NCBI RefSeq assembly: GCF_000215975.1
Contig: NC_015682.1
Span: forward strand, 1,054,001-1,118,000
Length of the DNA stretch: 64,000 bases
Origin: Thermodesulfobacterium geofontis OPF15
Lineage (GTDB): Bacteria > Desulfobacterota > Thermodesulfobacteria > Thermodesulfobacteriales > Thermodesulfobacteriaceae
Reading direction: 5' to 3'
In this document: in pieces, positions 1 to 64,000 of the stretch
Layout: the number at the start of each line of letters is the position of its first letter
Numbering within the stretch: the first letter of the stretch is position 1
Made by a program: the position numbers and the translations under genes
Notes under the pieces: model-generated
The model's database searches: none
What the model was told of the DNA's origin: nothing
What the model saw: only the letters and a program-made list of their open reading frames with translations

Positions 1-1
1 G

Positions 2-388
2 GAGATTGTTTTTGATAAAATACTAATAGAAGAAATCCTAAAAAAGCATAAGTTAAAAATTTATTATGCAGTAAAAGGTGCGCCAGTGATCAATGATGTA
101 ACTATAGAAGATGCAGAGCAAGTTAAAATGAATGAGGTAGCTGAAGTCATTACTACCGGTTGCGATGCCCCTGGAACAATCTTAAATTTATGCTCAGAAG
201 AGTTTTTAAAAATTTATAATAATGCAGATATGATAATCTCTAAAGGGCAAGGTAATTATGAAACATTGAGCGAAGAAAAGAAGAAAAATATATTCTTTCT
301 TCTAAAAGCAAAATGTGTAATTATTGCAAGGCATCTAAAAGTAAAAGTAGGTGATATAATACTTAAAAAGGTTGGAAGTAATAATTAA
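2..388 (+). CDS. DUF89/ARMT1-family damage-control phosphatase, 3' part
   Basis: The reading frame is open from the left edge of the window, so this is the C-terminal part of a longer gene; a GTG at 86 is internal, not the start. Conserved DUF89 landmarks are visible in order: KGAPVINDVT, then VITTGCDAPGTIL, then ADMIISKGQGNYETLSE and LLKAKCVIIA. The family comprises metal-dependent phosphatases thought to remove damaged or excess sugar phosphates and related metabolites. The catalytic aspartate region of the family lies partly upstream and cannot be inspected fully. The stop is six bases before topA, so the two are probably co-transcribed. Family assignment is secure from the SKGQGNYETL block; the exact substrate is unknown. 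Confidence 0.88.
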   Translation, partial: EIVFDKILIEEILKKHKLKIYYAVKGAPVINDVTIEDAEQVKMNEVAEVITTGCDAPGTILNLCSEEFLKIYNNADMIISKGQGNYETLSEEKKKNIFFLLKAKCVIIARHLKVKVGDIILKKVGSNN

Positions 389-393
389 AAATT

Positions 394-2019
394 ATGATAC
401 TTTTTGTAGTTGAATCCCCTACCAAAATTAGAACTTTGCAGAAATTTTTAAGGGATGGTTTTATTTTTAGGGCTACTCTTGGGCATATAAAAGATCTTCC
501 CAAAGCTAAGCTGGGTATTGATTTAAAAACTTTTGAGCCAGCGTTATATTGGCTTCCCAATAAGAAAAAAGTTCTTTCAGAGATTAAAAAAATAAGTTCA
601 AAAGTAAAAGAAATATACCTTGCTACAGATCCTGATAGAGAAGGAGAAGCTATTGCCTATCATCTTTATGAATATCTCTCTAAAGCTAATCCTAAGCTTA
701 ATTTTAAAAGGCTTGATTTGATAGAAATTACAGAAAAGGGGTTAAAATTAGCTCTCTCCAATTTAAGAGAAATTAATCCCTATCTTTATCAATCTTGGCT
801 TACAAGAAGGGTTCTTGATAGACTTATAGGTTATCTAATTTCTCCAAAACTTTCAAAAACTTTTGAAAAGAGCCTTTCAGCTGGAAGGGTTCAGAGTGTA
901 GCTTTAAGATTGATTGTAGAAAGAGAAAAAGAAATAGAAAATTTTGTTCCTGAAAAGAGCTATTCCTTAGAAATTAAACTAAAAAGAGATTCTGTAACAA
1001 TTCTATCTGAGTTTTATTATAAAAATAGACTTTATAAAACAAAAAATAAAGAGGAACTTATAAAATTCTATAAAGAAAAGCTTCTTAATAATTTGATAAT
1101 CCTTGAGAAAATAGAAGAAAAAATAGAAAAGAAAAATCCACCCTTACCCCTTAAAACAACTACACTTATTGAAATTTCTCAAAAAATGTTAGGCTACGAA
1201 CCAAAGCAAACCATGTATTATGCTCAAAGACTTTATGAAAATGGATATATTACTTACATGAGAACTGATTCTGTCAGAGTAAGTGAATATGCTCAAAAAA
1301 TGGTAAAAGAATTTATAAAGCTTTATTTTGGAGAAGAATTTGTAGGAAAGGAAAGAAAAATCAGACAAAATAGATTTGTTCAAGATGCTCATGAATGCAT
1401 TAGACCAACAGATGTATTTAGAGAAGAAGTTCCTCTTTCTGAGCCAGAGAAGAAACTTTATCAGCTTATAAGAACTTATTTTATTGCAAGCCAAATGTCT
1501 CCTGCAAAATATCTTATTAGAACCTATATTTTTACAAACCAGAATTTAGAAAAAGATTACTTTTTGAAAGCTATATTTAAAAAGCTTCTTTTTGAAGGTT
1601 TTTTAAAGGTTTTCAAGGGAGAAAAAGAAGAAAAGGAATTTATAGATTTAAAAGCTGGAGAAATCTTTGAAATTTTAGCCTGGAAAATTAAGGAACATAT
1701 AACAGAACCACCCTCTCCTTATACTCCCTCAACTTTAATAAAAAAACTTGAATCTCTTGGTATTGGAAGACCATCTACTTACGCAACTTTGCTTGATATT
1801 CTTTATAAGAGGAAATATGTAACAAAAGAAAAAGGCTTTTTAAGACCTACAGAACTTGGAAAAGAAGTTTGTGAATATTTGATAAAAAGTTTCCCTGAGT
1901 TTTTAGATTATAAATTTACTTCAAAAACGGAGGAAGATCTGGAAAAGGTAGTTGAAAATAAAAAAACCTATCAAGAAATTGTTAGCTTTAATTATGAAAT
2001 TTTAAAGAATTATTTATAA
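394..2019 (+). CDS. topA: DNA topoisomerase I (type IA), short form without zinc ribbons
   Basis: Type IA topoisomerase that relaxes negative supercoils through a tyrosine-DNA intermediate. The Toprim domain opens at residue 1 (MILFVVESPTK) and contains the acidic TDPDREGEA motif near residue 79. The active-site tyrosine is Y288 in YITYMRTDSVR, and the later GIGRPSTYA block is also intact. At 541 residues it stops right after the core; the zinc-ribbon domains that follow the core in E. coli TopA (865 residues) are absent. The start is the ATG six bases after the DUF89 stop; no strong Shine-Dalgarno is seen. Its 3' end overlaps the convergent folC by 32 bases. A second, longer type IA enzyme could exist elsewhere in the genome. 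Confidence 0.93.
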   Translation: MILFVVESPTKIRTLQKFLRDGFIFRATLGHIKDLPKAKLGIDLKTFEPALYWLPNKKKVLSEIKKISSKVKEIYLATDPDREGEAIAYHLYEYLSKANPKLNFKRLDLIEITEKGLKLALSNLREINPYLYQSWLTRRVLDRLIGYLISPKLSKTFEKSLSAGRVQSVALRLIVEREKEIENFVPEKSYSLEIKLKRDSVTILSEFYYKNRLYKTKNKEELIKFYKEKLLNNLIILEKIEEKIEKKNPPLPLKTTTLIEISQKMLGYEPKQTMYYAQRLYENGYITYMRTDSVRVSEYAQKMVKEFIKLYFGEEFVGKERKIRQNRFVQDAHECIRPTDVFREEVPLSEPEKKLYQLIRTYFIASQMSPAKYLIRTYIFTNQNLEKDYFLKAIFKKLLFEGFLKVFKGEKEEKEFIDLKAGEIFEILAWKIKEHITEPPSPYTPSTLIKKLESLGIGRPSTYATLLDILYKRKYVTKEKGFLRPTELGKEVCEYLIKSFPEFLDYKFTSKTEEDLEKVVENKKTYQEIVSFNYEILKNYL

Positions 2020-3277
2020 TCCTTAAGTATTCACTTACAAAATAGATAGAGCCAGTAACTAAAACCTTTTCAAAAGAACTTTCTAAACTCATTTTAACTG
2101 CTTTTTCACAATCCTCTATAAATTTTATGTTATTAATTTCTAAGGATAGATTTTTTAAAGCCAACTTCCAATCTTCTAAAGTAACTATTTTTCTTGGAGA
2201 ATTAAATTGGCATAAATAAATTTCCTTTGCCAAAGGAATTAATATTTCAAGCATTTTATCAAAGGGCTTTTCTCCATCATCATTGGTAATACCTAAAACT
2301 AATAAGAAATCTTTAAAATTATCTTTTATGAGTGAGGACTTAAGCGCAATAAAACCATCCAGATTATGAGCTGTGTCAATTAAAATGGTTTTGTCTTTTA
2401 TTTTTAAAGTTTCGTAACGTCCAGGCATTTTAACTTTGGTTAAAGCTATCTTGAGTTTTTCTTCTGAGATTTTCAAAAATCTCTTTTTTTCAAGAATTTC
2501 TAAAGCTTTTAAGGCACAAGAAAGATTGCTTCCCTGATAAAATCCTTTAAGATTCAATTCTAAATCTTTAAAACTATAATCTCCTTTATAATTCCAATTT
2601 TTCCTTTCATTAAGCTCTATATTAAAATCTTTCCCCAATATATAGAGAGGAGCTTTTAAAAGGGCTTCTTTTTTTTGAAAAATAGGAACTAAATTTTCTG
2701 AAACATTTCCTAAAACGCAAGGGGTTTCCTTTTTCATTATTCCTGCTTTTTCTAAAGCAATTTTTTCAAGAGTATTTCCTAAGTATTTAGTATGATCCCA
2801 ACCAATGCTTGTTATTATAGAAACTTCTGGTTTTATAACATTTGTAGCATCAAGTCTTCCTCCGAGTCCACATTCAATAACTGCTATATCTACTTTTTCT
2901 TCAAAGAAATATAGAAAAGCCAAAGCAGTTGTGATTTCAAAATAAGTTGCCGGATAATCTTTGAGTTCCAATTTTATACGTTTCAAATATTCATTTAATT
3001 TACTATCCTCTATTTCTTCTCCATTAACTTTAAATCTCTCATTTATTCGAAATAGATGCGGTGAGGTATAAAGTCCAACTTTAAATCCATGTTGAGAAAG
3101 AATTTCGCTTAAGATAGCTGAAGTAGACCCCTTTCCGTTTGTTCCTGCAATATGAATAGTAGTAATATTTTGATGGGGATTCCCGAGTCTTTTAAGAATT
3201 TCTTTAATTCTTTTAAGACCAGGTTTTATCCCATGAAATTGATAAGAATTAAGCCAATCTAAATAATTTCTCTCCAT
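1988..3277 (-). CDS. folC: Folylpolyglutamate synthase / dihydrofolate synthase
   Basis: Mur-ligase-family enzyme that adds glutamate to dihydropteroate or folates with ATP. The P-loop HIAGTNGKGSTSA lies at residues 42-54, followed by the family blocks ECGLGGRLDATNV and TSIGWDHTKYLG, and the C-terminal domain contains LIDTAHNLDG. Length (429 residues) is typical. Whether it has both FolC activities cannot be decided from sequence alone. The start ATG lies one base after the stop of the upstream exchanger gene on the same strand, so it belongs to the leftward operon running from about 5,655. The last 32 bases overlap topA tail to tail. Confidence 0.93.
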   Translation of the reverse strand: MERNYLDWLNSYQFHGIKPGLKRIKEILKRLGNPHQNITTIHIAGTNGKGSTSAILSEILSQHGFKVGLYTSPHLFRINERFKVNGEEIEDSKLNEYLKRIKLELKDYPATYFEITTALAFLYFFEEKVDIAVIECGLGGRLDATNVIKPEVSIITSIGWDHTKYLGNTLEKIALEKAGIMKKETPCVLGNVSENLVPIFQKKEALLKAPLYILGKDFNIELNERKNWNYKGDYSFKDLELNLKGFYQGSNLSCALKALEILEKKRFLKISEEKLKIALTKVKMPGRYETLKIKDKTILIDTAHNLDGFIALKSSLIKDNFKDFLLVLGITNDDGEKPFDKMLEILIPLAKEIYLCQFNSPRKIVTLEDWKLALKNLSLEINNIKFIEDCEKAVKMSLESSFEKVLVTGSIYFVSEYLRIINNSLKFHN

Positions 3278-3278
3278 T

Positions 3279-4307
3279 TTAGGAATAAACTGATTTTATA
3301 ACTAAATACACATAAACTAAATAGGCACATCCGGAAAGAATAAAAATATAAGGTGGAAGTTTTTTAAAAAGTTTTAAAAATAAAAGATAAAATATTCCTA
3401 AGGATAAGGCAATTAATGCAGAAGCTAAAGCTAATCCTTTAATTTCCCATGAAGTAAAAAGAAGCCCAATACTTACAGGAAAGGTTGATTGAAAGACCAT
3501 AGCTCCAGTCATATTTCCAAGGGCAAGGATATCCTTTTTTCTTAAGGTCCAAAGAAGACTATTACTCTTTTCAGGTAATTCTGTAGCTATAGGGGCTAAA
3601 AGAAGGGAAAAAAGAAGAGGGTCTATTCCCCAATTTTTGGCAAGTATTTCTAAATTTTCTACAAAGATATGAGCTCCCTTTATCATAAATAGAAGGGCAA
3701 GAATTATTTGAAAGAAAGAAAGAAAAACATAGAGGATTTTCCTTTCAAAATTAATGTTTAATCTTAGCAATCTCGCAAGATATAAATCTTTTGAAGACTC
3801 TATTCTTAAGCTCTCAGCTCTAAAAGTAAGAAATAAATAGAAAATATAATTAAAAAGTAAGAAAAGGGCGATAAAATAGTGAAGTAAGCGGGTATTTGGG
3901 AAGATTAGAGGAAAAAAAATAGCTAAGGAATAGCTTAAAAGGAAAAAACTAAAATCTCTTATAAAGGTATGAGGTTCTAAATATACTTCTAATTTTTTTC
4001 TTTTTTTAAAAAAATAACTTGTAAATACACCCAGGCCTACTAAGAAAAGTCCTACAGTTGTTAACATAAAAGGAGCTCCTAAAATAGCTCCAATTCCTAT
4101 ATGAGCCCCGCTTTCTCCTTTATACAAAAAAATAGCAACTAAAGGGATTATAGTTTCAGGAAGTGCAGTTCCTACAGCTGCTAAAATACTTCCCACTACT
4201 GCTTGAGATAAAGAAAGTCTTTCCCCAAATACTTCAACCCCATTTGTGAAAAGTTCTGCACAAATTAATATAATTACAAGAGAAAAGATTAAAAGTACTA
4301 CTTCCAT
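3279..4307 (-). CDS. Sodium/calcium exchanger family membrane protein
   Basis: Integral inner-membrane cation antiporter of the CaCA/YrbG type. It has two inverted halves of about five helices, each with an alpha repeat carrying acidic residues: GTALPETIIPLVA near residue 47 and PIATELPEKSNSLL near residue 237. A hydrophilic link with a K/R-rich stretch (KKRKKLE) separates early helices. Length 342 residues fits bacterial members. It sits one base upstream of folC and five bases after the stress-protein gene on the same strand, in a compact operon. The exchanged ions (Ca2+, Na+, K+) are inferred from the family and not determinable here. Confidence 0.87.
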   Translation of the reverse strand: MEVVLLIFSLVIILICAELFTNGVEVFGERLSLSQAVVGSILAAVGTALPETIIPLVAIFLYKGESGAHIGIGAILGAPFMLTTVGLFLVGLGVFTSYFFKKRKKLEVYLEPHTFIRDFSFFLLSYSLAIFFPLIFPNTRLLHYFIALFLLFNYIFYLFLTFRAESLRIESSKDLYLARLLRLNINFERKILYVFLSFFQIILALLFMIKGAHIFVENLEILAKNWGIDPLLFSLLLAPIATELPEKSNSLLWTLRKKDILALGNMTGAMVFQSTFPVSIGLLFTSWEIKGLALASALIALSLGIFYLLFLKLFKKLPPYIFILSGCAYLVYVYLVIKSVYS

Positions 4308-4312
4308 AAAGC

Positions 4313-5149
4313 TTAGATAGTTTCAGCTATTAAAATAGGGATAGAAACCCTTTTTAATAATTCCTTAGTTACAGAACCGAGTCCAAATTCTACTATTTTT
4401 CCAGTTTTTCCAATTATTAATAAATCAGGGGAAAACTCATTTATAGTTTTAAGAATTTCGTTTGTTTTTTTTCCATACTTTATTTGAAAATTAAACACCT
4501 CCTTTTTAGCTTCTTCTAAGGAGTTTAACAAATTATTCCATAGTTCATTTCTTTTGGCTCTTTTTTCCTCTAATATTTCTTCTTTCAATTTATGATTTTT
4601 TATTTTAATTTCAGAAATTACATTTAAAACTATTAATTGGGCACCTAATTTTTTGCTAATAAAATTTGCCATTTTTAAAGAAGGCAAAGAATTTTCAGAG
4701 AAATCAATACAACATAATACTTTTTTAATTTCCTGTAAAGGAGAATCTTTTACTACTAAAAAATTACTCTTTACTCTTTCTAAGATTTTTTCAGCTGTGG
4801 GAATTTTAAATCTATAGGGTTGATAACCTAAAACTAATAAATGGGGATTTAAATTTTTTACAAAATTTTTCAGGGCTTCCCAAAAATTTCCAAAGATTAC
4901 TTCAGTTTCTACAGGAATATTTTTATTTTTGAATTTTTGGGAGAGATTCAAAAATTCTGTTTTTAATCTATTTTCTTCTTCTTTAAAATAGGGGATAAGA
5001 TAATGGGGAGGTGTGAAAAAAAATTCGATTACATGAAAAAGAACTATTTTACTTTCAGGATAAAGTTTTTCCTTTAAAAACAGACCTGTTTCTAAAACAG
5101 AATTAGTAAATTTTTTAAAATCTATAGCTAAGGCTATAGTTTGAGACAT
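4313..5149 (-). CDS. Tandem universal stress protein (UspA)
   Basis: Two UspA domains in one chain (about residues 1-140 and 141-278). The second carries the ATP-binding signature G-x2-G-x9-GS (IGKTGKIVEFGLGSVT) near the C-terminus. The first has VLGYQPYRFKIP in place of that motif, so ATP binding is likely confined to the C-terminal half. I chose the ATG whose A is shared with the stop of the preceding gene (TAATG), giving 278 residues; a TTG four codons upstream would add MVKI. This overlap implies translational coupling to the BCAM0308-type gene. The role in stress physiology is inferred from the family. Confidence 0.88.
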   Translation of the reverse strand: MSQTIALAIDFKKFTNSVLETGLFLKEKLYPESKIVLFHVIEFFFTPPHYLIPYFKEEENRLKTEFLNLSQKFKNKNIPVETEVIFGNFWEALKNFVKNLNPHLLVLGYQPYRFKIPTAEKILERVKSNFLVVKDSPLQEIKKVLCCIDFSENSLPSLKMANFISKKLGAQLIVLNVISEIKIKNHKLKEEILEEKRAKRNELWNNLLNSLEEAKKEVFNFQIKYGKKTNEILKTINEFSPDLLIIGKTGKIVEFGLGSVTKELLKRVSIPILIAETI

Positions 5150-5655
5150 TATCTTGACCAATAAACTCTAACTAACTTATTTCCCTTTGACCATTTAAAT
5201 TCCAGATCCCCTTTGTAAGCTTTGTATAAAGCTCTTCCCAATCTTTGAGCAAGCTGATCGGTTGTTGTTTCTATAACAGTTTTGTCTTCTTCTTCATAAA
5301 TATCAATTATTTGATGAAGAGGGTTTAGACCTCTTGCTCTTTCAACTTCATTATTTATAAGTCTCATTATATCGTCTTTATGAGTTTTCCAAAATTCTCC
5401 AGAAATATAAAGGTATCCCATAGCATATTTTTCAAGAGCCTTTCTACAGGCAGGACAAATAATTTGAGGAACAGTATCTATATCTTTTAATTCTTCGTAT
5501 AACTCTTCATCTAAAAGCCATCTTTTATCTTTAAAAACAGCATTACATCTGGGGCAAATTGCCTCACCAGCAGGAGCAGCTTTTATTGCATAAGGATCTT
5601 CAGATGTTTCAAATTCCCAAGTGTATTTAATCCACTTATCCCCCTTTTTACTCAT
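5149..5655 (-). CDS. BCAM0308-family zinc-binding protein
   Basis: Small soluble protein (168 residues from the ATG) with two CxxC knuckles, CPRC near residue 35 and CPAC near residue 70, separated by an acidic stretch (LLDEELYEELKDID). The fold is expected to bind one zinc, resembling the N-terminal NMD3-like treble-clef region. The C-terminal half contains RARGLNPLHQIIDIYEEED and a basic end. I recognise the arrangement as the BCAM0308 family, whose function is not established. Start choice: an AGGAGG Shine-Dalgarno lies five bases before the ATG at 5655, better than the GTG two codons upstream. It is translationally coupled to the stress-protein gene that follows. Confidence 0.75.
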   Translation of the reverse strand: MSKKGDKWIKYTWEFETSEDPYAIKAAPAGEAICPRCNAVFKDKRWLLDEELYEELKDIDTVPQIICPACRKALEKYAMGYLYISGEFWKTHKDDIMRLINNEVERARGLNPLHQIIDIYEEEDKTVIETTTDQLAQRLGRALYKAYKGDLEFKWSKGNKLVRVYWSR

Positions 5656-5722
5656 TTTCACCTCCTACATTTTTGAAATTTTCTAATTTCTAAATATAAG
5701 ACTTGAGAAACTATTTTTCAAT

Positions 5723-6934
5723 TTAAAAACCCTGTCTTAGAAGAATTATAGGGTCAATTTTTGCAGCTTTATAAGCTGGGTATATTCCAGCGATAATTCC
5801 AAAAATAATGGTTAAAAAGGCAGAAACAAAAATAGGACCCCATGGAAAAACTAAAGGATATTTAAAAAGGGGTAGAAATATTAGAGAACCAATGATACCT
5901 ATTAAAATTCCTATTATACCACCTAAAAGAGTAATAAATACACTTTCCACTAAAAATTGAAAAAGAATGTCCTTATCTTCAGCTCCGATAGCCTTTCTTA
6001 TACCTATTTCTTTTTTTCTTTCGTTTACAGAAAGAGTCATAATAGCTGTAACTCCAAGTGAGCCAACTAAAAGACACAAAATAGAAATGCTTTTTACCAA
6101 TGAAGAGAAAAGTTCTGTAGTTTGAGTTTTTACTTCTAATATATCCTCAGCTTTAACTATGCTAAAATCTCTATTTTTTTCACTAACTTTGTGCAATTTT
6201 AAGAGGATTTCATCGATTTGTTTTGCAATAGTAGATGTTTCTTCAGGATTTTCTACATTTAAATATATACTTCTTATATAATCTACGTTATAGAGAGCTG
6301 AAATAGCCACAGTCCATGGAATTAGTATTTGATCATCTTGATCAGCATTGCTGGCATCAATTCCTATAGGAGCAAGAACTCCTATTATTCTAAAGGGAAG
6401 CCTATTTATGAGAATAATTTTTCCAACAGGATCTTCATCTCCGAATAATTCATTTTTCACTTTATATCCTAAAATGGCAACTTTTTTATAACCCAAAACC
6501 TCATCCTTTAAAAAATTTCTTCCTTCAGACAAGGGGAATTTTCTTAATAACAGATATTCTTCATTTACTCCATTAATTATAGTAGTTAAGTTTTTTCCAA
6601 AATATCTAACAATTGCATCTCCATTATAGACAGGGGAAAGATATTTTATTCCTTTAATTTTTCGCAAAGCATCAGCATCAGAAGGTTTAAGTGTAGTTGT
6701 AATTTCAGTTTGTATAGCTCTTCCTGCACTTACTCTTACACTCCCTGCAACAACCATCATCACATCTGGACCAAAGGTTTCAATTTCTTTTAGAGTTTTA
6801 ATTTTTGCTGATTCTCCGAAAGCATTCATAAGAAGGAGGGATGAAACACCAATAATTATTCCGATTACAGAAAGAAATAATCTAAGTTTTTTATGAAAAA
6901 GTCCTCCCCAAAGTAATTTATATTTAATAAACAT
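5723..6934 (-). CDS. MacB/FtsX-type ABC transporter permease (second permease of the operon)
   Basis: 403-residue permease with one N-terminal membrane helix (about 15-37), a large MacB periplasmic core domain (about 45-270) and three C-terminal helices, the FtsX arrangement. Family marks include NERKKEIGIRKAIGA near residue 308 and AGIYPAYKAAKIDPIILLR at the end. It lies two bases downstream of a second, different permease and shares an operon with a LolD-like ATPase, a MacA-like adaptor and a TolC protein. In MacB proper, ATPase and permease are fused and the permease dimerises with itself. Here two distinct permeases are encoded, suggesting a heterodimeric transporter. Substrate unknown (drug, peptide or lipid are all seen in the family). 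Confidence 0.88.
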   Translation of the reverse strand: MFIKYKLLWGGLFHKKLRLFLSVIGIIIGVSSLLLMNAFGESAKIKTLKEIETFGPDVMMVVAGSVRVSAGRAIQTEITTTLKPSDADALRKIKGIKYLSPVYNGDAIVRYFGKNLTTIINGVNEEYLLLRKFPLSEGRNFLKDEVLGYKKVAILGYKVKNELFGDEDPVGKIILINRLPFRIIGVLAPIGIDASNADQDDQILIPWTVAISALYNVDYIRSIYLNVENPEETSTIAKQIDEILLKLHKVSEKNRDFSIVKAEDILEVKTQTTELFSSLVKSISILCLLVGSLGVTAIMTLSVNERKKEIGIRKAIGAEDKDILFQFLVESVFITLLGGIIGILIGIIGSLIFLPLFKYPLVFPWGPIFVSAFLTIIFGIIAGIYPAYKAAKIDPIILLRQGF

Positions 6935-6936
6935 AA

Positions 6937-8151
6937 TTAAAGACTCTTTAATAAAATGGCAGGCTCAATTTGAGAAGCCTTTATAGCTGGAATTAAAGTA
7001 AAACTAATAGCAGTAAAACTTGCAAAAGAAAAGCTAAGCAAAAAGATCCACCAAGAAAAAATAGGCTTTAAAGGGGTAAAAAGAGAAATAATTTCCATTA
7101 AAATTAGACTTAATATCCAGCCGGCAAGACCACTTATAAAAGCAACAAGGAAAGACATTATTAGATAATGCTCTATTATTTTTTTGGAAGTTGCTCCAAG
7201 AGCAATTCTTAAAGCTATAATAGGTGCCTTTTCTTCAATATTTGCATACATGAGATTCATAATAATAACACCACTTATAACTAAACTTATTAAAGCTATG
7301 ACTAAAAGAAAAACATTTATAGTTCTTAAAGTTTTTGTAAATACAGAAATAGCAAGTTCAGGGGTAATAATTCTAAAATCATCTGGTTCTATCCCATAAA
7401 GACTGTGTCTTTTCCTCAAGATTTCTCTTATTTTTGCTTCAGCAAGTTTCATATCTGTTCCTTCTCTAAAGAGAAGTTTAACTGCATCAATATAATCTTT
7501 ATTGAAAACCCTTCTTTGTGCTGTAGTAAAAGGGATAATAATATTTTCGTTTCTTCTAAAATGTCCAAAAGATGGCTTAGGTTCTAATACACCTATAACC
7601 TCAAAATATTCTCCTCCAATTTTTACTTTTTCTCCTAAAATATCTTTTTTATTAAGTTTTTCAGGTACATCAGCTCCAACAACACAGACTTTGGCCAAGG
7701 TTTCTAAATCTTTTTCATTAATAAATCTCCCTATTTGGGGATACCAGTTATTAGCAACAGTATAATTGGGAAAAACTCCTTCAACTCTCATCTTTTCTGC
7801 AAAATCTTTGTAAGAGACTTCAAGTGTTCCTCTTGTTATAGGGGAGGCTAATTTTACAAAATCAAGTTTTTCTAATTCTTCTACGTCCTCTAATTTAAGA
7901 GTATCTGTTCTTGTAGTAGTTAATCCCATTATTCTTCCGCCACCAGCTAAAATAAGCATGGCATCTTTTCCAAATTGAACACTTGCTAAAGAATCTAAAA
8001 CTTGTTTTTTAGCAGAAAGTCCTAAGGAATAAATAGTATTTAAAGCAATAAGACTTATAGTTAAAGCTATGAACATAAAAAAGAAATTAACTTTATTAGA
8101 AAAAAGCTCTTTAAGAATATCTTTTAGAAATTGAAAAAAGATAAAATTCAT
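6937..8151 (-). CDS. MacB/FtsX-type ABC transporter permease (first permease)
   Basis: 404 residues with the same topology as its neighbour: an N-terminal helix, a periplasmic MacB core, then three helices from about residue 280. The MacB core contains EVSYKDFAEKMRVEGVFPNY and VCVVGADVPEKLN; the C-terminal block has ALRIALGATSKKI and TLIPAIKASQIEPAILLK. It is clearly divergent from the second permease (the coupling segment ALRIALGAT versus GIRKAIGAE), so it is not a recent duplicate. Its start overlaps the end of the ATPase gene by four bases, which indicates translational coupling. Together with the other permease it probably forms the membrane part of a periplasm-facing tripartite pump. Confidence 0.88.
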   Translation of the reverse strand: MNFIFFQFLKDILKELFSNKVNFFFMFIALTISLIALNTIYSLGLSAKKQVLDSLASVQFGKDAMLILAGGGRIMGLTTTRTDTLKLEDVEELEKLDFVKLASPITRGTLEVSYKDFAEKMRVEGVFPNYTVANNWYPQIGRFINEKDLETLAKVCVVGADVPEKLNKKDILGEKVKIGGEYFEVIGVLEPKPSFGHFRRNENIIIPFTTAQRRVFNKDYIDAVKLLFREGTDMKLAEAKIREILRKRHSLYGIEPDDFRIITPELAISVFTKTLRTINVFLLVIALISLVISGVIIMNLMYANIEEKAPIIALRIALGATSKKIIEHYLIMSFLVAFISGLAGWILSLILMEIISLFTPLKPIFSWWIFLLSFSFASFTAISFTLIPAIKASQIEPAILLKSL

Positions 8152-8825
8152 TTTTCTACAAACACACCATCTTTTATTATTTTAATTCTTTGAGCAAATT
8201 TAGCAATTTCAGGATCATGGGTAACCATAATAATGGTAAGTCCTTCTTCATTGAGTTCTTTAAAAATTTTCATTACTTCTTGAGAACTTTTACTATCAAG
8301 ATTTCCTGTAGGTTCATCAGCTAAAAGAAGTTTAGGATGGGTAATAAGAGCTCTTGCAATAGCTACCCTTTGTTGTTCTCCACCTGAAAGTTCACTTGGT
8401 TTTGCATTCATTCTTTTTTCAAGTCCTAAACGAGTTAAAAGTTGTAAAGCTCTTTCTTCATCTTCTTTTTTAAAAACCCCTCTATATAAAAGAGGCATTA
8501 AAACATTTTCAAGAGCAGTAGCCCAAGGAACTAAATGGAAAGCTTGAAATACAAAACCTATCTTTCTATTTCTTATATAAGCAAGATCATTTTTATTTAA
8601 TTTGCTTACTTCTTGCCCGTCAAATATATAAATACCTGAGTCAGGTTTATCAAGAAGACCTATAATATTCAAAAGGGTGGTTTTTCCACTTCCAGAAGCT
8701 CCCATTATAGCTAAAAATTCTTTTTCTTCCACTTCTAAATTAATTCCTTTTAAAACTTGATAAGCTATTTTGCCGGTTTTGTAGGTTTTGGTGATATTTT
8801 TAAGAATTACAAGTTTTTCTACCAC
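8148..8825 (-). CDS. ABC transporter ATP-binding protein (LolD/MacB type)
   Basis: Complete 225-residue nucleotide-binding subunit. Walker [11 protein letters not shown] near residue 42, Q-loop [11 protein letters not shown] near residue 92, signature [15 protein letters not shown] near residue 142, Walker [14 protein letters not shown] near residue 162, and the switch histidine in VTHDPE near residue 197 are all present. Sequence style ([13 protein letters not shown]) is that of the LolD/MacB subfamily, which drives mechanotransmission rather than substrate passage. It starts with GTG, overlapping the end of the adaptor gene by seven bases, and its end overlaps the first permease. It is the energy source for the two neighbouring permeases. 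Confidence 0.95.
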
Positions 8826-10003
8826 AAACCTATTTCCTCACCCTCTTTAAGACCGGAAATAATTTCAATTTTTCCTCCTGATTCCCATCCCACTTTCACT
8901 ATTCTTTTCTCCCATTTATCTCCCTTTTTAACCATTACATAATAATTACCTTGAGGATCTATTTTAACAGCTTGAGAAGGAACTATCAAAACATTTTCCT
9001 TTTTTCCTGCAATTATAGTAACATGAGCTGTCATTTCAGGACGAAGAATATTTTCATAAGGATCTAAGATATCCAAAACTACATCATAAAAAACTACATT
9101 ATTTTTTATAATAGCACCTGGGTAAATGGTTTTAACTCTTGCTCTAAAGATTCTGCCAGGATAAGAATCTACTGTAAAAGTAGCTTCTTGACCTTCTTTT
9201 ATTTTTCCTATATCTGTTTCATCAACATAGCATTCTACTTGAAGTTTTGAAAGATCAATAATAGTTATAAAAGTAGGAGCATTAAGACCTGCAACTACTG
9301 TTTCTCCTTGTTGAGTTGTTACTTGAGAAACTACTCCAGAAATAGGTGCATAGATAAAGGCATAACTAAGTTTTACTTTTGCTTCTTCCCATGCATTTTT
9401 AGAAGCAGAAATTTGAGCTTGAGCTCTTTCAAGTTCTTTTTTATATTCAGAAATTAAAGCAGAAAGAGTTGATTTTTCAGATTCAAGCTCAGCTTTCTTT
9501 ACCTTATAGTCTCTTTCCATTCTCTCTAAATCAGTTAGGGAGATTAATCCATCTTTATATAAAGCTTCATATCTTTTTAATTCCCTTTCTATTTGTTCTA
9601 ATTGTATTTTAAGGGCTTCCACTCTTTTTTTCTGAGCAGAAATCTTATCTGGATACACTTTCTTGATTTTTTCCATATTAGCTAAGGCATCTTTATAATT
9701 TGCATAGGCTCTATCTACTTCATCTTGTAAGTCCTTATGTTCAATAACAGCAATTAGTTGTCCAACCTTAACCCTATCTCCTTGAGTTACAAAAAGTTTC
9801 TCAACTTTACCTGAAATTCTTGCTCCTACTTTAACTTCAGCTCCAACTTGTGGTTTAATCGCACCTGTTGCACTCACTTCTAAAAAAATAGTTCCTCTTT
9901 TTACTTTAACAGATTCCTTAGGTAGAGGATTTTTGTCTTCCTTTTTTTTACATCCTGTAAAAAGAAAAAAAAGGAAAAGGGAAAGGAAAAGAAATTTTTT
10001 CAT
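8819..10003 (-). CDS. MacA-like periplasmic adaptor lipoprotein
   Basis: Membrane-fusion adaptor linking the ABC pump to TolC. A lipoprotein signal peptide ends in the lipobox LFTGC (acylated cysteine C18). It is followed by the lipoyl/barrel-sandwich half-motif (VEKLFVTQGDRVKVGQLIA), a long coiled-coil hairpin of about residues 100-200 rich in E, K, L and A, the second lipoyl half (APISGVVSQVTTQQGETV), and a beta-barrel plus membrane-proximal domain. Length 394 is normal for MacA/HlyD_D23 proteins. Its start overlaps the end of the TolC gene by four bases. Gene order TolC-adaptor-ATPase-permease-permease strongly supports a MacAB-TolC-like pump. Confidence 0.92.
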   Translation of the reverse strand: MKKFLFLSLFLFFLFTGCKKKEDKNPLPKESVKVKRGTIFLEVSATGAIKPQVGAEVKVGARISGKVEKLFVTQGDRVKVGQLIAVIEHKDLQDEVDRAYANYKDALANMEKIKKVYPDKISAQKKRVEALKIQLEQIERELKRYEALYKDGLISLTDLERMERDYKVKKAELESEKSTLSALISEYKKELERAQAQISASKNAWEEAKVKLSYAFIYAPISGVVSQVTTQQGETVVAGLNAPTFITIIDLSKLQVECYVDETDIGKIKEGQEATFTVDSYPGRIFRARVKTIYPGAIIKNNVVFYDVVLDILDPYENILRPEMTAHVTIIAGKKENVLIVPSQAVKIDPQGNYYVMVKKGDKWEKRIVKVGWESGGKIEIISGLKEGEEIGLW

Positions 10004-11271
10004 TTTTCTATTCCAGGAATAAGACCTATAGATTTTTGAAGTTTATAATATTGATATATCCAATCATATTTAGATACTGCTACTTTAGCTCTTGCTTGAG
10101 AAAGTCTTGCAAGAAGGGTTGTTACATCAACAATACTTGCTAAACCTTCTTCATATTTTTTTTGAATAATCCTATAATCTTCTTCTATACTCTTTAGCCA
10201 GGCAAGAGCAGATTCATAATTTTCTTTTGTGGTCTGCCAATTTTTATAATTAGTAAAAATTTCTTGTTTTATGTTAAGTTCTGTAGAAATTTTTTCAAAA
10301 TTCTTCTGTTCCAATAAAGCTCTTTCTTTTCCTAATTTAGCAATTCTTGAAAAACCTAAAAAGATAGGAAGGGTTATTTTTACCCCTGCTACAAATTCTT
10401 CATCTTGATGGGGTAAATTTTCATATTTGTAGTAACTACTGAAAACATCAACAGAAGGATAAAATTCTCCTTTTACACTTTTTACTCTTTCTTCTTGAGC
10501 AAGGATTTCTTTTTCTTTAGCTTTTAATTCTGGTCTATTCATAAGTCCTATTTTTATATATTCTGTAAGTTCTTTAATCTTAAAGGCTTTTTCTTCAACT
10601 GGCAAAAATTCAAACTCCCCTATTCTTGTAAGATCATAATTTATCAAAGTAAGAACATTAGCTTTAGCAATTTCAGCGGTGTATTTATAATTGGTTACAT
10701 TAAACTCAGCCTCTTTAACCCTTGCCTGGGCATCAAGAACATCTGCATAAGGAGAAAGCCCTACTTCATATCTTTTTTGAGCAAGTTTAAGTAGGGTTTT
10801 TGCATCTTCTAAATCTGCCAAAGCTGATTCATAAAGTGCTTTTTGTTTAAAATAGTCTAAATAGGCCTGTATGATATTAAGAGATATATTTAAAATAGTA
10901 GCTTTTATATTTTCATCCTGAGAGGATATTAGTAAAAGTGCTTCTTTATAACTATGCCAGGTTGAAAATCCAGAAAATATATTCCAGTTTAAGTAAGGTC
11001 CCCATCTTTGATAATCTACAGTAGGTTCATTTTTTCCACGATCCCATCTTTGAAAACTATATTCAAAATATAAATAAGGGAAAAAACCAGCTCTGACTAT
11101 ATTTTTCTGGTAGTAATACTGTTCTTTTATTTTTTCTGTAATATGAATTTGGGGATTATTTTTAATTCCTATTAAGATAACATCTTCTAAAGAAAGAGTT
11201 TGAATTCCCCAAAGATTAGAATAAAAACCTAAAAATAAGATGACAAAAAAACTTATTAAATATTTTTTCAT
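10000..11271 (-). CDS. TolC-family outer membrane efflux protein
   Basis: Outer-membrane channel of the tripartite pump, 423 residues. A cleavable signal peptide (about residues 1-23, hydrophobic ISFFVILFLGFYSNLWG) precedes two repeats of the outer membrane efflux domain rich in long amphipathic helices. Typical TolC spacing is seen around YEVGLSPYADVLDAQARV near residue 175 and the matching YEEGLASIVDVTTLLARL near residue 382, the paired ends of the two structural repeats. It is the first gene of the leftward efflux operon and is preceded by a clear promoter and a 12-bp palindrome. Confidence 0.92.
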   Translation of the reverse strand: MKKYLISFFVILFLGFYSNLWGIQTLSLEDVILIGIKNNPQIHITEKIKEQYYYQKNIVRAGFFPYLYFEYSFQRWDRGKNEPTVDYQRWGPYLNWNIFSGFSTWHSYKEALLLISSQDENIKATILNISLNIIQAYLDYFKQKALYESALADLEDAKTLLKLAQKRYEVGLSPYADVLDAQARVKEAEFNVTNYKYTAEIAKANVLTLINYDLTRIGEFEFLPVEEKAFKIKELTEYIKIGLMNRPELKAKEKEILAQEERVKSVKGEFYPSVDVFSSYYKYENLPHQDEEFVAGVKITLPIFLGFSRIAKLGKERALLEQKNFEKISTELNIKQEIFTNYKNWQTTKENYESALAWLKSIEEDYRIIQKKYEEGLASIVDVTTLLARLSQARAKVAVSKYDWIYQYYKLQKSIGLIPGIEK

Positions 11272-11284
11272 AATTTAATCCTAT

Positions 11285-11327
11285 GTAAGTACTTACTTAA
11301 TTTTATTTTAAATTGAATATCTGTCAA
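11285..11327 (-). promoter_or_regulatory. Sigma-70-type promoter and palindromic operator of the efflux operon
   Basis: On the minus strand a consensus -35 TTGACA (11327-11322) is followed after 16 bases by a -10 TAAAAT (11305-11300). Immediately downstream, at about the transcription start, lies the perfect 12-bp palindrome GTAAGTACTTAC (11296-11285), ahead of the TolC start at 11271. A palindrome overlapping the start point is the normal place for a TetR- or MarR-type repressor of a pump operon, but no regulator gene is adjacent, so the binding protein is unknown. Confidence 0.7.
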
Positions 11328-11337
11328 GATGAATTTT

Positions 11338-12723
11338 TTAAGGTTCGGGTTTAAGTAAACTATGTTTATATCCATAAAGTAAGTAAATTAGAATTCCTAT
11401 AATAGTCCATACACCAAATCTAATCCAAGTTTCGATGGGAAGCCCAAGCATTATAAATAAAAGAAAAAATAAATTTATAGGAAGAAAAAGTTTAGGGAAT
11501 GGGACTTTGAAGGCAGGATTATAATCTTTATTTTTTCTTAATAATATTACAGCTACTCCTATGATGAAATAAGCAAAAAGAGTTCCAATATTTATCAATT
11601 CTGCAAGTATTTTTAAAGGTAAAAATCCTGCAAATAAGGATAAAAATAAAGCACCAAAAAGAGAAGCCTTATGAGGAGTAAAATACTTATAATGAACCTC
11701 AGAAAAAGCTTTAAAAATTAACCCGTCTCTTGCAAGAGCATATAGAACCCTTGTAAAACCTATAGCCATAACAAGCATTACTGAAGTAATAGTTATTACT
11801 GCCCCTAAGGAAATAAAATTTGCTACCCATTTTTCATTAACTTTATACATAGCATAGGCAAGAGCATCTGGTTTTCCTTCATATTCCCAATAAGGAAGCA
11901 TTCCCACCAAGGTAAAAGAAACTATTATATAAAGAAAAGTTATAATAATTAAAGAAAGAATAAGTCCTTTAGGAAGGGTTTTTTTAACTTCCTTTGTTTC
12001 TTCAGCAAGAGTAGCAAGGGCATCAAAGCCAAGATAAGTAAAAACTATAAGGGAGGCTCCACTCCAAACACCTTTCCATCCATAGGGCATAAAATTTTTA
12101 AAATTTTCCCAATTTACGTATTTACTTCCTATAATTACGAAGAGAATAAGAACAATTAGTTTTAAAATTACTATAAAATTATTTACTAAAGCACTTTTTC
12201 TAATCCCTATGGTTACAAGTAAGAATATTAAAATAACTCCCATAAAAGCAAAAAGATCCATAAAGGTACCCTGTTGAAGATTTATTGGACCTGAAAGGGC
12301 AGTTGGTAGAACGAAATTAAAATTATTTTTTAAAAAAGCCCTCAAATATCCTGACCAACCAGTTGCAACCGCGGCTGTAGCAACTCCATATTCAAGAAGT
12401 ATATTCCACCCTACTAACCAAGCAAAAAATTCTCCTAAAACAAAATAAGTATAATTGTATGCACCTCCTGCAAGAGGAAAGGCAGAACAAAGTTCAGCAT
12501 AAACAAGGGCAGTTATTCCTATTCCAATTCCTGCCAATATAAAAGAGAGTACAATAGCAGGACCAGCATAAGAAGCTGCTGCTTGTCCTGTAATAACAAA
12601 AATTCCTGCCCCAACAACAGCCCCTATCCCTATGAAAACTATATCCCATAAACGAAGTTCTCTTTTTAATTTAGAATCGATTTTTTCAGCAAGATTTAAA
12701 GGTTTTTTTCTAAAAAGGTTCAT
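11338..12723 (-). CDS. APC-superfamily amino acid permease (cationic amino acid transporter type)
   Basis: 461-residue integral membrane protein with about twelve helices. The first helix contains the unwound substrate-binding signature [15 protein letters not shown] near residues 32-46, diagnostic of APC-family transporters. The [18 protein letters not shown] block near residue 228 is characteristic of the cationic amino acid/YfnA-like branch. Substrate is probably an amino acid, but specificity cannot be read from sequence. It is expressed leftward, with its stop about 10 bases upstream of the efflux operon's -35 element, so the two transcription units are closely packed. No neighbouring metabolic gene hints at the substrate. 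Confidence 0.9.
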
Positions 12724-12741
12724 AATTAAACCATAATTATA

Positions 12742-13356
12742 CTAAAAAATTTCTTTTAATCCAGTAGTAATATATTCAATTGCTATACTTGCAAGAATAA
12801 GTCCAAGAATTCTAACTATAGCTTTTGTTCCTAATTCTCCTAAGAGTTTAGAAATTTTGGAAGAATAACTAAAAATTAAATAAGTAATTAGTAAAACTAA
12901 GAAAATTATTAAGGATAAACCTAATTTGGTGTGTAAAGTAGAAGTTTCACCCAATATTATAGTAGTAGTTATAGCACCAGGACCAGCTAAATATGGGATA
13001 CCAAGAGGAACTATAGAAACATCTTCTTTTTCTTTTACTTTTAAGGTCTCTTTTTCAGTTGTTTTTACTTGTGTAGTTTTTCCAAAAAGCATTTCCATAG
13101 AGATAAGAAAAAGAAGTATACCTCCGGCTATCCTAAAAGAAGAAACTGAAATTTGGAAAAAGGATAATAAATATTTTCCTATCCATAAAAAAAATAACAA
13201 AGTTAAACAAGCTGTTAAGGAAGCTCTTAAGGCAATTTTTTTGCGCTCCTCTTCAGAATATCCTGCAGAAATGCTTAAAAAGAAAGGGACACCTCCTATA
13301 GGATCAATAATAGTAAAAAGAGTTAGAAAACTTTTAATTAAGAAGCCTGTTTCCAT
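12742..13356 (-). CDS. MarC-family integral membrane protein
   Basis: 204 residues with six predicted membrane helices, matching the full length of the MarC/YhgN family. Landmarks are FTIIDPIGGVPFFLSIS near residue 15 and PLGIPYLAGPGAITTTI near residue 117, the two conserved half-repeats with Pro-Gly motifs. Once proposed as multidrug-resistance proteins, family members have no established transport activity, so the role here is unknown. The start overlaps the end of the upstream flippase-like gene by 19 bases, indicating one operon from truB or further upstream down to this gene. Confidence 0.9.
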   Translation of the reverse strand: METGFLIKSFLTLFTIIDPIGGVPFFLSISAGYSEEERKKIALRASLTACLTLLFFLWIGKYLLSFFQISVSSFRIAGGILLFLISMEMLFGKTTQVKTTEKETLKVKEKEDVSIVPLGIPYLAGPGAITTTIILGETSTLHTKLGLSLIIFLVLLITYLIFSYSSKISKLLGELGTKAIVRILGLILASIAIEYITTGLKEIF

Positions 13357-14234
13357 AAATGTTTTCCTCTTAAATAAAAATAAAGTCCTGGTAAAGAAGA
13401 AATGAGAATGATGGAGTATCCTAAAAGTCCTAAAGAAATTCCATATTCTAAGGAATAATGTAGAAGAGAAAGAAAATAACTTAAAGTTCCTTCTCTTACT
13501 CCTAATCCTGAAATGCTTAGAGGTAGAGCTGCAAGAAAACTAACTACAGGTATAATTACAAAGAGATTAAAAAATTTTAAATTAAGATGCAAAGCCTTAC
13601 TTAGAAAAACAAATTGCAAAACAAAAAGAACTTGAATAGTGAAACCTAAGAATAAGGGTTTTATATTGTAAGGGAAAAGAATAGGTTTTAAATATTCCGG
13701 AGAGTAATATTTTTTAATTATCACATTTCCCAAAATTGCCATCAATAAAGTTCCATAAACTAAATATATAAGAAATGAGTAAAATTTATGAGGAAGAAAA
13801 TTTCCAAAAAGAGGCAAAGACCAAAAAAGAATCAGAAAAATACCTAATAAACCAAATATTCTATCGAAAAAGACACTTAAACTTGCCTTTTTCCAATTTA
13901 ACCCCTCTTTAGTAAGAAAAAGGGTTCTTAAAATATCGCTTCCTATAATTCCGGGAAAGATAGTATTTAGAGAAAAGCCCATTAGATAAGTTTTCAAATA
14001 AAATAAATATTTAGTTTTAAAATTCCAACTTTCACATATAGTCTTCCACCTAAGAGCTACTAATATTTGAAAAGTATTAAAACTTAATAAGGCTAAAAGA
14101 TAATAGGGTAAAGTAATTCCTTTAAAAATGTTTTTTAGTTTTTCAAAATCGCTTTTTTTAAAAAGAATATAAAGTATGGAAAAGGTAATAAAAATTCTAA
14201 GAAAAAAGAGGAAATAGGATTTAAGTTTTTTCAT
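13338..14234 (-). CDS. LPG synthase-TM/flippase-like membrane protein (UPF0104/AglD region)
   Basis: 298-residue polytopic membrane protein with about eight helices. It shows the family hallmarks: a region resembling MGFSLNTIFPGIIGSDILRT near residue 92, DRIFGLLGIFLI near residue 127, and SISGLGVREG near residue 243. Proteins of this family (lysylphosphatidylglycerol synthase TM region, AglD/GtrA-like flippases) move or modify lipid-linked sugars. No catalytic domain is fused here, so the substrate is not inferable. It overlaps marC by 19 bases and follows truB by nine bases on the same strand. Confidence 0.82.
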   Translation of the reverse strand: MKKLKSYFLFFLRIFITFSILYILFKKSDFEKLKNIFKGITLPYYLLALLSFNTFQILVALRWKTICESWNFKTKYLFYLKTYLMGFSLNTIFPGIIGSDILRTLFLTKEGLNWKKASLSVFFDRIFGLLGIFLILFWSLPLFGNFLPHKFYSFLIYLVYGTLLMAILGNVIIKKYYSPEYLKPILFPYNIKPLFLGFTIQVLFVLQFVFLSKALHLNLKFFNLFVIIPVVSFLAALPLSISGLGVREGTLSYFLSLLHYSLEYGISLGLLGYSIILISSLPGLYFYLRGKHLWKQAS

Positions 14235-14243
14235 TTTAATCCT

Positions 14244-15197
14244 TCAATCTTTAAATACTCGAAAATATTTAATATAAGTAGCTGAGGGATTTAGGAGTGG
14301 ATTTTCTATAATAGCTACTAATTTTCCCCTTGTAGTAACAACCCTTATCCATTTTTCTGTAGGAGAAATAACAAGTTTTTGAAATTTTATGAAAGAGAGA
14401 AAAGAAGATGTATGAATCTGTCGACCGTCTTTTATTCTTTGTGAAAGGTCTTCACTAACAATAACCTTAGGTAAAAATTCAAGAGCAGATTCCGGAGGTA
14501 TAATAAAAGGCATCAATTTATCTAATCCTTGAGAATAAAGCTCTTTTAGTTTTTCTAAAGTTATAGATTTATCTAAAGTAAAAATACTCTTTTGTAATCT
14601 TCTTAAATTTACAAGAACAGCTCCACAACTTAGCTTTTTCCCTAAATCATGAACTAAGGACCTTACATAAGTTCCTTTAGAACAATGAAGATAAAAACGG
14701 ATTTTGGAATCCTCTTTTCCAAGAATTTTAAATTCGCTAATTTTAATTTTTTTTGGTTTCTTAGGAATAAATATTCCGTCTCTAGCGTATTTATAAAGCG
14801 GTTTTCCTTTATATTTAGTAGCAGAAAAGGGAGGGGGGATTTGCTCAATTTCTCCTAAAAAGGAATTGGCTATTTCTTGAATTTCTTCTATACTTATATC
14901 TGGAACTTCTGCTTTACTTAATATTTCCCCTGTAATATCATAAGTATCAGTAGTTATCCCTAATTGAAATTCACCTTCATATATTTTATCTCCCTCTAAA
15001 AAGATTTCTGCAAGCTTAGTAGTATTATTTAAAAAAATTGGTAAAACTCCTGTTGCAATAGGATCAAGCGTTCCTCCATGCCCAGCTTTTTTAATTTTTA
15101 AAATTTTTTTAACCTGTTCTAATGTTTCAGTAGAAGTCAATCCTTGAGGCTTATCTATTACTAAAATTCCATTTAATAAGGAGGCTTTAGCTTCCAT
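14244..15197 (-). CDS. truB: tRNA pseudouridine(55) synthase
   Basis: Forms pseudouridine 55 in the T-loop of tRNAs. The catalytic aspartate is D45 in GHGGTLDPIATGVLP, preceded by the GILVIDKPQGLTS motif. The KGTYVRSLVHDLG motif lies near residue 180, and a C-terminal PUA-like domain fills about residues 235-317. The start ATG overlaps the end of the DHH phosphoesterase gene by 11 bases. Position after infB-DUF503-rbfA-nrnA is the classical bacterial translation-operon order, supporting the assignment. Confidence 0.95.
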   Translation of the reverse strand: MEAKASLLNGILVIDKPQGLTSTETLEQVKKILKIKKAGHGGTLDPIATGVLPIFLNNTTKLAEIFLEGDKIYEGEFQLGITTDTYDITGEILSKAEVPDISIEEIQEIANSFLGEIEQIPPPFSATKYKGKPLYKYARDGIFIPKKPKKIKISEFKILGKEDSKIRFYLHCSKGTYVRSLVHDLGKKLSCGAVLVNLRRLQKSIFTLDKSITLEKLKELYSQGLDKLMPFIIPPESALEFLPKVIVSEDLSQRIKDGRQIHTSSFLSFIKFQKLVISPTEKWIRVVTTRGKLVAIIENPLLNPSATYIKYFRVFKD

Positions 15198-16173
15198 AGT
15201 AATTTTTTAGAATTTCTTTAAATTTTTTTAAAAACTCATAAAAATTTTCAATTTTTATTTTGAAACCGCAGGCATACTTATGTCCTCCACCACCGAAGGT
15301 TTTAGCTAAATTTAGTACCTCAATAGGAGCTCTACTTCTAAGGCTTACACTAACCATGTTTTTTTCAAACTCTTTTATAAGAGCAGAAATTTTAACCCCT
15401 TTTATACTTCTTAAAAAATTAGAAAAATCGTTTAAATTTTTAATGCCTAAATTTTGAATATCTTCATAAGTTAAATAAGAAATAGCTATAATTCCATTTT
15501 CAAGAAATTCAAGTCTATTTAAAATTACTTTAAGAGTTTCCAATTCTTTAAGAGATATATTCTCAAAAAGGTGAGAAGCTATTAAATGAGGTTTTGCTCC
15601 TAATTTACAAAATTCACTTGCTATTAAAAAAGTTTTTTCATCTACATTTTCATATTTAAAACAACCTGTATCAAAGTAAAGACCAGCTAATAAATTTTGT
15701 GCCATCTCAGGAGTAATAATAAAATTTTTGTTTTTAAGAATTTTATATATTAAAAAAGTAGTCGAAGGGGCTGAAGGGTCAATTATTGTAATTTCATCTT
15801 CAGAAAAGGATTTTTTATTTTTTTCAATCTGATGATGATCTATAATAATAAAAACTTCAGAATTTAAAATCTTTTCGTAAATTTTTTCAAATATTCTTTC
15901 TGGACTATGGGCATCTAAAATAATAGTAGCAAATTTTTGAGGAAGATTACTAAAGTTATCTACCAAAATAAGATCTTCTGAATAGGGTAAAAATTCTATA
16001 TTTTCTGGAATATTTTCTAAAAGGGGGAAAGAATTTTTATTAAGTAATTTTAAAAGATTGTGTAAGGTAAGCATAGAAGATATTCCATCTACATCTGGAT
16101 TTAAGTGGGTAATTAATATAAAATTTTCAAAAGATTCCAAAATATTAAAAAATTTTTTTAAATTTTCATTCAT
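15187..16173 (-). CDS. nrnA: DHH/DHHA1 phosphoesterase, NrnA-type oligoribonuclease
   Basis: Mn-dependent phosphoesterase that degrades short RNA oligomers and/or pAp. The metal-binding motifs are visible: THLNPDVDG near residue 20, the central aspartate in IILDAHSP near residue 87, the DHH triad in IIIDHHQIEK near residue 115, and the DHHA1 glycine-rich substrate loop GGGGHKYACGF near residue 293. Length 328 matches bacterial NrnA. It sits between rbfA and truB, its common genomic location, and is coupled to both (two-base gap and 11-base overlap). Confidence 0.92.
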   Translation of the reverse strand: MNENLKKFFNILESFENFILITHLNPDVDGISSMLTLHNLLKLLNKNSFPLLENIPENIEFLPYSEDLILVDNFSNLPQKFATIILDAHSPERIFEKIYEKILNSEVFIIIDHHQIEKNKKSFSEDEITIIDPSAPSTTFLIYKILKNKNFIITPEMAQNLLAGLYFDTGCFKYENVDEKTFLIASEFCKLGAKPHLIASHLFENISLKELETLKVILNRLEFLENGIIAISYLTYEDIQNLGIKNLNDFSNFLRSIKGVKISALIKEFEKNMVSVSLRSRAPIEVLNLAKTFGGGGHKYACGFKIKIENFYEFLKKFKEILKNYYGS

Positions 16174-16175
16174 TT

Positions 16176-16517
16176 TTATAATTTCTTTGAAATTTTAGCA
16201 AATAGTTCATCAAGTCTTTTTTCTTTTTCTAATTTGTCATCTTGACGAAATTCAATATCTGGAAGGTATTTAAGAGTTATTTTTTCTCCTAAAAGTTTTT
16301 TTATATAACCTTTTGCTCTATTTAAAGCCTTTTCTACTTCTTTTATATCTCCCTCATAAACTGTAAAATAAATGATTGCTTTTTTCAAATCTTCTCCAAT
16401 TTTTACTTCAGTAATGGTGATAAATTGTTTTAGTGCAGGGTCATTTAATTCATGCATAATTATTTCTGATATGACTTCTTGTAAAAGACTGGCAACTTTT
16501 TTAGATCTATAGGACAT
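16176..16517 (-). CDS. rbfA: 30S ribosome-binding factor A
   Basis: 113-residue KH-type cold-shock and 30S maturation factor. The sequence shows the family pattern: an N-terminal SYRSKKVASLLQEVISEII helix, the segment ITEVKIGEDLKKAIIYFTVY, and the C-terminal LKYLPDIEFRQDD. Full length for the family. It lies between the DUF503 gene and nrnA in the infB operon, with only eight- and two-base gaps. Acts in the cytoplasm late in 16S rRNA 5'-end maturation. Confidence 0.94.
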   Translation of the reverse strand: MSYRSKKVASLLQEVISEIIMHELNDPALKQFITITEVKIGEDLKKAIIYFTVYEGDIKEVEKALNRAKGYIKKLLGEKITLKYLPDIEFRQDDKLEKEKRLDELFAKISKKL

Positions 16518-16525
16518 TGAAGTTT

Positions 16526-16834
16526 TTAATAGGAAATAAAATCTATTTCAGCTTTAATAATTTCAATATTTCCGTCATTTTTTATAAAGTTTAAAATAGA
16601 AGTAAGTTTGCTATCCACAAATTTTTGATCTTTTCCAACTATACTTATACCAAGAGTTGTTTTTTGCCAAAGATCATGACCATCAACTTCAGCTAAGGAT
16701 ATTTTTTTAAATTGAGATTCTAATTTATGGATAAGAGCTTTTAATATTTTTCTTTTTGATTTTAAAGAATTTGGCTCAGGGAAAAAGATTTCTATTTTTG
16801 CTATCCCTACCACCATTTTAAAGCTCCGGAGCAA
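16526..16834 (-). CDS. ylxP: DUF503 family protein (YlxP)
   Basis: 102-residue protein of the DUF503/YlxP family, recognised from [22 protein letters not shown] and [21 protein letters not shown], plus its invariable place between infB and rbfA. YlxP-type proteins are linked to 30S subunit maturation in other bacteria, but the molecular role here is inferred. The frame begins inside the last codons of infB (17-base overlap). The ATG five codons into the frame ([12 protein letters not shown]) is an alternative, perhaps better, start. Confidence 0.88.
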
Positions 16835-19397
16835 CTTCTTTTATTTCGAAAGCCTCAATAATGTCTCCTTCTTTAATATCTTGAAAGTTTTCTATTCTCA
16901 ATCCACATTCATATCCTGCTGCAACTTCTTTTACATCTTCTTTAAAACGTTTTAGAGAAGCAATATTTCCTGTAAAGATTACTACTCCATCTCTAATAAC
17001 CCTTACTTTATTATTTCTACTAATTGTTCCTTCCTTTACATAACAACCGGCAACTATACCAATTTTGGGGATTTTAAAAGTAGCTCTTACTTCAGCAACG
17101 CCTGTAATATGTTCTACAAGTTTAGGTTCAAGAAGACCTACCATAGCTTTTTTAATGTCATCTATGAGCTGATATATGACATCATAAAATTTTATTTCAA
17201 CCTTTTCTTCCTTAGCAACATTTTTTGCATTAGGAGTGGGTTTCACATTAAAACCAACCACTATTGCATTAGAAGCTGAGGCAAGCATTACATCACTTTC
17301 TGAAATGGCTCCAATTCCAGCACGTATAATATTAATTTTTACTTTATCGGTAGAAAGTTTTGATAAAGAACTTTTTAATGCTTCCAAAGTTCCTTGAGTA
17401 TCTGCTTTTAAAACAATATTTAATTCCTTTATTTCTCCTTCTTTAAGTTTTTCAAAAAGTTTTTCTAAAGAAATTTTAACTTCTTTAGCAGCTTCAGCTT
17501 CACGGGCTTTTCTTTGACGATATTCTGCTATTTTTCTTGCTTTTTCTTCTTCATCAACTACTATAAAGTCGTCTCCAGCTTGGGGAACATCTTCAAATCC
17601 AAGTATCTCTACAGGAATTGAAGGTGTAGCAGTTTTTATTCTATTTCCATAACTATCAAACATAGCTCTTACTCTTCCATAGGTAAGCCCAGCTACAAAA
17701 ACATCCCCTTCTCTTAAGGTTCCTTCTTGAACAATAACAGTAGCTACAGGTCCTCTACCTTTATCAAGTTTACTTTCAATAATTCTTCCCCTTGCAGGTC
17801 TATCATAAGCAGCTTTAAGATCAAGCATTTCCGCTTGTAAAAGAACAAGCTCTAAAAGTTCCTCTATTCCTATTCTTTTTTTTGCAGAGATATTAGCTAC
17901 TAAAGTATTTCCTCCCCATTCCTCTGGAACGAGCCCTAATTCTGCTAATTGGGATTTAACTCTTTCAGGATTAGCATCAGGTTTATCAATTTTGTTTATA
18001 GCAACTACAATCGGAACTTTAGCAGCTCTTGCATGTTCTATAGCTTCTTTAGTTTGTTCCATAACCCCATCATCAGCAGCAACTACAAGGATTACTATAT
18101 CAGTTACTTGAGCTCCTCTTGCTCTCATAGAAGTAAAAGCTTCATGTCCAGGGGTATCAATGAAGGTTATAATTCTTCCATCTTCCAATTTCACTGTATA
18201 AGCACCTATATGTTGGGTAATTCCTCCTGCTTCTTTACTTGCAACATCAGTTTTTCTTATAGCATCAAGAAGTGTTGTTTTTCCATGATCGACATGTCCC
18301 ATAACTGTAACTACAGGTGGTCTTGGTTTTAGCTCCTCTGGAGATGGAGGGATATACTGTAAAAGAATTTCTTCCTCGATAGGTGCTTTCTCTACTTGAT
18401 AACCAAATTCGTCAGCTAAAATAGCTGCAGTATCAGCATCTATAGATTGATTAGCAGTTACAGGCATCCCCATTTGTAAAGATTTTTTAATGAGTTCTCC
18501 TACTTTTACTCCCATCAATTTAGCAAGTTCGCTAACTTGAATAGTTTCATAAATTTTAATTTTTTTCTCTTTTGGAGGAAGGGTAGGTGGTCTTTCTGGA
18601 ACTTTTTCTACTTTTTCTTTTACTTTTTTAGGTTTTTCTTCTACAAGCTCTTCTTTTTCTTCAAAAAGAACTTCTGGTTCCTCTAAAAAGAAATCTTCAA
18701 AAGTTTCTAATTCTCTCCTTTCTTTTTTAAATATTCCTGGTTTTTTCTTGCTTTTTTTCTTTTCCTTTAATTCAAGCTCTCTTTCTTTTTTCTTTCTCTT
18801 TATCTCTTCTTTTTCTGGTCTTGGTATTGTTTCAGGTTCCTCAGTGGGGATAGGTGCTGAAGGGACTTCTCTTGGCTTAAAAGGTCTTTCTTTTCTTGGT
18901 CTAAAATCAGTAACTACTCTTTTTTCATGAGAAACTTTTATTTCTCTTTCAGGTGCTTCTAAAGGTCTTTCTTCTTTGATTGTTTCTTCTAATTTAATGC
19001 TTTCTTTTTCTAAAACTTCTTTTTCTGGAGTAACTAAAGCTTCAGGCTTTTCAACTTCCAGCTTCTCAGCTTCGGGCTTTTCAATCTCGGGCTCTTCTTT
19101 TTTAATTTTTTTTATAATTAACTTTTTCTTCTTTGGTGCTTCTAAAGCTTCAGGGCTTAAAATTTCGGCAAAGGCACTTTCTGAAAGATCAACTTGATGT
19201 TTTTCTATATCTTCTTTTCTTATAATAATAAAATTAGATTTTATACTATAGTGTTCTCTTATTTTTTGGGCTTCTTCTTCACTAACAGAAGAGGCTATTG
19301 TTTTTACAGTGTAACCCTTTTCTTGAAGTTCTTTAAGAAGCTCCTTAGGATCTAAATTTAATTCTTTAGCTAATTCTACAACTTTTATTTTTGCCAT
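16818..19397 (-). CDS. infB: Translation initiation factor IF-2
   Basis: 859-residue GTPase that delivers fMet-tRNA to the 30S subunit. The N-terminal IF2_N helical domain (residues 1-50: [20 protein letters not shown]) is followed by a roughly 230-residue charged linker dominated by E, K and P. A second IF2_N-like segment ([20 protein letters not shown]) begins near residue 288. The G domain carries GHVDHGKTT near residue 366, DTPGHEA, and NKIDKPD. The C-terminal domains 2-4 are complete, ending in [12 protein letters not shown]. It is the first gene of the leftward translation cluster; nusA, often upstream in other bacteria, is not adjacent. Confidence 0.97.
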
Positions 19398-19528
19398 TAA
19401 CCACCTAATTTTAAAATTTTTAATTTTTTAAAAATTTTTAAAAATTAAGTTTAAATAAGTTTAATCTTAAAGTAAGAAAATTCAAGAGCTTCTTTTAATT
19501 TGAAAAAATTAGATTAAATTAAAATTTA

Positions 19529-20266
19529 ATGAGAAAGGTAATCATTATTCCTGCAAGATATGGATCTACAAGATTTCCTGGTAAACCTTTAGCTTTGCTT
19601 TGGGGTAAAACTATTATTCGTCATGTTTATGAAAGAGCTTTAGCTTCAGAAATAGAAGAAATATATGTAGCAACTGATGATGAAAGAATTTTTAATGAAG
19701 TAATAAGTTTTGGAGGAAAAGCAATTTTAACAAGTAAAGAACATACCTGCGGTACCGAAAGAGTTGCAGAAGCAGTTAATATTTTAGGACTTGATGAAGA
19801 AGACCTAATAATAAACTTGCAAGCTGATCAACCCCTTTTCCCCTCTGAATATTTTTCCTTGCTCATAAAACCCTTATTATTTTCTTCTGATATTCATATG
19901 AGCACTCTTGCAACACCTATAAAAAATTTAAAAGATCTTGAAAATCCTAATAGAGTAAAAGTAGTTTTAGATAAAGAAGGTAGGGCACTTTATTTTTCTA
20001 GATCTTCTATTCCCTATTTTGTTCCTTCTGGTAAAGAACCACTCTATTTAAAACATATAGGAGTTTATGCTTATACAAAAGGTTTTTTAGATAAATTTAT
20101 AAGTCTTCCACCAGGAGATTTAGAAGCTTCTGAAAAACTTGAGCAATTAAGGGCTTTAGAATATGGTTATAAAATAGCTGTAACAGTAGTACCAAAAGAG
20201 GTTCCAGAAGTTGATACCCCTGAAGATTTGGAATATATAAAAACTTTAAAAGAGGAAGAGCTATGA
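19529..20266 (+). CDS. kdsB: 3-deoxy-manno-octulosonate cytidylyltransferase (CMP-Kdo synthetase)
   Basis: Activates Kdo with CTP for lipopolysaccharide inner-core synthesis, direct evidence for a lipopolysaccharide-bearing diderm. The nucleotide-binding signature IIPARYGSTRFPGKPL is at residues 5-20, then TSKEHTCGTERVAEA, and the metal-binding NLQADQP near residue 93. The C-terminal HIGVYAYTKGFL and LEQLRALEYGYKI blocks are typical. Length 245 is normal. It is divergent from infB across 131 bases of very AT-rich DNA and overlaps the next gene by four bases. Confidence 0.95.
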   Translation: MRKVIIIPARYGSTRFPGKPLALLWGKTIIRHVYERALASEIEEIYVATDDERIFNEVISFGGKAILTSKEHTCGTERVAEAVNILGLDEEDLIINLQADQPLFPSEYFSLLIKPLLFSSDIHMSTLATPIKNLKDLENPNRVKVVLDKEGRALYFSRSSIPYFVPSGKEPLYLKHIGVYAYTKGFLDKFISLPPGDLEASEKLEQLRALEYGYKIAVTVVPKEVPEVDTPEDLEYIKTLKEEEL

Positions 20267-21069
20267 AAAGAGAACCAGCAGTTGCAGGATATTTTTATAG
20301 TGACAATCCACGAGAACTTAAGTTTCATCTATCTACTCTTATTAAATTTAGAGAAAATAAAATCAGAGCTAAAGGGATAATTGTTCCTCATGCAGGATAT
20401 ATGTATTCTGGATGGGTAGCAGGCAAAGTTTACGGAAGCATAATACCTCCTGATACTGCTATAATAATTGGAACAAATCATACAGGATTAGGTGAAAGGA
20501 TATCCCTATTTCCTGGAGAGGCATTTATAACCCCCTTAGGTGAGGTTTCGGTTGATAAAGAAATTTCAGAAGATTTAATAAAATCAGTTCCACTTTTATC
20601 AAGAGATGTTATGGCACATCTACATGAACATTCAATAGAAGTCCAAGTTCCCTTTTTACAATACATAAATCCTAAAGTAAAAATAGTTCCTATATGTTTA
20701 AGTAAACTTAGTTTAGAAGAGGTTAAAGAGTTAGGAAAAGGTATAGCTGAGGTTATAAAAAAACATTCTGATAAATATATTTTAATTGTTGGGAGTAGTG
20801 ATTTTAGTCATTATGTACCTCATGAAGTAGCTAAGAAAAAGGATTTAATGGCAATAAGAGAAATATTAAAGCTTTCAGAAGAAGATTTTCTTAAAGTTAT
20901 TTATGAAGAAAAAATAAGTGCCTGTGGGTATATTCCTATAGCTGTTACTATTAATACCTGTAAAAATCTCGGAGCGAGTAAAGCTGAACTGGTAGAATAT
21001 CAAACTTCAGGAGATATAATAAAGGATTATTCTTCTGTAGTTGGATATGGAGGAATAATTATTTATTAA
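20263..21069 (+). CDS. MEMO-family protein (AmmeMemoRadiSam system protein B)
   Basis: 268-residue protein of the MEMO1 family, a non-haem-iron dioxygenase-like fold. Recognisable blocks are REPAVAGYFYSDNPRELK at the start, IVPHAGYMYSGWVAGKVYG near residue 40, HLHEHSIEVQVPFLQY near residue 113 and VGSSDFSHYVPHEVA near residue 178, which hold the conserved histidines and aspartate of the putative metal site. In many anaerobes MEMO, AMMECR1 and a radical SAM enzyme work together; the other two are not in this window. It overlaps kdsB by four bases, so it is translationally coupled. Biochemical function unproven. Confidence 0.9.
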   Translation: MKREPAVAGYFYSDNPRELKFHLSTLIKFRENKIRAKGIIVPHAGYMYSGWVAGKVYGSIIPPDTAIIIGTNHTGLGERISLFPGEAFITPLGEVSVDKEISEDLIKSVPLLSRDVMAHLHEHSIEVQVPFLQYINPKVKIVPICLSKLSLEEVKELGKGIAEVIKKHSDKYILIVGSSDFSHYVPHEVAKKKDLMAIREILKLSEEDFLKVIYEEKISACGYIPIAVTINTCKNLGASKAELVEYQTSGDIIKDYSSVVGYGGIIIY

Positions 21070-21087
21070 AGAAGGGGGATTTTAAAA

Positions 21088-22485
21088 ATGGTTGTAACTA
21101 GGTTTCCTCCGAGTCCAACAGGACATTTACATCTTGGAGGAGCAAGAACAGCGCTTTTTAATTGGCTTTTTGCAAGGCACAACAAAGGAAAATTTATCCT
21201 TCGTTTTGAAGATACAGATAGAGAAAGATCAAAACCTGAGTATGTGGATTCTATAATATCTGCTTTAAAATGGCTTGGGCTTGAATGGGACGAAGGTCCA
21301 TATTTTCAAAGTGAAAGAATAGAAATATACCAAAAATATGCAAAAAAGCTTTTTGAAGAGGGAAAAGCATATTATTGCGAATGTTCTAAGGAGGTTTTAG
21401 AAAAAAAGAAAGAGGAAATGTTAAAAAGAGGGCTTAAACCAAGATATGATGGAACTTGCAGAGATAAAAATTTAGGTCCAGGTGAGGGTAGGGCATTAAG
21501 AATTAAGGTACCAGAAATTGAAGAAATTATTTTTGAAGACCTTTTAAGAGGAAAGATCGTTTTTCCTGCGGAAGAAATAGATGATTTTATAATAATGCGT
21601 TCAGATGGAACACCTACATATCATTTTGCAGTAGTAATAGATGATATTACTATGGGAATAACTCATGTAATAAGAGGAGACGATCACATTTCTAATACCC
21701 CTAAACAAATTATTATATATAATGCCCTTGGAGTTAATCCTCCAGAATTTGCACATATCCCTATGGTTCTTGGGTCTGATGGAGCAAGATTATCTAAAAG
21801 GCATGGAGCAAAATCTGTTCTTGAATATAAAGAGGCTGGTTTTTTACCTAAGGCACTTATTAATTATTTAGCTCGTCTTGGTTGGGGATATGGAGATCAA
21901 GAATATTTTACAGTAGAAGAACTAATTGAAAAATTTGATCTTCAAAGTGTAAATCTCTCTCCTGCAAGATTTGATCAAGATAAACTTTTAGCTATAAATG
22001 CTTATTGGATAAAGAATAGCGATAATAAATATCTTTTAGAGCATCTTAAATATTTTCTCAAGTCTTATGATTTAGATAAGTTTTCTGAGGAATATCTTCT
22101 TTCTGCTATAGAAACGGTAAAAACAAGAAGCAAGACCTTGGTTGAGATGGCCGAAATGATAGAATTTTACTTAGTAGAAGAAGTAAGTTATGATTTGGAC
22201 GGAGCTAAAAAATTTTTAGTTTCAGAAATTAAACCTTTACTTCAAAAAATAGTTGAGGATTTAGAGGAAATTCCTTTAGAAAATGAAAAGAAATTTGAAG
22301 AGTATTTTAGAGAACTTTCTGAAAAATCAGGTATTAAGTTAAAAAATATTGCTCAAGCTGTAAGAGTTGCTTTAACAGGAAAAGCGGTTAGTCCTTCTCT
22401 TTTTGAGATAATGAAAGTTTTAGGAAAGGAAAGAGTTGAAAAGAGATTAAAGAGAGCATTAGATTTTATAGAAAGTCAAAGATAA
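21088..22485 (+). CDS. gltX: Glutamyl-tRNA synthetase
   Basis: Class I aminoacyl-tRNA synthetase, 465 residues. The HIGH-type motif is PSPTGHLHLGGARTALFNW (residues 7-25) and the KMSKS-type motif is LSKRHG near residue 242. The catalytic domain includes VIRGDDHISNTPKQ, and the anticodon-binding helical domain fills the C-terminal third. A GGGGG Shine-Dalgarno lies 8-9 bases before the ATG. It is the last protein gene of the kdsB operon and is followed closely by tRNA-Pro. Whether it also charges tRNA-Gln (non-discriminating) cannot be told from sequence inspection. Confidence 0.96.
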   Translation: MVVTRFPPSPTGHLHLGGARTALFNWLFARHNKGKFILRFEDTDRERSKPEYVDSIISALKWLGLEWDEGPYFQSERIEIYQKYAKKLFEEGKAYYCECSKEVLEKKKEEMLKRGLKPRYDGTCRDKNLGPGEGRALRIKVPEIEEIIFEDLLRGKIVFPAEEIDDFIIMRSDGTPTYHFAVVIDDITMGITHVIRGDDHISNTPKQIIIYNALGVNPPEFAHIPMVLGSDGARLSKRHGAKSVLEYKEAGFLPKALINYLARLGWGYGDQEYFTVEELIEKFDLQSVNLSPARFDQDKLLAINAYWIKNSDNKYLLEHLKYFLKSYDLDKFSEEYLLSAIETVKTRSKTLVEMAEMIEFYLVEEVSYDLDGAKKFLVSEIKPLLQKIVEDLEEIPLENEKKFEEYFRELSEKSGIKLKNIAQAVRVALTGKAVSPSLFEIMKVLGKERVEKRLKRALDFIESQR

Positions 22486-22501
22486 AGTTTAGAAAAAGTG
22501 G

Positions 22502-22529
22502 TTGTAAAATAATAAGAAAAGATTATAAT
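22502..22529 (+). promoter_or_regulatory. Promoter of tRNA-Pro
   Basis: A -35-like TTGTAA (22502-22507) is separated by 16 bases from a perfect -10 TATAAT (22524-22529). The tRNA starts 11 bases after the -10 element, so transcription would begin only a few bases before the mature 5' end. Confidence 0.7.
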
Positions 22530-22540
22530 TATAAGAAATA

Positions 22541-22614
22541 CGGGGCGTAGCGCAGCCTGGAAGCGCACCTGCCTTGGGAGCAGGGGGTCGGAGGTTCAAA
22601 TCCTCTCGCCCCGA
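22541..22614 (+). tRNA. tRNA-Pro (anticodon UGG)
   Basis: A complete cloverleaf can be folded: acceptor stem CGGGGCG/CGCCCCG with the C1-G72 pair typical of bacterial tRNA-Pro; D-stem GCGC/GCGC; anticodon stem CCTGC/GCAGG around loop CTTGGGA (anticodon TGG); five-base variable loop; T-stem GGAGG/CCTCT (with one G-T) around TTCAAAT; discriminator A. The 3' CCA is not encoded and must be added. The gene has its own promoter. A truncated gene and accessory DNA begin immediately downstream, as expected if this tRNA is an integration hotspot. Confidence 0.95.
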
Positions 22615-22639
22615 TTGTATTTTCAAGGGGTCCAAAAAT

Positions 22640-23635
22640 TTAACTCCTTCCACTGTGATAAATTGTGATAGAATTATGATAAAGCACTCTTTCTAAAGTT
22701 TTTACAGCCCTTTTAAAATCCTTTATAATAACTCTTTCAACAATTTCAACTGTAATTTTGCATCCTGCTTTGATATATTTTTTCAAATTTTCAACGATTT
22801 TTCCTTCTATAAATGTTTTTTCTGAGACATTTATATGAATTGGAATATCCCAGTTTTTACTTTTAAAGGTAGAAGTTTTTATAAGGTTTTCTTCAAACTC
22901 ATAAATAAATGGATGAACCTCAAGTAGATGAATAAATTCACTTGCAGTATAAAGATTGTCACTAGCTATTCTTGCTAAAGCTTCGGCTGAGCAAGGTTTC
23001 AAATCTTTTGAACTAAATATTGGTTGATAATAGAACCTAAAAAATTTTGAACTAAATATCGGTTGATAATAGAATTTAAAAAGATTTATATCAATTGCTT
23101 CCTTAATGATTGTCTGTATTTTTAAGGTCTCTAATATTTTGTCTTCAAACTTTTTATCATAAAGCACTATAGCATTTGGGGAGCTCTTTTTAGCTTCTTT
23201 TAGGGCAAATCCAGCTTTTTCAAAAAGTTCTAAAGGATTCACTCCATCAAATGGATAAATAGAAACCCCAGAAGTAAGAAAGACACTTATATCTTCAAAT
23301 TTAAAAGAAGAAAAATTTTCAATTCTTTTTAAAACTGAAAATACATCCTCTTTTCTCTTAACCTCAATAAAAATTAAAAATTCATCTGGACCAATTCTTC
23401 CAATAAGGTCTTCCTTTCTTAAGTTTTGTCTTAAAAATCTTTCTATCTCCTCAATTAATCTTTTTCCCTTTTCAAAACCATATTTTATATTTATGTATCC
23501 CATCTCAAATACATCCATCCTTATAAAAATTCCAACCTTAGCTGTTTTTATTCTTTCAGAGACTTCAAAAAGAATTTTTTCGATAATTAACACTTCTGGA
23601 TAAAGATTTTTATTCACTATATGAACCTTTAACAA
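22640..23635 (-). pseudogene. Truncated GGDEF-EAL domain protein with internal duplication
   Basis: 331 codons encoding a GGDEF-like domain (about 10-160) with GPDEF in place of GGDEF at the active site, then the start of an EAL-like domain (FYYQPIFSSK, then SAEALARIA). The EAL domain ends after VEIVERVIIKD, before the DDFG metal-binding loop, so about half of it is missing. The last eight residues look random. A 39-bp tandem duplication (23006-23044 and 23045-23083) repeats the 13 residues of the FYYQPIFSSK strand, which should disrupt the barrel. Synthesis and hydrolysis of cyclic di-GMP are both unlikely. The deletion end point lies 26 bases from the 3' end of tRNA-Pro. It could survive as a degenerate sensor, but pseudogene is the better reading. 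Confidence 0.7.
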
Positions 23636-23715
23636 ATTTTAAAAATTATATCGGAATTGTTTTACTGATGTTTAATGTTAAAATATTTTTAAATGTATTT
23701 AAAAAGGGGGGCAAA

Positions 23716-24309
23716 ATGAGAAAAATTTGTAAAATCTTTTTAAGTATATTTCTTATTATTCTATTTAGTTCTTCTATAAGTTTATCTAAAATTAACAAAA
23801 AAATTTTAATGATTATTGCTCAACAAAATTTTAGGGATGAAGAATTGTTAATTCCCAAAAAGCTTTTTGAAAAAGAGGGTTATAGTGTGGTTATAGCGGG
23901 AACTTCTTTAAAACCAGCTAAAGGTATGCTTGGTGCTGTAGTTACACCTCAAATTTTAATTGATCAGGTTAGAGTAGATGAATATGATGCTATAGTTTTT
24001 GTAGGAGGAGTAGGTGCTAAAGAATATTTTAATAATTCTATAGCCCATAAAATAGCAAAAGAAGCAGTTTCCAAGAATAAAATCCTTGCAGCTATTTGTA
24101 TTGCTCCAAGAATATTAGCTGAAGCTGGGGTTTTAAAAGGGAAGAAAGCAACTTGTTGGGCAGAAGAAGGAAAGAATTTGGAAAGAAAAGGTGCATATTA
24201 TACGGGAAGACCTGTTGAAGTTGATGGAAATATAGTTACAGCTTCCGGTCCTCAAGCTGCAGAAGAATTTGCAAAAACCATTATAAAACTATTAAAAACT
24301 AAAAAATAA
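23716..24309 (+). CDS. Secreted DJ-1/PfpI family protein
   Basis: 197-residue protein from the ATG at 23716, chosen because a GGGGGG Shine-Dalgarno lies seven bases upstream and it opens directly into a signal peptide (KFLSIFLIILFSSSISLS-like hydrophobic core). An upstream ATG at 23668 would put a useless tail before the signal. The mature part is a class I glutamine-amidotransferase-like fold with the nucleophile elbow AAICIAPRIL (cysteine in position) near residue 125 and an acidic partner in FRDEELLIP. Family members are chaperones, deglycases or proteases; export to the periplasm is unusual for the cytosolic PfpI type. Exact function unknown. Confidence 0.85.
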   Translation: MRKICKIFLSIFLIILFSSSISLSKINKKILMIIAQQNFRDEELLIPKKLFEKEGYSVVIAGTSLKPAKGMLGAVVTPQILIDQVRVDEYDAIVFVGGVGAKEYFNNSIAHKIAKEAVSKNKILAAICIAPRILAEAGVLKGKKATCWAEEGKNLERKGAYYTGRPVEVDGNIVTASGPQAAEEFAKTIIKLLKTKK

Positions 24310-24334
24310 ATTTAAATAGAAAAATTATGGAACA

Positions 24335-24570
24335 GAAAAAAAACAAAAGATAATTATCATTAAAAAGGGAGAAGAAAACAAAGAACAAAAGAGTCAAGCA
24401 CAACAAACACAAAAACCATCTTTAGATCAATTTTTAAAAAATAAAAATGGTAATCCAAACTCGAGGAGCTCTTATTAGAGGAACTTTTCGTTCAATTGTA
24501 AATGAATTTTTAGTTTTAGAAAATGCTAAGTTATAGGTACCCAGCACGTAGCTTAAGCTGATCTCTAAAT
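24335..24570 (+). pseudogene. Wreck of a small LSm/Hfq-like gene
   Basis: Three short stretches read like one protein split over frames. A basic/Gln-rich N-terminal part with KPSLDQFLKNKNGNP is followed, after a frame change near 24445, by IQTRGALIRGTFRSIVNEF and LVLENAK, then after another frame change at 24533 by IGTQHVA, a stop, and ADL. The central block resembles the Sm1/Sm2 pattern (G..V....G...RG....... L.LENA). No frame has a start-to-stop gene longer than 29 codons. The alternative is chance coding potential in AT-rich DNA. Confidence 0.35.
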
Positions 24571-24922
24571 GCCTATCAAAACAGGTTTAGCAGAAATTAG
24601 GAAAAGAAAATTAATAGATGAATTAAACCGCTTAATTCCTGAAATTATTAAGCTTGATGTAGAAAAAATTATCCTTTTTGGCTCTTTAGTAACCGAAGAT
24701 ATTCATAAAACAAGCGATATTGATTTGATAATTGTGAAAAAGACTGATAAAAAATTTTTAGATAGGCTTGATGAGTTTTATAGTAAATTAAATCCGAAAG
24801 TAGCTATTGACATTTTTGTTTATACCCCTGAAGAGTTTAAAGAAATGAAAGAAAATAACTCGTTTATTAAATGGGCTTTAAAAGAAGGAGTTGTTGCATA
24901 TGAAAAGAAACAAAAAGAATGA
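24569..24922 (+). CDS. MNT-type nucleotidyltransferase (antitoxin-like)
   Basis: 117-residue minimal nucleotidyltransferase. The catalytic pattern GS-x-(n)-SDIDL is present as FGSLVTEDIHKTSDIDLI near residues 35-52, with a third acidic residue in AIDIFVY near residue 88. Paired with the following HEPN gene it forms an MNT/HEPN two-gene module; in characterised pairs the MNT enzyme AMPylates and so neutralises the HEPN RNase. No good Shine-Dalgarno precedes the ATG, and the gene sits directly on the end of a degraded gene, suggesting recent insertion. Confidence 0.85.
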   Translation: MPIKTGLAEIRKRKLIDELNRLIPEIIKLDVEKIILFGSLVTEDIHKTSDIDLIIVKKTDKKFLDRLDEFYSKLNPKVAIDIFVYTPEEFKEMKENNSFIKWALKEGVVAYEKKQKE

Positions 24923-25310
24923 AGCTCAAAGATGGTTTTTGCAGGCTCAAAGAGATTTAGATGATGCAAAATTTAATCTATCTGGAGAAAGATTTAATGT
25001 TGCTTGCTTCTTAGCTCAACAATCTGCAGAAAAAGCTATAAAAGCTTATCTGATTTTTAAAGGTGCTGATTTCGTATGGGGACATTCGGTAGCAGATTTA
25101 TGTGAAGATGCTAAAAAGTTTGATTCAGAGTTTCAAACAATTGAAAAGGCCTGCAAGTCTTTGGACAAATTTTATATTCCTACCCATTATCCCAATGCTT
25201 TACCAGGTGGAATCCCTTCTGAAGCTTTTGATAGATCTGATGCTGAAAAAGCAATCTCTTTAGCGGAAGAAATTCTTAAATTTGTTGAAAAAAAGCTACA
25301 AATTTCTTGA
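24900..25310 (+). CDS. HEPN-domain protein (toxin partner of MNT)
   Basis: 136 residues from the ATG at 24900, which has GGAG nine bases upstream inside the MNT gene (23-base overlap, translationally coupled); a TTG at 24891 is a weaker alternative. The helical HEPN fold is recognised from QAQRDLDDAKFNL, FLAQQSAEKAIKAYL and GHSVADLC. The YIPTHYPNALPGG stretch near residue 98 is typical of the PF05168 class. That class carries a less strict catalytic motif than RxxxxH HepT toxins, so RNase activity is uncertain. With the upstream MNT gene it is most likely a toxin-antitoxin pair. Confidence 0.82.
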   Translation: MKRNKKNEAQRWFLQAQRDLDDAKFNLSGERFNVACFLAQQSAEKAIKAYLIFKGADFVWGHSVADLCEDAKKFDSEFQTIEKACKSLDKFYIPTHYPNALPGGIPSEAFDRSDAEKAISLAEEILKFVEKKLQIS

Positions 25311-25397
25311 TAAATTTCCCGTAGTATCTTTTTATTACGTGAAAACTTTTTTAAGAAGGGCTTAATAAATCCCCATTTTCAACCTCGTTAAAGCCAA

Positions 25398-26180
25398 AAT
25401 CTTATTAATTGGGGAAACACTTGAGGTATAAGAGAAATATATAACTTTCCCAAGAGATAACTAACTAAAACTACCAGGAAAGGAGGGAAGCTACCACAAA
25501 AGAAAAAAACTAAAACTTGAACCACACAAACTATAGATTTTATACCAGAGATTTACTTACAAAGTATGGGAAGGTTCAAGATTTAAAAGTGCCTCGGGTC
25601 AGGAATGGGAGTTTTCGTCCTGCTATACTTTCTGAAAGAAGGAAGGATGATTTAGATCTTACATCTGCTATTATTACCCTTTATGTATTCACCTCAAAGA
25701 TTTTTCGGTTAATAAAGGTGACTGAAGATAAATTAAGTGCGTTTAGTATTTATTTGGAGAGATAAAGTAGTAAAAGAGCTGTTTATTTAGCTCGTAGTGA
25801 ACAAAGTCTGATGGAAGAGGGGAAATGGGATTTAAGAGGTTATAGCTGAAGAGTTAAGAAGGATATATAGAGTGGATACTGAAAAAATCTGCTAAAGAGG
25901 GGATATTAAGATTAAAGGAAAGATAGGGTAAAATATTTCTTAGGGCAGTTTATTTATACAACTAATCAGCTTGAAAGATTAGCAAAGGAGATAAAAAGGA
26001 GGATAAAGGTAATAGAAGTATTTTCAGATGAAGTATCAGTTGAAAGATTATTATATTTGATCTTGAAAGAGATGAATGAGAGGTTAAACTCAAGGAGGTT
26101 AAGGGGGTTTAACGAGATTGAATTGGGGACCTACCATGCCCTTCCCAAAAAAAATTTTTACACAATAAAGGGATACTATG
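25398..26180 (+). mobile_element. Degenerate IS256-family insertion sequence
   Basis: Both ends resemble those of the smaller elements at 45,725, 46,794 and 47,092: the left end CTTATTAATTG near 25401 and the right end TTTTTACACAATAAAGGGA at 26157-26172. Inside, fragments of a mutator/IS256 transposase can be read: YTRDLLTKYGKVQDLKVPRV (frame of 25517) and, far downstream, TTNQLERLAKEIKRRIKVI and LERLLYLILKEMNERL-like text, with stops and frame changes between. The element is therefore dead. Its last 60 bases, ending GAATTGGGGACC...CACAATAAAGGG, recur in the other copies. Confidence 0.8.
25517..25765 (+). pseudogene. IS256-type transposase fragment
   Basis: 82-codon remnant corresponding to the N-terminal third of an IS256/mutator transposase. 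RDLLTKYGKVQDLKVPRVRNG and the following SERRKDDLD match the family's (R.L.T..G...L.VPR.R.G.F.P.....R) pattern. The catalytic DDE triad is not within this fragment, and the remainder downstream is broken by stops and frame changes. It lies inside the degenerate element described separately. Confidence 0.75.
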
Positions 26181-26227
26181 TAAAATTTAAAAAAATATAT
26201 GAAAATTTAAAAAATATTTAAAAAATT

Positions 26228-26274
26228 AACGTATATTTAGCATTTAAATTCCAAAAATAGCTAAAAATTTTTAT
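26228..26274 (+). repeat. 47-bp direct repeat, left copy
   Basis: AT-rich 47-bp sequence beginning AACGTATATTTAGCATTTAA and ending TAGCTAAAAATTTTTAT. It recurs in the same orientation at 33901-33947 with 45 of 47 bases identical. The two copies bracket the Spy-like and autotransporter genes. This copy runs straight into a -35 element, so it could also be an upstream promoter element. Confidence 0.85.
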
Positions 26275-26302
26275 TGACAAATTTTTATGGTTTTAATAAA
26301 AT
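26274..26302 (+). promoter_or_regulatory. Promoter of the Spy-like/autotransporter operon
   Basis: Perfect -35 TTGACA (26274-26279), 17-base spacer, -10 TAAAAT (26297-26302), 35 bases before the TTG start at 26338. The 47-bp direct repeat abuts its upstream edge. Confidence 0.75.
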
Positions 26303-26337
26303 ATTTATATTTAGATTTAGATTAAGGAAAGAAAAAT

Positions 26338-26817
26338 TTGATAGAATTTTCAAAGATCAGCTCAATTCTTAAGAATTTGCTTTTTTTGTTAAAGTCGTTA
26401 TTTAAGACTTTCGGCTTAGTTTTAATTTTAGTGATTAGTTTAGTAATTAATGTTTATTCACAGGAGGGGGTTAAGGGAGCTGGAGGTGGTGTTCAAGGAA
26501 GAAGAACAATCCTTGATTTTAAGCAAGAGCTAAAGCTTAATGAAAAGCAGGTTAAAGAGATAGAAAAGTTTTTGCAAGAATATTTTAAAAAGGAAAAGGA
26601 ATTTGTAGATAAGATAAAAGAAAAAGAGGCAAAGCTAAATCAAATGTTAAACAGTGGTAGCGATATTAAGGAGGTAAAAAAACTTGCAAAGGAAATATAT
26701 TGTCTCCGTGGGGAGCTTTGGGGAGAGGAGCTTGAGACAGCAAAGAAGATAGATGGAGTATTAAATGATGAGCAGAGAAAGAAGTGGAGAGAGATTAGAC
26801 TTGGGAAAAAAATATAA
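26338..26817 (+). CDS. Spy/CpxP-like periplasmic protein
   Basis: 159 residues from a TTG start with AAGGAAAG just upstream. A long signal sequence (hydrophobic LVLILVISLVINVYS, cleavage about residue 41) precedes a highly charged helical domain. LDFKQELKLNEKQVKEIEKFL and LNDEQRKKWREI resemble the LTxxQ-type repeats of Spy/CpxP periplasmic chaperones (here LN-EQ/DEQ). It lies 61 bases before the giant autotransporter and shares its promoter, so a role in escorting or quality control of the autotransporter during periplasmic transit is plausible but inferred. Confidence 0.65.
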   Translation: MIEFSKISSILKNLLFLLKSLFKTFGLVLILVISLVINVYSQEGVKGAGGGVQGRRTILDFKQELKLNEKQVKEIEKFLQEYFKKEKEFVDKIKEKEAKLNQMLNSGSDIKEVKKLAKEIYCLRGELWGEELETAKKIDGVLNDEQRKKWREIRLGKKI

Positions 26818-26878
26818 AGATGAATAAAAAGAATTTGAATAATAAAAAATTTTGAATATGGAATAGGAGGAAAAAAAG

Positions 26879-29800
26879 ATGCAAGGTAAGGGTTTTAAAG
26901 AATATTTAGAATGGTTGACAGTAGGGGTATTTATTCTATTGATAATAGGCATGGGTGCACGATTGACTATTGGACAAGAGGCTAAAATTGGCGTATCTTT
27001 GAATGCCTCAAACAGTTCCTATACTTTAGAACAAGCTTTATCTGTATCTGATAATACAGGTGCTCATACTGGAGGAATATTTATAGATAACGATACACAA
27101 GCTCTATTTTCTGATTTAACCATTAACGCAGCGCTCACAGTCACACAAACAAATTCTACTACCTTTACTTTTAATAATGAAACTGAAATTTCAAATACTT
27201 TAGGTATTTTTACTCAGGGAGCTTTTGGTGATGAAATGACTGCAAGACCTATTGGTAATTTAACTATCACTTCTAATGGAGCAATAAATGTTTCAGCAAA
27301 TGGCACAGCTGTTGTAGCAGGTGGAATAGCGGTTGGAAATGTTACTGATAATCTTATAAATAATGGAACAATTAATGTTTTTGGTAATGTAATTGATTCT
27401 TCTGGGCAACTTATGGTTGGGGGAGTGTATGCAGTAAACGCTACGAATGTAGTTAATAATGGAAATGTTACTGTAAAAGGAACTGGCGGATATGTTGATT
27501 ATGCACATAATAATGTTCCAGTTGGTTTTGAGATTAAAGAAAGACTTGACAATTTCACTAATACTGGAAACATAAGTGTTTCTATAGAATCAATAAACGC
27601 AACAGCAGTTGGAGTAAGGTCATACGATATAGGCTATTTTAACAATACTGGGAATATATCCGTTTTCGCTAATTCAACAAGCGGAGGCACACCGGGGCCG
27701 GGGGTAGTAGGGGTAATGGCAGGAAAACCTACAGAATTTGAGGGATATTATCCCGGGCAGATGAGAACATTTGTAAATAGTGGAAACTTAACGGTAACGG
27801 GATATGCAAGTGGCTCATCCTTTTATGCACATGGTGTAGAAGTATTGGGCGATGAGAATTTTGTTAATAATTTTACGAATACAGGAAATATTTTGGTGAC
27901 AGCTCAGGCGACAAACGGACATGTGTATGCCACAGGAGTTAGAGCATGGAGTATTGGTAATTTTACCAATACAGGAGATATTAGGGTGACAGCTCAAGCG
28001 ACAAACGGATATGTGTTAACCTATGGAGTTAGAGTATGGAGTAGCATCGATAATTTTACCAATAATGGGGGTATAAGTGTAATAGCAAATGGGACAGACT
28101 TTGTCTATGCTTCTGGGGTTGAGGCAGGAGATATAGGTAGTTTTACAGGCAACGGGACAATTTTTGTGAGTGCGACTTCCAGTAATGAGGGTGTAGAAGC
28201 ATATGGAGTTAATGCTGGTAATATAGGTGATTTTAGACTTGAGAGAGGTGGCATAATAACTGTTACTGCAAATGGGACAAACTACGCAGAAGCATATGGA
28301 ATATATCAAGAATATGGATATATAGGGAACTTTACTAATGAGGGGAGTATAAGTGTAATAGCGAACGCGACGGGCGGGAATGCGCAGGCTTATGGTTTGT
28401 ATTATGCATATAGTATCGATAATTTTACCAATAATGGGGGTATAAGTGTAATAGCAAATGGGACAGACTTTGTCTATGCTTCTGGGGTTGAGGCAGGAGA
28501 TATAGGTAGTTTTACAGGCAACGGGACAATTTCTGTGAGTGCAACTGCCAGTAATGGAACTGCAGGAGCATCTGGAGTATCAGCATATGGTAATATAGAT
28601 GATTTTAAGCTTGAGAGAGGGGGTATAATAACTGTTACTGCGTCCGGCACAGCAGTGTTTGCAGGTGGAGTACTTGTTGGAAATGTTACGGATAATCTTA
28701 TAAATAATGGAACAATTAGTGTTTTTGGTAATGTAACTTATCCTTCTGGGCAACTTATGGTTGGAGGAGTATATGTTGAAAATGCTGCTACAAATGTAGT
28801 CAATAATGGAAATGTTACTGTAAACGGAACTGGTGGATATGTTAATTATGCAGAAAATAATGTTCCAGCTGGTTTTGAGATTGCAAGTCTTGGCAATTTT
28901 ACTAATACTGGAAACATAAATGTTTCAATCGAATCTATAAATGCAACAGCAGTTGGAGTAAGGTCATATGAAATAGGCTATTTTAACAATACTGGAAATA
29001 TATCCGTTTTCACTAATTCAACAAGCGGGGATTTTTCTGCGGTAATAGGGGTAATGGCAGGACAACTTGAAGAATTTGAGGAAGCTCATTCGGGACATAT
29101 TGGTAATTTTGTTAACAATGGAAACCTAACAGTAACTGGATATGCAAGTGGTGGTAAGCTTAATGCAGCAGGAGTAGCAGTATTTAATGGAACGATAGAT
29201 GATTTTCAGAATTTAGAAAGGATTGAGGTTTATGGAAAGAACATTGGTGGAAATGCAACTGTTGCTGGTGTATATGCAGAAAATGGTATAGGTAATTTTA
29301 CAAATATAGGAAATATAATAGCAACTTCAAATGCAAGTGATGTTGCAGAAGCTTATGGAGTAGTAACAAATTATTATATAAATAATTTAACACTTAACAA
29401 TGGAACAATTAATGTAAATGCAACTGGAACAAATGGTGCATATGCAGGAGGAATTGTAGCAGGTAGTAATGTAGGTAATTTTACACTTAATAGCGAAATA
29501 ACTACAATTGCAAATGCAACAAATGGATGGGCAGAAGCATTTGGAATTGAGGTTGGTGGTAACGTAGGCAATTTTACCACTAATGGAGCAATTAGTGTAA
29601 GTGCAAATGCAACAAACGGACAGGCAAGAGCATCTGGAGTTGAGGTTTGGGGTAGCGTAGGCAATTTCACTGGTAATGGAGCAATTAGTGTAAGTGCAAA
29701 TGCAACAAACGGACAGGCAAGAGCATCTGGAGTTGAGGTTTGGGGTAGCGTAGGCAATTTCACTGGTAATGGAGCAATTAGTGTAAGTGCAACTGGAACA

Positions 29801-32800
29801 AATGGAGCATGGGCAATGGGAGTTTTTGCAGGAAGTATAGGCAATTTTACTAATGCAGGTAGCATAGTAGCGAGTGCAAATGGGACAGATTGGTCAGAGG
29901 CATGGGGGGTGTGTGTAAGTAATAGTATAGATAATTTTACGAACAAAAATAATATAAATGCAAATGCTATAGGTAATAGTAATGTGGCTGCATATGGAAT
30001 AGAAACAATGGGTAATGTGAGTAATATAGGTAATTTTGCAAATGAAGGCAATATAATTGTGAATGCTACTGCAACAGTTAAGGGTGCATGGGTAGCCGGA
30101 ATAAGTGTAGGGGGTGACATAAGTAACTTTACGAATGAGGGTAGTATAATAGCGAGTGCAAATGGGACAAGCGAGGCAAGTGCATTAGGAATATATTTGT
30201 GGAATGGTATAGGTAATTTTACTAATAAAGGGAATATAAATGTTATAGCAACTTCAACAAATGGGAATGCAGAAGCATATGGAGTATCTGCTAGTGATAT
30301 AGATAATTTTACCAATAATGCAACTGGAGTAATTAACGTAACGGCGATAGCTTTTAATGGTAATGCAACTGCAAAAGGTGTGGATGTAGATGGAACAATA
30401 AGTAATTTTATTAATTCAGGAAGTATAACTGCAAACTCAACTTCAACTGGAGGGAATGCAGAAAATACAAAAGGAGTTACTGCATATAATATAGATGAAT
30501 TTTTCAATAATGGGACAATAACAGCTATTTCAACTGCAACTGGCAATGCAGATGTAACTGGAGTTGAGATAGACTCTAATGCTACCTCATTTACAAATGC
30601 TGGAATAATAACAGCTGCTGCAACTGGAGCAAATGCAACATCAAGCGGAGTTTTTGTAGGAAATGCGACACTATTTACTAATACTAAAACAATAAATGTA
30701 ACTGCAAATGCAACAGCTGGTAAGGTTATTGCTGCTGGTGTAGTTGGATCAAATAATCTGGGTAATTTTACTAATGAAGGAAATATAACTGTTACTTCTA
30801 ATGCAACAAGTGGAGGAATAGTAGGTGGAGTGCTTGCAGGATTACCACCTGAGATCGGTGGAGGGGCAAATGGAACCATTGGTATTTTTGTTAATAATGG
30901 GAACTTAACAGTAAAAGGATATACAGGTGGTGCAGAGTTACACGTAACAGGAGTAGCAGTATTTAACGGAACGATAGATGAATTTCAGAATTTATCAGGG
31001 GGAAGGATAGAGGTTTATGGGAATAATATTGGTGGTAATGCTACAGTGTATGGAGTGGGTGCATTTAAAGACACAGGTGGATATGGGAATTTGACCAATT
31101 TTATTAATGCTGGATTAATAAATGCAACAGCGATAGGTGGCAATGCAACCTCATGGGGAGTTTATGCTGATGATTATATCGGTAATTTTACGAATACAGG
31201 GAATATTTTGGTGACAGCTCAAGCTACAAACGGAAGTGCGCATGCCAGGGGAGTTAAGGTAGATTATATAAGTAATTTTACGAATACAGGAAGTATTTGG
31301 GTGTCAGCTCAAGCGACAAATGGATATGCGGGGGCCAAGGGAGTTAAGGGAGATGATAGTATAGATAATTTTACGAATACAGGTAATATTTGGCTGGCAA
31401 CTCAAGCGACAAATGGAATGGCGTATACCATAGGAGTTGATGCACATGATTATATCGGTAATTTTACGAATACAGGGAATATTCGGGTGACAGCTCAAGC
31501 GACAAACGGAAGTGCATTTACAGAAGGAATTTCTGCATATGGTTCTATTTATAATTTTACGAATACAGGAAATATTTTGGTGGTATCTCAAGCGACAAAT
31601 GGACCTGCGTTTGCCAGTGGAGTTGATCCAGGTAATATTGGTAATTTTACCAATAATGGGAGTATAAGTGTAATAGCAAATGGGACAGACTATGTCTATG
31701 CTGCTGGGGTTGGGACAGGAAATATAGGTAGTTTTACAAGTAACGGGACAATTTCTGTGAATGCGATTGCCAGTAATGGGAATGCAACAGCATATGGAAT
31801 TTTAGCTGGTGATGTAGGCAATTTTACCAATGCAGGAACAATTGATATAACAGCAACTGCAACAAATGGAACTGCAAAAGCTTATGGATTAAATGTTGGC
31901 GTAGTAGATACTATAGGAAACTTTACCAATAATGGCACCATTAAGATAACAGCAACTGGTAAAGATGCAGAAGCAACTGGATTATACGCAGTTTTTCTTA
32001 CAGGAACCCTTTTGAATGATATTAACGGGTTAATTAAAGTTTCAGCTCAAGGAGAGCAGTCTGCAAATGCAACCGGAATATATGTTGAGAAAGCACAAAC
32101 TGGATCAACTATCCTTAATAAGGGACTTATTGATGTATCTGCCATATCTACAAGTGGGTCAGTTAACAGCATTGGAATTTATTTAAAAGATTCAAATACA
32201 ACTTTTACAAATAATGGAACCATTAAAGTGTATGCAAGCGGAAATGTAGATAAGGTAGCTGGAATTTATGTTGCTAATTCTACAGTTCAACTTTCAAATC
32301 CTGGTGAGGTAGTTGTTTGGGGTAATGTTCCCTCTGAAGCAAAAATTCGTACTCTTTATGTTGATACCGGCTCAAATGTAACTCTTAAGGACAAATTTGC
32401 TATTACCTTTGGAGCACCTGGAACTGGTCATAATATAGCTCCTATCTATGTTGCAAGTGGCTCAGCACTTAATCTTAATAGCACAACCTTAGTTGTAAGG
32501 CTTTGGAATAACAGTGCTCAATACATAGTAGTGAATACTCCCTATAGTATAATTGAATATAATGGAACAGTAAATGGTAACTGGGGCGGGTTAGAGAAAG
32601 GCTATACAAACCCACTTATTAATGTAACATGGTATAACTCAACTATAACTGATAAGGATGCCCAGATTATCTTTAAGTATTCAGCTTTAAATAATCCAGA
32701 ACAAGCATTAGGACCAGTTAGTAGTATAACAGGTGGGGTTATAATTAATTCTATTATGGTAGACAATGTTTTTACTTTTCTACCTATATCTTCTCCTTTG

Positions 32801-33724
32801 ATTTTTGTGAAGGGTTATCAGCCAATAATGCTTGCATCTTCTGGTGTTAGTGATGTTGGAGCTGGATATAGTGTTGGTGGAATAGAATATCGTGGTGGTA
32901 TGTGGTTTAAACCTCTTTACACTTATGTTGATGCAGATGACCTTGGTTTTGATGCTGATGCTTATGGATTTAATATTGGATTAGGAGGTTTCCTTACAAA
33001 GAACTTTTCTTTAGGTATCTATGCCAATTATTTGAGAGCTGAATATGATTATAGTATTAGTTCAGCCAAAGACGGTGATTCTGACATCTTTTCAGTTGGT
33101 ATAGCAGGTATGTGGAAAATGATGAAGGATACTTATTTGAGGTACAACGTATATGGATTTAGCAGTTCAAATGACTATCATGGGCGCACAGGATTTAATT
33201 TTGAGCTTAAAGAGAAGGCAAGTTACAATATGAATGGTGTGCATGCAGAGATACTTATTGGTAAGGTTTATAGAGGGAAATTAAACATAATTCCTGAGAT
33301 TGGAATAAAATATACTTATTACAATCCTGAAAGTTTTTGGACAAAGGTTTATGACAGTGCTGGAAATAGGGTATCAAGTTGGGATAGATATTATGATCCT
33401 GATAACAAACATATGTGGAAAGGGTTGGTTGGTGTTATGGTTGCTGGTGAGACTAAGGCAGGTGGCATACCAGTAAATCTTTTTGCATATGGAAGATTGG
33501 AACAGGCATTTGGAGAAAACGATATAAGTGCGCTTAACTATATGAGAAGCGACCCAACAAGATGGGAAATATCAAAGGAGATAAACAGGACTACTTTTAT
33601 TGTTCAGCTTGGAGGAGAATTTATGCTTCAGAAGAACCTTGGGCTTGAGATTTCAGGAAGAGGGGACTTTAACGGAGATTACTCAGGCTATACAGGAAAA
33701 GTAATGTTAAGATATAGCTGGTAA
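26879..33724 (+). CDS. Giant repeat-rich autotransporter
   Basis: 2,281 residues. An extended signal region (about 1-35, LTVGVFILLIIGMGARL) is followed by a passenger of about 1,900 residues built from dozens of imperfect repeats of roughly 30-40 residues. The core is (I-G-N-F-T-N-x-G-x-I-x-V-x-A-x-A-T-N-G-x-A-x-A-x-G-V), the pattern of a beta-helix with one asparagine-rich ladder per turn. Some units are nearly identical at DNA level (e.g. 29597-29685 versus 29686-29774). The last 280 residues or so form an autotransporter beta-barrel, from GGMWFKPLYTYVDADDLGF through to the terminal aromatic LRYSW required for barrel insertion. NxS/T triplets are extremely frequent. A promoter serves it through the upstream gene and a strong terminator follows. 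Probable surface adhesin or coat; ligand unknown. Confidence 0.92.
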   Translation: MQGKGFKEYLEWLTVGVFILLIIGMGARLTIGQEAKIGVSLNASNSSYTLEQALSVSDNTGAHTGGIFIDNDTQALFSDLTINAALTVTQTNSTTFTFNNETEISNTLGIFTQGAFGDEMTARPIGNLTITSNGAINVSANGTAVVAGGIAVGNVTDNLINNGTINVFGNVIDSSGQLMVGGVYAVNATNVVNNGNVTVKGTGGYVDYAHNNVPVGFEIKERLDNFTNTGNISVSIESINATAVGVRSYDIGYFNNTGNISVFANSTSGGTPGPGVVGVMAGKPTEFEGYYPGQMRTFVNSGNLTVTGYASGSSFYAHGVEVLGDENFVNNFTNTGNILVTAQATNGHVYATGVRAWSIGNFTNTGDIRVTAQATNGYVLTYGVRVWSSIDNFTNNGGISVIANGTDFVYASGVEAGDIGSFTGNGTIFVSATSSNEGVEAYGVNAGNIGDFRLERGGIITVTANGTNYAEAYGIYQEYGYIGNFTNEGSISVIANATGGNAQAYGLYYAYSIDNFTNNGGISVIANGTDFVYASGVEAGDIGSFTGNGTISVSATASNGTAGASGVSAYGNIDDFKLERGGIITVTASGTAVFAGGVLVGNVTDNLINNGTISVFGNVTYPSGQLMVGGVYVENAATNVVNNGNVTVNGTGGYVNYAENNVPAGFEIASLGNFTNTGNINVSIESINATAVGVRSYEIGYFNNTGNISVFTNSTSGDFSAVIGVMAGQLEEFEEAHSGHIGNFVNNGNLTVTGYASGGKLNAAGVAVFNGTIDDFQNLERIEVYGKNIGGNATVAGVYAENGIGNFTNIGNIIATSNASDVAEAYGVVTNYYINNLTLNNGTINVNATGTNGAYAGGIVAGSNVGNFTLNSEITTIANATNGWAEAFGIEVGGNVGNFTTNGAISVSANATNGQARASGVEVWGSVGNFTGNGAISVSANATNGQARASGVEVWGSVGNFTGNGAISVSATGTNGAWAMGVFAGSIGNFTNAGSIVASANGTDWSEAWGVCVSNSIDNFTNKNNINANAIGNSNVAAYGIETMGNVSNIGNFANEGNIIVNATATVKGAWVAGISVGGDISNFTNEGSIIASANGTSEASALGIYLWNGIGNFTNKGNINVIATSTNGNAEAYGVSASDIDNFTNNATGVINVTAIAFNGNATAKGVDVDGTISNFINSGSITANSTSTGGNAENTKGVTAYNIDEFFNNGTITAISTATGNADVTGVEIDSNATSFTNAGIITAAATGANATSSGVFVGNATLFTNTKTINVTANATAGKVIAAGVVGSNNLGNFTNEGNITVTSNATSGGIVGGVLAGLPPEIGGGANGTIGIFVNNGNLTVKGYTGGAELHVTGVAVFNGTIDEFQNLSGGRIEVYGNNIGGNATVYGVGAFKDTGGYGNLTNFINAGLINATAIGGNATSWGVYADDYIGNFTNTGNILVTAQATNGSAHARGVKVDYISNFTNTGSIWVSAQATNGYAGAKGVKGDDSIDNFTNTGNIWLATQATNGMAYTIGVDAHDYIGNFTNTGNIRVTAQATNGSAFTEGISAYGSIYNFTNTGNILVVSQATNGPAFASGVDPGNIGNFTNNGSISVIANGTDYVYAAGVGTGNIGSFTSNGTISVNAIASNGNATAYGILAGDVGNFTNAGTIDITATATNGTAKAYGLNVGVVDTIGNFTNNGTIKITATGKDAEATGLYAVFLTGTLLNDINGLIKVSAQGEQSANATGIYVEKAQTGSTILNKGLIDVSAISTSGSVNSIGIYLKDSNTTFTNNGTIKVYASGNVDKVAGIYVANSTVQLSNPGEVVVWGNVPSEAKIRTLYVDTGSNVTLKDKFAITFGAPGTGHNIAPIYVASGSALNLNSTTLVVRLWNNSAQYIVVNTPYSIIEYNGTVNGNWGGLEKGYTNPLINVTWYNSTITDKDAQIIFKYSALNNPEQALGPVSSITGGVIINSIMVDNVFTFLPISSPLIFVKGYQPIMLASSGVSDVGAGYSVGGIEYRGGMWFKPLYTYVDADDLGFDADAYGFNIGLGGFLTKNFSLGIYANYLRAEYDYSISSAKDGDSDIFSVGIAGMWKMMKDTYLRYNVYGFSSSNDYHGRTGFNFELKEKASYNMNGVHAEILIGKVYRGKLNIIPEIGIKYTYYNPESFWTKVYDSAGNRVSSWDRYYDPDNKHMWKGLVGVMVAGETKAGGIPVNLFAYGRLEQAFGENDISALNYMRSDPTRWEISKEINRTTFIVQLGGEFMLQKNLGLEISGRGDFNGDYSGYTGKVMLRYSW

Positions 33725-33750
33725 GACTTTTTTAGTTTATGTTTTTTTAG

Positions 33751-33777
33751 AGCCCGCCTTGTGCGGGCTTTTTTTAT
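33751..33777 (+). terminator. Rho-independent terminator after the autotransporter
   Basis: Seven-bp GC-rich stem AGCCCGC/GCGGGCT with a five-base loop, followed directly by a run of T. It lies 27 bases after the autotransporter stop and is the clearest intrinsic terminator in the window. Confidence 0.9.
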
Positions 33778-33900
33778 TATTAGCCACTTAAATTAGCTTA
33801 AATATCAACTAATCTGCAAAGCAACCTTAAATTGTTATTTTTTAAAAATTTTCTTAAAATTTTAAAAAATTTAGAAAACTTAAAAAATTTAAAAAATTTA

Positions 33901-33947
33901 AACGTATATTTAGCATTTAATTTTCAAAAATAGCTAAAAATTTTTAT
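33901..33947 (+). repeat. 47-bp direct repeat, right copy
   Basis: Second copy of the repeat at 26228-26274 (45/47 identical, same orientation). Its right end is immediately followed by the terminal inverted repeat of a degenerate IS, as if the IS had inserted at the edge of the repeat. Confidence 0.85.
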
Positions 33948-34666
33948 GAGGCTGTTTCAAAAAACATTTGCTTTTGGTTTCCCTACAAATGATCTTTGGG
34001 TAAACATTCTCACTACTCTAAAGTTTGAACCCAGCTTTAAATTTATTGATCCAAATAATGGCTCTATCCGGTACTTATATTTACCGTACCTTTTCCAGTT
34101 TCTCCACCAATAACTTCTTAACTGGATGTCTTATTTTTATCCTAAGGTTTCTTTAACATTTCAATCTCACTCGCATAGGGACTACCTGTCTCACATCCCA
34201 TTATCATTGCTTCTTCTCTCATCTACCGATATAACAACTGCAAGCCTAACACAGGCTAAACCGTCCTTATCTTTGTTCCTCTTTGCCAGTTAAGACAATA
34301 TTTCTTTCCAAAGCCAAACCCTGTAGCATCAGCAATATAATGCTTTACTCGAGCTTCTCTTTGAAAAAAAGATCTTAAAGCTTTCTTTTATAAGAACTTT
34401 TAAAAGCTTCTCATTTAAATTTTTAACTCTGTAGTGACAATCATGTAGAGAAAGGTAGGAAAGTTTTGTTGAGAAGCCAAAGCAAGCGTTTCTCAGTGAG
34501 GGGTATCTCATTGAATTTTGATACAACCGAAAAGCTATGATAAGACTCTCTGCATATTTTTGAAGTCTTCCACACTTTTTGTTTTAGGTGTTTCTCCTCA
34601 AACCCCCCATCTAAAATTAGTATCATTACAAAAATATCATATAAACTAAAATTTCGAAACAACCTC
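33948..34666 (-). mobile_element. Degenerate IS with DDE transposase remnant (IS4/IS5-like)
   Basis: 719 bp bounded by imperfect inverted ends: GAGGCTGTTTCAAAA at the left and the complement of GAGGTTGTTTCGAAA at the right. The minus strand encodes scraps of a transposase: RRLFRNFSLYDIFVMILILDGG near the right end and, after several stops, DATGFGFGKKYCLNWQRGTK around 34,290-34,335, which looks like the catalytic-aspartate region of an IS4/IS5-type DDE enzyme. No intact frame remains, so the element is inactive. Confidence 0.65.
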
Positions 34667-35077
34667 CGCATAATCTTACCTTTTCCTTAAGAGATTATCA
34701 GATTTCATAAGATTCTTGCAACCCCTTACTAAATCAATCTTGAGGAAGTATAAGAAGATGATCCCTAATAATGTTTTATTTTTGAAGAAAATTCAAGAAA
34801 AAATACTCATTATTAAGATAATCCTAAAATTTAACGAATATTCCTTCAAATTATTGAAAATTTCTTTGTTTTTAAACTTGACAAAATTCTTATTTTATAC
34901 ATAATTTAAAATTAACTAAAATCAAAAGTATTTCGGATTAAACAATGGAAAATCCTGGACTTGAAGAAAAAGGATTTTCTCCTCACCTAAGCTAAGTCTT
35001 TTTTTCTCATCGCAGATACATTCTCTTTTTAAAATTTTTAGATCATTTTATCAAAAATAAACAATGGAGGTGGTAGT
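34667..35077 (+). other. Long untranslated leader region of the AAA+ operon
   Basis: No convincing gene is seen in these 411 bases. The stretch contains a promoter at 34878-34905, a hairpin at 34948-34979, and a GGAGGTGG Shine-Dalgarno before the AAA+ gene. A 62-codon frame at 34716 is low-complexity and lacks a ribosome-binding site. Confidence 0.6.
34878..34905 (+). promoter_or_regulatory. Promoter of the AAA+/defence-island operon
   Basis: Perfect -35 TTGACA (34878-34883), 16-base spacer, -10 CATAAT (34900-34905). The first start codon is 172 bases downstream. A nine-bp stem GAAAATCCT/AGGATTTTC (34948-34956 and 34971-34979) lies in the untranslated leader. Confidence 0.65.
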
Positions 35078-36346
35078 ATGCTTATGAAAAGACTAAGAGA
35101 GACCAAAGAAAGGTTAGAAGATGTGGCCAAAAGGATTGGCGTTGGTGCTTATTATAGAACAGTTCCTTATGAAATCTTTCAGACGGTTAAATCATATTTA
35201 CTCAAGCTTTACATGGGCTATGAGGTTAATCCTCCAGCTAATGAATTGCCTTTTTCTGTTGAAGATGCTTTCTCTTATGTTAAACCAGGGTTTTTGACTC
35301 TGCCTATGGTTGTAGGGTTTGATCCTCTTGATAATTATACTTCTTCAGAGCAGTCTTTTCTTGCTATTGTTAGGTATATAAATAAAAGATATTACATTTC
35401 ATTTTCTACTATTGAAGAGAGGGTCGGGAATTTTTATGTTATTTTTGTGGTAGGTGAAGACCCAGAAGAATTATACTCCATTGAGTTAACCAATCTTTTA
35501 ATAAAGCTTGCTATTAGAAATTCAGGCTATTACGGAAAATTCCTGAAATTTTCTAGTCCTGCTGACAATATTGAAAAGGTCAAATTTAAAGTTTTACCTC
35601 CTCCCAATCTTACCCTTGATGATATTTATTTAAAAGACAAATCAGATCTTGAGGATTTTGTAGAAGCTGTAAAAAGGAAAAATCAGGGGCTTAGATATCT
35701 TTTTGTTGGTGAGCCTGGGACAGGAAAAACAGATACAGTGAAAGCTATCATAGCTGAGTGTTTAAAGTCTAATGGAATAACAGTAATAGAGGTTGATGCA
35801 GGATGTGGCATATCTTTAAATCATGTTTTTGAATATGCAGAAATATTTAGCCCGGTTTTACTATGCATAGACGATATTGACCTCTTAGTTGGGTCAAGAG
35901 AAAACCCTTTTAAAGCGAGAGAACTTTCAAGTGCACTTCAAGCCTTAGATGGTTTTATTGAAAAAGATGACCACTATTTGATTGCTACTACTAACGATAG
36001 AAGGCTTGTTGATTTTGCTTTGAGAAGACCAGGCAGGTTTGACCTCATTATGGAGTTTAGCGAACTTGACCCAGAATTTTATCCTAATCTTGTTTTAAGA
36101 GAATCAAAAGATGAACGCTTAAGTGAAATGTTTAAAGACGAAAAGATAAGGAGAAAGCTTTCTAATCTTAAGGTGACAGGTGCATTCATTGTAACATTAG
36201 TTAAGCATTTACTTAAGCCTCGGTATGAAGAAACAAGATACGAACCTAATACAGTATTAGCTTTGATAGACAAGCTTCAAACGTCCTTTAAGCAGGAGGT
36301 GAAAAAGGAAGAAAAATTAGGTTTTGTTGGAGGAGATAATGAGTAA
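35078..36346 (+). CDS. AAA+ ATPase (Cdc48/FtsH-like module)
   Basis: 422 residues. An uncharacterised N-terminal domain (about 1-190) precedes one AAA+ module. Walker A is GEPGTGKTD near residue 212, Walker B is LLCIDDIDLL near residue 266, sensor 1 is LIATTNDRR near residue 304, and the arginine-finger block is RRPGRFDL near residue 317. That last block is the signature of Cdc48/proteasomal-type remodelling ATPases rather than helicases. GGAGGTGG precedes the ATG. It heads a run of small co-directional genes and shares an eight-base overlap with the next one. Its substrate is unknown; the context suggests a mobile or defence module. Confidence 0.82.
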   Translation: MLMKRLRETKERLEDVAKRIGVGAYYRTVPYEIFQTVKSYLLKLYMGYEVNPPANELPFSVEDAFSYVKPGFLTLPMVVGFDPLDNYTSSEQSFLAIVRYINKRYYISFSTIEERVGNFYVIFVVGEDPEELYSIELTNLLIKLAIRNSGYYGKFLKFSSPADNIEKVKFKVLPPPNLTLDDIYLKDKSDLEDFVEAVKRKNQGLRYLFVGEPGTGKTDTVKAIIAECLKSNGITVIEVDAGCGISLNHVFEYAEIFSPVLLCIDDIDLLVGSRENPFKARELSSALQALDGFIEKDDHYLIATTNDRRLVDFALRRPGRFDLIMEFSELDPEFYPNLVLRESKDERLSEMFKDEKIRRKLSNLKVTGAFIVTLVKHLLKPRYEETRYEPNTVLALIDKLQTSFKQEVKKEEKLGFVGGDNE

Positions 36347-36920
36347 AGTCAATCTTGAAGAGTTTAAGCAGATCATTAAAGAACTAACCGACGAGGCTAA
36401 AGTTTTAGGGAATCCTTATATATTTTTGACTGAATTAGATAGGTTTTTAAGAAACAAGGGAATAAATCTTTACAGATATACCGGAGAGCTTGATAAAAAG
36501 GAAAGGAGAATCATAGATAGGGAGATTATCACTCAGCTTATTAAATGCTCAAATGAGATTTTGGAAAGATTTGACGCTGAAACTATTTTAGATGAAAGAA
36601 AAAAGCTTGAACGAGAATTTTTAGAAATTCTTAGAATGTTCGCTAAATTGAAAAATATTGACTCAGCATATTATCTAATGCACGTTTTTTACTACTATTT
36701 CAATCCCTATGATTTTAACTACATTCTTATTTTAAATGAACTGAGAACGCTAAATCTTGATCCTGAAACTGAGATGGTAGAACTTAAAGTCAAAGATATT
36801 ATTAACATTGATGAAGATCAAAAATTCACTGAAAAGGAGGATGTAGTTCAAGATAAAGAAATAGAAGAGGGTCTATTCGAGAATATCTTGAGCGTAGATG
36901 TAAGGAAGAGCCAAAAGTAG
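36339..36920 (+). CDS. Uncharacterised helical protein of the AAA+ operon
   Basis: 193 residues from the ATG at 36339 (GGAGGA Shine-Dalgarno; overlaps the AAA+ stop by eight bases); a TTG at 36324 is a weaker option. Predicted mainly alpha-helical, acidic, no signal or membrane segment, no recognisable catalytic motif. The stop is preceded by CAAAAG, and the -1 frame is open from 36857 well past it into the next frame without a good start codon. The gene may therefore continue by frameshift or have been split by an indel. Family unknown. Confidence 0.6.
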   Translation: MSKVNLEEFKQIIKELTDEAKVLGNPYIFLTELDRFLRNKGINLYRYTGELDKKERRIIDREIITQLIKCSNEILERFDAETILDERKKLEREFLEILRMFAKLKNIDSAYYLMHVFYYYFNPYDFNYILILNELRTLNLDPETEMVELKVKDIINIDEDQKFTEKEDVVQDKEIEEGLFENILSVDVRKSQK

Positions 36921-37216
36921 AGCTACCGCAATGCGAGTGCGAAGAGGAAGAGTATCCCCTTGACCCCATCATTCAAGCAATCGAAGAATTGTTTGCCAAT
37001 AAAGCTGATGTTAAGCCAACCTTAGAGATGGCAAAAGAGTATTTAAAAACCAAAGGATTGAGCCTTGAGACTTTCTCTAAAAGAGAGCTTATAGAGTTTT
37101 TAAATGTCTTAGCTTCTTTGATAGCAGATAGAATACTCTCTGACGACGAAGAGTTGGCTAAGATTTATAATAGTATGTGGCTTGAAGATATTAAGATCTA
37201 CTGCTTAAAAATCTAA
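36857..37216 (+). CDS. Uncharacterised acidic protein segment lacking a clear start
   Basis: Open from 36857 to a stop at 37214, reading PQCECEEEEYPLDPIIQAI then LETFSKRELIEFLNVLASL. It has CEC and an acidic run followed by a helical part. No ATG or GTG start with a ribosome-binding site exists; a TTG at 36989 would cut off the conserved-looking acidic part. It overlaps the previous gene's 3' end in the -1 frame and is followed in the -1 frame again by the next segment. The three segments might form one product of about 360 residues. Confidence 0.45.
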   Translation, partial: RNRRGSIREYLERRCKEEPKVELPQCECEEEEYPLDPIIQAIEELFANKADVKPTLEMAKEYLKTKGLSLETFSKRELIEFLNVLASLIADRILSDDEELAKIYNSMWLEDIKIYCLKI

Positions 37217-37431
37217 GTCCTAAAAATCCTTACTGTAGGGTAATGTATCTTTTTTATTTAGATATTATCGGTAGATATGGTGCTGAGAAAGCATCTCTTG
37301 AAGCTTATGAATTCGTAAAGAAAAGGGTTGAGCCAAACGAAGTAGAAAAACTGCTTATGGAACTTTTAGAGGATGAGCTTAGCAAAAGGCAAAGGCAAGC
37401 AAAGACTAAATCAAAGCAAAAGAGGGGGTAA
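37201..37431 (+). CDS. Uncharacterised C-terminal segment
   Basis: 62 codons from ATG 37243; the frame stays open upstream to about 37199, giving LKNLSPKNPYCRV ahead of MYLFYLDIIGRYGAEKA. It reads as a natural continuation of the preceding segment after a -1 shift in the A-run of TTAAAAATC (37205-37213), two codons before that segment's stop. The C-terminus is basic (RQRQAKTKSKQKRG), perhaps nucleic-acid binding. No family recognised. As a separate gene it would lack a good Shine-Dalgarno. Confidence 0.45.
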   Translation: MLKNLSPKNPYCRVMYLFYLDIIGRYGAEKASLEAYEFVKKRVEPNEVEKLLMELLEDELSKRQRQAKTKSKQKRG

Positions 37432-37434
37432 AAG

Positions 37435-37638
37435 ATGAGGGTATGCAGAACCTCAGCCAGTTCTAAATATTGTGCTACTTGTGAGTATTGGGGTGCCGTG
37501 AGGCAGGTTAGATCGTCAACCGTTGAAAGCGAAGAATGGGGCTTATGTTCAAATAGAAGAGGTAGTTTTTATGGTAAGGAGATGAAATACAAGGATTGTT
37601 GTTCTAAATACATGAGATGGATCGTGCTTGAGAGATAA
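37435..37638 (+). CDS. Small cysteine-rich protein
   Basis: 67 residues with seven cysteines: C4, CATC near residue 14, C near residue 43, and KDCCSKYMRW near residue 55. The spacing suggests one zinc site. A strong GAGGGGG Shine-Dalgarno precedes the ATG. It has the size and look of small phage or plasmid zinc proteins. The gene lies three bases after the preceding frame and within the same operon. Function unknown. Confidence 0.6.
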   Translation: MRVCRTSASSKYCATCEYWGAVRQVRSSTVESEEWGLCSNRRGSFYGKEMKYKDCCSKYMRWIVLER

Positions 37639-37700
37639 AGGATGTAAAAATTGCCCCAAGGCGTATTGCCCAGGGCACCCTTTTCCCTCGGAAGTTTTCT

Positions 37701-37952
37701 ATGCAAATATACTTTACTGATGAAAGAAAAATCGTTGATGACATTACAGGAGAAGTTTTTGACCTTGAAGAAGAACATGGGGTATGGACCTGGGATAAGA
37801 AAATATATGTGTATAATAAGCTATCAAGAAAAGAAAAGCTTAAAACCCTCATTCACGAGGTAGTAGAATGCTTTTTAGTAGTTTATTTAGGGATGAGGCA
37901 AGAAAGAGCCCACAAGATAGCAAGCTTAGCGGAGAGAGTGATTGGGAAATAG
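37701..37952 (+). CDS. Small protein with zincin-like helix (HEVVE)
   Basis: 83 residues; beta-hairpins IYFTDERKIVDDITGEVFDL and KIYVYNKLSR are followed by LKTLIHEVVECFLVVYLG, a helix with HExxE in place of the HExxH of zinc proteases, and EERAHKIASLAERVI-like text at the end. Similar small proteins occur in phages and integrated elements. With the second histidine replaced by glutamate the metal site may be altered, so protease activity is not assumed. Start is the only good ATG; Shine-Dalgarno weak. Confidence 0.6.
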   Translation: MQIYFTDERKIVDDITGEVFDLEEEHGVWTWDKKIYVYNKLSRKEKLKTLIHEVVECFLVVYLGMRQERAHKIASLAERVIGK

Positions 37953-37978
37953 AGTATATAATAAATAAGGGCTAAGGT

Positions 37979-39736
37979 ATGTGGAAAAAATGTGAGGATA
38001 AAAACACAGTTTATTGGAAAAAGGATGAAAAGGATGGTTTTAGATTGACCCTAAGAGAAATACATGGCGAAAGTCCAATTTTAAGGAAAGAAATACATGA
38101 CGAAACTCCAATTTTAACGGAAAAATCTAAAAAATCTATTATTTATCAAGATTTTGAAATCTCTCCCGTTGTAGTTGAAGAATGGAAAGAGCTTTGGGTA
38201 AAGGTTGAGGATAGTTCAGGAAGAAAAGTTGACAAAATTTACTTTGGAGCCAATGAAGCAAACAAAATCCCATACCTTAAAGGCTTGTATTCTTTCACTT
38301 TCAGAAACTATCTTGGAAAAAGCTATATAAGGGTGAAGTTTACGGATGGGAAAGAAATCATTACGGACCCGATAGAAGTTATTTCAAGTAAGACTACTTT
38401 GGCTGAAAATGAGCAAAACGGTAAGCTTCCCTATTGCCAATTTCTTAGGGCTCTAATAGACGATTTAATCAATTACCTTGCTACATGTCCTTTTGACTTA
38501 AGCTCACCTACTGAATTTTATACTGAGGAGTATTCTTATCCACCATCTCCAGTCTTTATCCTTCACACCTTAGCTCACAATGCAGAAGCTATAATCCAAG
38601 CCCTTCAAACAATTTGGCACAACCCTTACAGAAAATTAGCAACCGAAGAAAGATGGGGATATCTTAGCGAAGCAAAGCAGGTAGATGAAGACACAATCAT
38701 TATGATGCTTAAACATCCTGAATATTTGCAGGAGTATAAAGGAGAAGAATTAGAGTATTTAACTAAATTTCTTAAAAATAATACAACAGATACCAAATAT
38801 CTTCCATTAAAAGTTTATCAGAGGCAGTTTATAGAGAGCTTAGACAATCCTGAAAACCGTTTTATTAAAAAGTTCATGGATATTATACTCTATTGGTGTG
38901 ATGAGTTGGAAAGGCTGAATATTTTAAAAGAAGATAGTTCACATAAGGAACAAATAGAGAGATTAAGAAACTATGTTAGGTATTTTAGAGCTGACCCGCT
39001 TTTTGCTGATGTAGGGGAGATGACTATTTTCCCAGCCTCATCACAAGTTTTATTAAAACGAGACGGTTATCGTGAGTGCTTAACCATTTATAGGCTTTTA
39101 CACCTTGCAAGGATCCCTATATTTAACAACATACAAGAGGCGATAGATAATAGAAGGATAGACCAGCTTTATGAATTGTGGTGCTTTTTTAAGTTGTCTG
39201 AGATGTTGGCAAAGGTTATAAATGGAGAAGGAGCAAAGCCAAAGTTTAGAATAAAAGAAGGTCCACAAGGCGGTCTTGAAGGAGAGACTGAAGCAGATTT
39301 AGGAAAGGGATACAAGCTTGTGTATAACAAGACTTTGAAAGGATATACTTTTGATTTTCGTCCAGATTTTTCACTAATAAAAGATGAGAAAAACTTAGAA
39401 ATTGTTTTTGATGCCAAGTTTAGGTTTGATTTAAAGGAGTTAGATAAAGATAAAGATTTGAAGAAATTGGAAGAGGCGGAAGAGGAAGCTATTAGAGAAG
39501 GAAATTTGGAAAAAGTAGTTAAGGTTGATGATGTATATAAGATGCATACTTATAGGGATGCTTTGCAGTGTAGAGCAGCAATTGTAGTGTATCCGGGGGA
39601 TAGCGGTTGTTTTTATTATGTAAGCAGAAAGAAGGAAAATTATTCATTATCGGAAGTAGAAGAAAATTTGAAAGAGGTAATAGAAAAATTTGAAGGAGTA
39701 GGGTTTATAGGGTTAAATCCGATTGAAAATGATTAG
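37979..39736 (+). CDS. DUF2357 protein with PD-(D/E)XK nuclease domain (McrC-like)
   Basis: 585 residues. An N-terminal beta-rich region and the DUF2357 part (LAHNAEAIIQALQTI, LPLKVYQRQFIESLDNPENRF) are followed by a PD-(D/E)XK nuclease of the DUF524/McrC type. The motif aspartates are D463 in RPDFSLI and D478-A-K480 in FDAKFRFD, with the supporting YKMHTYRDAL near residue 518. YELWCFFKLSEML precedes the nuclease, as in McrC-like proteins. The following gene is McrB-like, so together they resemble a type IV (modification-dependent) restriction pair, in reversed order (nuclease first). The start ATG is weakly supported by CTAAGG upstream. Confidence 0.82.
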   Translation: MWKKCEDKNTVYWKKDEKDGFRLTLREIHGESPILRKEIHDETPILTEKSKKSIIYQDFEISPVVVEEWKELWVKVEDSSGRKVDKIYFGANEANKIPYLKGLYSFTFRNYLGKSYIRVKFTDGKEIITDPIEVISSKTTLAENEQNGKLPYCQFLRALIDDLINYLATCPFDLSSPTEFYTEEYSYPPSPVFILHTLAHNAEAIIQALQTIWHNPYRKLATEERWGYLSEAKQVDEDTIIMMLKHPEYLQEYKGEELEYLTKFLKNNTTDTKYLPLKVYQRQFIESLDNPENRFIKKFMDIILYWCDELERLNILKEDSSHKEQIERLRNYVRYFRADPLFADVGEMTIFPASSQVLLKRDGYRECLTIYRLLHLARIPIFNNIQEAIDNRRIDQLYELWCFFKLSEMLAKVINGEGAKPKFRIKEGPQGGLEGETEADLGKGYKLVYNKTLKGYTFDFRPDFSLIKDEKNLEIVFDAKFRFDLKELDKDKDLKKLEEAEEEAIREGNLEKVVKVDDVYKMHTYRDALQCRAAIVVYPGDSGCFYYVSRKKENYSLSEVEENLKEVIEKFEGVGFIGLNPIEND

Positions 39737-39770
39737 AAAAAGATATAAAAACATAAAGGGAGGTGGAATG

Positions 39771-42167
39771 ATGGCTAAAATAGAGGAGATACTGAACAAT
39801 TGGAAATGGGATGAAGAGAAGATAAGAAAGTATTTAGAAGAGTTTGAAAAATATTTGAATAGTGAGAAAGGGCAAAATGACGTAAAAAATAGAAGTGAGA
39901 AATTAAAGAATGCACAAGAACTATTAAAAGATGAAGAAAGTATTGAAAGTTTAACAAGTGAGAAGCTAAGTGCTTTGCTTAAAATGACAGATGCATCTAG
40001 GGGAAATAAAATACCTGCTTTAATAATAGAGAAGGGAGACGAAGAGTATTTTAAAGAATTTAAAACTTGGTTAAAAAGTCTTATTAAAATAAATCCTGGA
40101 GACCAATTACCAGAAAAAAACCCCAAAGATATAGGAATTGCTTACGCAACCGAATTACTTACCTTACGAAATCCGAAAGAATTTTACTTAATTAATAATG
40201 CTTCTATAAAGGGAATTAATAATTTAGGGATTAATAATTTAGCAAGAGATGAAAAAGATCAAAAGTTCCCGAACCCAGGAAGAAATCCAACTTCTTATTT
40301 TAAATATTATCCAAAATTTAGACCATTATTTGATTATTTAAAGGAAAGAATTAAGCCAATTATAGAAAAGAATTTAGATAAAGAAGTGGATTATTACGAT
40401 GTTGATCAATTTTTATACTTTATAAGTGAACAAAATGGAGACTTAAAGAAAAATAAATCAGATGAGAGTCAAGATAAAAACAGAGAAAGTTCCAATATTG
40501 CAGAAGTTGGAAAAAAATTAGAATCTGTAAAACAAACAGAAATATCTAAATTAACCTTACAACAGTATTTCCAATACAAAGGCTTCTACTTTGACCAAGA
40601 TTTAATAACAGCCTTCTATTCTGCTCTTAAAACTAAAGGCTTTGTCATTCTCTCAGGTCTTACTGGGACCGGAAAGACAAAGTTGGCTCAACTATTTGCT
40701 GAGCTTTTATGCCCTAATTGTAATCCTCAAAACGAGCAAAATATGCAGATTGCTCAAGCAAGTTCTGAAAATCAAAACCAATGTAAGTGCACGCATCTTT
40801 TCCTTCCTGTAAGACCAGATTGGAGAGATAGCAAAGCTTTGCTTGGCTACTACAATCCTATTACTGGAAAATATGAAAGAACGCCTTTATTGGATTTTAT
40901 TTTAAAAGCTAGAAATGATTATAAAACTAATAAAAATAATGCGAATCCATACTTCATCATCTTAGATGAAATGAACCTATCTCATGTAGAATACTACTTT
41001 GCTGATTTTCTAAGTGTTTTAGAATCAGGGCGTGACCAGCATGGCTGGACAAAAGAAACAATAAAGCTTCATAATGTTGATTCTAATAATGTTAAAGAGG
41101 GTAAAGAAAGTAATTTGCCACCTAAAGAAATTAATTTACCACCTAATCTCTACATCATAGGTTCTGTTAATATAGATGAGACAACCTATATGTTTAGTCC
41201 AAAAGTGTTGGACAGAGCTTTTACGATTGAATTTTGGGATGTTGATTTTGATAACTACATTTCCTTCAATATTAATAATGAAAAAGCGAAGATTAAGATG
41301 GATGAAGATAAAGCAAAAGAAATGGCAGTTAGTATTCATAGTAAACTTCTTGAGGATTTACGAAATAAAAAGATCAAAAGTAAAAATAATAAACAAAATA
41401 ATGATCAAGTAAGATTTTGCGGCGTTGTAGGTGATAAAGAGGAAATTAAGGAAGCGTTAAAATGGATATATAATTATAGTGAAAAAGTAAATAGTGAGGA
41501 AGTAGAAAAGGGTAAAATAATTTTGATAGAACTTAAACAACTCAATCAAATTCTTCAATCCTACGACCTACATTTCGGATATAGAGTTTTAGATGAAATA
41601 GCTTTGTTTATTAAATATGCAACGAATGCACCTAAGGAAGTAGGAGAGCTCCAACTTGAACAAGCCTTAGACTTTGCAGTATTAATGAAAGTATTACCAA
41701 AGTTCCATGGTCCAAGACAGAAGTTAGAAAAACCTTTATGGTTAGTTTTAAATTGGTGCTTGGGAAATTCAGAAATAAAGAATGGCGATGATTTGGTAAA
41801 AGCAATTTCAAAAAATTTAAATGATTTGAAAAAAGAAATTTGGAAAAATTTGACAAGCGAGGAAAAGGAGCCAAAAACTGAAGATTTAATTAAAGTAATA
41901 CAAAAATTAATACAAGAATTAAAATTAAATGAAGCAAATGAAGGGGCATCCCCAAAGGTTAATACACAATCTCAGACATCAGGTGAAAATCAAAATCAGA
42001 CACAAGAAGAGACACAAGAAAGAGAAAGCGATCATCCTCATACAGAGCAAAAACCTGAAACTGAAAAGACATCAATTATTAACAATGTCAAATACAAGAG
42101 AACTGCTATAAAGGTGCTTAGGATGCTTAGACAACTATATGAGACTGGATTTGCAAGCTTTGCTTAA
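39771..42167 (+). CDS. McrB-like AAA+ NTPase
   Basis: 798 residues from the second of two adjacent ATGs, seven bases after GGGAGG; the frame also begins upstream at 39723, inside the previous gene, which would add a pointless 16 residues. The N-terminal domain (about 1-240) is not recognised. The AAA+ module has Walker A GLTGTGKTKLAQL, Walker B YFIILDEMNLSHVEYYFADFL, and the McrB-type sensor VNIDETTYMFSPKVLDRAFT (McrB uses a related NxxD GTP-specificity motif). A low-complexity Q/N/E/T-rich tail of about 60 residues precedes the C-terminal helix. Expected to drive the neighbouring DUF2357 nuclease; GTP versus ATP is undecided. Confidence 0.85.
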   Translation: MAKIEEILNNWKWDEEKIRKYLEEFEKYLNSEKGQNDVKNRSEKLKNAQELLKDEESIESLTSEKLSALLKMTDASRGNKIPALIIEKGDEEYFKEFKTWLKSLIKINPGDQLPEKNPKDIGIAYATELLTLRNPKEFYLINNASIKGINNLGINNLARDEKDQKFPNPGRNPTSYFKYYPKFRPLFDYLKERIKPIIEKNLDKEVDYYDVDQFLYFISEQNGDLKKNKSDESQDKNRESSNIAEVGKKLESVKQTEISKLTLQQYFQYKGFYFDQDLITAFYSALKTKGFVILSGLTGTGKTKLAQLFAELLCPNCNPQNEQNMQIAQASSENQNQCKCTHLFLPVRPDWRDSKALLGYYNPITGKYERTPLLDFILKARNDYKTNKNNANPYFIILDEMNLSHVEYYFADFLSVLESGRDQHGWTKETIKLHNVDSNNVKEGKESNLPPKEINLPPNLYIIGSVNIDETTYMFSPKVLDRAFTIEFWDVDFDNYISFNINNEKAKIKMDEDKAKEMAVSIHSKLLEDLRNKKIKSKNNKQNNDQVRFCGVVGDKEEIKEALKWIYNYSEKVNSEEVEKGKIILIELKQLNQILQSYDLHFGYRVLDEIALFIKYATNAPKEVGELQLEQALDFAVLMKVLPKFHGPRQKLEKPLWLVLNWCLGNSEIKNGDDLVKAISKNLNDLKKEIWKNLTSEEKEPKTEDLIKVIQKLIQELKLNEANEGASPKVNTQSQTSGENQNQTQEETQERESDHPHTEQKPETEKTSIINNVKYKRTAIKVLRMLRQLYETGFASFA

Positions 42168-42186
42168 TTTAAAAAAGGAGGCAAGT

Positions 42187-42972
42187 ATGGCTAAAAAGCA
42201 GCAATCTAAACCTCAAACAAATAAAATAACTCTCAATGCCAGAGATATTGGAAATTCCCTTCTTGATGATTTCTGCCCTCGGTGCTTCTGGATTACTAAA
42301 AAGTTTCCGCTTAAAGATAAACATCCATTTTCTTTGCCCTTTTCAGGTTTGCCTAATATAGTTGATTCTTACATTAAAAGAGTAGTTAGATACTATGTAC
42401 AAAAACTAAATTTTTTACCAAGTTGGTTATTAAATCAATTAAAAGATTATTATCTCGAGCTTGATTTTGAAAATGTTAGGCTATTCAAACAAAGTAGTTT
42501 CCAGGTTACTCTTTTTGATGGGGCATGTGTGTTAAGTGGACAAGCTGACGAAATACTTGAATTCCCTGATGGCTCATTGTTTATTATTGACTATAAAGCA
42601 TCAAGCCTAACTGAAAATCAACTTAAGATAAGACCTCTTTATGAGGCACAACTTAACGCTTATGCCTACTTAGCTAACAAAAAGTTGGGAAAGCCTGTTG
42701 TAGGCTTAGCTTTAGTATACTTTGACCCAGAGTATAAAGACCTTAATGATGAGGTCATGCTACACCGAACTAAAGAGAAATTCCTCTTTGGCTTTAATCC
42801 AACTGTTGTGCCAGTAAAGCTAATGGACCCTGAGTGGGTAGAAGAACTATGTCAAACTCTTTTTGAAATTCTTTCCTTAGATACACCACCTGAAGGAAGG
42901 GCAAACTGCGAAGGTTGTAATTTACTACAGGACTGGTTAAATAAAATCAGTAGTTATATTGGTTTGATATAA
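42187..42972 (+). CDS. Cas4-like PD-(D/E)XK nuclease
   Basis: 261 residues from the ATG at 42187, preceded six bases upstream by GGAGG; the longer frame from 42139 lies in the previous gene. RecB-type nuclease motifs: D in GQADEILEF, D-Y-K in FIIDYKASSL, and the trailing YEAQLNAYAYL. Four cysteines, CPRC near the start and CEGC near the end, match the layout of the Fe-S cluster nucleases Cas4 and AddB. The gene lies between mcrB and apeA, far from the cas operon in this window and on the same strand, so I assign it to the McrB-like island, not to CRISPR adaptation. Confidence 0.78.
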   Translation: MAKKQQSKPQTNKITLNARDIGNSLLDDFCPRCFWITKKFPLKDKHPFSLPFSGLPNIVDSYIKRVVRYYVQKLNFLPSWLLNQLKDYYLELDFENVRLFKQSSFQVTLFDGACVLSGQADEILEFPDGSLFIIDYKASSLTENQLKIRPLYEAQLNAYAYLANKKLGKPVVGLALVYFDPEYKDLNDEVMLHRTKEKFLFGFNPTVVPVKLMDPEWVEELCQTLFEILSLDTPPEGRANCEGCNLLQDWLNKISSYIGLI

Positions 42973-42994
42973 AATTAACCTAAAGGGGGAAGGA

Positions 42995-44506
42995 ATGAAA
43001 GAAATTCAATATACAGGTGTTTGGTGGCTTCCTGAAGCTCCAGATAACAAAGTTTCAGGCAGTTTAAGTATTGTTTATGGAGATGGAATATTTTTAACAT
43101 TAAGTGAAAGCTTTAATAAAGATAATGATACCGATAACGAATTAAAAGCTTTCAATCCTACAATTATTCTTGGAAAATCAATAAATAATACAGAAATTAC
43201 TCTGTATAATTGTTATGAAATTGTCCCTTATTTAGACTCTATAGGAATGCCAACTAAATTATATTGTGAAACTGCTTTTATCGGAGTGCATTTTCCTAAA
43301 GAAGAAGATATTAAATTTATAGATCTTACTTTTAAATGCACTTATTTAGATGATTGGTTAAAGATCGCTGCCGTTGAATTAGAAGATGTTTCTAAAGATG
43401 AAACTATTGTAAAGTTTAAAAATCCCAAACCTATAAAAGTTAACATTGATGATTTTACGATAGTTTTTAAAAGTAAGTTTCAATTAGGAGGCTTATTTGA
43501 GGCAAAAGAAGATCAATTTTTAAATATAGAGGAGATCAAGGTTTATCCAAAAAAATCTATTATAATTAGACCTTCTAATGAAAGACATTTTACTGATTTT
43601 TTGAAAATGATAAGTCATTTATTAAGGTTTATAAGCTTAGGATTAAATTATCCAGTTTATTTGCAAGAAATAAAAGGTATTAGCGAAGTTAAAAGGGAAA
43701 AGGTTGGAAAGAAAACATATAGAATTGATCCAATTCAAATTTTTCATAATGTTGCAAAATTTCATCAGGAATTTATAAGTCTTAATGAGGTTGATTTTTT
43801 ATTTACCTGTAAAGATATAAAAGATAGTTTGGAAAAAATTCTTCAAAATTGGTTTAAGAATTCGAAACTATTTGAAAGGGTATACAATGCTTATTTTGAA
43901 ATGTTTTACAATAAACAAGTATCTTTAGAACATAAATTTTTAGGTTTAATCAAAGCTTTGGAAATATATCATGATTATAAGAGAAAAGTTAATGATTCAA
44001 ATAGTTTTAATGTATTGTCGGAAGATAAATGGAATAAGGTTAAAAACGAAATAGTGAAGTTAATTAATAACATGCTATCTAAAAATGAGGCAAATATTTT
44101 AATAACAAATTTAGATTGTCTTAATAGATTTGCTTTACAAGAAAAATTAAAATATCTCTTAAATAATTGCTTAGGAAAACATTCAAAAGAACTTAATGAG
44201 GTTATCGATGAATTTATTACAGATGAAAACGAATTTATTAAGAAAGTCGTAATGATAGGAAACATGCTAAGTGATTCTGCAAATGAGAATATCTTATATG
44301 ATAAACCTATAAAAAAGAACGAACTTGCAAATGTAGTTTTAAACTTAAAAAGATTATTAGAAATTTGTATACTAAGAGATTTGGGTTTCTCATTTGATAT
44401 GATCAAAAATATTTATTCTAAAAGATCTGTTAAGAATTTAAAACGTCAATTAAAAGAAATGGAAGCCGAGTTAATGAATGATCCAAACATGTTTCGTAAA
44501 AGTTAA
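42995..44506 (+). CDS. ApeA-like HEPN protein with eroded catalytic motif
   Basis: 503 residues. The N-terminal half (VWWLPEAPDNKVSGSLSIVYGDGIFLTL) resembles the ApeA N-terminal domain, and the C-terminal half the ApeA HEPN domain (SLEHKFLGLIKALEIYHDYK near residue 310). In HEPN RNases of this type an RNxxxH motif follows a 'kkvv' helix; here the corresponding text KKVVMIGNMLSDSAN has G422 where R is expected and D427 where H is expected, N423 being kept. Catalysis may be lost. GGGGGAAGG precedes the ATG. ApeA confers phage defence through tRNA cleavage in E. coli; whether this protein works alone or with the McrB-like genes is unknown. Confidence 0.65.
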   Translation: MKEIQYTGVWWLPEAPDNKVSGSLSIVYGDGIFLTLSESFNKDNDTDNELKAFNPTIILGKSINNTEITLYNCYEIVPYLDSIGMPTKLYCETAFIGVHFPKEEDIKFIDLTFKCTYLDDWLKIAAVELEDVSKDETIVKFKNPKPIKVNIDDFTIVFKSKFQLGGLFEAKEDQFLNIEEIKVYPKKSIIIRPSNERHFTDFLKMISHLLRFISLGLNYPVYLQEIKGISEVKREKVGKKTYRIDPIQIFHNVAKFHQEFISLNEVDFLFTCKDIKDSLEKILQNWFKNSKLFERVYNAYFEMFYNKQVSLEHKFLGLIKALEIYHDYKRKVNDSNSFNVLSEDKWNKVKNEIVKLINNMLSKNEANILITNLDCLNRFALQEKLKYLLNNCLGKHSKELNEVIDEFITDENEFIKKVVMIGNMLSDSANENILYDKPIKKNELANVVLNLKRLLEICILRDLGFSFDMIKNIYSKRSVKNLKRQLKEMEAELMNDPNMFRKS

Positions 44507-44576
44507 TGTTAATTAATTTAAAAGTAATAACTTAAAAAACATCTTACCGAAATTCTCTTGGTAATAAAAATAAAAG

Positions 44577-45059
44577 TTGAAATTACAAAAGGATAGATCA
44601 ACTCATTCATATTTTGATGAGTTTATACAAATAAAGCAAGTAAGAGAATTTCTAAACTTAATTTTTGAATATAACTATGCCATAGTTGGTGGATTGGCAG
44701 TGTCTTTTTGGATCCCCGAGAGAAAACCAACTCCAGGAGAGCTTGATGTTTTGCTTGATGAAGACCATATAAACGATTTTATTTTTGTTCTCGAAAGTCA
44801 AAATTATACAATAGAAGGATGGAAAGAAATTGATTTAACCAATGTGGCCGTAAGAAAAGAGAATTTTCAATTTGATATTCTACTTGCCCAAGATAATTGG
44901 TTAAAAGAAATGCTGTATTTCAGTATAAAAATAAAAGCCAAAAAGGTTAAAGTTCTTCATCCAAAATGGTTAATTAAAATGAAACTTTTAGCCATGAGAG
45001 AAAAAGATTTAAAGGATATCGAGATGTTAGAGTATTTCTTAAAAAAGAGAGAGCTATAA
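44577..45059 (+). CDS. AbiEii-like nucleotidyltransferase
   Basis: 160 residues from a TTG with no clear Shine-Dalgarno. The fold is that of a nucleotidyltransferase: AIVGGLAVSFW supplies the GG motif and PTPGELDVLLDEDH the acidic motif (E-x-D rather than the usual D-x-D), with a third acidic residue in QFDILLA. The C-terminal half ends in KDLKDIEMLEYFLKK, typical of AbiEii-like solitary NTases. The usual antitoxin partner (AbiEi) is not adjacent. It could be a stray toxin or an AMPylating enzyme. Confidence 0.6.
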   Translation: MKLQKDRSTHSYFDEFIQIKQVREFLNLIFEYNYAIVGGLAVSFWIPERKPTPGELDVLLDEDHINDFIFVLESQNYTIEGWKEIDLTNVAVRKENFQFDILLAQDNWLKEMLYFSIKIKAKKVKVLHPKWLIKMKLLAMREKDLKDIEMLEYFLKKREL

Positions 45060-45163
45060 AAAAACGAGTAATATGTATGACATGCTGAAAGAATGTAGCT
45101 ATATACGCTCTTTTTAGATGATAGCATGTGGGTCATAACGGAATACCTCTTTGAATAGCCTCG

Positions 45164-45565
45164 TTAATTTTTTTTCATCATCTCTCCAATTCGACAACCA
45201 ATGAATGGTGCATAAATTTCCTTTCCCCTAAACACCTCTTTTACTATATCTACATAACATTTCCCGCCCAAAACTACAATTCTATCAAACTTATCTAATC
45301 TTTTTTCTACTACTTGCTTAGAAAGTTCCTCTATAGATATATTTTGTGATCTATTTTTACAAAAGGTCGCATTATAATTACCTGGAACAATCTCATCAGG
45401 AAACAAAAATCCATGTTTTGCAGATAAAATGCACCAAGATGTTGAATAAAATTTTTCTGCATATTCTCTACACTTTTTAGCAAACGGTCCTATATACACA
45501 TCTCTCGCCTTAGTAGAATCTGCATCTGGTTTTGGTAATTGTTCATTTTATTCCACCAAGCACAT
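45164..45565 (-). pseudogene. DUF6884-type gene with in-frame stop
   Basis: From a GTG at 45499 there is an intact frame of 111 residues: YIGPFAKKCREYAEKFYSTS, WCILSAKHGFLFPDEIVPG, then KFDRIVVLGGKCYVDIVK. That matches DUF6884, but its expected N-terminus (an ISCxxxKLPxPxKA-type start) lies upstream in the same frame as MCLVE, a TAA stop (45550-45548), then NEQLPKPDADSTKARD. The homology-like text on both sides of the stop indicates a single nonsense mutation. A truncated product from the GTG remains possible. Family function unknown; members occur in defence islands. Confidence 0.6.
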
Positions 45566-45724
45566 TATATAACATTCATCTAAGTTAGCCCTAAAATTAT
45601 ATCTGAATTTTTAAGAACTAAAAAAATTTTTTATAAAAAATTAAGATTTAAGGGGGTTTAAAGAAAGTAAAAAATTTAAGTATAGTGATAAGAATTATCT
45701 ATGATTTAATTGATGAAAGATCGG

Positions 45725-45925
45725 TAGTACCTCATTAATTGTGTTAAGACTTGAAAAATGAGAAAGGGAATGGTAGCTTCCCAAAAGACAGAGAATCTAA
45801 AACTACTGGAAAGGAATTACTATAAAAAAATAAGAAGTTAAACTCAAGAAGGTTAAACGAATTCAATGAGATTGAATTGGGAACTATCATACTTTATAGA
45901 GAAGTTTTTACACAAAAAAAACATC
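45725..45925. mobile_element. Internally deleted IS256-derived element 1
   Basis: About 200 bp. The left end TAGTACCTCATTAATTGTG and the right end GTTTTTACACAA match the ends of the larger remnant at 25398-26180 and of the two elements at 46,794 and 47,092. The inside is a patchwork of transposase 5' and 3' untranslated text (ACTACTGGAAAGGAA; CAATGAGATTGAATTGGGAA). It has no coding capacity and resembles a MITE. Confidence 0.7.
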
Positions 45926-46023
45926 TGTTTTTAAAAACCTTATCTAAATACTTGAATACTTGAAAAATCTTTATAAAGAATTAAAATACTAAAAGTGAAG
46001 TAATACTTTAATAGAGGTAAAGA

Positions 46024-46293
46024 ATGATTAAAAATCTTACAAGTTCCTCGATTCTTACTAAAAAGTTTCAAATTACTTTACCTAAAAAAATAAGACAAAT
46101 TCTTGGTGTAAAATCTGGGGAAAGGATAGGCTTTATAGTTGAAGGCAATGAAGTAAAAATTGTTCCTTTAAAATCAAAACTTGAAGAAAATTTTGGAAAG
46201 GTGAAAGCGCTTAAAAAGCCAGAAAATTTCAAAGAAATAAGAGATTTTGTGGAAAACGAAATGGCAAAAAATGTGATAGAGAAACTTAAATGA
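46024..46293 (+). CDS. VapB-type AbrB/SpoVT antitoxin
   Basis: 89 residues. The N-terminal half is a swapped-hairpin AbrB/MazE DNA-binding domain: LTKKFQITLPKKIRQILGVK and GERIGFIVEGNEVKIVPL. The C-terminal half is the helix that wraps the partner toxin. It starts four bases after a GAGGTAAAG Shine-Dalgarno and overlaps the PIN-toxin gene by four bases, so the pair is translationally coupled. It should neutralise the toxin and autorepress the operon. Confidence 0.88.
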   Translation: MIKNLTSSSILTKKFQITLPKKIRQILGVKSGERIGFIVEGNEVKIVPLKSKLEENFGKVKALKKPENFKEIRDFVENEMAKNVIEKLK

Positions 46294-46694
46294 GAAAATT
46301 TTTAGACACTAACATATTTCTCCGTTATCTTACAAAAGACGATGAAGAAAAAGCTTATAAGGTTTTAGACTTATTAAAGAAAATAGAAAGAGGGGAAGAA
46401 AAAGCAATCACAAGCCCATTAGTGATATTTGAATTAATCTTTACTCTTCAAAAGTATTATAAACTTTTAAGAGAGGAAATAAGAGATTTAGTTTTGCCTC
46501 TAATTAATTTGAGAGGGTTGAAAATACCTTATAAAGCTGTTTTTGAAAAAGCTTTAGAAACATTTCCTAATACAAATGTTTCTTTTGCAGATCTTTTTAA
46601 TTATTTTTTTATGTTAGAACATGAAGTAAAAGAAATTTATTCATATGATGAAGATTTTAACAAGCTTCCAGAAATAAAAAGATTAGTTCCTTAA
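46290..46694 (+). CDS. VapC-type PIN-domain toxin
   Basis: 134 residues. PIN-domain acidic residues are in place: D6 in KFLDTNIFLRYL, E in SPLVIFELIFTL near residue 50, D in SFADLFNYFF near residue 99, and D in YSYDEDFNKL near residue 119. It is expected to be an Mg-dependent site-specific RNase cleaving tRNA or rRNA, held in check by the preceding antitoxin. The pair lies between two clusters of IS256-derived debris, so it is part of the mobile patchwork. Confidence 0.88.
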   Translation: MRKFLDTNIFLRYLTKDDEEKAYKVLDLLKKIERGEEKAITSPLVIFELIFTLQKYYKLLREEIRDLVLPLINLRGLKIPYKAVFEKALETFPNTNVSFADLFNYFFMLEHEVKEIYSYDEDFNKLPEIKRLVP

Positions 46695-46793
46695 TAAATT
46701 GCTACTGAAAATTGATATCTTAATTAAATCTTCACTCCAAACCAAGCCCAAACTAGTCTCAACCATTATTTAGGCTTTTTCAACCCTTTCAAA

Positions 46794-47081
46794 CAGTAAT
46801 GTCCCATTAATTATGTAAAGATTTGAGTTTCAAAAGGATCCGCTATAAGGCTTGTAGAATTTGGGGCTTTTAAGGTAGTAAGGAGGGCAGAAAGGGCAGG
46901 AAGAAATCCAAGGACAGGAGGACCATTAAAAATACCTGAAAAGAGGGTAGTAAAGTTTAGGGCTGGGAAAAAGCTAAGCGAGATAGTATCAAAGAGTTAA
47001 TCAGCTTGAAAGGAACGAGATTGAATTGGGGACCTACCATGCCCTTTCCAGAGAAATTTTTACATAATAAAAGAGACACTA
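46794..47081. mobile_element. IS256-derived element 2 carrying an HU gene fragment
   Basis: Left end near 46794 (GTCCCATTAATTATGTAAAG) and right end near 47058-47081 (TTTTTACATAATAAAAGAGA) belong to the same family as elements 1 and 3. Between them lies the 3' half of an HU/IHF-like gene (46836-47000), immediately followed by AATCAGCTTGAAAGGAACGA, the IS256 transposase C-terminal text joined across a deletion. So a host gene fragment sits inside a mobile element's ends. Confidence 0.65.
46836..47000 (+). pseudogene. HU/IHF-like DNA-binding protein, C-terminal fragment
   Basis: 54 codons and a stop read RLVEFGAFKVVRRAERAGRN, PRTGGPLKIPEKRVVKF and RAGKKLSEIVSKS. This is the DNA-wrapping arm and C-terminus of an HU/IHF protein (compare the family pattern GFG.F....R..R.GRNP.TG..I.IP...V..F..GK.LK). 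No start codon or N-terminal dimerisation half precedes it; the sequence upstream is IS end. It is a gene fragment, not functional alone. Confidence 0.8.
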
Positions 47082-47091
47082 TGATAACAGG

Positions 47092-47236
47092 TAGTGTCTT
47101 ATTAATTGTGTAAAGACTTAAAAAGTTAAAAAAAGCATAATTAAACTCAAGGAAGTTTAAGATGATTTAATGAAATTGAATTGGAGAACCATCATCTTCT
47201 TTCCGGAGAAGGTTTACACAATAAAAGGGACACTAT
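47092..47236. mobile_element. Internally deleted IS256-derived element 3
   Basis: About 145 bp bounded by TAGTGTCTTATTAATTGTGT at the left and TTTACACAATAAAAGGGACA with CACTATA at the right, imperfect inverted repeats of about 25 bp. The inside keeps only the 3' text of the transposase gene (AACTCAAGGAAGTTTAAG; GAAATTGAATTGGAGAA). It lies 10 bp from element 2 and just upstream of the CRISPR signalling operon. Confidence 0.75.
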
Positions 47237-47308
47237 AAATTAGGATGTTCAAGATTAACACTTTCTCCCCTCTTGTTAAAATTTAAATTTTAGTTATCAA
47301 TTAATCTA

Positions 47309-47752
47309 ATGGATAAAACTTTAAAAATGGGAAGGAAGGTTACACCATATAAGCTATTTTTTAAGCTTAATTCTGGAGATTATAAACACCTTGCCATAGT
47401 CCCTAATCGGATTTTAAGAAAATTCGACGAGATTGCAGGAGGTTGTTTAGGTAGTCACATCTCGCGAAAAATTAGGCCTTGCATTTTCTGGAAATCCAAA
47501 GAAAATAGCAAGGAATGTTATAAAATTGTCTTCTTAACCACTTCGCGATTTACTCCTATAGCTGTTGATTTAAATAATTGTGTTAGCTTAGAGAAAAATT
47601 GTCCATATTTTAAATTTTCTCCCAAATCTTATGTAATTTTTTCTTCACCTGAGAATCCTGTTTGTTTAATCCTTAAATCTCCAGAAGAGCAACTTGAAGG
47701 TGTTATACATTGTGGTGTATGCCGAGATTTAGAATTTTTAGATAAACTTTAG
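47309..47752 (+). CDS. MazF-like small protein, first gene of the CRISPR signalling cluster
   Basis: 147 residues with five to six cysteines. The stretch KIRPCIFWKSKENSKECYKI followed by VFLTTSRF looks like the MazF/PemK pattern (R-P-x-I-hydrophobic, then a strand ending in T-S), and FKFSPKSYVIFS would be the next strand; this is a weak, fold-level resemblance. It lies 12 bases before the sigma-like gene and is co-directional with the whole type III locus. In the known CalpL/T/S system the CalpL-binding part of CalpT is MazF-like, so this could be a detached version of it, or a toxin freed by the protease. A truly unrelated function is possible. Confidence 0.5.
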   Translation: MDKTLKMGRKVTPYKLFFKLNSGDYKHLAIVPNRILRKFDEIAGGCLGSHISRKIRPCIFWKSKENSKECYKIVFLTTSRFTPIAVDLNNCVSLEKNCPYFKFSPKSYVIFSSPENPVCLILKSPEEQLEGVIHCGVCRDLEFLDKL

Positions 47753-47763
47753 TTTTTTAAGAA

Positions 47764-48465
47764 ATGTACGATTACAAACCTAATATTGAAAGGATAATAA
47801 GAAATGAAATTACTTCTGAAGAATATCAAAAATTTTTAAATATTCTTAAACGGATATTCAGGCAAGCTTTTAAAGTTTATTTTACTTTGGACATCGAAAA
47901 ACTTTTTCATAAGTTCTACGGACCGGACTATCTTGAAGTCTTAACTTCAGAACTGATTTTTAGAATTGTCTCTAAGAAGGATAGTTTTCTTAAGTTGCCT
48001 TATATAAATGAAAGATATCTTCTATCTACTGCAATAAACATAATTTATTTTCATCTTTCTTCAGGATTCAAAGTTGTGGAAAGAGAAGTAAATTTTGACG
48101 ATTTAAACTTAGCTCAAGAAGAGAATAAAGAGCAAAAATTCAGTGTTGAAAGTTTGCTTCCCCCAGTATTTGTGAATTTTCTTGAAGATAGTGCCTTGAG
48201 TCATCTTGTTATGAGCTTAAAGAAAAGATTAACCAAAAAAGAATTAGAAACGCTTTGTTGGTACATATACAAAGCCTACAAACAAAATCCAAAAGATGTT
48301 AAAGCAAGTGCAGACGCTATATACAAAAGGTGGGAAAGGCTTAAACCAAAGCTTAAGAAAATATTAGGAGAGGAAGTTTTTGAAGGTACCTCTGCTGATA
48401 AATTATTTTATGTTATTATGTCAGAAATCTGCAAAAAGCTTGATTTGTTTAAAAGTAGGAAATAA
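47764..48465 (+). CDS. Sigma-factor-like protein (CalpS candidate)
   Basis: 233 residues. The N-terminal half reads like sigma region 2: DYLEVLTSELIFRIVSKKDS then NERYLLSTAINIIYFHL, the D-hhhh-E-hhhRhh...hL...A.N...hhL pattern. The C-terminal half (about 155-205) reads like region 4: KKRLTKKELETLCWYIY then ASADAIYKRWERLKPKLKKIL, an L...E...L...-helix-turn-helix with R/K-rich end. It lacks cysteines for a zinc domain. Placed two genes upstream of a SAVED-Lon protease, it matches the CalpS role: an alternative sigma factor held by an anti-sigma protein. Divergent from ordinary ECF factors, so confirmation by profile search is needed. Confidence 0.65.
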   Translation: MYDYKPNIERIIRNEITSEEYQKFLNILKRIFRQAFKVYFTLDIEKLFHKFYGPDYLEVLTSELIFRIVSKKDSFLKLPYINERYLLSTAINIIYFHLSSGFKVVEREVNFDDLNLAQEENKEQKFSVESLLPPVFVNFLEDSALSHLVMSLKKRLTKKELETLCWYIYKAYKQNPKDVKASADAIYKRWERLKPKLKKILGEEVFEGTSADKLFYVIMSEICKKLDLFKSRK

Positions 48466-48510
48466 ATTTTATTGGCGAAAGGGACTTTTAATTAGACACC
48501 AGACTAAATA

Positions 48511-49344
48511 ATGAAGAAACCAGATAGAATTAAAAAGCAATGGGAATTATATCAATTTTTGAGAGGAAAAGAACTTGTAATATTCCCGGTCTCTCAAAAA
48601 ATCCCTCCTAAGGTGAATGAGTTGCGTGAGCTTTGCACTTTTCCTTCCATTTATTTTGTTCTGGCTGAAGAGATTTCTTTTTACCAAGAAAGACTTTTCA
48701 AGGCTATTGTCTTGACAGAAGAGATCATTCTTGGTTGGCTAAATCCTAAAACCCCTATCCTAAAACTTCATAATTTCAAAACATTATTAGTTGCGCTGCC
48801 TTTTTGGGTATATTTGGACGAAAAATTTTTACTTACCTATACTTTTAAACGAGGGATCCTAAACGAAGAAGACATCCACCGTCTTGAAGACTACGCCGAG
48901 TGCGCCAAGATCCCTCAGGACATTCGCGGCGAATACATCCGCTTTCTGATGAAGCTTCTTGCCCCTTACAATACAGAATCTATCTTGACTTATCTTGAAA
49001 AGCTTGAAGAGTATCAATTTGCTCCTTCAGTTTTTACCATCCCAGATGACCTAAAAACCTATTATGAAAATTCTCATTTCGCCTATGCTAAGGCAGCTTC
49101 TTCAAAAAATGTGCATAAAGGCAAAAACTTCTTCGCCATAGTTGAAAAAATCCCTGAGGTTGGACCAAAGCTCACCCTCTATCTTCCACAAGATTACTTA
49201 GGACAGAAAGTAACCATAAAAGTTGAAAACAATATTCTATTTGAGGGTACATTAGAAACAATCAAGCTTGAATTTACAAACCTTCCTGAACTTGCAGATT
49301 ATACCTCTTGGTTGGAGGCAATAAATGTCGAGATTTCCGTTTGA
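48511..49344 (+). CDS. Putative anti-sigma / protease substrate (CalpT-like)
   Basis: 277 residues, no signal or membrane helix. About residues 15-125 (GKELVIFPVSQKIPPKVNEL to VALPFWVYLDEKFLLTYTF) form a hydrophobic, beta-rich block. A linker of about 150-210 follows, then a beta-rich C-terminal domain (KLTLYLPQDYLGQKVTIKVE). I do not recognise it from motifs alone. Position between a sigma-like gene and the CalpL-like gene, and a 20-base overlap with the latter, make it the obvious candidate for CalpT, which is of similar size (about 33 kDa) and is the protease's substrate and anti-sigma factor. Functional call is from context. Confidence 0.5.
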   Translation: MKKPDRIKKQWELYQFLRGKELVIFPVSQKIPPKVNELRELCTFPSIYFVLAEEISFYQERLFKAIVLTEEIILGWLNPKTPILKLHNFKTLLVALPFWVYLDEKFLLTYTFKRGILNEEDIHRLEDYAECAKIPQDIRGEYIRFLMKLLAPYNTESILTYLEKLEEYQFAPSVFTIPDDLKTYYENSHFAYAKAASSKNVHKGKNFFAIVEKIPEVGPKLTLYLPQDYLGQKVTIKVENNILFEGTLETIKLEFTNLPELADYTSWLEAINVEISV

Positions 49345-50797
49345 AGAATTTGACGAGAATCATCTACTTAATTTCCTTGAGCAAGGTTTACTTGATGAAC
49401 ATATTGAAGAGCTCTTAATGAGGTGGAGTTTATTTTCTCCAAAAATTCAGTTTAGTCTTATTAATTATATTCGCGAAAGGTTGAAAGATAGTTTTAGCCC
49501 CAAGCTTTTAGTAAAGCATTTAAAGATTAAGCCTATTGAAGATGCCGAGCAGATTGTTAAAGGGAAAGGTAAACATTTTGAAATAATCGTTGTAGATAAA
49601 GACCAATCGGATTTTGCTAAAGGATTAGTAATACCTGATACTTCTAAAATCATAACCAATTTACCTGAGCTTAAAAATTCTTTAACTATTATTAAGAAGT
49701 TTTTAAACAAAAACTTTGCTGTATTCTTTGATTCCTACATCTCTGGAAAAAGTTTTATGCTTCCTCTTGCCTGTGCGTTAAGCATCGAAAGAATACCTGA
49801 AGATTTAAGATTTACAGGAGCCCTAAATATTAAAGGAGATGTTTTAGAGGTTGAACATCTAAAAGAAAAAATAGAGTTTGCTAAATCTCACGGTTTAAGG
49901 CTTATAACTCCTCTTCAGGTAAAGCGTTTTAATACTATTAAAGCTTATTTAGAAAAAGATAAATGGGACATACCCTTTTACATCACGACCGCAGGATATG
50001 AGGAATTTTTAAACTTTCTAAAAGACTTCATTGGAGAAAAAACTTTTGAAGAATTCGAGATCATTAAAGGGCTTGAGTTATTCTATGGCTTGCAAGAAGA
50101 CACTTTTTATCAGGTAACTGGACAATTAAAGACTGAGGAAGATTGGAAGAAAGTTTGTCAAGACTTTTATACTCGTTATTATAAAATTGTTACTACTCTC
50201 CCTGGGAATAAGATTTTTCACATAGGCATAAGAGGTGCTGTGGCTTTAAGCTTTGCTCTTGGAGTGCTTTATTCTCACTTCTATCCTTTCGTCTTTTACC
50301 ACTATCAAGCTAAGGAGTGGGAGACAAAATACCATACCATTCCCATAGATGAACCGAGATACCTGAAAGAAAGAAAATCTCAGTATAATTATATTAATAC
50401 GCTCTTTGAACATAATGGAGAAGACTTAGCGATGGTGCTTAACTTTGGACATCACGAAGCGGTTGCAGATGTAAAATCCTATGCCTTTTCCCATCTCAAT
50501 AATCCTTCTTTTTTAGTTTTAGAGGCTAAAGAAAAAGGGAATGTCCCCATTGAGAGCTTTTCTGAGGTTGCCAAAGAATGTGCTAGTGCTATCCAAGATA
50601 TTCGTTCTCAATTTTCAATGAAGACCTATCACTTCTTCTTTTCTTGCCCGGTTCCTATTGCCTTCATGGTAGGCTTAGCCTTTGGTCATTATGTTGACGG
50701 CTGGATCTACAATTTCCAAAAAGAAGGCTCTTCCTATCAACCAGTCTTAGAATTCAAATTTTTAAGAAAAATTAGGGAAGAAGCTGTCAGGAATTAG
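49325..50797 (+). CDS. calpL: Lon-like protease with SAVED domain (CalpL-like)
   Basis: 490 residues. Residues 1-75 are helical and soluble, with no membrane segment. A Lon-protease-like domain spans about 85-235: the region FFDSYISGKSFMLPLACALS aligns with Lon's DGPSAG segment (S143 as nucleophile), and TGALNIKGDVLEVEHLKEKI with Lon's TGEI...GG.KEK, placing K182 at the catalytic lysine. A SAVED domain fills about 290-480: IFHIGIRGAVALSFALGVLY, then FFFSCPVPIAFMVGLAFGHY and WIYNFQKEGSSYQPVLEF, its typical two half-sensor blocks. It should therefore be a protease switched on by a cyclic oligonucleotide made by Csm1. It overlaps the CalpT-like gene and precedes csm1 by 51 bases. Confidence 0.82.
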   Translation: MSRFPFEEFDENHLLNFLEQGLLDEHIEELLMRWSLFSPKIQFSLINYIRERLKDSFSPKLLVKHLKIKPIEDAEQIVKGKGKHFEIIVVDKDQSDFAKGLVIPDTSKIITNLPELKNSLTIIKKFLNKNFAVFFDSYISGKSFMLPLACALSIERIPEDLRFTGALNIKGDVLEVEHLKEKIEFAKSHGLRLITPLQVKRFNTIKAYLEKDKWDIPFYITTAGYEEFLNFLKDFIGEKTFEEFEIIKGLELFYGLQEDTFYQVTGQLKTEEDWKKVCQDFYTRYYKIVTTLPGNKIFHIGIRGAVALSFALGVLYSHFYPFVFYHYQAKEWETKYHTIPIDEPRYLKERKSQYNYINTLFEHNGEDLAMVLNFGHHEAVADVKSYAFSHLNNPSFLVLEAKEKGNVPIESFSEVAKECASAIQDIRSQFSMKTYHFFFSCPVPIAFMVGLAFGHYVDGWIYNFQKEGSSYQPVLEFKFLRKIREEAVRN

Positions 50798-50848
50798 AAA
50801 AAAGTAATGTTTAAAAATAATAAATTAAAGTAGTAAAGAGAGGGATGT

Positions 50849-53260
50849 ATGGAAGAAAATAAAAAGGAAGTTAGAAATTTACTTGCTATTGGTGCTCTTT
50901 TTCATGATATTGGTAAAGTAATAATAAGAGCACTTTGGGGTGAAACTGAACAGTATTTTAAACAAATTGAAAAAGAAAAACATTATAAAGAACAATTTAA
51001 ATATGCTCATGCCTATTCAACTTATGAATTTTTAAAAAATATTGTTGATAATCCAGTTATTCTTGCATCAAGCTATCATCATAATCCAGATGGTGCTGAA
51101 AAAGAGTTTAAACTTTATGCCAAAATTTATCAACTCGCTGATTATTATTCAAGTTCAGAAAGAAGTGAAAAAGAAAAAATAGAAAAAGAAAATTTATTAA
51201 GAGTGATTTTTCAAAATATTAAAGTTCCAAAAATTGAATCGAAAAGTCAAGAAAATTTTTCAGAACAAGAGTACTTTTACAATCTTCAACCTTTACAAAT
51301 AAATAATGAAGTAATTTTCCCAATAAAAAAAGAAGATCTTATAAGTTTTGATGAAATTACTGCATATAAAAATTTATGGCAGGGATTTCAAAATGAATTT
51401 AATATCTTAAAAAATGCTTATATAAAAGAGAAAAAATTAAATTCTTCAGAAAAATTTCTTACAGCTTTATATTATTTAATTTACAAATATTTTTGGTGCG
51501 TTCCTGCTTCAACTTATGATCCAGAAAGAAAAGAAAGGCACTACCCAGATATTTCTCTTTTTGATCACTTAAGAGTTTGTTCAGCCTTTTCTACTTCTCT
51601 TTATACAGACTATAACTTAAATATTATTAAAAATGGAGATAAACCAGAAACAGAAATAAAATTAATATTTTTGAAAGGGGATATAAGTGGAATTCAAAAA
51701 TTTCTTTATGGAATAACAAATATTAAAGGTGTTGCAAAGAGATTAAGAGGAAGAAGTTCTTTTTTAGCTCTTCTTCCTGATTTAGTAGCCAAAGCACTCC
51801 TTGACAAATTTGGTTACCCCTTTGTTAACATTCTTTATTCAGGAGGTGGTCATTTTGAAATTGTTTTAGGTTATGAGGAAGGGATAGAAAAAGAATTAGA
51901 TAAATTTTCAAAAGAAGTAGAAGAGATTTTATTTAAAAATTTTTATGGAGCTCTGGGATTAGCTTTAGGTTATACCGAGATTACTTTATCTGAGTTAAGG
52001 AATAAAGAAATTTATAGAAATAAAATAATGAAAAACATTTATAGAGTTCTTGAGAAAAACAAAAAACAGAAATTTAAAGGCGTATTAATTAATTATTCTA
52101 TAGATCAACTTTTAGATATAATAAATCAAGAATTTAAGGATATAGAAAAAAATTATACAGTTTGCTCATCCTGTCAGGTAGTTATAACAGAAGAAAAGGG
52201 AGAGGAAGAAAAAAATATATGTAAGTGGTGTGAAACTTTTAAAGAAGTAGGAGAAATTATTCCCAAAGCAAAATATTTAATTTTTTCTAAAGAAAAATTA
52301 AATAATCTACCAGGATTTCACATTGATAGAATAGGCGGAGTTTACTTTTTAGAAAATTTATCAAAAGTTTCTATTCAGATTAAAGAAAATAATGAGATAT
52401 ACCTTCTTAATGATACTAATTTTCTAAAGAAAGATAGATGTGATGGATTCAAATTAATAGCCCAAATAGTTCCTCAAACAAATTCCGAAGTTATGACTTT
52501 TGAAGAATTAGTTGAGTTTGCAAAGGGAGACAAGAAACTTGCTTTTGCAAGGGGTGATGTAGATAATCTTGGGCTTATTTTTATGCAAGGGTTAGGAGAA
52601 GATTATAGCATTTCAAGGATAGCAGCCTTAAGTAGAAGTTTGGATTTGTATTTTTCTGGCTATTTTAATTATCTTTTTAATTTAGAAGAATTTAAAAATA
52701 AAATTTATGTTTTATATGCAGGTGGTGATGACTTTTTCATAATTGGTCCTTGGGATATAGTTTTTGAAGCCTTAGAAAGAATAAGAGAGGATTTTAAAAA
52801 ATATACATGCAAAAACAAGGATATAGATCTTTCAAGCGGAGTTTTTGTAGGGCGTGATTCTTATCCTGTAAGATTTGCTGGTGAGTTAGCAGGAAGTGAA
52901 GAAGATAAAGCAAAGGAAATCAAGTCAACAATTAGAGTTTTAAGTGAAAGTTTAAAGTGGGAAGAATATGAAAAAGCAATTGAAGAAGCAGAAGGCATAG
53001 TTAATCTTGTAAATAATAAAAAAATAGGGCGGTCTTTATTTTATAAATTTTATCAATTATTAAAGTCTTTTAGGGATAATAAAAATAATATTTCTCCTAA
53101 ATTTTATCCTCAATTTTATTACTATTTATATAGAAATGTTAAAGATAAAGATGATAGAGAGCAAGTAATAAATTTCTTTCTTGATTCAAAAAATGATTAT
53201 CAAGTAAAGAAAGATGCTTTATTTAAAGCTAAATATGTAATAATGAAAACAAGAGAATAA
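50849..53260 (+). CDS. csm1: Type III-A CRISPR polymerase/nuclease subunit Cas10 (Csm1)
   Basis: 803 residues. N-terminal HD nuclease domain: ALFHDIGKVIIRA near residue 15 and SSYHHNPDG near residue 76. The zinc knuckle CSSC...CKWC lies near residues 439-463. The Palm2 cyclase motif is YVLYAGGDDFFIIG near residue 625, the GGDD that makes cyclic oligoadenylates from ATP. Both catalytic centres are intact, so the complex should cut ssDNA and make the second messenger that drives Csx1 and the SAVED protease. GAGAGGGA precedes the ATG. Short Csm1-type rather than Cmr2-type, judged by the adjacent csm2-csm5. Confidence 0.94.
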   Translation: MEENKKEVRNLLAIGALFHDIGKVIIRALWGETEQYFKQIEKEKHYKEQFKYAHAYSTYEFLKNIVDNPVILASSYHHNPDGAEKEFKLYAKIYQLADYYSSSERSEKEKIEKENLLRVIFQNIKVPKIESKSQENFSEQEYFYNLQPLQINNEVIFPIKKEDLISFDEITAYKNLWQGFQNEFNILKNAYIKEKKLNSSEKFLTALYYLIYKYFWCVPASTYDPERKERHYPDISLFDHLRVCSAFSTSLYTDYNLNIIKNGDKPETEIKLIFLKGDISGIQKFLYGITNIKGVAKRLRGRSSFLALLPDLVAKALLDKFGYPFVNILYSGGGHFEIVLGYEEGIEKELDKFSKEVEEILFKNFYGALGLALGYTEITLSELRNKEIYRNKIMKNIYRVLEKNKKQKFKGVLINYSIDQLLDIINQEFKDIEKNYTVCSSCQVVITEEKGEEEKNICKWCETFKEVGEIIPKAKYLIFSKEKLNNLPGFHIDRIGGVYFLENLSKVSIQIKENNEIYLLNDTNFLKKDRCDGFKLIAQIVPQTNSEVMTFEELVEFAKGDKKLAFARGDVDNLGLIFMQGLGEDYSISRIAALSRSLDLYFSGYFNYLFNLEEFKNKIYVLYAGGDDFFIIGPWDIVFEALERIREDFKKYTCKNKDIDLSSGVFVGRDSYPVRFAGELAGSEEDKAKEIKSTIRVLSESLKWEEYEKAIEEAEGIVNLVNNKKIGRSLFYKFYQLLKSFRDNKNNISPKFYPQFYYYLYRNVKDKDDREQVINFFLDSKNDYQVKKDALFKAKYVIMKTRE

Positions 53261-53279
53261 AGTGAAGGGGGTATAAAAT

Positions 53280-53699
53280 ATGTCTAATGGGCAAAATAGA
53301 GATCAAATTACTAAAAAATTAACAGACGAAATTAAGAAAAAGAGTGGACTTTGTTATTTTAGTCTATATGAATTACTAAAACCGAATGGTTATGCACAAC
53401 AGGTAGTTAAGGAAAATGAACTTACCAGGGTTCAGTTAAGAAAAGTATTTTCTGAATTTAAATACGTATATGATGAATACAAAAAAAATAAAAATAAAGA
53501 GAAAGCCAAAATTCATTTATACAAACTTTATCCTCTTCTTCAATATCAAGTAAATAGAAGATTAATTAAGGAAAATTTCAAAAATTTAATATGGGCTATT
53601 TTAGACACTTTAGTAGGCAATGACGAAAAATTTGATGAGAATTTAGAATTTTCATATGAATTTTTAAAAGCTTTAGTAGCGTATATTCCGAGAGAGTAG
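53280..53699 (+). CDS. csm2: Type III-A CRISPR small subunit Csm2
   Basis: 139 residues, basic and all-helical, as expected for the Csm2 small subunit that lines the backbone of the complex. The ELTRVQLRKVFSEFKYVYDE and FLKALVAYIPRE-type ends match the family pattern. Start ATG with GAAGGGGGT upstream. Placed between csm1 and csm3, its usual location. Confidence 0.9.
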   Translation: MSNGQNRDQITKKLTDEIKKKSGLCYFSLYELLKPNGYAQQVVKENELTRVQLRKVFSEFKYVYDEYKKNKNKEKAKIHLYKLYPLLQYQVNRRLIKENFKNLIWAILDTLVGNDEKFDENLEFSYEFLKALVAYIPRE

Positions 53700-53739
53700 C
53701 ATGTATTCCGAAAGAACATTAAAAAGAGGAGGTGAAAAT

Positions 53740-54600
53740 ATGTTTAATTATAAAGGTTCATTTATTATAGAATATACTTTAAAAGCTTTAACCGGTCTTA
53801 GAATAGGAGGTTCAAAGGAACAGTTCGAAATAGGAGGACTTGATAATCCAGTTATTAAAGTTGAAGTTGAGATCCCAGATTATGATGGAAATGGTAATAC
53901 ATTGCCTCAAGGAGCTCCTTATATCCCTGGCTCAAGCTTAAAAGGAAAGATGAGAAGTTTACTTGAATGGTTAAATGGGAATGTAGAGAAAATGATAAAG
54001 AAAGTAAAGGATGATAAAAATATAAAAGATGAAAAAAAAGTTGATAAAGCAGGAGGAGCTTGTACTTGTGGAGAATGTGAGATTTGTAAGATATTTGGAA
54101 CTGGAGATGCAGAAAGAGTGAAAGAATTAGCAGAAAAAGGAATAGATTTTATTCCTGGTCCGCCCCGTCTTAGAGTTTTTGATGCTTATCCAACTTATGA
54201 GACCTTAAAACGTTTAAAAGATGCTCTTGGTGAAAATATTTTTACAGAAATTAAAACTGAAAATCAGATCAATCGTTTAACTTCTAAATCAAATCCAAGA
54301 AAGGTAGAAAGGGTTCCAGCTGGGGCTGAATTTAAAGGAACTATGGTTTTTGATGTGTATAAAGATGAAGATAAAGACCTTTTGAAAGTTGTTTTTCAAG
54401 GAATGAAATGTCTTGAAGATCACTATCTTGGTGGATATGGATCAAGAGGTTCAGGAAAAGTAAAATTTAAAGATATTACCCTTATATGGAGACCAAAAGA
54501 ATATTATCTTGGTGAAGAAGAAAAAGAAAGAAAACTTTTTGAAAATAATCAGCTCAACGAAATTTTAAAAAATTTATCAGAAAAACTAAATACACTTTAA
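53740..54600 (+). CDS. csm3: Type III-A CRISPR RAMP Csm3 (target RNA backbone nuclease)
   Basis: 286 residues from the ATG at 53740 (strong GAGGAGGTG Shine-Dalgarno; the longer frame from 53701 lacks one). It contains GLRIGGSKEQFEIGGLDNPV, whose aspartate is the site of target-RNA cleavage every six nucleotides. It also has the glycine-rich loop LGGYGSRGSGKVKF near residue 240 and a Csm3-typical cysteine zinc cluster CTCGECEICKIFG near residue 108. Cleavage by Csm3 of matching RNA ends Csm1 signalling. Located within the csm operon. Confidence 0.94.
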   Translation: MFNYKGSFIIEYTLKALTGLRIGGSKEQFEIGGLDNPVIKVEVEIPDYDGNGNTLPQGAPYIPGSSLKGKMRSLLEWLNGNVEKMIKKVKDDKNIKDEKKVDKAGGACTCGECEICKIFGTGDAERVKELAEKGIDFIPGPPRLRVFDAYPTYETLKRLKDALGENIFTEIKTENQINRLTSKSNPRKVERVPAGAEFKGTMVFDVYKDEDKDLLKVVFQGMKCLEDHYLGGYGSRGSGKVKFKDITLIWRPKEYYLGEEEKERKLFENNQLNEILKNLSEKLNTL

Positions 54601-54617
54601 AATTGGAGGTATTAAAG

Positions 54618-55583
54618 TTGAAACTTTATGAATTTACTTTTAAAGGATTATCATATTTTACTTCTGAAATAAAAAGTTATACAATTTTTGGTGCTTTATG
54701 TTGGGGATATAGAAATTTTTTTGGCGAAAAAAAGCTTTTAGACCTTCTTGAATGTTTTAATTCAAATCCTCCCTTTTTAATCTCTTCTTGCATTTTTAAA
54801 AAGGGAAATATCAGATATTTTCCTTGTCCTCAAATAGAGGAGGCTTTTCCTGAACCAAAAGATATAGAAGAATATAAAAAACAAAAAGAAATTAAGAAAA
54901 AACTAAATTATATTCCTGAAGATATCTTTATAGAATTTTTAGAGGGGAAAATTAAAACAAAATGGAAATTAGGTCAAAAAATTGAAGAATGTAAAGGTTT
55001 TGAGACTATATCAATTCATAGGACAATAAAACTTCATAATTCAATAAATCGTTTAACTTGGACAACAGTAGGTGGTCAGTTATATAATGTTTTTTCATAC
55101 TTTTACCCAGAGTTTTCATTTTTTATTTGTTTATTTGATGAAAATTTATTAGATGAAATTAAAGCTGTGTTTAAATATATATCCTTTGGAGGTAATAAAT
55201 CTACTGGTTATGGAAGAGTTAAATTGATAAAGGTTGATAGAGTAGAAAAATTTGAAAAATATTTAAATCAGTTTACTCAAAAGTTTTATACACTTTCTTC
55301 AACCCTTCCAGATTCTTCTTTTGATTATGATAATAGTTATTATCAAATAGAAATCTTTTGTGGAAAGGTTGAAAATTTTTATGATAGATTAGTTGCTCCG
55401 ATATTAAAAAGAAAGGTATTATATCTCCAACCTGGTTCCATTTTAACTATAAAAGATGGTAATAAAAAAAATTTTTATGGTAATTTAATAAATGTTCTTT
55501 CTTCAAGATCTCTTATTGATCCTTCAAAGGAAGTGAAAATTTATCAGTATGGTTATGCCTTTCCATTTTATATAAAAGAATAA
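54618..55583 (+). CDS. csm4: Type III-A CRISPR RAMP Csm4
   Basis: 321 residues from the TTG at 54618, eight bases after GGAGGT; a TTG at 54603 would include the Shine-Dalgarno itself. An N-terminal RAMP fold (KLYEFTFKGLSYFTSEIKS, AYGTIFGALCWGYRNFF-like) is followed by the glycine-rich segment FGGNKSTGYGRVKLIKV near residue 190. Csm4 caps the crRNA 5' handle next to Csm1. The stop overlaps the beginning of the csm5 reading frame by one base. Confidence 0.88.
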   Translation: MKLYEFTFKGLSYFTSEIKSYTIFGALCWGYRNFFGEKKLLDLLECFNSNPPFLISSCIFKKGNIRYFPCPQIEEAFPEPKDIEEYKKQKEIKKKLNYIPEDIFIEFLEGKIKTKWKLGQKIEECKGFETISIHRTIKLHNSINRLTWTTVGGQLYNVFSYFYPEFSFFICLFDENLLDEIKAVFKYISFGGNKSTGYGRVKLIKVDRVEKFEKYLNQFTQKFYTLSSTLPDSSFDYDNSYYQIEIFCGKVENFYDRLVAPILKRKVLYLQPGSILTIKDGNKKNFYGNLINVLSSRSLIDPSKEVKIYQYGYAFPFYIKE

Positions 55584-55594
55584 TGGAGGATAAG

Positions 55595-56785
55595 ATGGAA
55601 CTTATAACTCTTTCTCCTTTGCATATAGGAGATGGAGAAGAACTTATTCCTTTTGAATATATAGAAGAAGATAATAAAGTCAAAATCTATCCTTTTGACT
55701 ATTTCATAGATAAGCTTTATGAAACGTATAAAGAGCCAAAAGATTTACTTCCTAAATTAATAGAACTTAAAGAAACAGCTAAGAACGGCTTAAAAGAAAA
55801 TTTGAAAGATTATTTTAAAAAAGTCAAGATTTCAATTTCTCCAAAATATGAAATAACTACAAAGGTTGGTATCCCAGCAGAAAACAATATTAAGACTTTT
55901 ATTAAAAATCTTGAAGGACCTTATATTCCTGGAAGTGAAATAAAGGGTGCTTTAAGAACTGTATTTCTGTATGGAATATTGAAAAAAGATATTAAAAGAA
56001 AAAGCCAATTTTTAAATCAACTTGAAAAAATAAAACCAGAAATAGAAAAATTAGCAAATGTTTACGATGAAAGAGAGAAAAAAGAAGAAAAAAGAAAGGT
56101 CTTAGAGAGTATATCAAAATTAATTGAAAATTTAGAAAGAGAAATTTTTCGTGCAAATCAAGAAGATGCACAATATGATCTTTTTAAAGCTATTACTGTT
56201 TCAGATTCATTCTCTATATCCTATAACGATCTTTATATAGATGCTATAAGAGTGTTAAATTCAAGTAGAGACTTAAGAAGCTATTCAGAAATATTAAAAG
56301 GGGGTTTGAGAATTAAATTAGATGGGTTTATTGATGAAAAAATTGCTCTTGAGGGATTAAAGAAATTAACCATTTTTAATGAAAAATTTAAAAATCAAAA
56401 TATAGAAAAAGTAACTTGGCAATTTTTAAAAGAAAGTGCTATAGATTTTTATTCAAGTTTAATTGAGAAAGAGAAAAATTATGTAAAAAATAAAGTAAAA
56501 GATCAAGAACTTAAAAATTCTTTGTTAAAACAATTAGAAAAATTAGAAGTATATATTAGAGAGGCTAAAAATTCTTCAAAAATTATAATTCCTTTAAGAA
56601 TTGGTCAGCATCAAGGATATTTAAGCATTACTATAATGCAATTAGTAAAAGAAGAAAGACCTGATTTATTTGATGATATTTTTAAAGTTTCTGCCCCTCA
56701 AGTAAGGTGTGAGCTTAATAAAACCAGAAGAGTAGTTGAAAGTGAGGGGAAGTTTTTAGGTTGGTGTTTTTTATACATAGAATAA
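55595..56785 (+). CDS. csm5: Type III-A CRISPR RAMP Csm5
   Basis: 396 residues from the ATG at 55595, preceded by GGAGG; the upstream ATG at 55583 would contain the Shine-Dalgarno. It opens with LITLSPLHIGDGEELIPFEY, has the RAMP block GPYIPGSEIKGALRTVFLYG near residue 107, and the basic, helical middle and C-terminal end typical of Csm5, which caps the 3' end of the crRNA and recruits trimming nucleases. The cas6 start follows two bases after its stop. Confidence 0.9.
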   Translation: MELITLSPLHIGDGEELIPFEYIEEDNKVKIYPFDYFIDKLYETYKEPKDLLPKLIELKETAKNGLKENLKDYFKKVKISISPKYEITTKVGIPAENNIKTFIKNLEGPYIPGSEIKGALRTVFLYGILKKDIKRKSQFLNQLEKIKPEIEKLANVYDEREKKEEKRKVLESISKLIENLEREIFRANQEDAQYDLFKAITVSDSFSISYNDLYIDAIRVLNSSRDLRSYSEILKGGLRIKLDGFIDEKIALEGLKKLTIFNEKFKNQNIEKVTWQFLKESAIDFYSSLIEKEKNYVKNKVKDQELKNSLLKQLEKLEVYIREAKNSSKIIIPLRIGQHQGYLSITIMQLVKEERPDLFDDIFKVSAPQVRCELNKTRRVVESEGKFLGWCFLYIE

Positions 56786-56786
56786 A

Positions 56787-57638
56787 ATGCCTGTTAGGTT
56801 CTCTATAGATTTAAATCTTCAGAGTAAAGTAGAAAATCCCTCGTTAATTACGCCTGATGTTTTGCATGGGTTTTTCTTTAGTCTTCTTCCTTCAAATATA
56901 GCTGAAACTCTTCATAGACCTTCAAGATACAAGCCCTTTTGCCTATGGGCACCTAAGATATTTAAGTTTCTTCAAGATAAAGAGACTTTTCATGATTTTT
57001 CCAATTCAATTTTAACCATAACGGTTAGTTTTTTAAAAGATGAACTCTTTTCTCCATTTTTATTTAAGCTTACTGAGAATAGAAAAAATCTATTTTTAGG
57101 ACCTTACAAGGTTTCTCTATTACAAAATCCAGGAAGTTTAATAAAAAATGATGAATACAGTACATTTGAAAATTTTTTAAACATCCAACCAAAAACCTAC
57201 ATGTATTTCTATGCTATTACACCTATTTCCTTTAAAAAAGGACAAATTGATTATCCCTTGCCTGACCCTAAGATTTTTTTTAAAAGCTTGATTAATAAAT
57301 GGAATTACTTTTCCCCTTTTAGAATAGAAGTTGATTTAAGAAAAGTTTTAGAGGAGAAGTTATGCATAGTTTATAGTAAGATAAGGACTTATAAAATCAA
57401 ACTCTCTCTTGGAAGTGCTGTGACAGGTTTTAAAGGGAAAGTTGTTTTTTATGGGAAAGGTCTGATAGATGAAGAATTGAGGTGGCTTAATATTCTTGGA
57501 CATTTTTCAAGATATGCCGGCGTTGGTAGAAAAACCACTATGGGGCTTGGTATGGTTGAATTTCAAGCACTTAATATAGATGAAATTACTGCTGAGGAGG
57601 GCATCGATGATGCTAATTTACCAAATTGGTCGGCTTGA
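56787..57638 (+). CDS. cas6: CRISPR pre-crRNA endoribonuclease Cas6
   Basis: 283 residues with two ferredoxin-like halves. The glycine-rich RNA-binding loop near the C-terminus is AGVGRKTTMGLGMVEF. A histidine in ITPDVLHGFFFSLL near residue 28 is a candidate general base. It should cut each repeat eight bases from its 3' end, leaving the ATTGCGA[A/C] handle predicted for this array. Its last 32 bases overlap csx1. Confidence 0.86.
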   Translation: MPVRFSIDLNLQSKVENPSLITPDVLHGFFFSLLPSNIAETLHRPSRYKPFCLWAPKIFKFLQDKETFHDFSNSILTITVSFLKDELFSPFLFKLTENRKNLFLGPYKVSLLQNPGSLIKNDEYSTFENFLNIQPKTYMYFYAITPISFKKGQIDYPLPDPKIFFKSLINKWNYFSPFRIEVDLRKVLEEKLCIVYSKIRTYKIKLSLGSAVTGFKGKVVFYGKGLIDEELRWLNILGHFSRYAGVGRKTTMGLGMVEFQALNIDEITAEEGIDDANLPNWSA

Positions 57639-58977
57639 TTCAGGCGCATTTAATCCAATAAAATTTGAAGTTAATGGAAAAGAATATACAGCTCAACTTA
57701 GTTCTTTTGCTCTTCGCCAAAGCTTTCTTGAAAATGGAGAAGCATCTAAGGTTATTCTTATCTATCCCGTTAGCTTATTTTTAAACAAATCACTTTCGAA
57801 CAAAAATAATCCTCAAACTCAAAATATTCCAATAGATTTTAAAAAGGTAATAGAAAGTATTTTATACAATAAAGCCGAACGTTTTAACTATCTCTCAAAT
57901 CCATATCCATATTTTGCTAAGCATCCCCATTCAAAAGAAGCAGATGAATTTATAGTAATTCACAGCATAGGGCAGTATGAAGGTATAAATTTTTCCGCAA
58001 CTTTAGAAGAGCTAATTCTTGAAATCTTTATTGATATGGTTAAGCGGTATCAAGATGAGCCTTTTTCTGAACTTTATCTTGATATCTCAAGTGGTCATAA
58101 TATATACACTTCAGCTCTTCTTGAAGCAGGAAGATTATTTTTAACTTTTTATAAACTACAAAATTTTTTAACTAAAGGAAAAGAACTTAACGTTTTTATA
58201 ACTTTTTCTGATCCGATTCTACCACCCTATGAGAGAACCTTCAAAATTCATAAAGGATTCCTTTTAGAAGTAAAAGTATTTTTTAGTTATCCTGAAAAAC
58301 CTTATGAATATTCTCTTAGGCAAGGTTATATGAAATTTGCAGGAGAATTGGCAAAAGAAAACAGAGAAATTAAAAGAGATTTAAATGATCTTTTTTCCTA
58401 CGGGAAATTTTTTTATTCCGCTATTAAAAATAATATTCCTCTGGTGCTTTATACTCAGGCTTACCATTCGGAGGAACGTATAAATGAAGGACTACAGATT
58501 TTAATAAAATTAGTAAAAGACAGTCTTACTCAAAATTATCAAAACACTCCTAAACTTAACTTTGATCTTTTTCGCAAAGCTTTCCTTATGTTAGCAATTT
58601 ACAAAGGAATAACAGAAGTTCTCAAAACTTATAAAATTGCAAAAAAAGAAGAAGTTTCAATATCCGAACTTAGAGAAAAATTTGTAGAAGAAAACAAAAG
58701 TCTTTATAAATATTTTGGATTGGTTCAAAATAGAAATTATCTTTCTCAAGAAATAAAAAATAATTTTGATAGAAATAAAGATAAATTTGAAAAAGAATAT
58801 AAACTTTTGAGAGAATATATAGGTGGGGAAAGTGAAGATTTTAACCCAAGAAATTTTTTTGCCCATTGTGGATTTGAAAGAAATAGCATTTATGTCAGAA
58901 AAGATGGAGAAGAAATTTTAGTAAAATATAGAGAAGATAGGTTAGAAGAGATAGCAAAGATCTTAATGGAATATTAA
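57607..58977 (+). CDS. csx1: CARF-HEPN ribonuclease Csx1
   Basis: 456 residues from the ATG at 57607, which has GGAGG seven bases upstream inside cas6; a longer frame from 57580 lacks one. The N-terminal CARF domain begins LIYQIGRLDSGAFNPIKF and contains LYLDISSGHNIYTSALLEAG near residue 160. The C-terminal HEPN domain has the intact RNase motif RxxxxH in NPRNFFAHCGFE near residue 418. It is a non-specific RNase triggered by cyclic oligoadenylate from Csm1, working beside the SAVED-Lon protease. No separate ring nuclease gene is seen, so Csx1 might clear its own activator. Confidence 0.9.
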   Translation: MMLIYQIGRLDSGAFNPIKFEVNGKEYTAQLSSFALRQSFLENGEASKVILIYPVSLFLNKSLSNKNNPQTQNIPIDFKKVIESILYNKAERFNYLSNPYPYFAKHPHSKEADEFIVIHSIGQYEGINFSATLEELILEIFIDMVKRYQDEPFSELYLDISSGHNIYTSALLEAGRLFLTFYKLQNFLTKGKELNVFITFSDPILPPYERTFKIHKGFLLEVKVFFSYPEKPYEYSLRQGYMKFAGELAKENREIKRDLNDLFSYGKFFYSAIKNNIPLVLYTQAYHSEERINEGLQILIKLVKDSLTQNYQNTPKLNFDLFRKAFLMLAIYKGITEVLKTYKIAKKEEVSISELREKFVEENKSLYKYFGLVQNRNYLSQEIKNNFDRNKDKFEKEYKLLREYIGGESEDFNPRNFFAHCGFERNSIYVRKDGEEILVKYREDRLEEIAKILMEY

Positions 58978-58982
58978 TTAAA

Positions 58983-59660
58983 ATGTATGGTAGAATTTTA
59001 ATATACTATGGACAAAAGGTAACTTTTTCTGAAGATATAGCCTCTATCATAAGCTTTAAAAGCGGTTTTGAAAATATTGGTCTTCCTTTAATCAGACTTT
59101 TTCCTTCTAAAGACTATTCGAGAATTTATTTAAATTTTAAAGAACCGATAATACCAGTTAAAAATTTATTTGTAAAATTTTTGAGAGAACGTAGAAAGTG
59201 GTTAGAAGAATTCCAAAATACTGCTTATTTAGCTTTGAAGTACAGAGATCATAAACTTTATGGAAAGTCTTTTAATGAGCCAATTCCATATAGATTATTA
59301 GTAAAAGAAGTTTCTACAATAATTAAAGCCTATTACAGATATTATAGCATTGCTTGTGCAATTTTGACTGCCCTCTTTTTTACTAATGTTGGATTACCTA
59401 AATTCTTGCCTAAGGTAGTAGAAGAAGTTTATGGGCAAGATTTTCTTGACGATTTTTTCTTTGCTCCAGCTTTTATATTTACTGTCTTTGAATCAACTGC
59501 GGATCTTTTATTGGGGGAAGCACTTAAAGATGAATTTTGTATAGCAAAAAGTTTTCTTTCTTTTTTACTTTGGAAACATGCAAAAGCTTTACTTAAAATT
59601 CCTTATTTTAAATTAATTCATGTAGGAGTTAAAAAGGAGCTTATATGGATTACCTTATAG
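58983..59660 (+). CDS. Uncharacterised protein between csx1 and cas2
   Basis: 225 residues, hydrophobic-aromatic and helical, no signal peptide. N-terminal text ILIYYGQKVTFSEDIASIIS resembles a small Rossmann-like start; then FLRERRKWLEEFQNTAYLAL and two long helical blocks (KAYYRYYSIACAILTALFF; FFFAPAFIFTVFESTADLLLG) that might pack or contact a membrane. I find no catalytic motif I can name. It starts six bases after csx1 and overlaps cas2 by 16 bases, so it is certainly part of the cas operon. It could be a regulator or adaptor of Csx1/adaptation, or a diverged effector domain. Confidence 0.6.
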   Translation: MYGRILIYYGQKVTFSEDIASIISFKSGFENIGLPLIRLFPSKDYSRIYLNFKEPIIPVKNLFVKFLRERRKWLEEFQNTAYLALKYRDHKLYGKSFNEPIPYRLLVKEVSTIIKAYYRYYSIACAILTALFFTNVGLPKFLPKVVEEVYGQDFLDDFFFAPAFIFTVFESTADLLLGEALKDEFCIAKSFLSFLLWKHAKALLKIPYFKLIHVGVKKELIWITL

Positions 59661-59905
59661 TATACGATATTTCAGACCACAAAAAGAGACTTAAAGTATC
59701 AAGACTTTTACAAAAATTTGGTTATCGCATCCAATATAGTGCATTTTATTTACCTGAAACAAAGGGAAATATAATAGATTTCTTATTTAAAGAAATTTCT
59801 AAACTTATTGATAAGAATACCGATCGGGTTTTCTTTTATCCAGTACATCCTCCAGAGGTATTTAAAGGCTATCCTCTTGAACCTTGGAAAATTTTTATAA
59901 TTTAA
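59645..59905 (+). CDS. cas2: CRISPR adaptation protein Cas2 (first copy)
   Basis: 86 residues: ferredoxin fold starting DYLIVYDISDHKKRLKVSRL, with QYSAFYLPETKGNIIDFL and the C-terminal RVFFYPVHPPEVFKG. The Cas2 active-site aspartate is D8 of VYDI. It is translationally coupled to the upstream unknown gene and lies 17 bases before cas1, the usual partner arrangement in the adaptation complex. Confidence 0.92.
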   Translation: MDYLIVYDISDHKKRLKVSRLLQKFGYRIQYSAFYLPETKGNIIDFLFKEISKLIDKNTDRVFFYPVHPPEVFKGYPLEPWKIFII

Positions 59906-59921
59906 AAAGGAGTAATAAATT

Positions 59922-60797
59922 ATGAAACAAACTATTATTATCTACAGTAATTATGTAGAAGTAAGTCGTAAAGGAGGAAGACTATATATTGAAACTCCTA
60001 AAACTAAATGTAGTATACCTCTTTCTAACATAGACGGAATACTCATTTTTGGAAAATCTTATCTTACTTCAGAAGCTATCTCTCTTTGCATGAAAAAACA
60101 AATTCCTATTATCCTTTTTACTATCTATGGAAAAATAAAGGGACAGATTTTACCCCCGGCTAATAGTGAAACTACTAATAAAAGAATAAAACAATTCGGT
60201 CTCTATTTTTTCAAAAGATTTGAAATTGCTAAATATTTAATAAAAAGAAAATATAACGAAATAGAACGCACTTTTAATGTAGAACTTTGGGAACTTAAAC
60301 CTAAAATTGATGAAGTAACTGATTATACTTCCTTACTTGGTATTGAAGGAATAGCAACTAAGGTTATGTTTCAAAAATTTGAGAGTATGATAAAAGATAC
60401 AGAATTTAAATTTTGGGATAGGAATTATCGTCCTCCAAAAGATGAAGTAAACGCCCTTTTAAGTTTTATTTATACTCTTGGTTATAATTTAGCAACTGGA
60501 ATTATTGTTTTAAAAGGATTTGACCCTTTTATATCTTTTCTTCATTTTAAAAGAGGTAAACATGCTGCTTTTGCTTCAGATTTAATGGAAATAATTCGTC
60601 CTAAATTAACTTTATTTTCTGCAGAGCTTATTACTAAGAATAAGATAATCAAGGAAGATTTTGTTAAAGAAAATAATTATTTTTATTTAAAAAAACAAGC
60701 CATTTATAAGATTTTAGAAGAGTTCAATCAGCTCAAAGAAGAACTAATAACTTCTATGAAAAAGTTTTTAACTGATTTGGAAAATTTTGATTTTTAG
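59922..60797 (+). CDS. cas1: CRISPR integrase Cas1
   Basis: 291 residues. The N-terminal beta domain (NYVEVSRKGGRLYIETPK) is followed by the helical catalytic domain with the metal ligands E in LLGIEGIATKVMF near residue 145, H in FLHFKRGKHAAFASDLME near residue 209 and D in the same block. Forms the integration complex with Cas2. Shine-Dalgarno AAAAGGAG precedes the start. It sits between two different cas2 genes. Confidence 0.95.
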   Translation: MKQTIIIYSNYVEVSRKGGRLYIETPKTKCSIPLSNIDGILIFGKSYLTSEAISLCMKKQIPIILFTIYGKIKGQILPPANSETTNKRIKQFGLYFFKRFEIAKYLIKRKYNEIERTFNVELWELKPKIDEVTDYTSLLGIEGIATKVMFQKFESMIKDTEFKFWDRNYRPPKDEVNALLSFIYTLGYNLATGIIVLKGFDPFISFLHFKRGKHAAFASDLMEIIRPKLTLFSAELITKNKIIKEDFVKENNYFYLKKQAIYKILEEFNQLKEELITSMKKFLTDLENFDF

Positions 60798-60811
60798 AAG
60801 AGATTTGTAAA

Positions 60812-61057
60812 ATGCGAGTTATAGTCTACGATTATGAGACAGAAAAAATAAGAGAAAAGGTTAGGAAAAATTTGAAAAAGCTTGGAGTGCATGCTCAATG
60901 GAGTGTATTTGAGAGTTTAGAAAGTTATGAAAACTTAATAAAAGTTTTGCTTGAGGAAGAGGGTGAGAAATATAGAGTAGCTATTTTTAAGATTAATCCA
61001 AAAGGAGAAATAAGAAAAATTGGTCAAAATTGGGAAAAGATTAAATTTATTTTTTAA
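60812..61057 (+). CDS. cas2: CRISPR adaptation protein Cas2 (second, divergent copy)
   Basis: 81 residues, a short Cas2 with MRVIVYDYETEKIREKVRKN, LKKLGVHAQWSVFESLESYE and a compact C-terminal beta hairpin (IRKIGQNWEKIKF). The aspartate of VYDY is in place. It differs strongly from the first copy. It is the last gene before the leader and array. Confidence 0.88.
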   Translation: MRVIVYDYETEKIREKVRKNLKKLGVHAQWSVFESLESYENLIKVLLEEEGEKYRVAIFKINPKGEIRKIGQNWEKIKFIF

Positions 61058-61342
61058 AAATTTTTACTATAATAAATTTTAATAGCAAATTGTTCTTTGA
61101 AAATTGAATAATTTAGAAGGGCAGGTTTTTTATTGGAGCATTAATTTTAAACTTTTTCTCCTTTCCATAAGTAAAAATCATTAAAGCTTTAAAGAAGCAA
61201 ATTTTAAAAAAGAAATATTGAGATTCAGTTATCCCTGATCTTGTAGCTCAAAATAAATGTGTTCTCCAAGGGTAAATTTTAAAAAATTTAATTTGTTTTA
61301 ATATTCACAAATAAGATTTTATAAGATTTACATAGTGTTAGG
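61058..61342 (+). promoter_or_regulatory. CRISPR leader
   Basis: 285 bases without a gene between cas2 and the first repeat, about 75% A+T. Contains TTCTTTGAAAATTGAATA (61093-61110), a motif style seen near CRISPR leaders, and AGGGCAGGTTT (61118-61128), the exact reverse complement of bases 5-15 of the repeat. The final bases before the first repeat are TTTACATAGTGTTAGG. Position between adaptation genes and the array's most diverse end marks it as the leader. Confidence 0.8.
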
Positions 61343-64000
61343 GTTGAAACCTGCCCTGGATTAAAAGGGATTGCGAATTACAAAAATAAAATTTTTCATG
61401 TGGACAGGTCCATTCAAGAGTTGAAACCTGCCCTGGATTAAAAGGGATTGCGAAAATTGATCATAAAGTATTCTTTCAATTGTCTCTTTCAAATTGTTGA
61501 AACCTGCCCTGGATTAAAAGGGATTGCGAATTTCGTTGAACTTCTTTATCTTACTCGCACACTCTTTTTCACAAGTTGAAACCTGCCCTGGATTAAAAGG
61601 GATTGCGAAACCTCTTTGTAAATCATTTTAACCCTCCCTTTTTTTATTGTTGAAACCTGCCCTGGATTAAAAGGGATTGCGAATCTTCCGGTTTTGGTTT
61701 GTGCCATACTGGGAATTCAAATACGAGTTGAAACCTGCCCTGGATTAAAAGGGATTGCGAAACAGGACATTTTTCTAACATAACCTTACCTCCTTTTTAA
61801 GTTGAAACCTGCCCTGGATTAAAAGGGATTGCGAAAAATTGCTCTATCCTCTCAAACTCAACTACTCTAAATGTTGAAACCTGCCCTGGATTAAAAGGGA
61901 TTGCGACACTTTTATTTACTTTTCCTCCGATTTCGTTCCAAATATTAATGTTGAAACCTGCCCTGGATTAAAAGGGATTGCGAAATACAAACCTCTTTAC
62001 CCTCAGCACAAAGCTCTTCATATGTGTTGAAACCTGCCCTGGATTAAAAGGGATTGCGAATGTGGTAATTTTTTTTATCATGGCTTACACCTCTTTTTTA
62101 GTTGAAACCTGCCCTGGATTAAAAGGGATTGCGAAAAATGATTTAATTAAATGTTGATAGTTCAACCAAAAGGTTGAAACCTGCCCTGGATTAAAAGGGA
62201 TTGCGAAAAGAGAGGAGTGGAGGATTTATTCAATTTTGATGGTAATTTCGGGTTGAAACCTGCCCTGGATTAAAAGGGATTGCGAAATACAAACCTCTTT
62301 ACCCTCAGCACAAAGCTCTTCATATGTGTTGAAACCTGCCCTGGATTAAAAGGGATTGCGAATCTTTTTTTTCTGGCATAATAACCCTCCTTTATATTTT
62401 GTTGAAACCTGCCCTGGATTAAAAGGGATTGCGAAATAAGATCCCTGTCTTCTCCTATGATAATGAATTTTTTGTTGAAACCTGCCCTGGATTAAAAGGG
62501 ATTGCGAATATACAAAAGCCACTTTCCTTATAATAAGGACAATTTTTAGTTGAAACCTGCCCTGGATTAAAAGGGATTGCGAAAAATGATTTAATTAAAT
62601 GTTGATAGTTCAACCAAAAGGTTGAAACCTGCCCTGGATTAAAAGGGATTGCGAATTGACACCTCCGTAAACTTTCGTATCGGCTGTATAATAGAAGTTG
62701 AAACCTGCCCTGGATTAAAAGGGATTGCGAAGATCTAAATCTACCTCCCCTTCCCTTTTCTCTTTCAAATGGGTTGAAACCTGCCCTGGATTAAAAGGGA
62801 TTGCGACTTTTTCATTTTTGTCCTCCTCCTTTTGATTTTTTATTTTTATGTTGAAACCTGCCCTGGATTAAAAGGGATTGCGACACTTTTATTTACTTTT
62901 CCTCCGATTTCGTTCCAAATATTAATGTTGAAACCTGCCCTGGATTAAAAGGGATTGCGAATTAACATCTGCAAAATTTATAGGAATGTTAATGGTTGAA
63001 ACCTGCCCTGGATTAAAAGGGATTGCGAATTTGCCATTTCCTTTCTCATAAGTCTCACCTCCTTATTTGTTGAAACCTGCCCTGGATTAAAAGGGATTGC
63101 GAAAAGTTGCTACTTTTTCAATCATAGTTTTCCCCCTTTTTAGTGGTTGAAACCTGCCCTGGATTAAAAGGGATTGCGACGCAGACTTTATGACATCAGA
63201 AAGTCTAATCTGAGAAGGTTGAAACCTGCCCTGGATTAAAAGGGATTGCGACTTCTGTCCAGCCCAGCCCTAATAATTTGATATTGATTAGTTGAAACCT
63301 GCCCTGGATTAAAAGGGATTGCGACCCTAAAAAATTGGGCAACTCTAAAAACTACTGAAAGAACACGTTGAAACCTGCCCTGGATTAAAAGGGATTGCGA
63401 CACTTTTATTTACTTTTCCTCCGATTTCGTTCCAAATATTAATGTTGAAACCTGCCCTGGATTAAAAGGGATTGCGAATTAACATCTGCAAAATTTATAG
63501 GAATGTTAATGGTTGAAACCTGCCCTGGATTAAAAGGGATTGCGAATTTGCCATTTCCTTTCTCATAAGTCTCACCTCCTTATTTGTTGAAACCTGCCCT
63601 GGATTAAAAGGGATTGCGAAAAGTTGCTACTTTTTCAATCATAGTTTTCCCCCTTTTTAGTGGTTGAAACCTGCCCTGGATTAAAAGGGATTGCGACGCA
63701 GACTTTATGACATCAGAAAGTCTAATCTGAGAAGGTTGAAACCTGCCCTGGATTAAAAGGGATTGCGACTTCTGTCCAGCCCAGCCCTAATAATTTGATA
63801 TTGATTAGTTGAAACCTGCCCTGGATTAAAAGGGATTGCGACCCTAAAAAATTGGGCAACTCTAAAAACTACTGAAAGAACACGTTGAAACCTGCCCTGG
63901 ATTAAAAGGGATTGCGACACTTTTATTTACTTTTCCTCCGATTTCGTTCCAAATATTAATGTTGAAACCTGCCCTGGATTAAAAGGGATTGCGACCCTAA
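61343..64000 (+). CRISPR. Type III-A CRISPR array, 36 repeats, runs off the right edge
   Basis: Thirty-six copies of a 34-bp invariant sequence starting GTTGAAACCTGCCCTGGATT and ending AAAAGGGATTGCGA, with a 35th base always A or C. The repeat is thus 35 bp, and the crRNA handle is ATTGCGAA or ATTGCGAC. The first repeat is 61343-61376; the last is 63961-63994, after which a 36th spacer begins. There are 35 complete spacers of 34-45 bp (34-bp repeat counting), 24 of them distinct. Transcription is rightward from the leader, inferred from leader position and from spacers antisense to gene starts. Confidence 0.98.
62884..63917 (+). repeat. 517-bp tandem duplication inside the CRISPR array
   Basis: Bases 62884-63400 (seven spacer-repeat units) are repeated exactly as 63401-63917. 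A third copy starts at 63918 with the same spacer but then jumps to a spacer beginning CCCTAA. The first spacer of the block also occurs upstream at 61907-61949. Recombination between repeats is the likely origin; an assembly artefact should be excluded. Confidence 0.9.

Follow-up and report, generated by a model that had tools for sequence, protein, structure and literature searches.

In seven of the 29 distinct spacers (24%) of the type III-A CRISPR array of Thermodesulfobacterium geofontis OPF15, the complement of the crRNA strand has a Shine-Dalgarno (SD) sequence followed by an ATG; under the same strict pattern, none of the 29 has both on the crRNA strand. The array and its cas genes lie in the window analysed here, a stretch of 64,000 nucleotides that corresponds to positions 1054001-1118000 of the complete 1,634,377-bp genome (G000). 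The best explanation, to which we give a probability of about 0.6, is that this is the spacer memory of a conventional type III-A system, shaped by selection for guides that pair with mRNA and showing an excess of start sites, its cause unproven. The general rule among related arrays is the orientation of the spacers; the start-site excess is mainly a property of this array, and perhaps extends to its family and a few III-B loci.

A complete type III-A (Csm) locus, recognised by profile matches to NCBIfam, Pfam and PADLOC, lies upstream of the array in the order CalpL, Cas10/Csm1, Csm2-Csm5, Cas6, Csx1, a 225-aa protein, Cas2, Cas1, a second Cas2-like protein, leader and array (Table 1). The matches of Cas10/Csm1 and of each of Csm2-Csm5 are above the NCBIfam cut-off, which identifies the type as III-A; Cas6 is matched by PADLOC with an E value of 2e-25 and by NCBIfam with 55.5 bits, slightly below the cut-off of 58.65. 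The GGDD motif predicts a cyclase-type Cas10, which is accompanied by predicted cOA effectors (Csx1 and the SAVED-Lon protease). The latter is the CalpL protease of Calp (CRISPR-Lon) signalling. The genes at 47764-48465 and 48511-49344 occupy the place expected for CalpS and CalpT and have no match to the sigma and anti-sigma families of Pfam; this pair preceding CalpL is possibly a divergent CalpS and CalpT. The 225-aa protein (58983-59660), encoded between csx1 and cas2, has no match in NCBIfam, Pfam or PADLOC, and it may be linked to adaptation because its gene overlaps the start of cas2. The cas1 gene is flanked by two cas2-like genes, and in the second of these the match to the Cas2 model is confined to the N-terminal half of the model.

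Table 1. Features of the III-A locus and array in window coordinates, with readings of selected spacers
Feature	Position	Strand	Basis or remark
CalpL-type SAVED-Lon protease	49325..50797	+	profile matches
cas10/csm1, HD (FHDIGK) and GGDD motifs	50849..53260	+	profile matches, motifs in translation
csm2, csm3, csm4, csm5	53280..56785	+	profile matches
cas6	56787..57638	+	PADLOC match
csx1 (CARF-HEPN)	57580..58977	+	profile matches
cas2	59645..59905	+	profile match
cas1, 291 aa, without RT domain	59922..60797	+	profile matches
second, shorter cas2-like gene	60812..61057	+	profile match
AT-rich leader, transcription probably left to right	61058..61342	+	between second cas2 and first repeat
type III-A CRISPR array, repeat GTTGAAACCTGCCCTGGATTAAAAGGGATTGCGA(A/C)	61343..64000, on to its end at 64448 past the window	+	
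spacer, complement GGGAGGGTTAAAATG ATT TAC AAA GAG GTT	61609..61648	-	MIYKEV
spacer, complement AAGGAGGTAAGGTTATG	61761..61800	-	MLEKCPV
spacer with SD-like GGAGG only	61907..61949	-	GGAGGA also readable as Gly-Gly codons, open frame
spacer, complement AAGAGGTGTAAGCCATG	62060..62100	-	MIKKIT
spacer with GAGGAG and GGAGG on the crRNA strand	62207..62251	+	ATG 15 nt away
spacer, complement AAGGAGGGTTATTATG	62362..62400	-	MPEKKD
spacer ending 7 nt past GGAGG	62655..62696	-	ATG just beyond the spacer possible
spacer with GGGGAGG only	62731..62772	-	
spacer, complement AGGAGGAGGACAAAAATGAAAAAG	62807..62849	-	MKK
spacer, complement AAGGAGGTGAGACTTATG	63029..63068, duplicate 63546-63585	-	MRKEMAN
spacer, complement AAGGGGGAAAACTATG	63103..63145, duplicate 63620-63662	-	MIEKVAT

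The whole array has 42 repeats and 41 spacers. The window holds 24 of the 29 distinct spacers, and the last five, beyond it, are without a start site. Degenerate repeats are confined to the right end of the array, so the crRNA has the sequence of the + strand and its target RNA that of the complement, an orientation that the first-pass annotation had assumed and that the rightmost position of the variant repeats bears out. The 3' end of the repeat, GATTGCGA, would form the 5' tag of the crRNA, and its last bases, GGATTGCGA(A/C), closely resemble the 8-nt ATTGMAAS-type tag. A block of seven spacers is present in tandem duplicate (62850-63366 and 63367-63883, with a period of 517 bp), and some individual spacers, that at 61907-61949 among them, are present several times, a pattern suggestive of recombination between repeats. 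One isolated III-A repeat, with two mismatches, is located at G000:C1:1227030-1227063 (L007, about 5031-5064), a few kb from the type I-like array of the genome, with no second repeat or array nearby.

In all seven complements the SD (GGAGG, GGGGG or GAGGT) stands 6-8 nt upstream of the ATG, and the coordinates first reported for these spacers, seven of the 24 distinct ones in the window, are exact spacer boundaries. The three further spacers reported to have an SD-like motif and no ATG were found as described. The accompanying claim that the other strand carries no such signal holds for SD plus ATG and fails for the SD alone, the exception being the spacer at 62207-62251. Each start site is read from the spacer sequence itself; SD and ATG on the complement support the proposal that the crRNAs would bind mRNAs where translation starts.

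SD plus ATG is commoner in these spacers than in dinucleotide shuffles of them (7 observed, 1.54 expected, P about 0.001), a comparison proposed with the original observation, which withstands it. Shuffling provides a weak null, given that starts are present in whatever mRNA is sampled. A sense-strand null was therefore taken from 40-nt windows slid along four annotated phages (Geobacillus E2, phiC2, 80alpha and phi29), gene-dense early regions included, and along the host. The motif is present in 2.8-6.0% of these windows, which places the start-site frequency of the array 4- to 6-fold above the sense-strand phage null. Seven of 29 compares with 1.2-1.7 expected, and the binomial P of about 2e-4 to 1.4e-3 (nulls of 4.5-6%), like the P from the shuffles, is optimistic because the array was picked for its striking look. 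A stricter SD score leaves six of 29, against 1.3-4.6% in the nulls. The array also differs from other type III arrays (7/29 versus 44/650, Fisher P 0.004) and from the type I array of its own genome (P 0.03).

Three sister arrays, which share the repeat family and have a related Cas1, contain start sites in 4/47 (G010), 3/38 (G014) and 2/8 (G024) spacers, every one on the target strand. In these arrays with the same repeat, the kind whose examination the first-pass annotation had recommended, the orientation is thus one-sided throughout, and the pooled 9/93 is about 2-fold over the null, with P from 0.02 (4.5% null) to 0.11 (6% null). A further 22 III-A arrays with related repeats, adjoining csm1 genes of the phylum, have 21/416 (5.0%) on the target strand and four on the opposite strand; there is no start-site excess in these arrays, the rate being that of the sense-strand expectation. 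The III-B arrays near cmr2-like genes have 14/141 (9.9%) on the target strand and one on the opposite strand. Altogether, the 679 type III spacers of the phylum carry 51 start sites on the target and five on the opposite strand (P 1e-10), in a survey in which several arrays are cut by contig ends and orientation comes from the 3' motif of the repeat, not from transcription data. Type I control arrays of the same family are symmetric, as expected, with five and seven in 193 spacers. When either strand is counted, the rates in type III (56/679) and type I (12/193) are statistically indistinguishable (Fisher P 0.45). Open-frame counts do not separate the strands in AT-rich arrays.

Since spacers that sample mRNA match starts at 3-6% anyway, this one-sidedness is the known coding-strand bias of type III spacers, published as 65% on average (PMC8482600). 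As in other coding-strand-biased type III arrays, the crRNAs are antisense to transcripts and the signal is one-sided. Seen through start sites the bias is about 10:1, compared with a published average of about 2:1 for all protospacers (PMC8482600), and this array, unlike such arrays generally, has an additional start-site excess. The description of the spacers as systematically antisense to starts is therefore overstated: the strand rule stands (51:5), while the excess belongs mainly to this array and elsewhere is weak (9/93) or absent (21/416). Likewise, a start-site frequency that goes past the general need of type III to hit transcripts is seen here, where 7/29 is above the sense-strand null, and not as a general rule.

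In the reading that we prefer, an ordinary array under selection, Csm and Cas10 are switched on only when a crRNA has paired with an invader mRNA. Almost every retained spacer is therefore antisense to a transcript, as the one-sided start sites show at the sequence level. A random sample of antisense sites already contains gene starts at 3-6%. The several-fold higher share here is likely to have two sources, short target genes and a tendency to retain guides against the 5' part of mRNAs. Such guides may be kept because this part is transcribed first, abundant and accessible, the last because it would be unstructured and free of ribosomes between initiations. Dedicated machinery that selects start sites would not be needed. 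This reading is favoured by the complete III-A locus with its own Cas1-Cas2, by the ratio of 51:5 against 5:7 in type I, by the other III-A arrays lying on the sense-strand phage null with this one above it, by recurrent, partly overlapping spacers at the same kind of start in other arrays, and by the published coding-strand bias of type III spacers. Against it, strand bias by itself would yield a smaller excess than this array has. The older spacers of the array are not richer in start sites (mean rank 0.46, KS P 0.39), and this array-age test does not favour either selection or acquisition.

Chance combined with short target genes is a plausible alternative, though we would not call it probable. 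The 29 spacers would be a strand-filtered sample from viral genes of 150-300 nt, in the most striking array, noticed as such. A null of 9-12%, which would need very short genes, lifts the P for 7/29 to 0.01-0.05, and type III arrays as a pool are near the null, with no excess over type I on both strands together. However, even the dense early regions of annotated phages give just 5-6%, and the independent arrays of the family lean the same way as this one.

A bias in acquisition is an unlikely source of the excess. Cas1-Cas2 would take up DNA from the 5' end of genes under transcription, such as coding-strand ssDNA or hairpins that become accessible close to promoters and starts; the antisense orientation would then be kept by selection. 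The part of a review that deals with naive acquisition by the RT-free III-A system of Streptococcus thermophilus describes a peak roughly 10-50 bp downstream of start codons (Zhang et al. 2021, in PMC9048733) and further enrichment at transcription attenuator hairpins (PMC9048733). From this account, a bias near gene starts is not unprecedented, even though the orientation there is non-functional; the spacers are on the coding strand, the opposite of this array, and are called not directly useful (PMC9048733). So far as that account goes, the two cases share a proximity to start codons, terminator-like hairpins and the lack of an RT, and they differ in that S. thermophilus was studied in a laboratory assay, with spacers 10-50 bp past the start, whereas here a natural array has spacers in the functional antisense orientation with the start codon inside them. 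Start-site spacers of all array ages, a terminator hairpin copied in three variants in G014 and another hairpin in G010 agree with biased acquisition, but the 22 other III-A arrays with related repeats have no excess. Hairpin or terminator enrichment was rejected as a general feature, the instances being these variants of one terminator in G014 and the one hairpin in G010.

Specific selection of start-site guides, in which bound Csm would block translation initiation and add an antisense benefit to Cas10 activation, is improbable: all seven would cover SD and AUG, and in several arrays the same SD-AUG regions are hit repeatedly, yet many arrays have no excess and the ATG has no preferred place within the spacer.

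Type III systems with RT-Cas1, such as the III-B system of Marinomonas, acquire spacers from RNA. The transcript-related content of the spacers here is similar, but, unlike in those systems, no RT is fused to Cas1 and the genome has no RVT_1 match. That these spacers were copied from mRNA, for example as ribosome-protected fragments, by an RT-linked Cas1 is very hard to credit: six of the seven ATGs in this array are at protospacer positions 20-23, near the footprint of an initiating ribosome, but the 291-aa Cas1 without an RT domain and the lack of an RVT_1 match in G000 (complete), G010, G014 and G024 make an RNA origin unlikely. So does the ATG position, which in 44 independent start-site spacers does not depart significantly from uniformity (KS P 0.17; 20/44 in the middle third, P 0.06) and gives a ribosome footprint no support. 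The clustering at spacer positions 20-24 appeared strong at first look, and its significance was lost with motif-conditioned positions and independent arrays.

At issue is the route by which RT-free type III systems gain useful antisense spacers. The strand skew of roughly 10:1 comes from an internal marker, SD plus ATG within the spacer, that is applicable to any host using SD sequences and needs no known virus. Should larger samples bear out the start-site excess, the region where mRNA translation is initiated would be a preferred source or a preferred target. A tentative and rather doubtful extension is that RT-free type III systems of the Thermodesulfobacteriaceae, and of some III-B loci in the phylum, have a preference, in acquisition or in retention, for spacers against ribosome-binding sites and start codons of invader mRNAs, and that their crRNPs act at the initiation region besides triggering Cas10.

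Searches of phages, plasmids and family genomes, and exact scans of IMG/VR, gave no convincing protospacer. Self-targeting of host gene starts was discarded: no spacer matches its own genome outside the array at E 1e-3, and for the seven even the closest sites in 96 kb of host DNA have 11-15 mismatches. Two weak matches in the relatives G005 and G012 simply fall on other gene starts and have 10-11 mismatches along the full spacer.

Certain gene starts are covered more than once in other arrays. Among the start-site-rich arrays of the phylum (L165 3008, 2/6; L178 13152, 4/47; L185 14340, 4/34; L109 10173, 6/52), several spacers share one gene start. In L165 an MSWEV start is covered twice among six spacers, L185 has two overlapping spacers at one gene start, and two spacers of L178 have the same 5' leader; G010 has spacers at MKGYY and MKGFY starts. 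These multiple spacers at the same or homologous starts, whose overlap SD similarity itself inflates, would fit repeated acquisition at particular 5' ends or their preferential retention there. In the G014 array (L048, 6393-9227), the three terminator-hairpin spacers are variants of one hairpin, and a single viral gene (GDENSC motif) is the source of several others; the array thus draws time and again on a small number of sites in one virus family.
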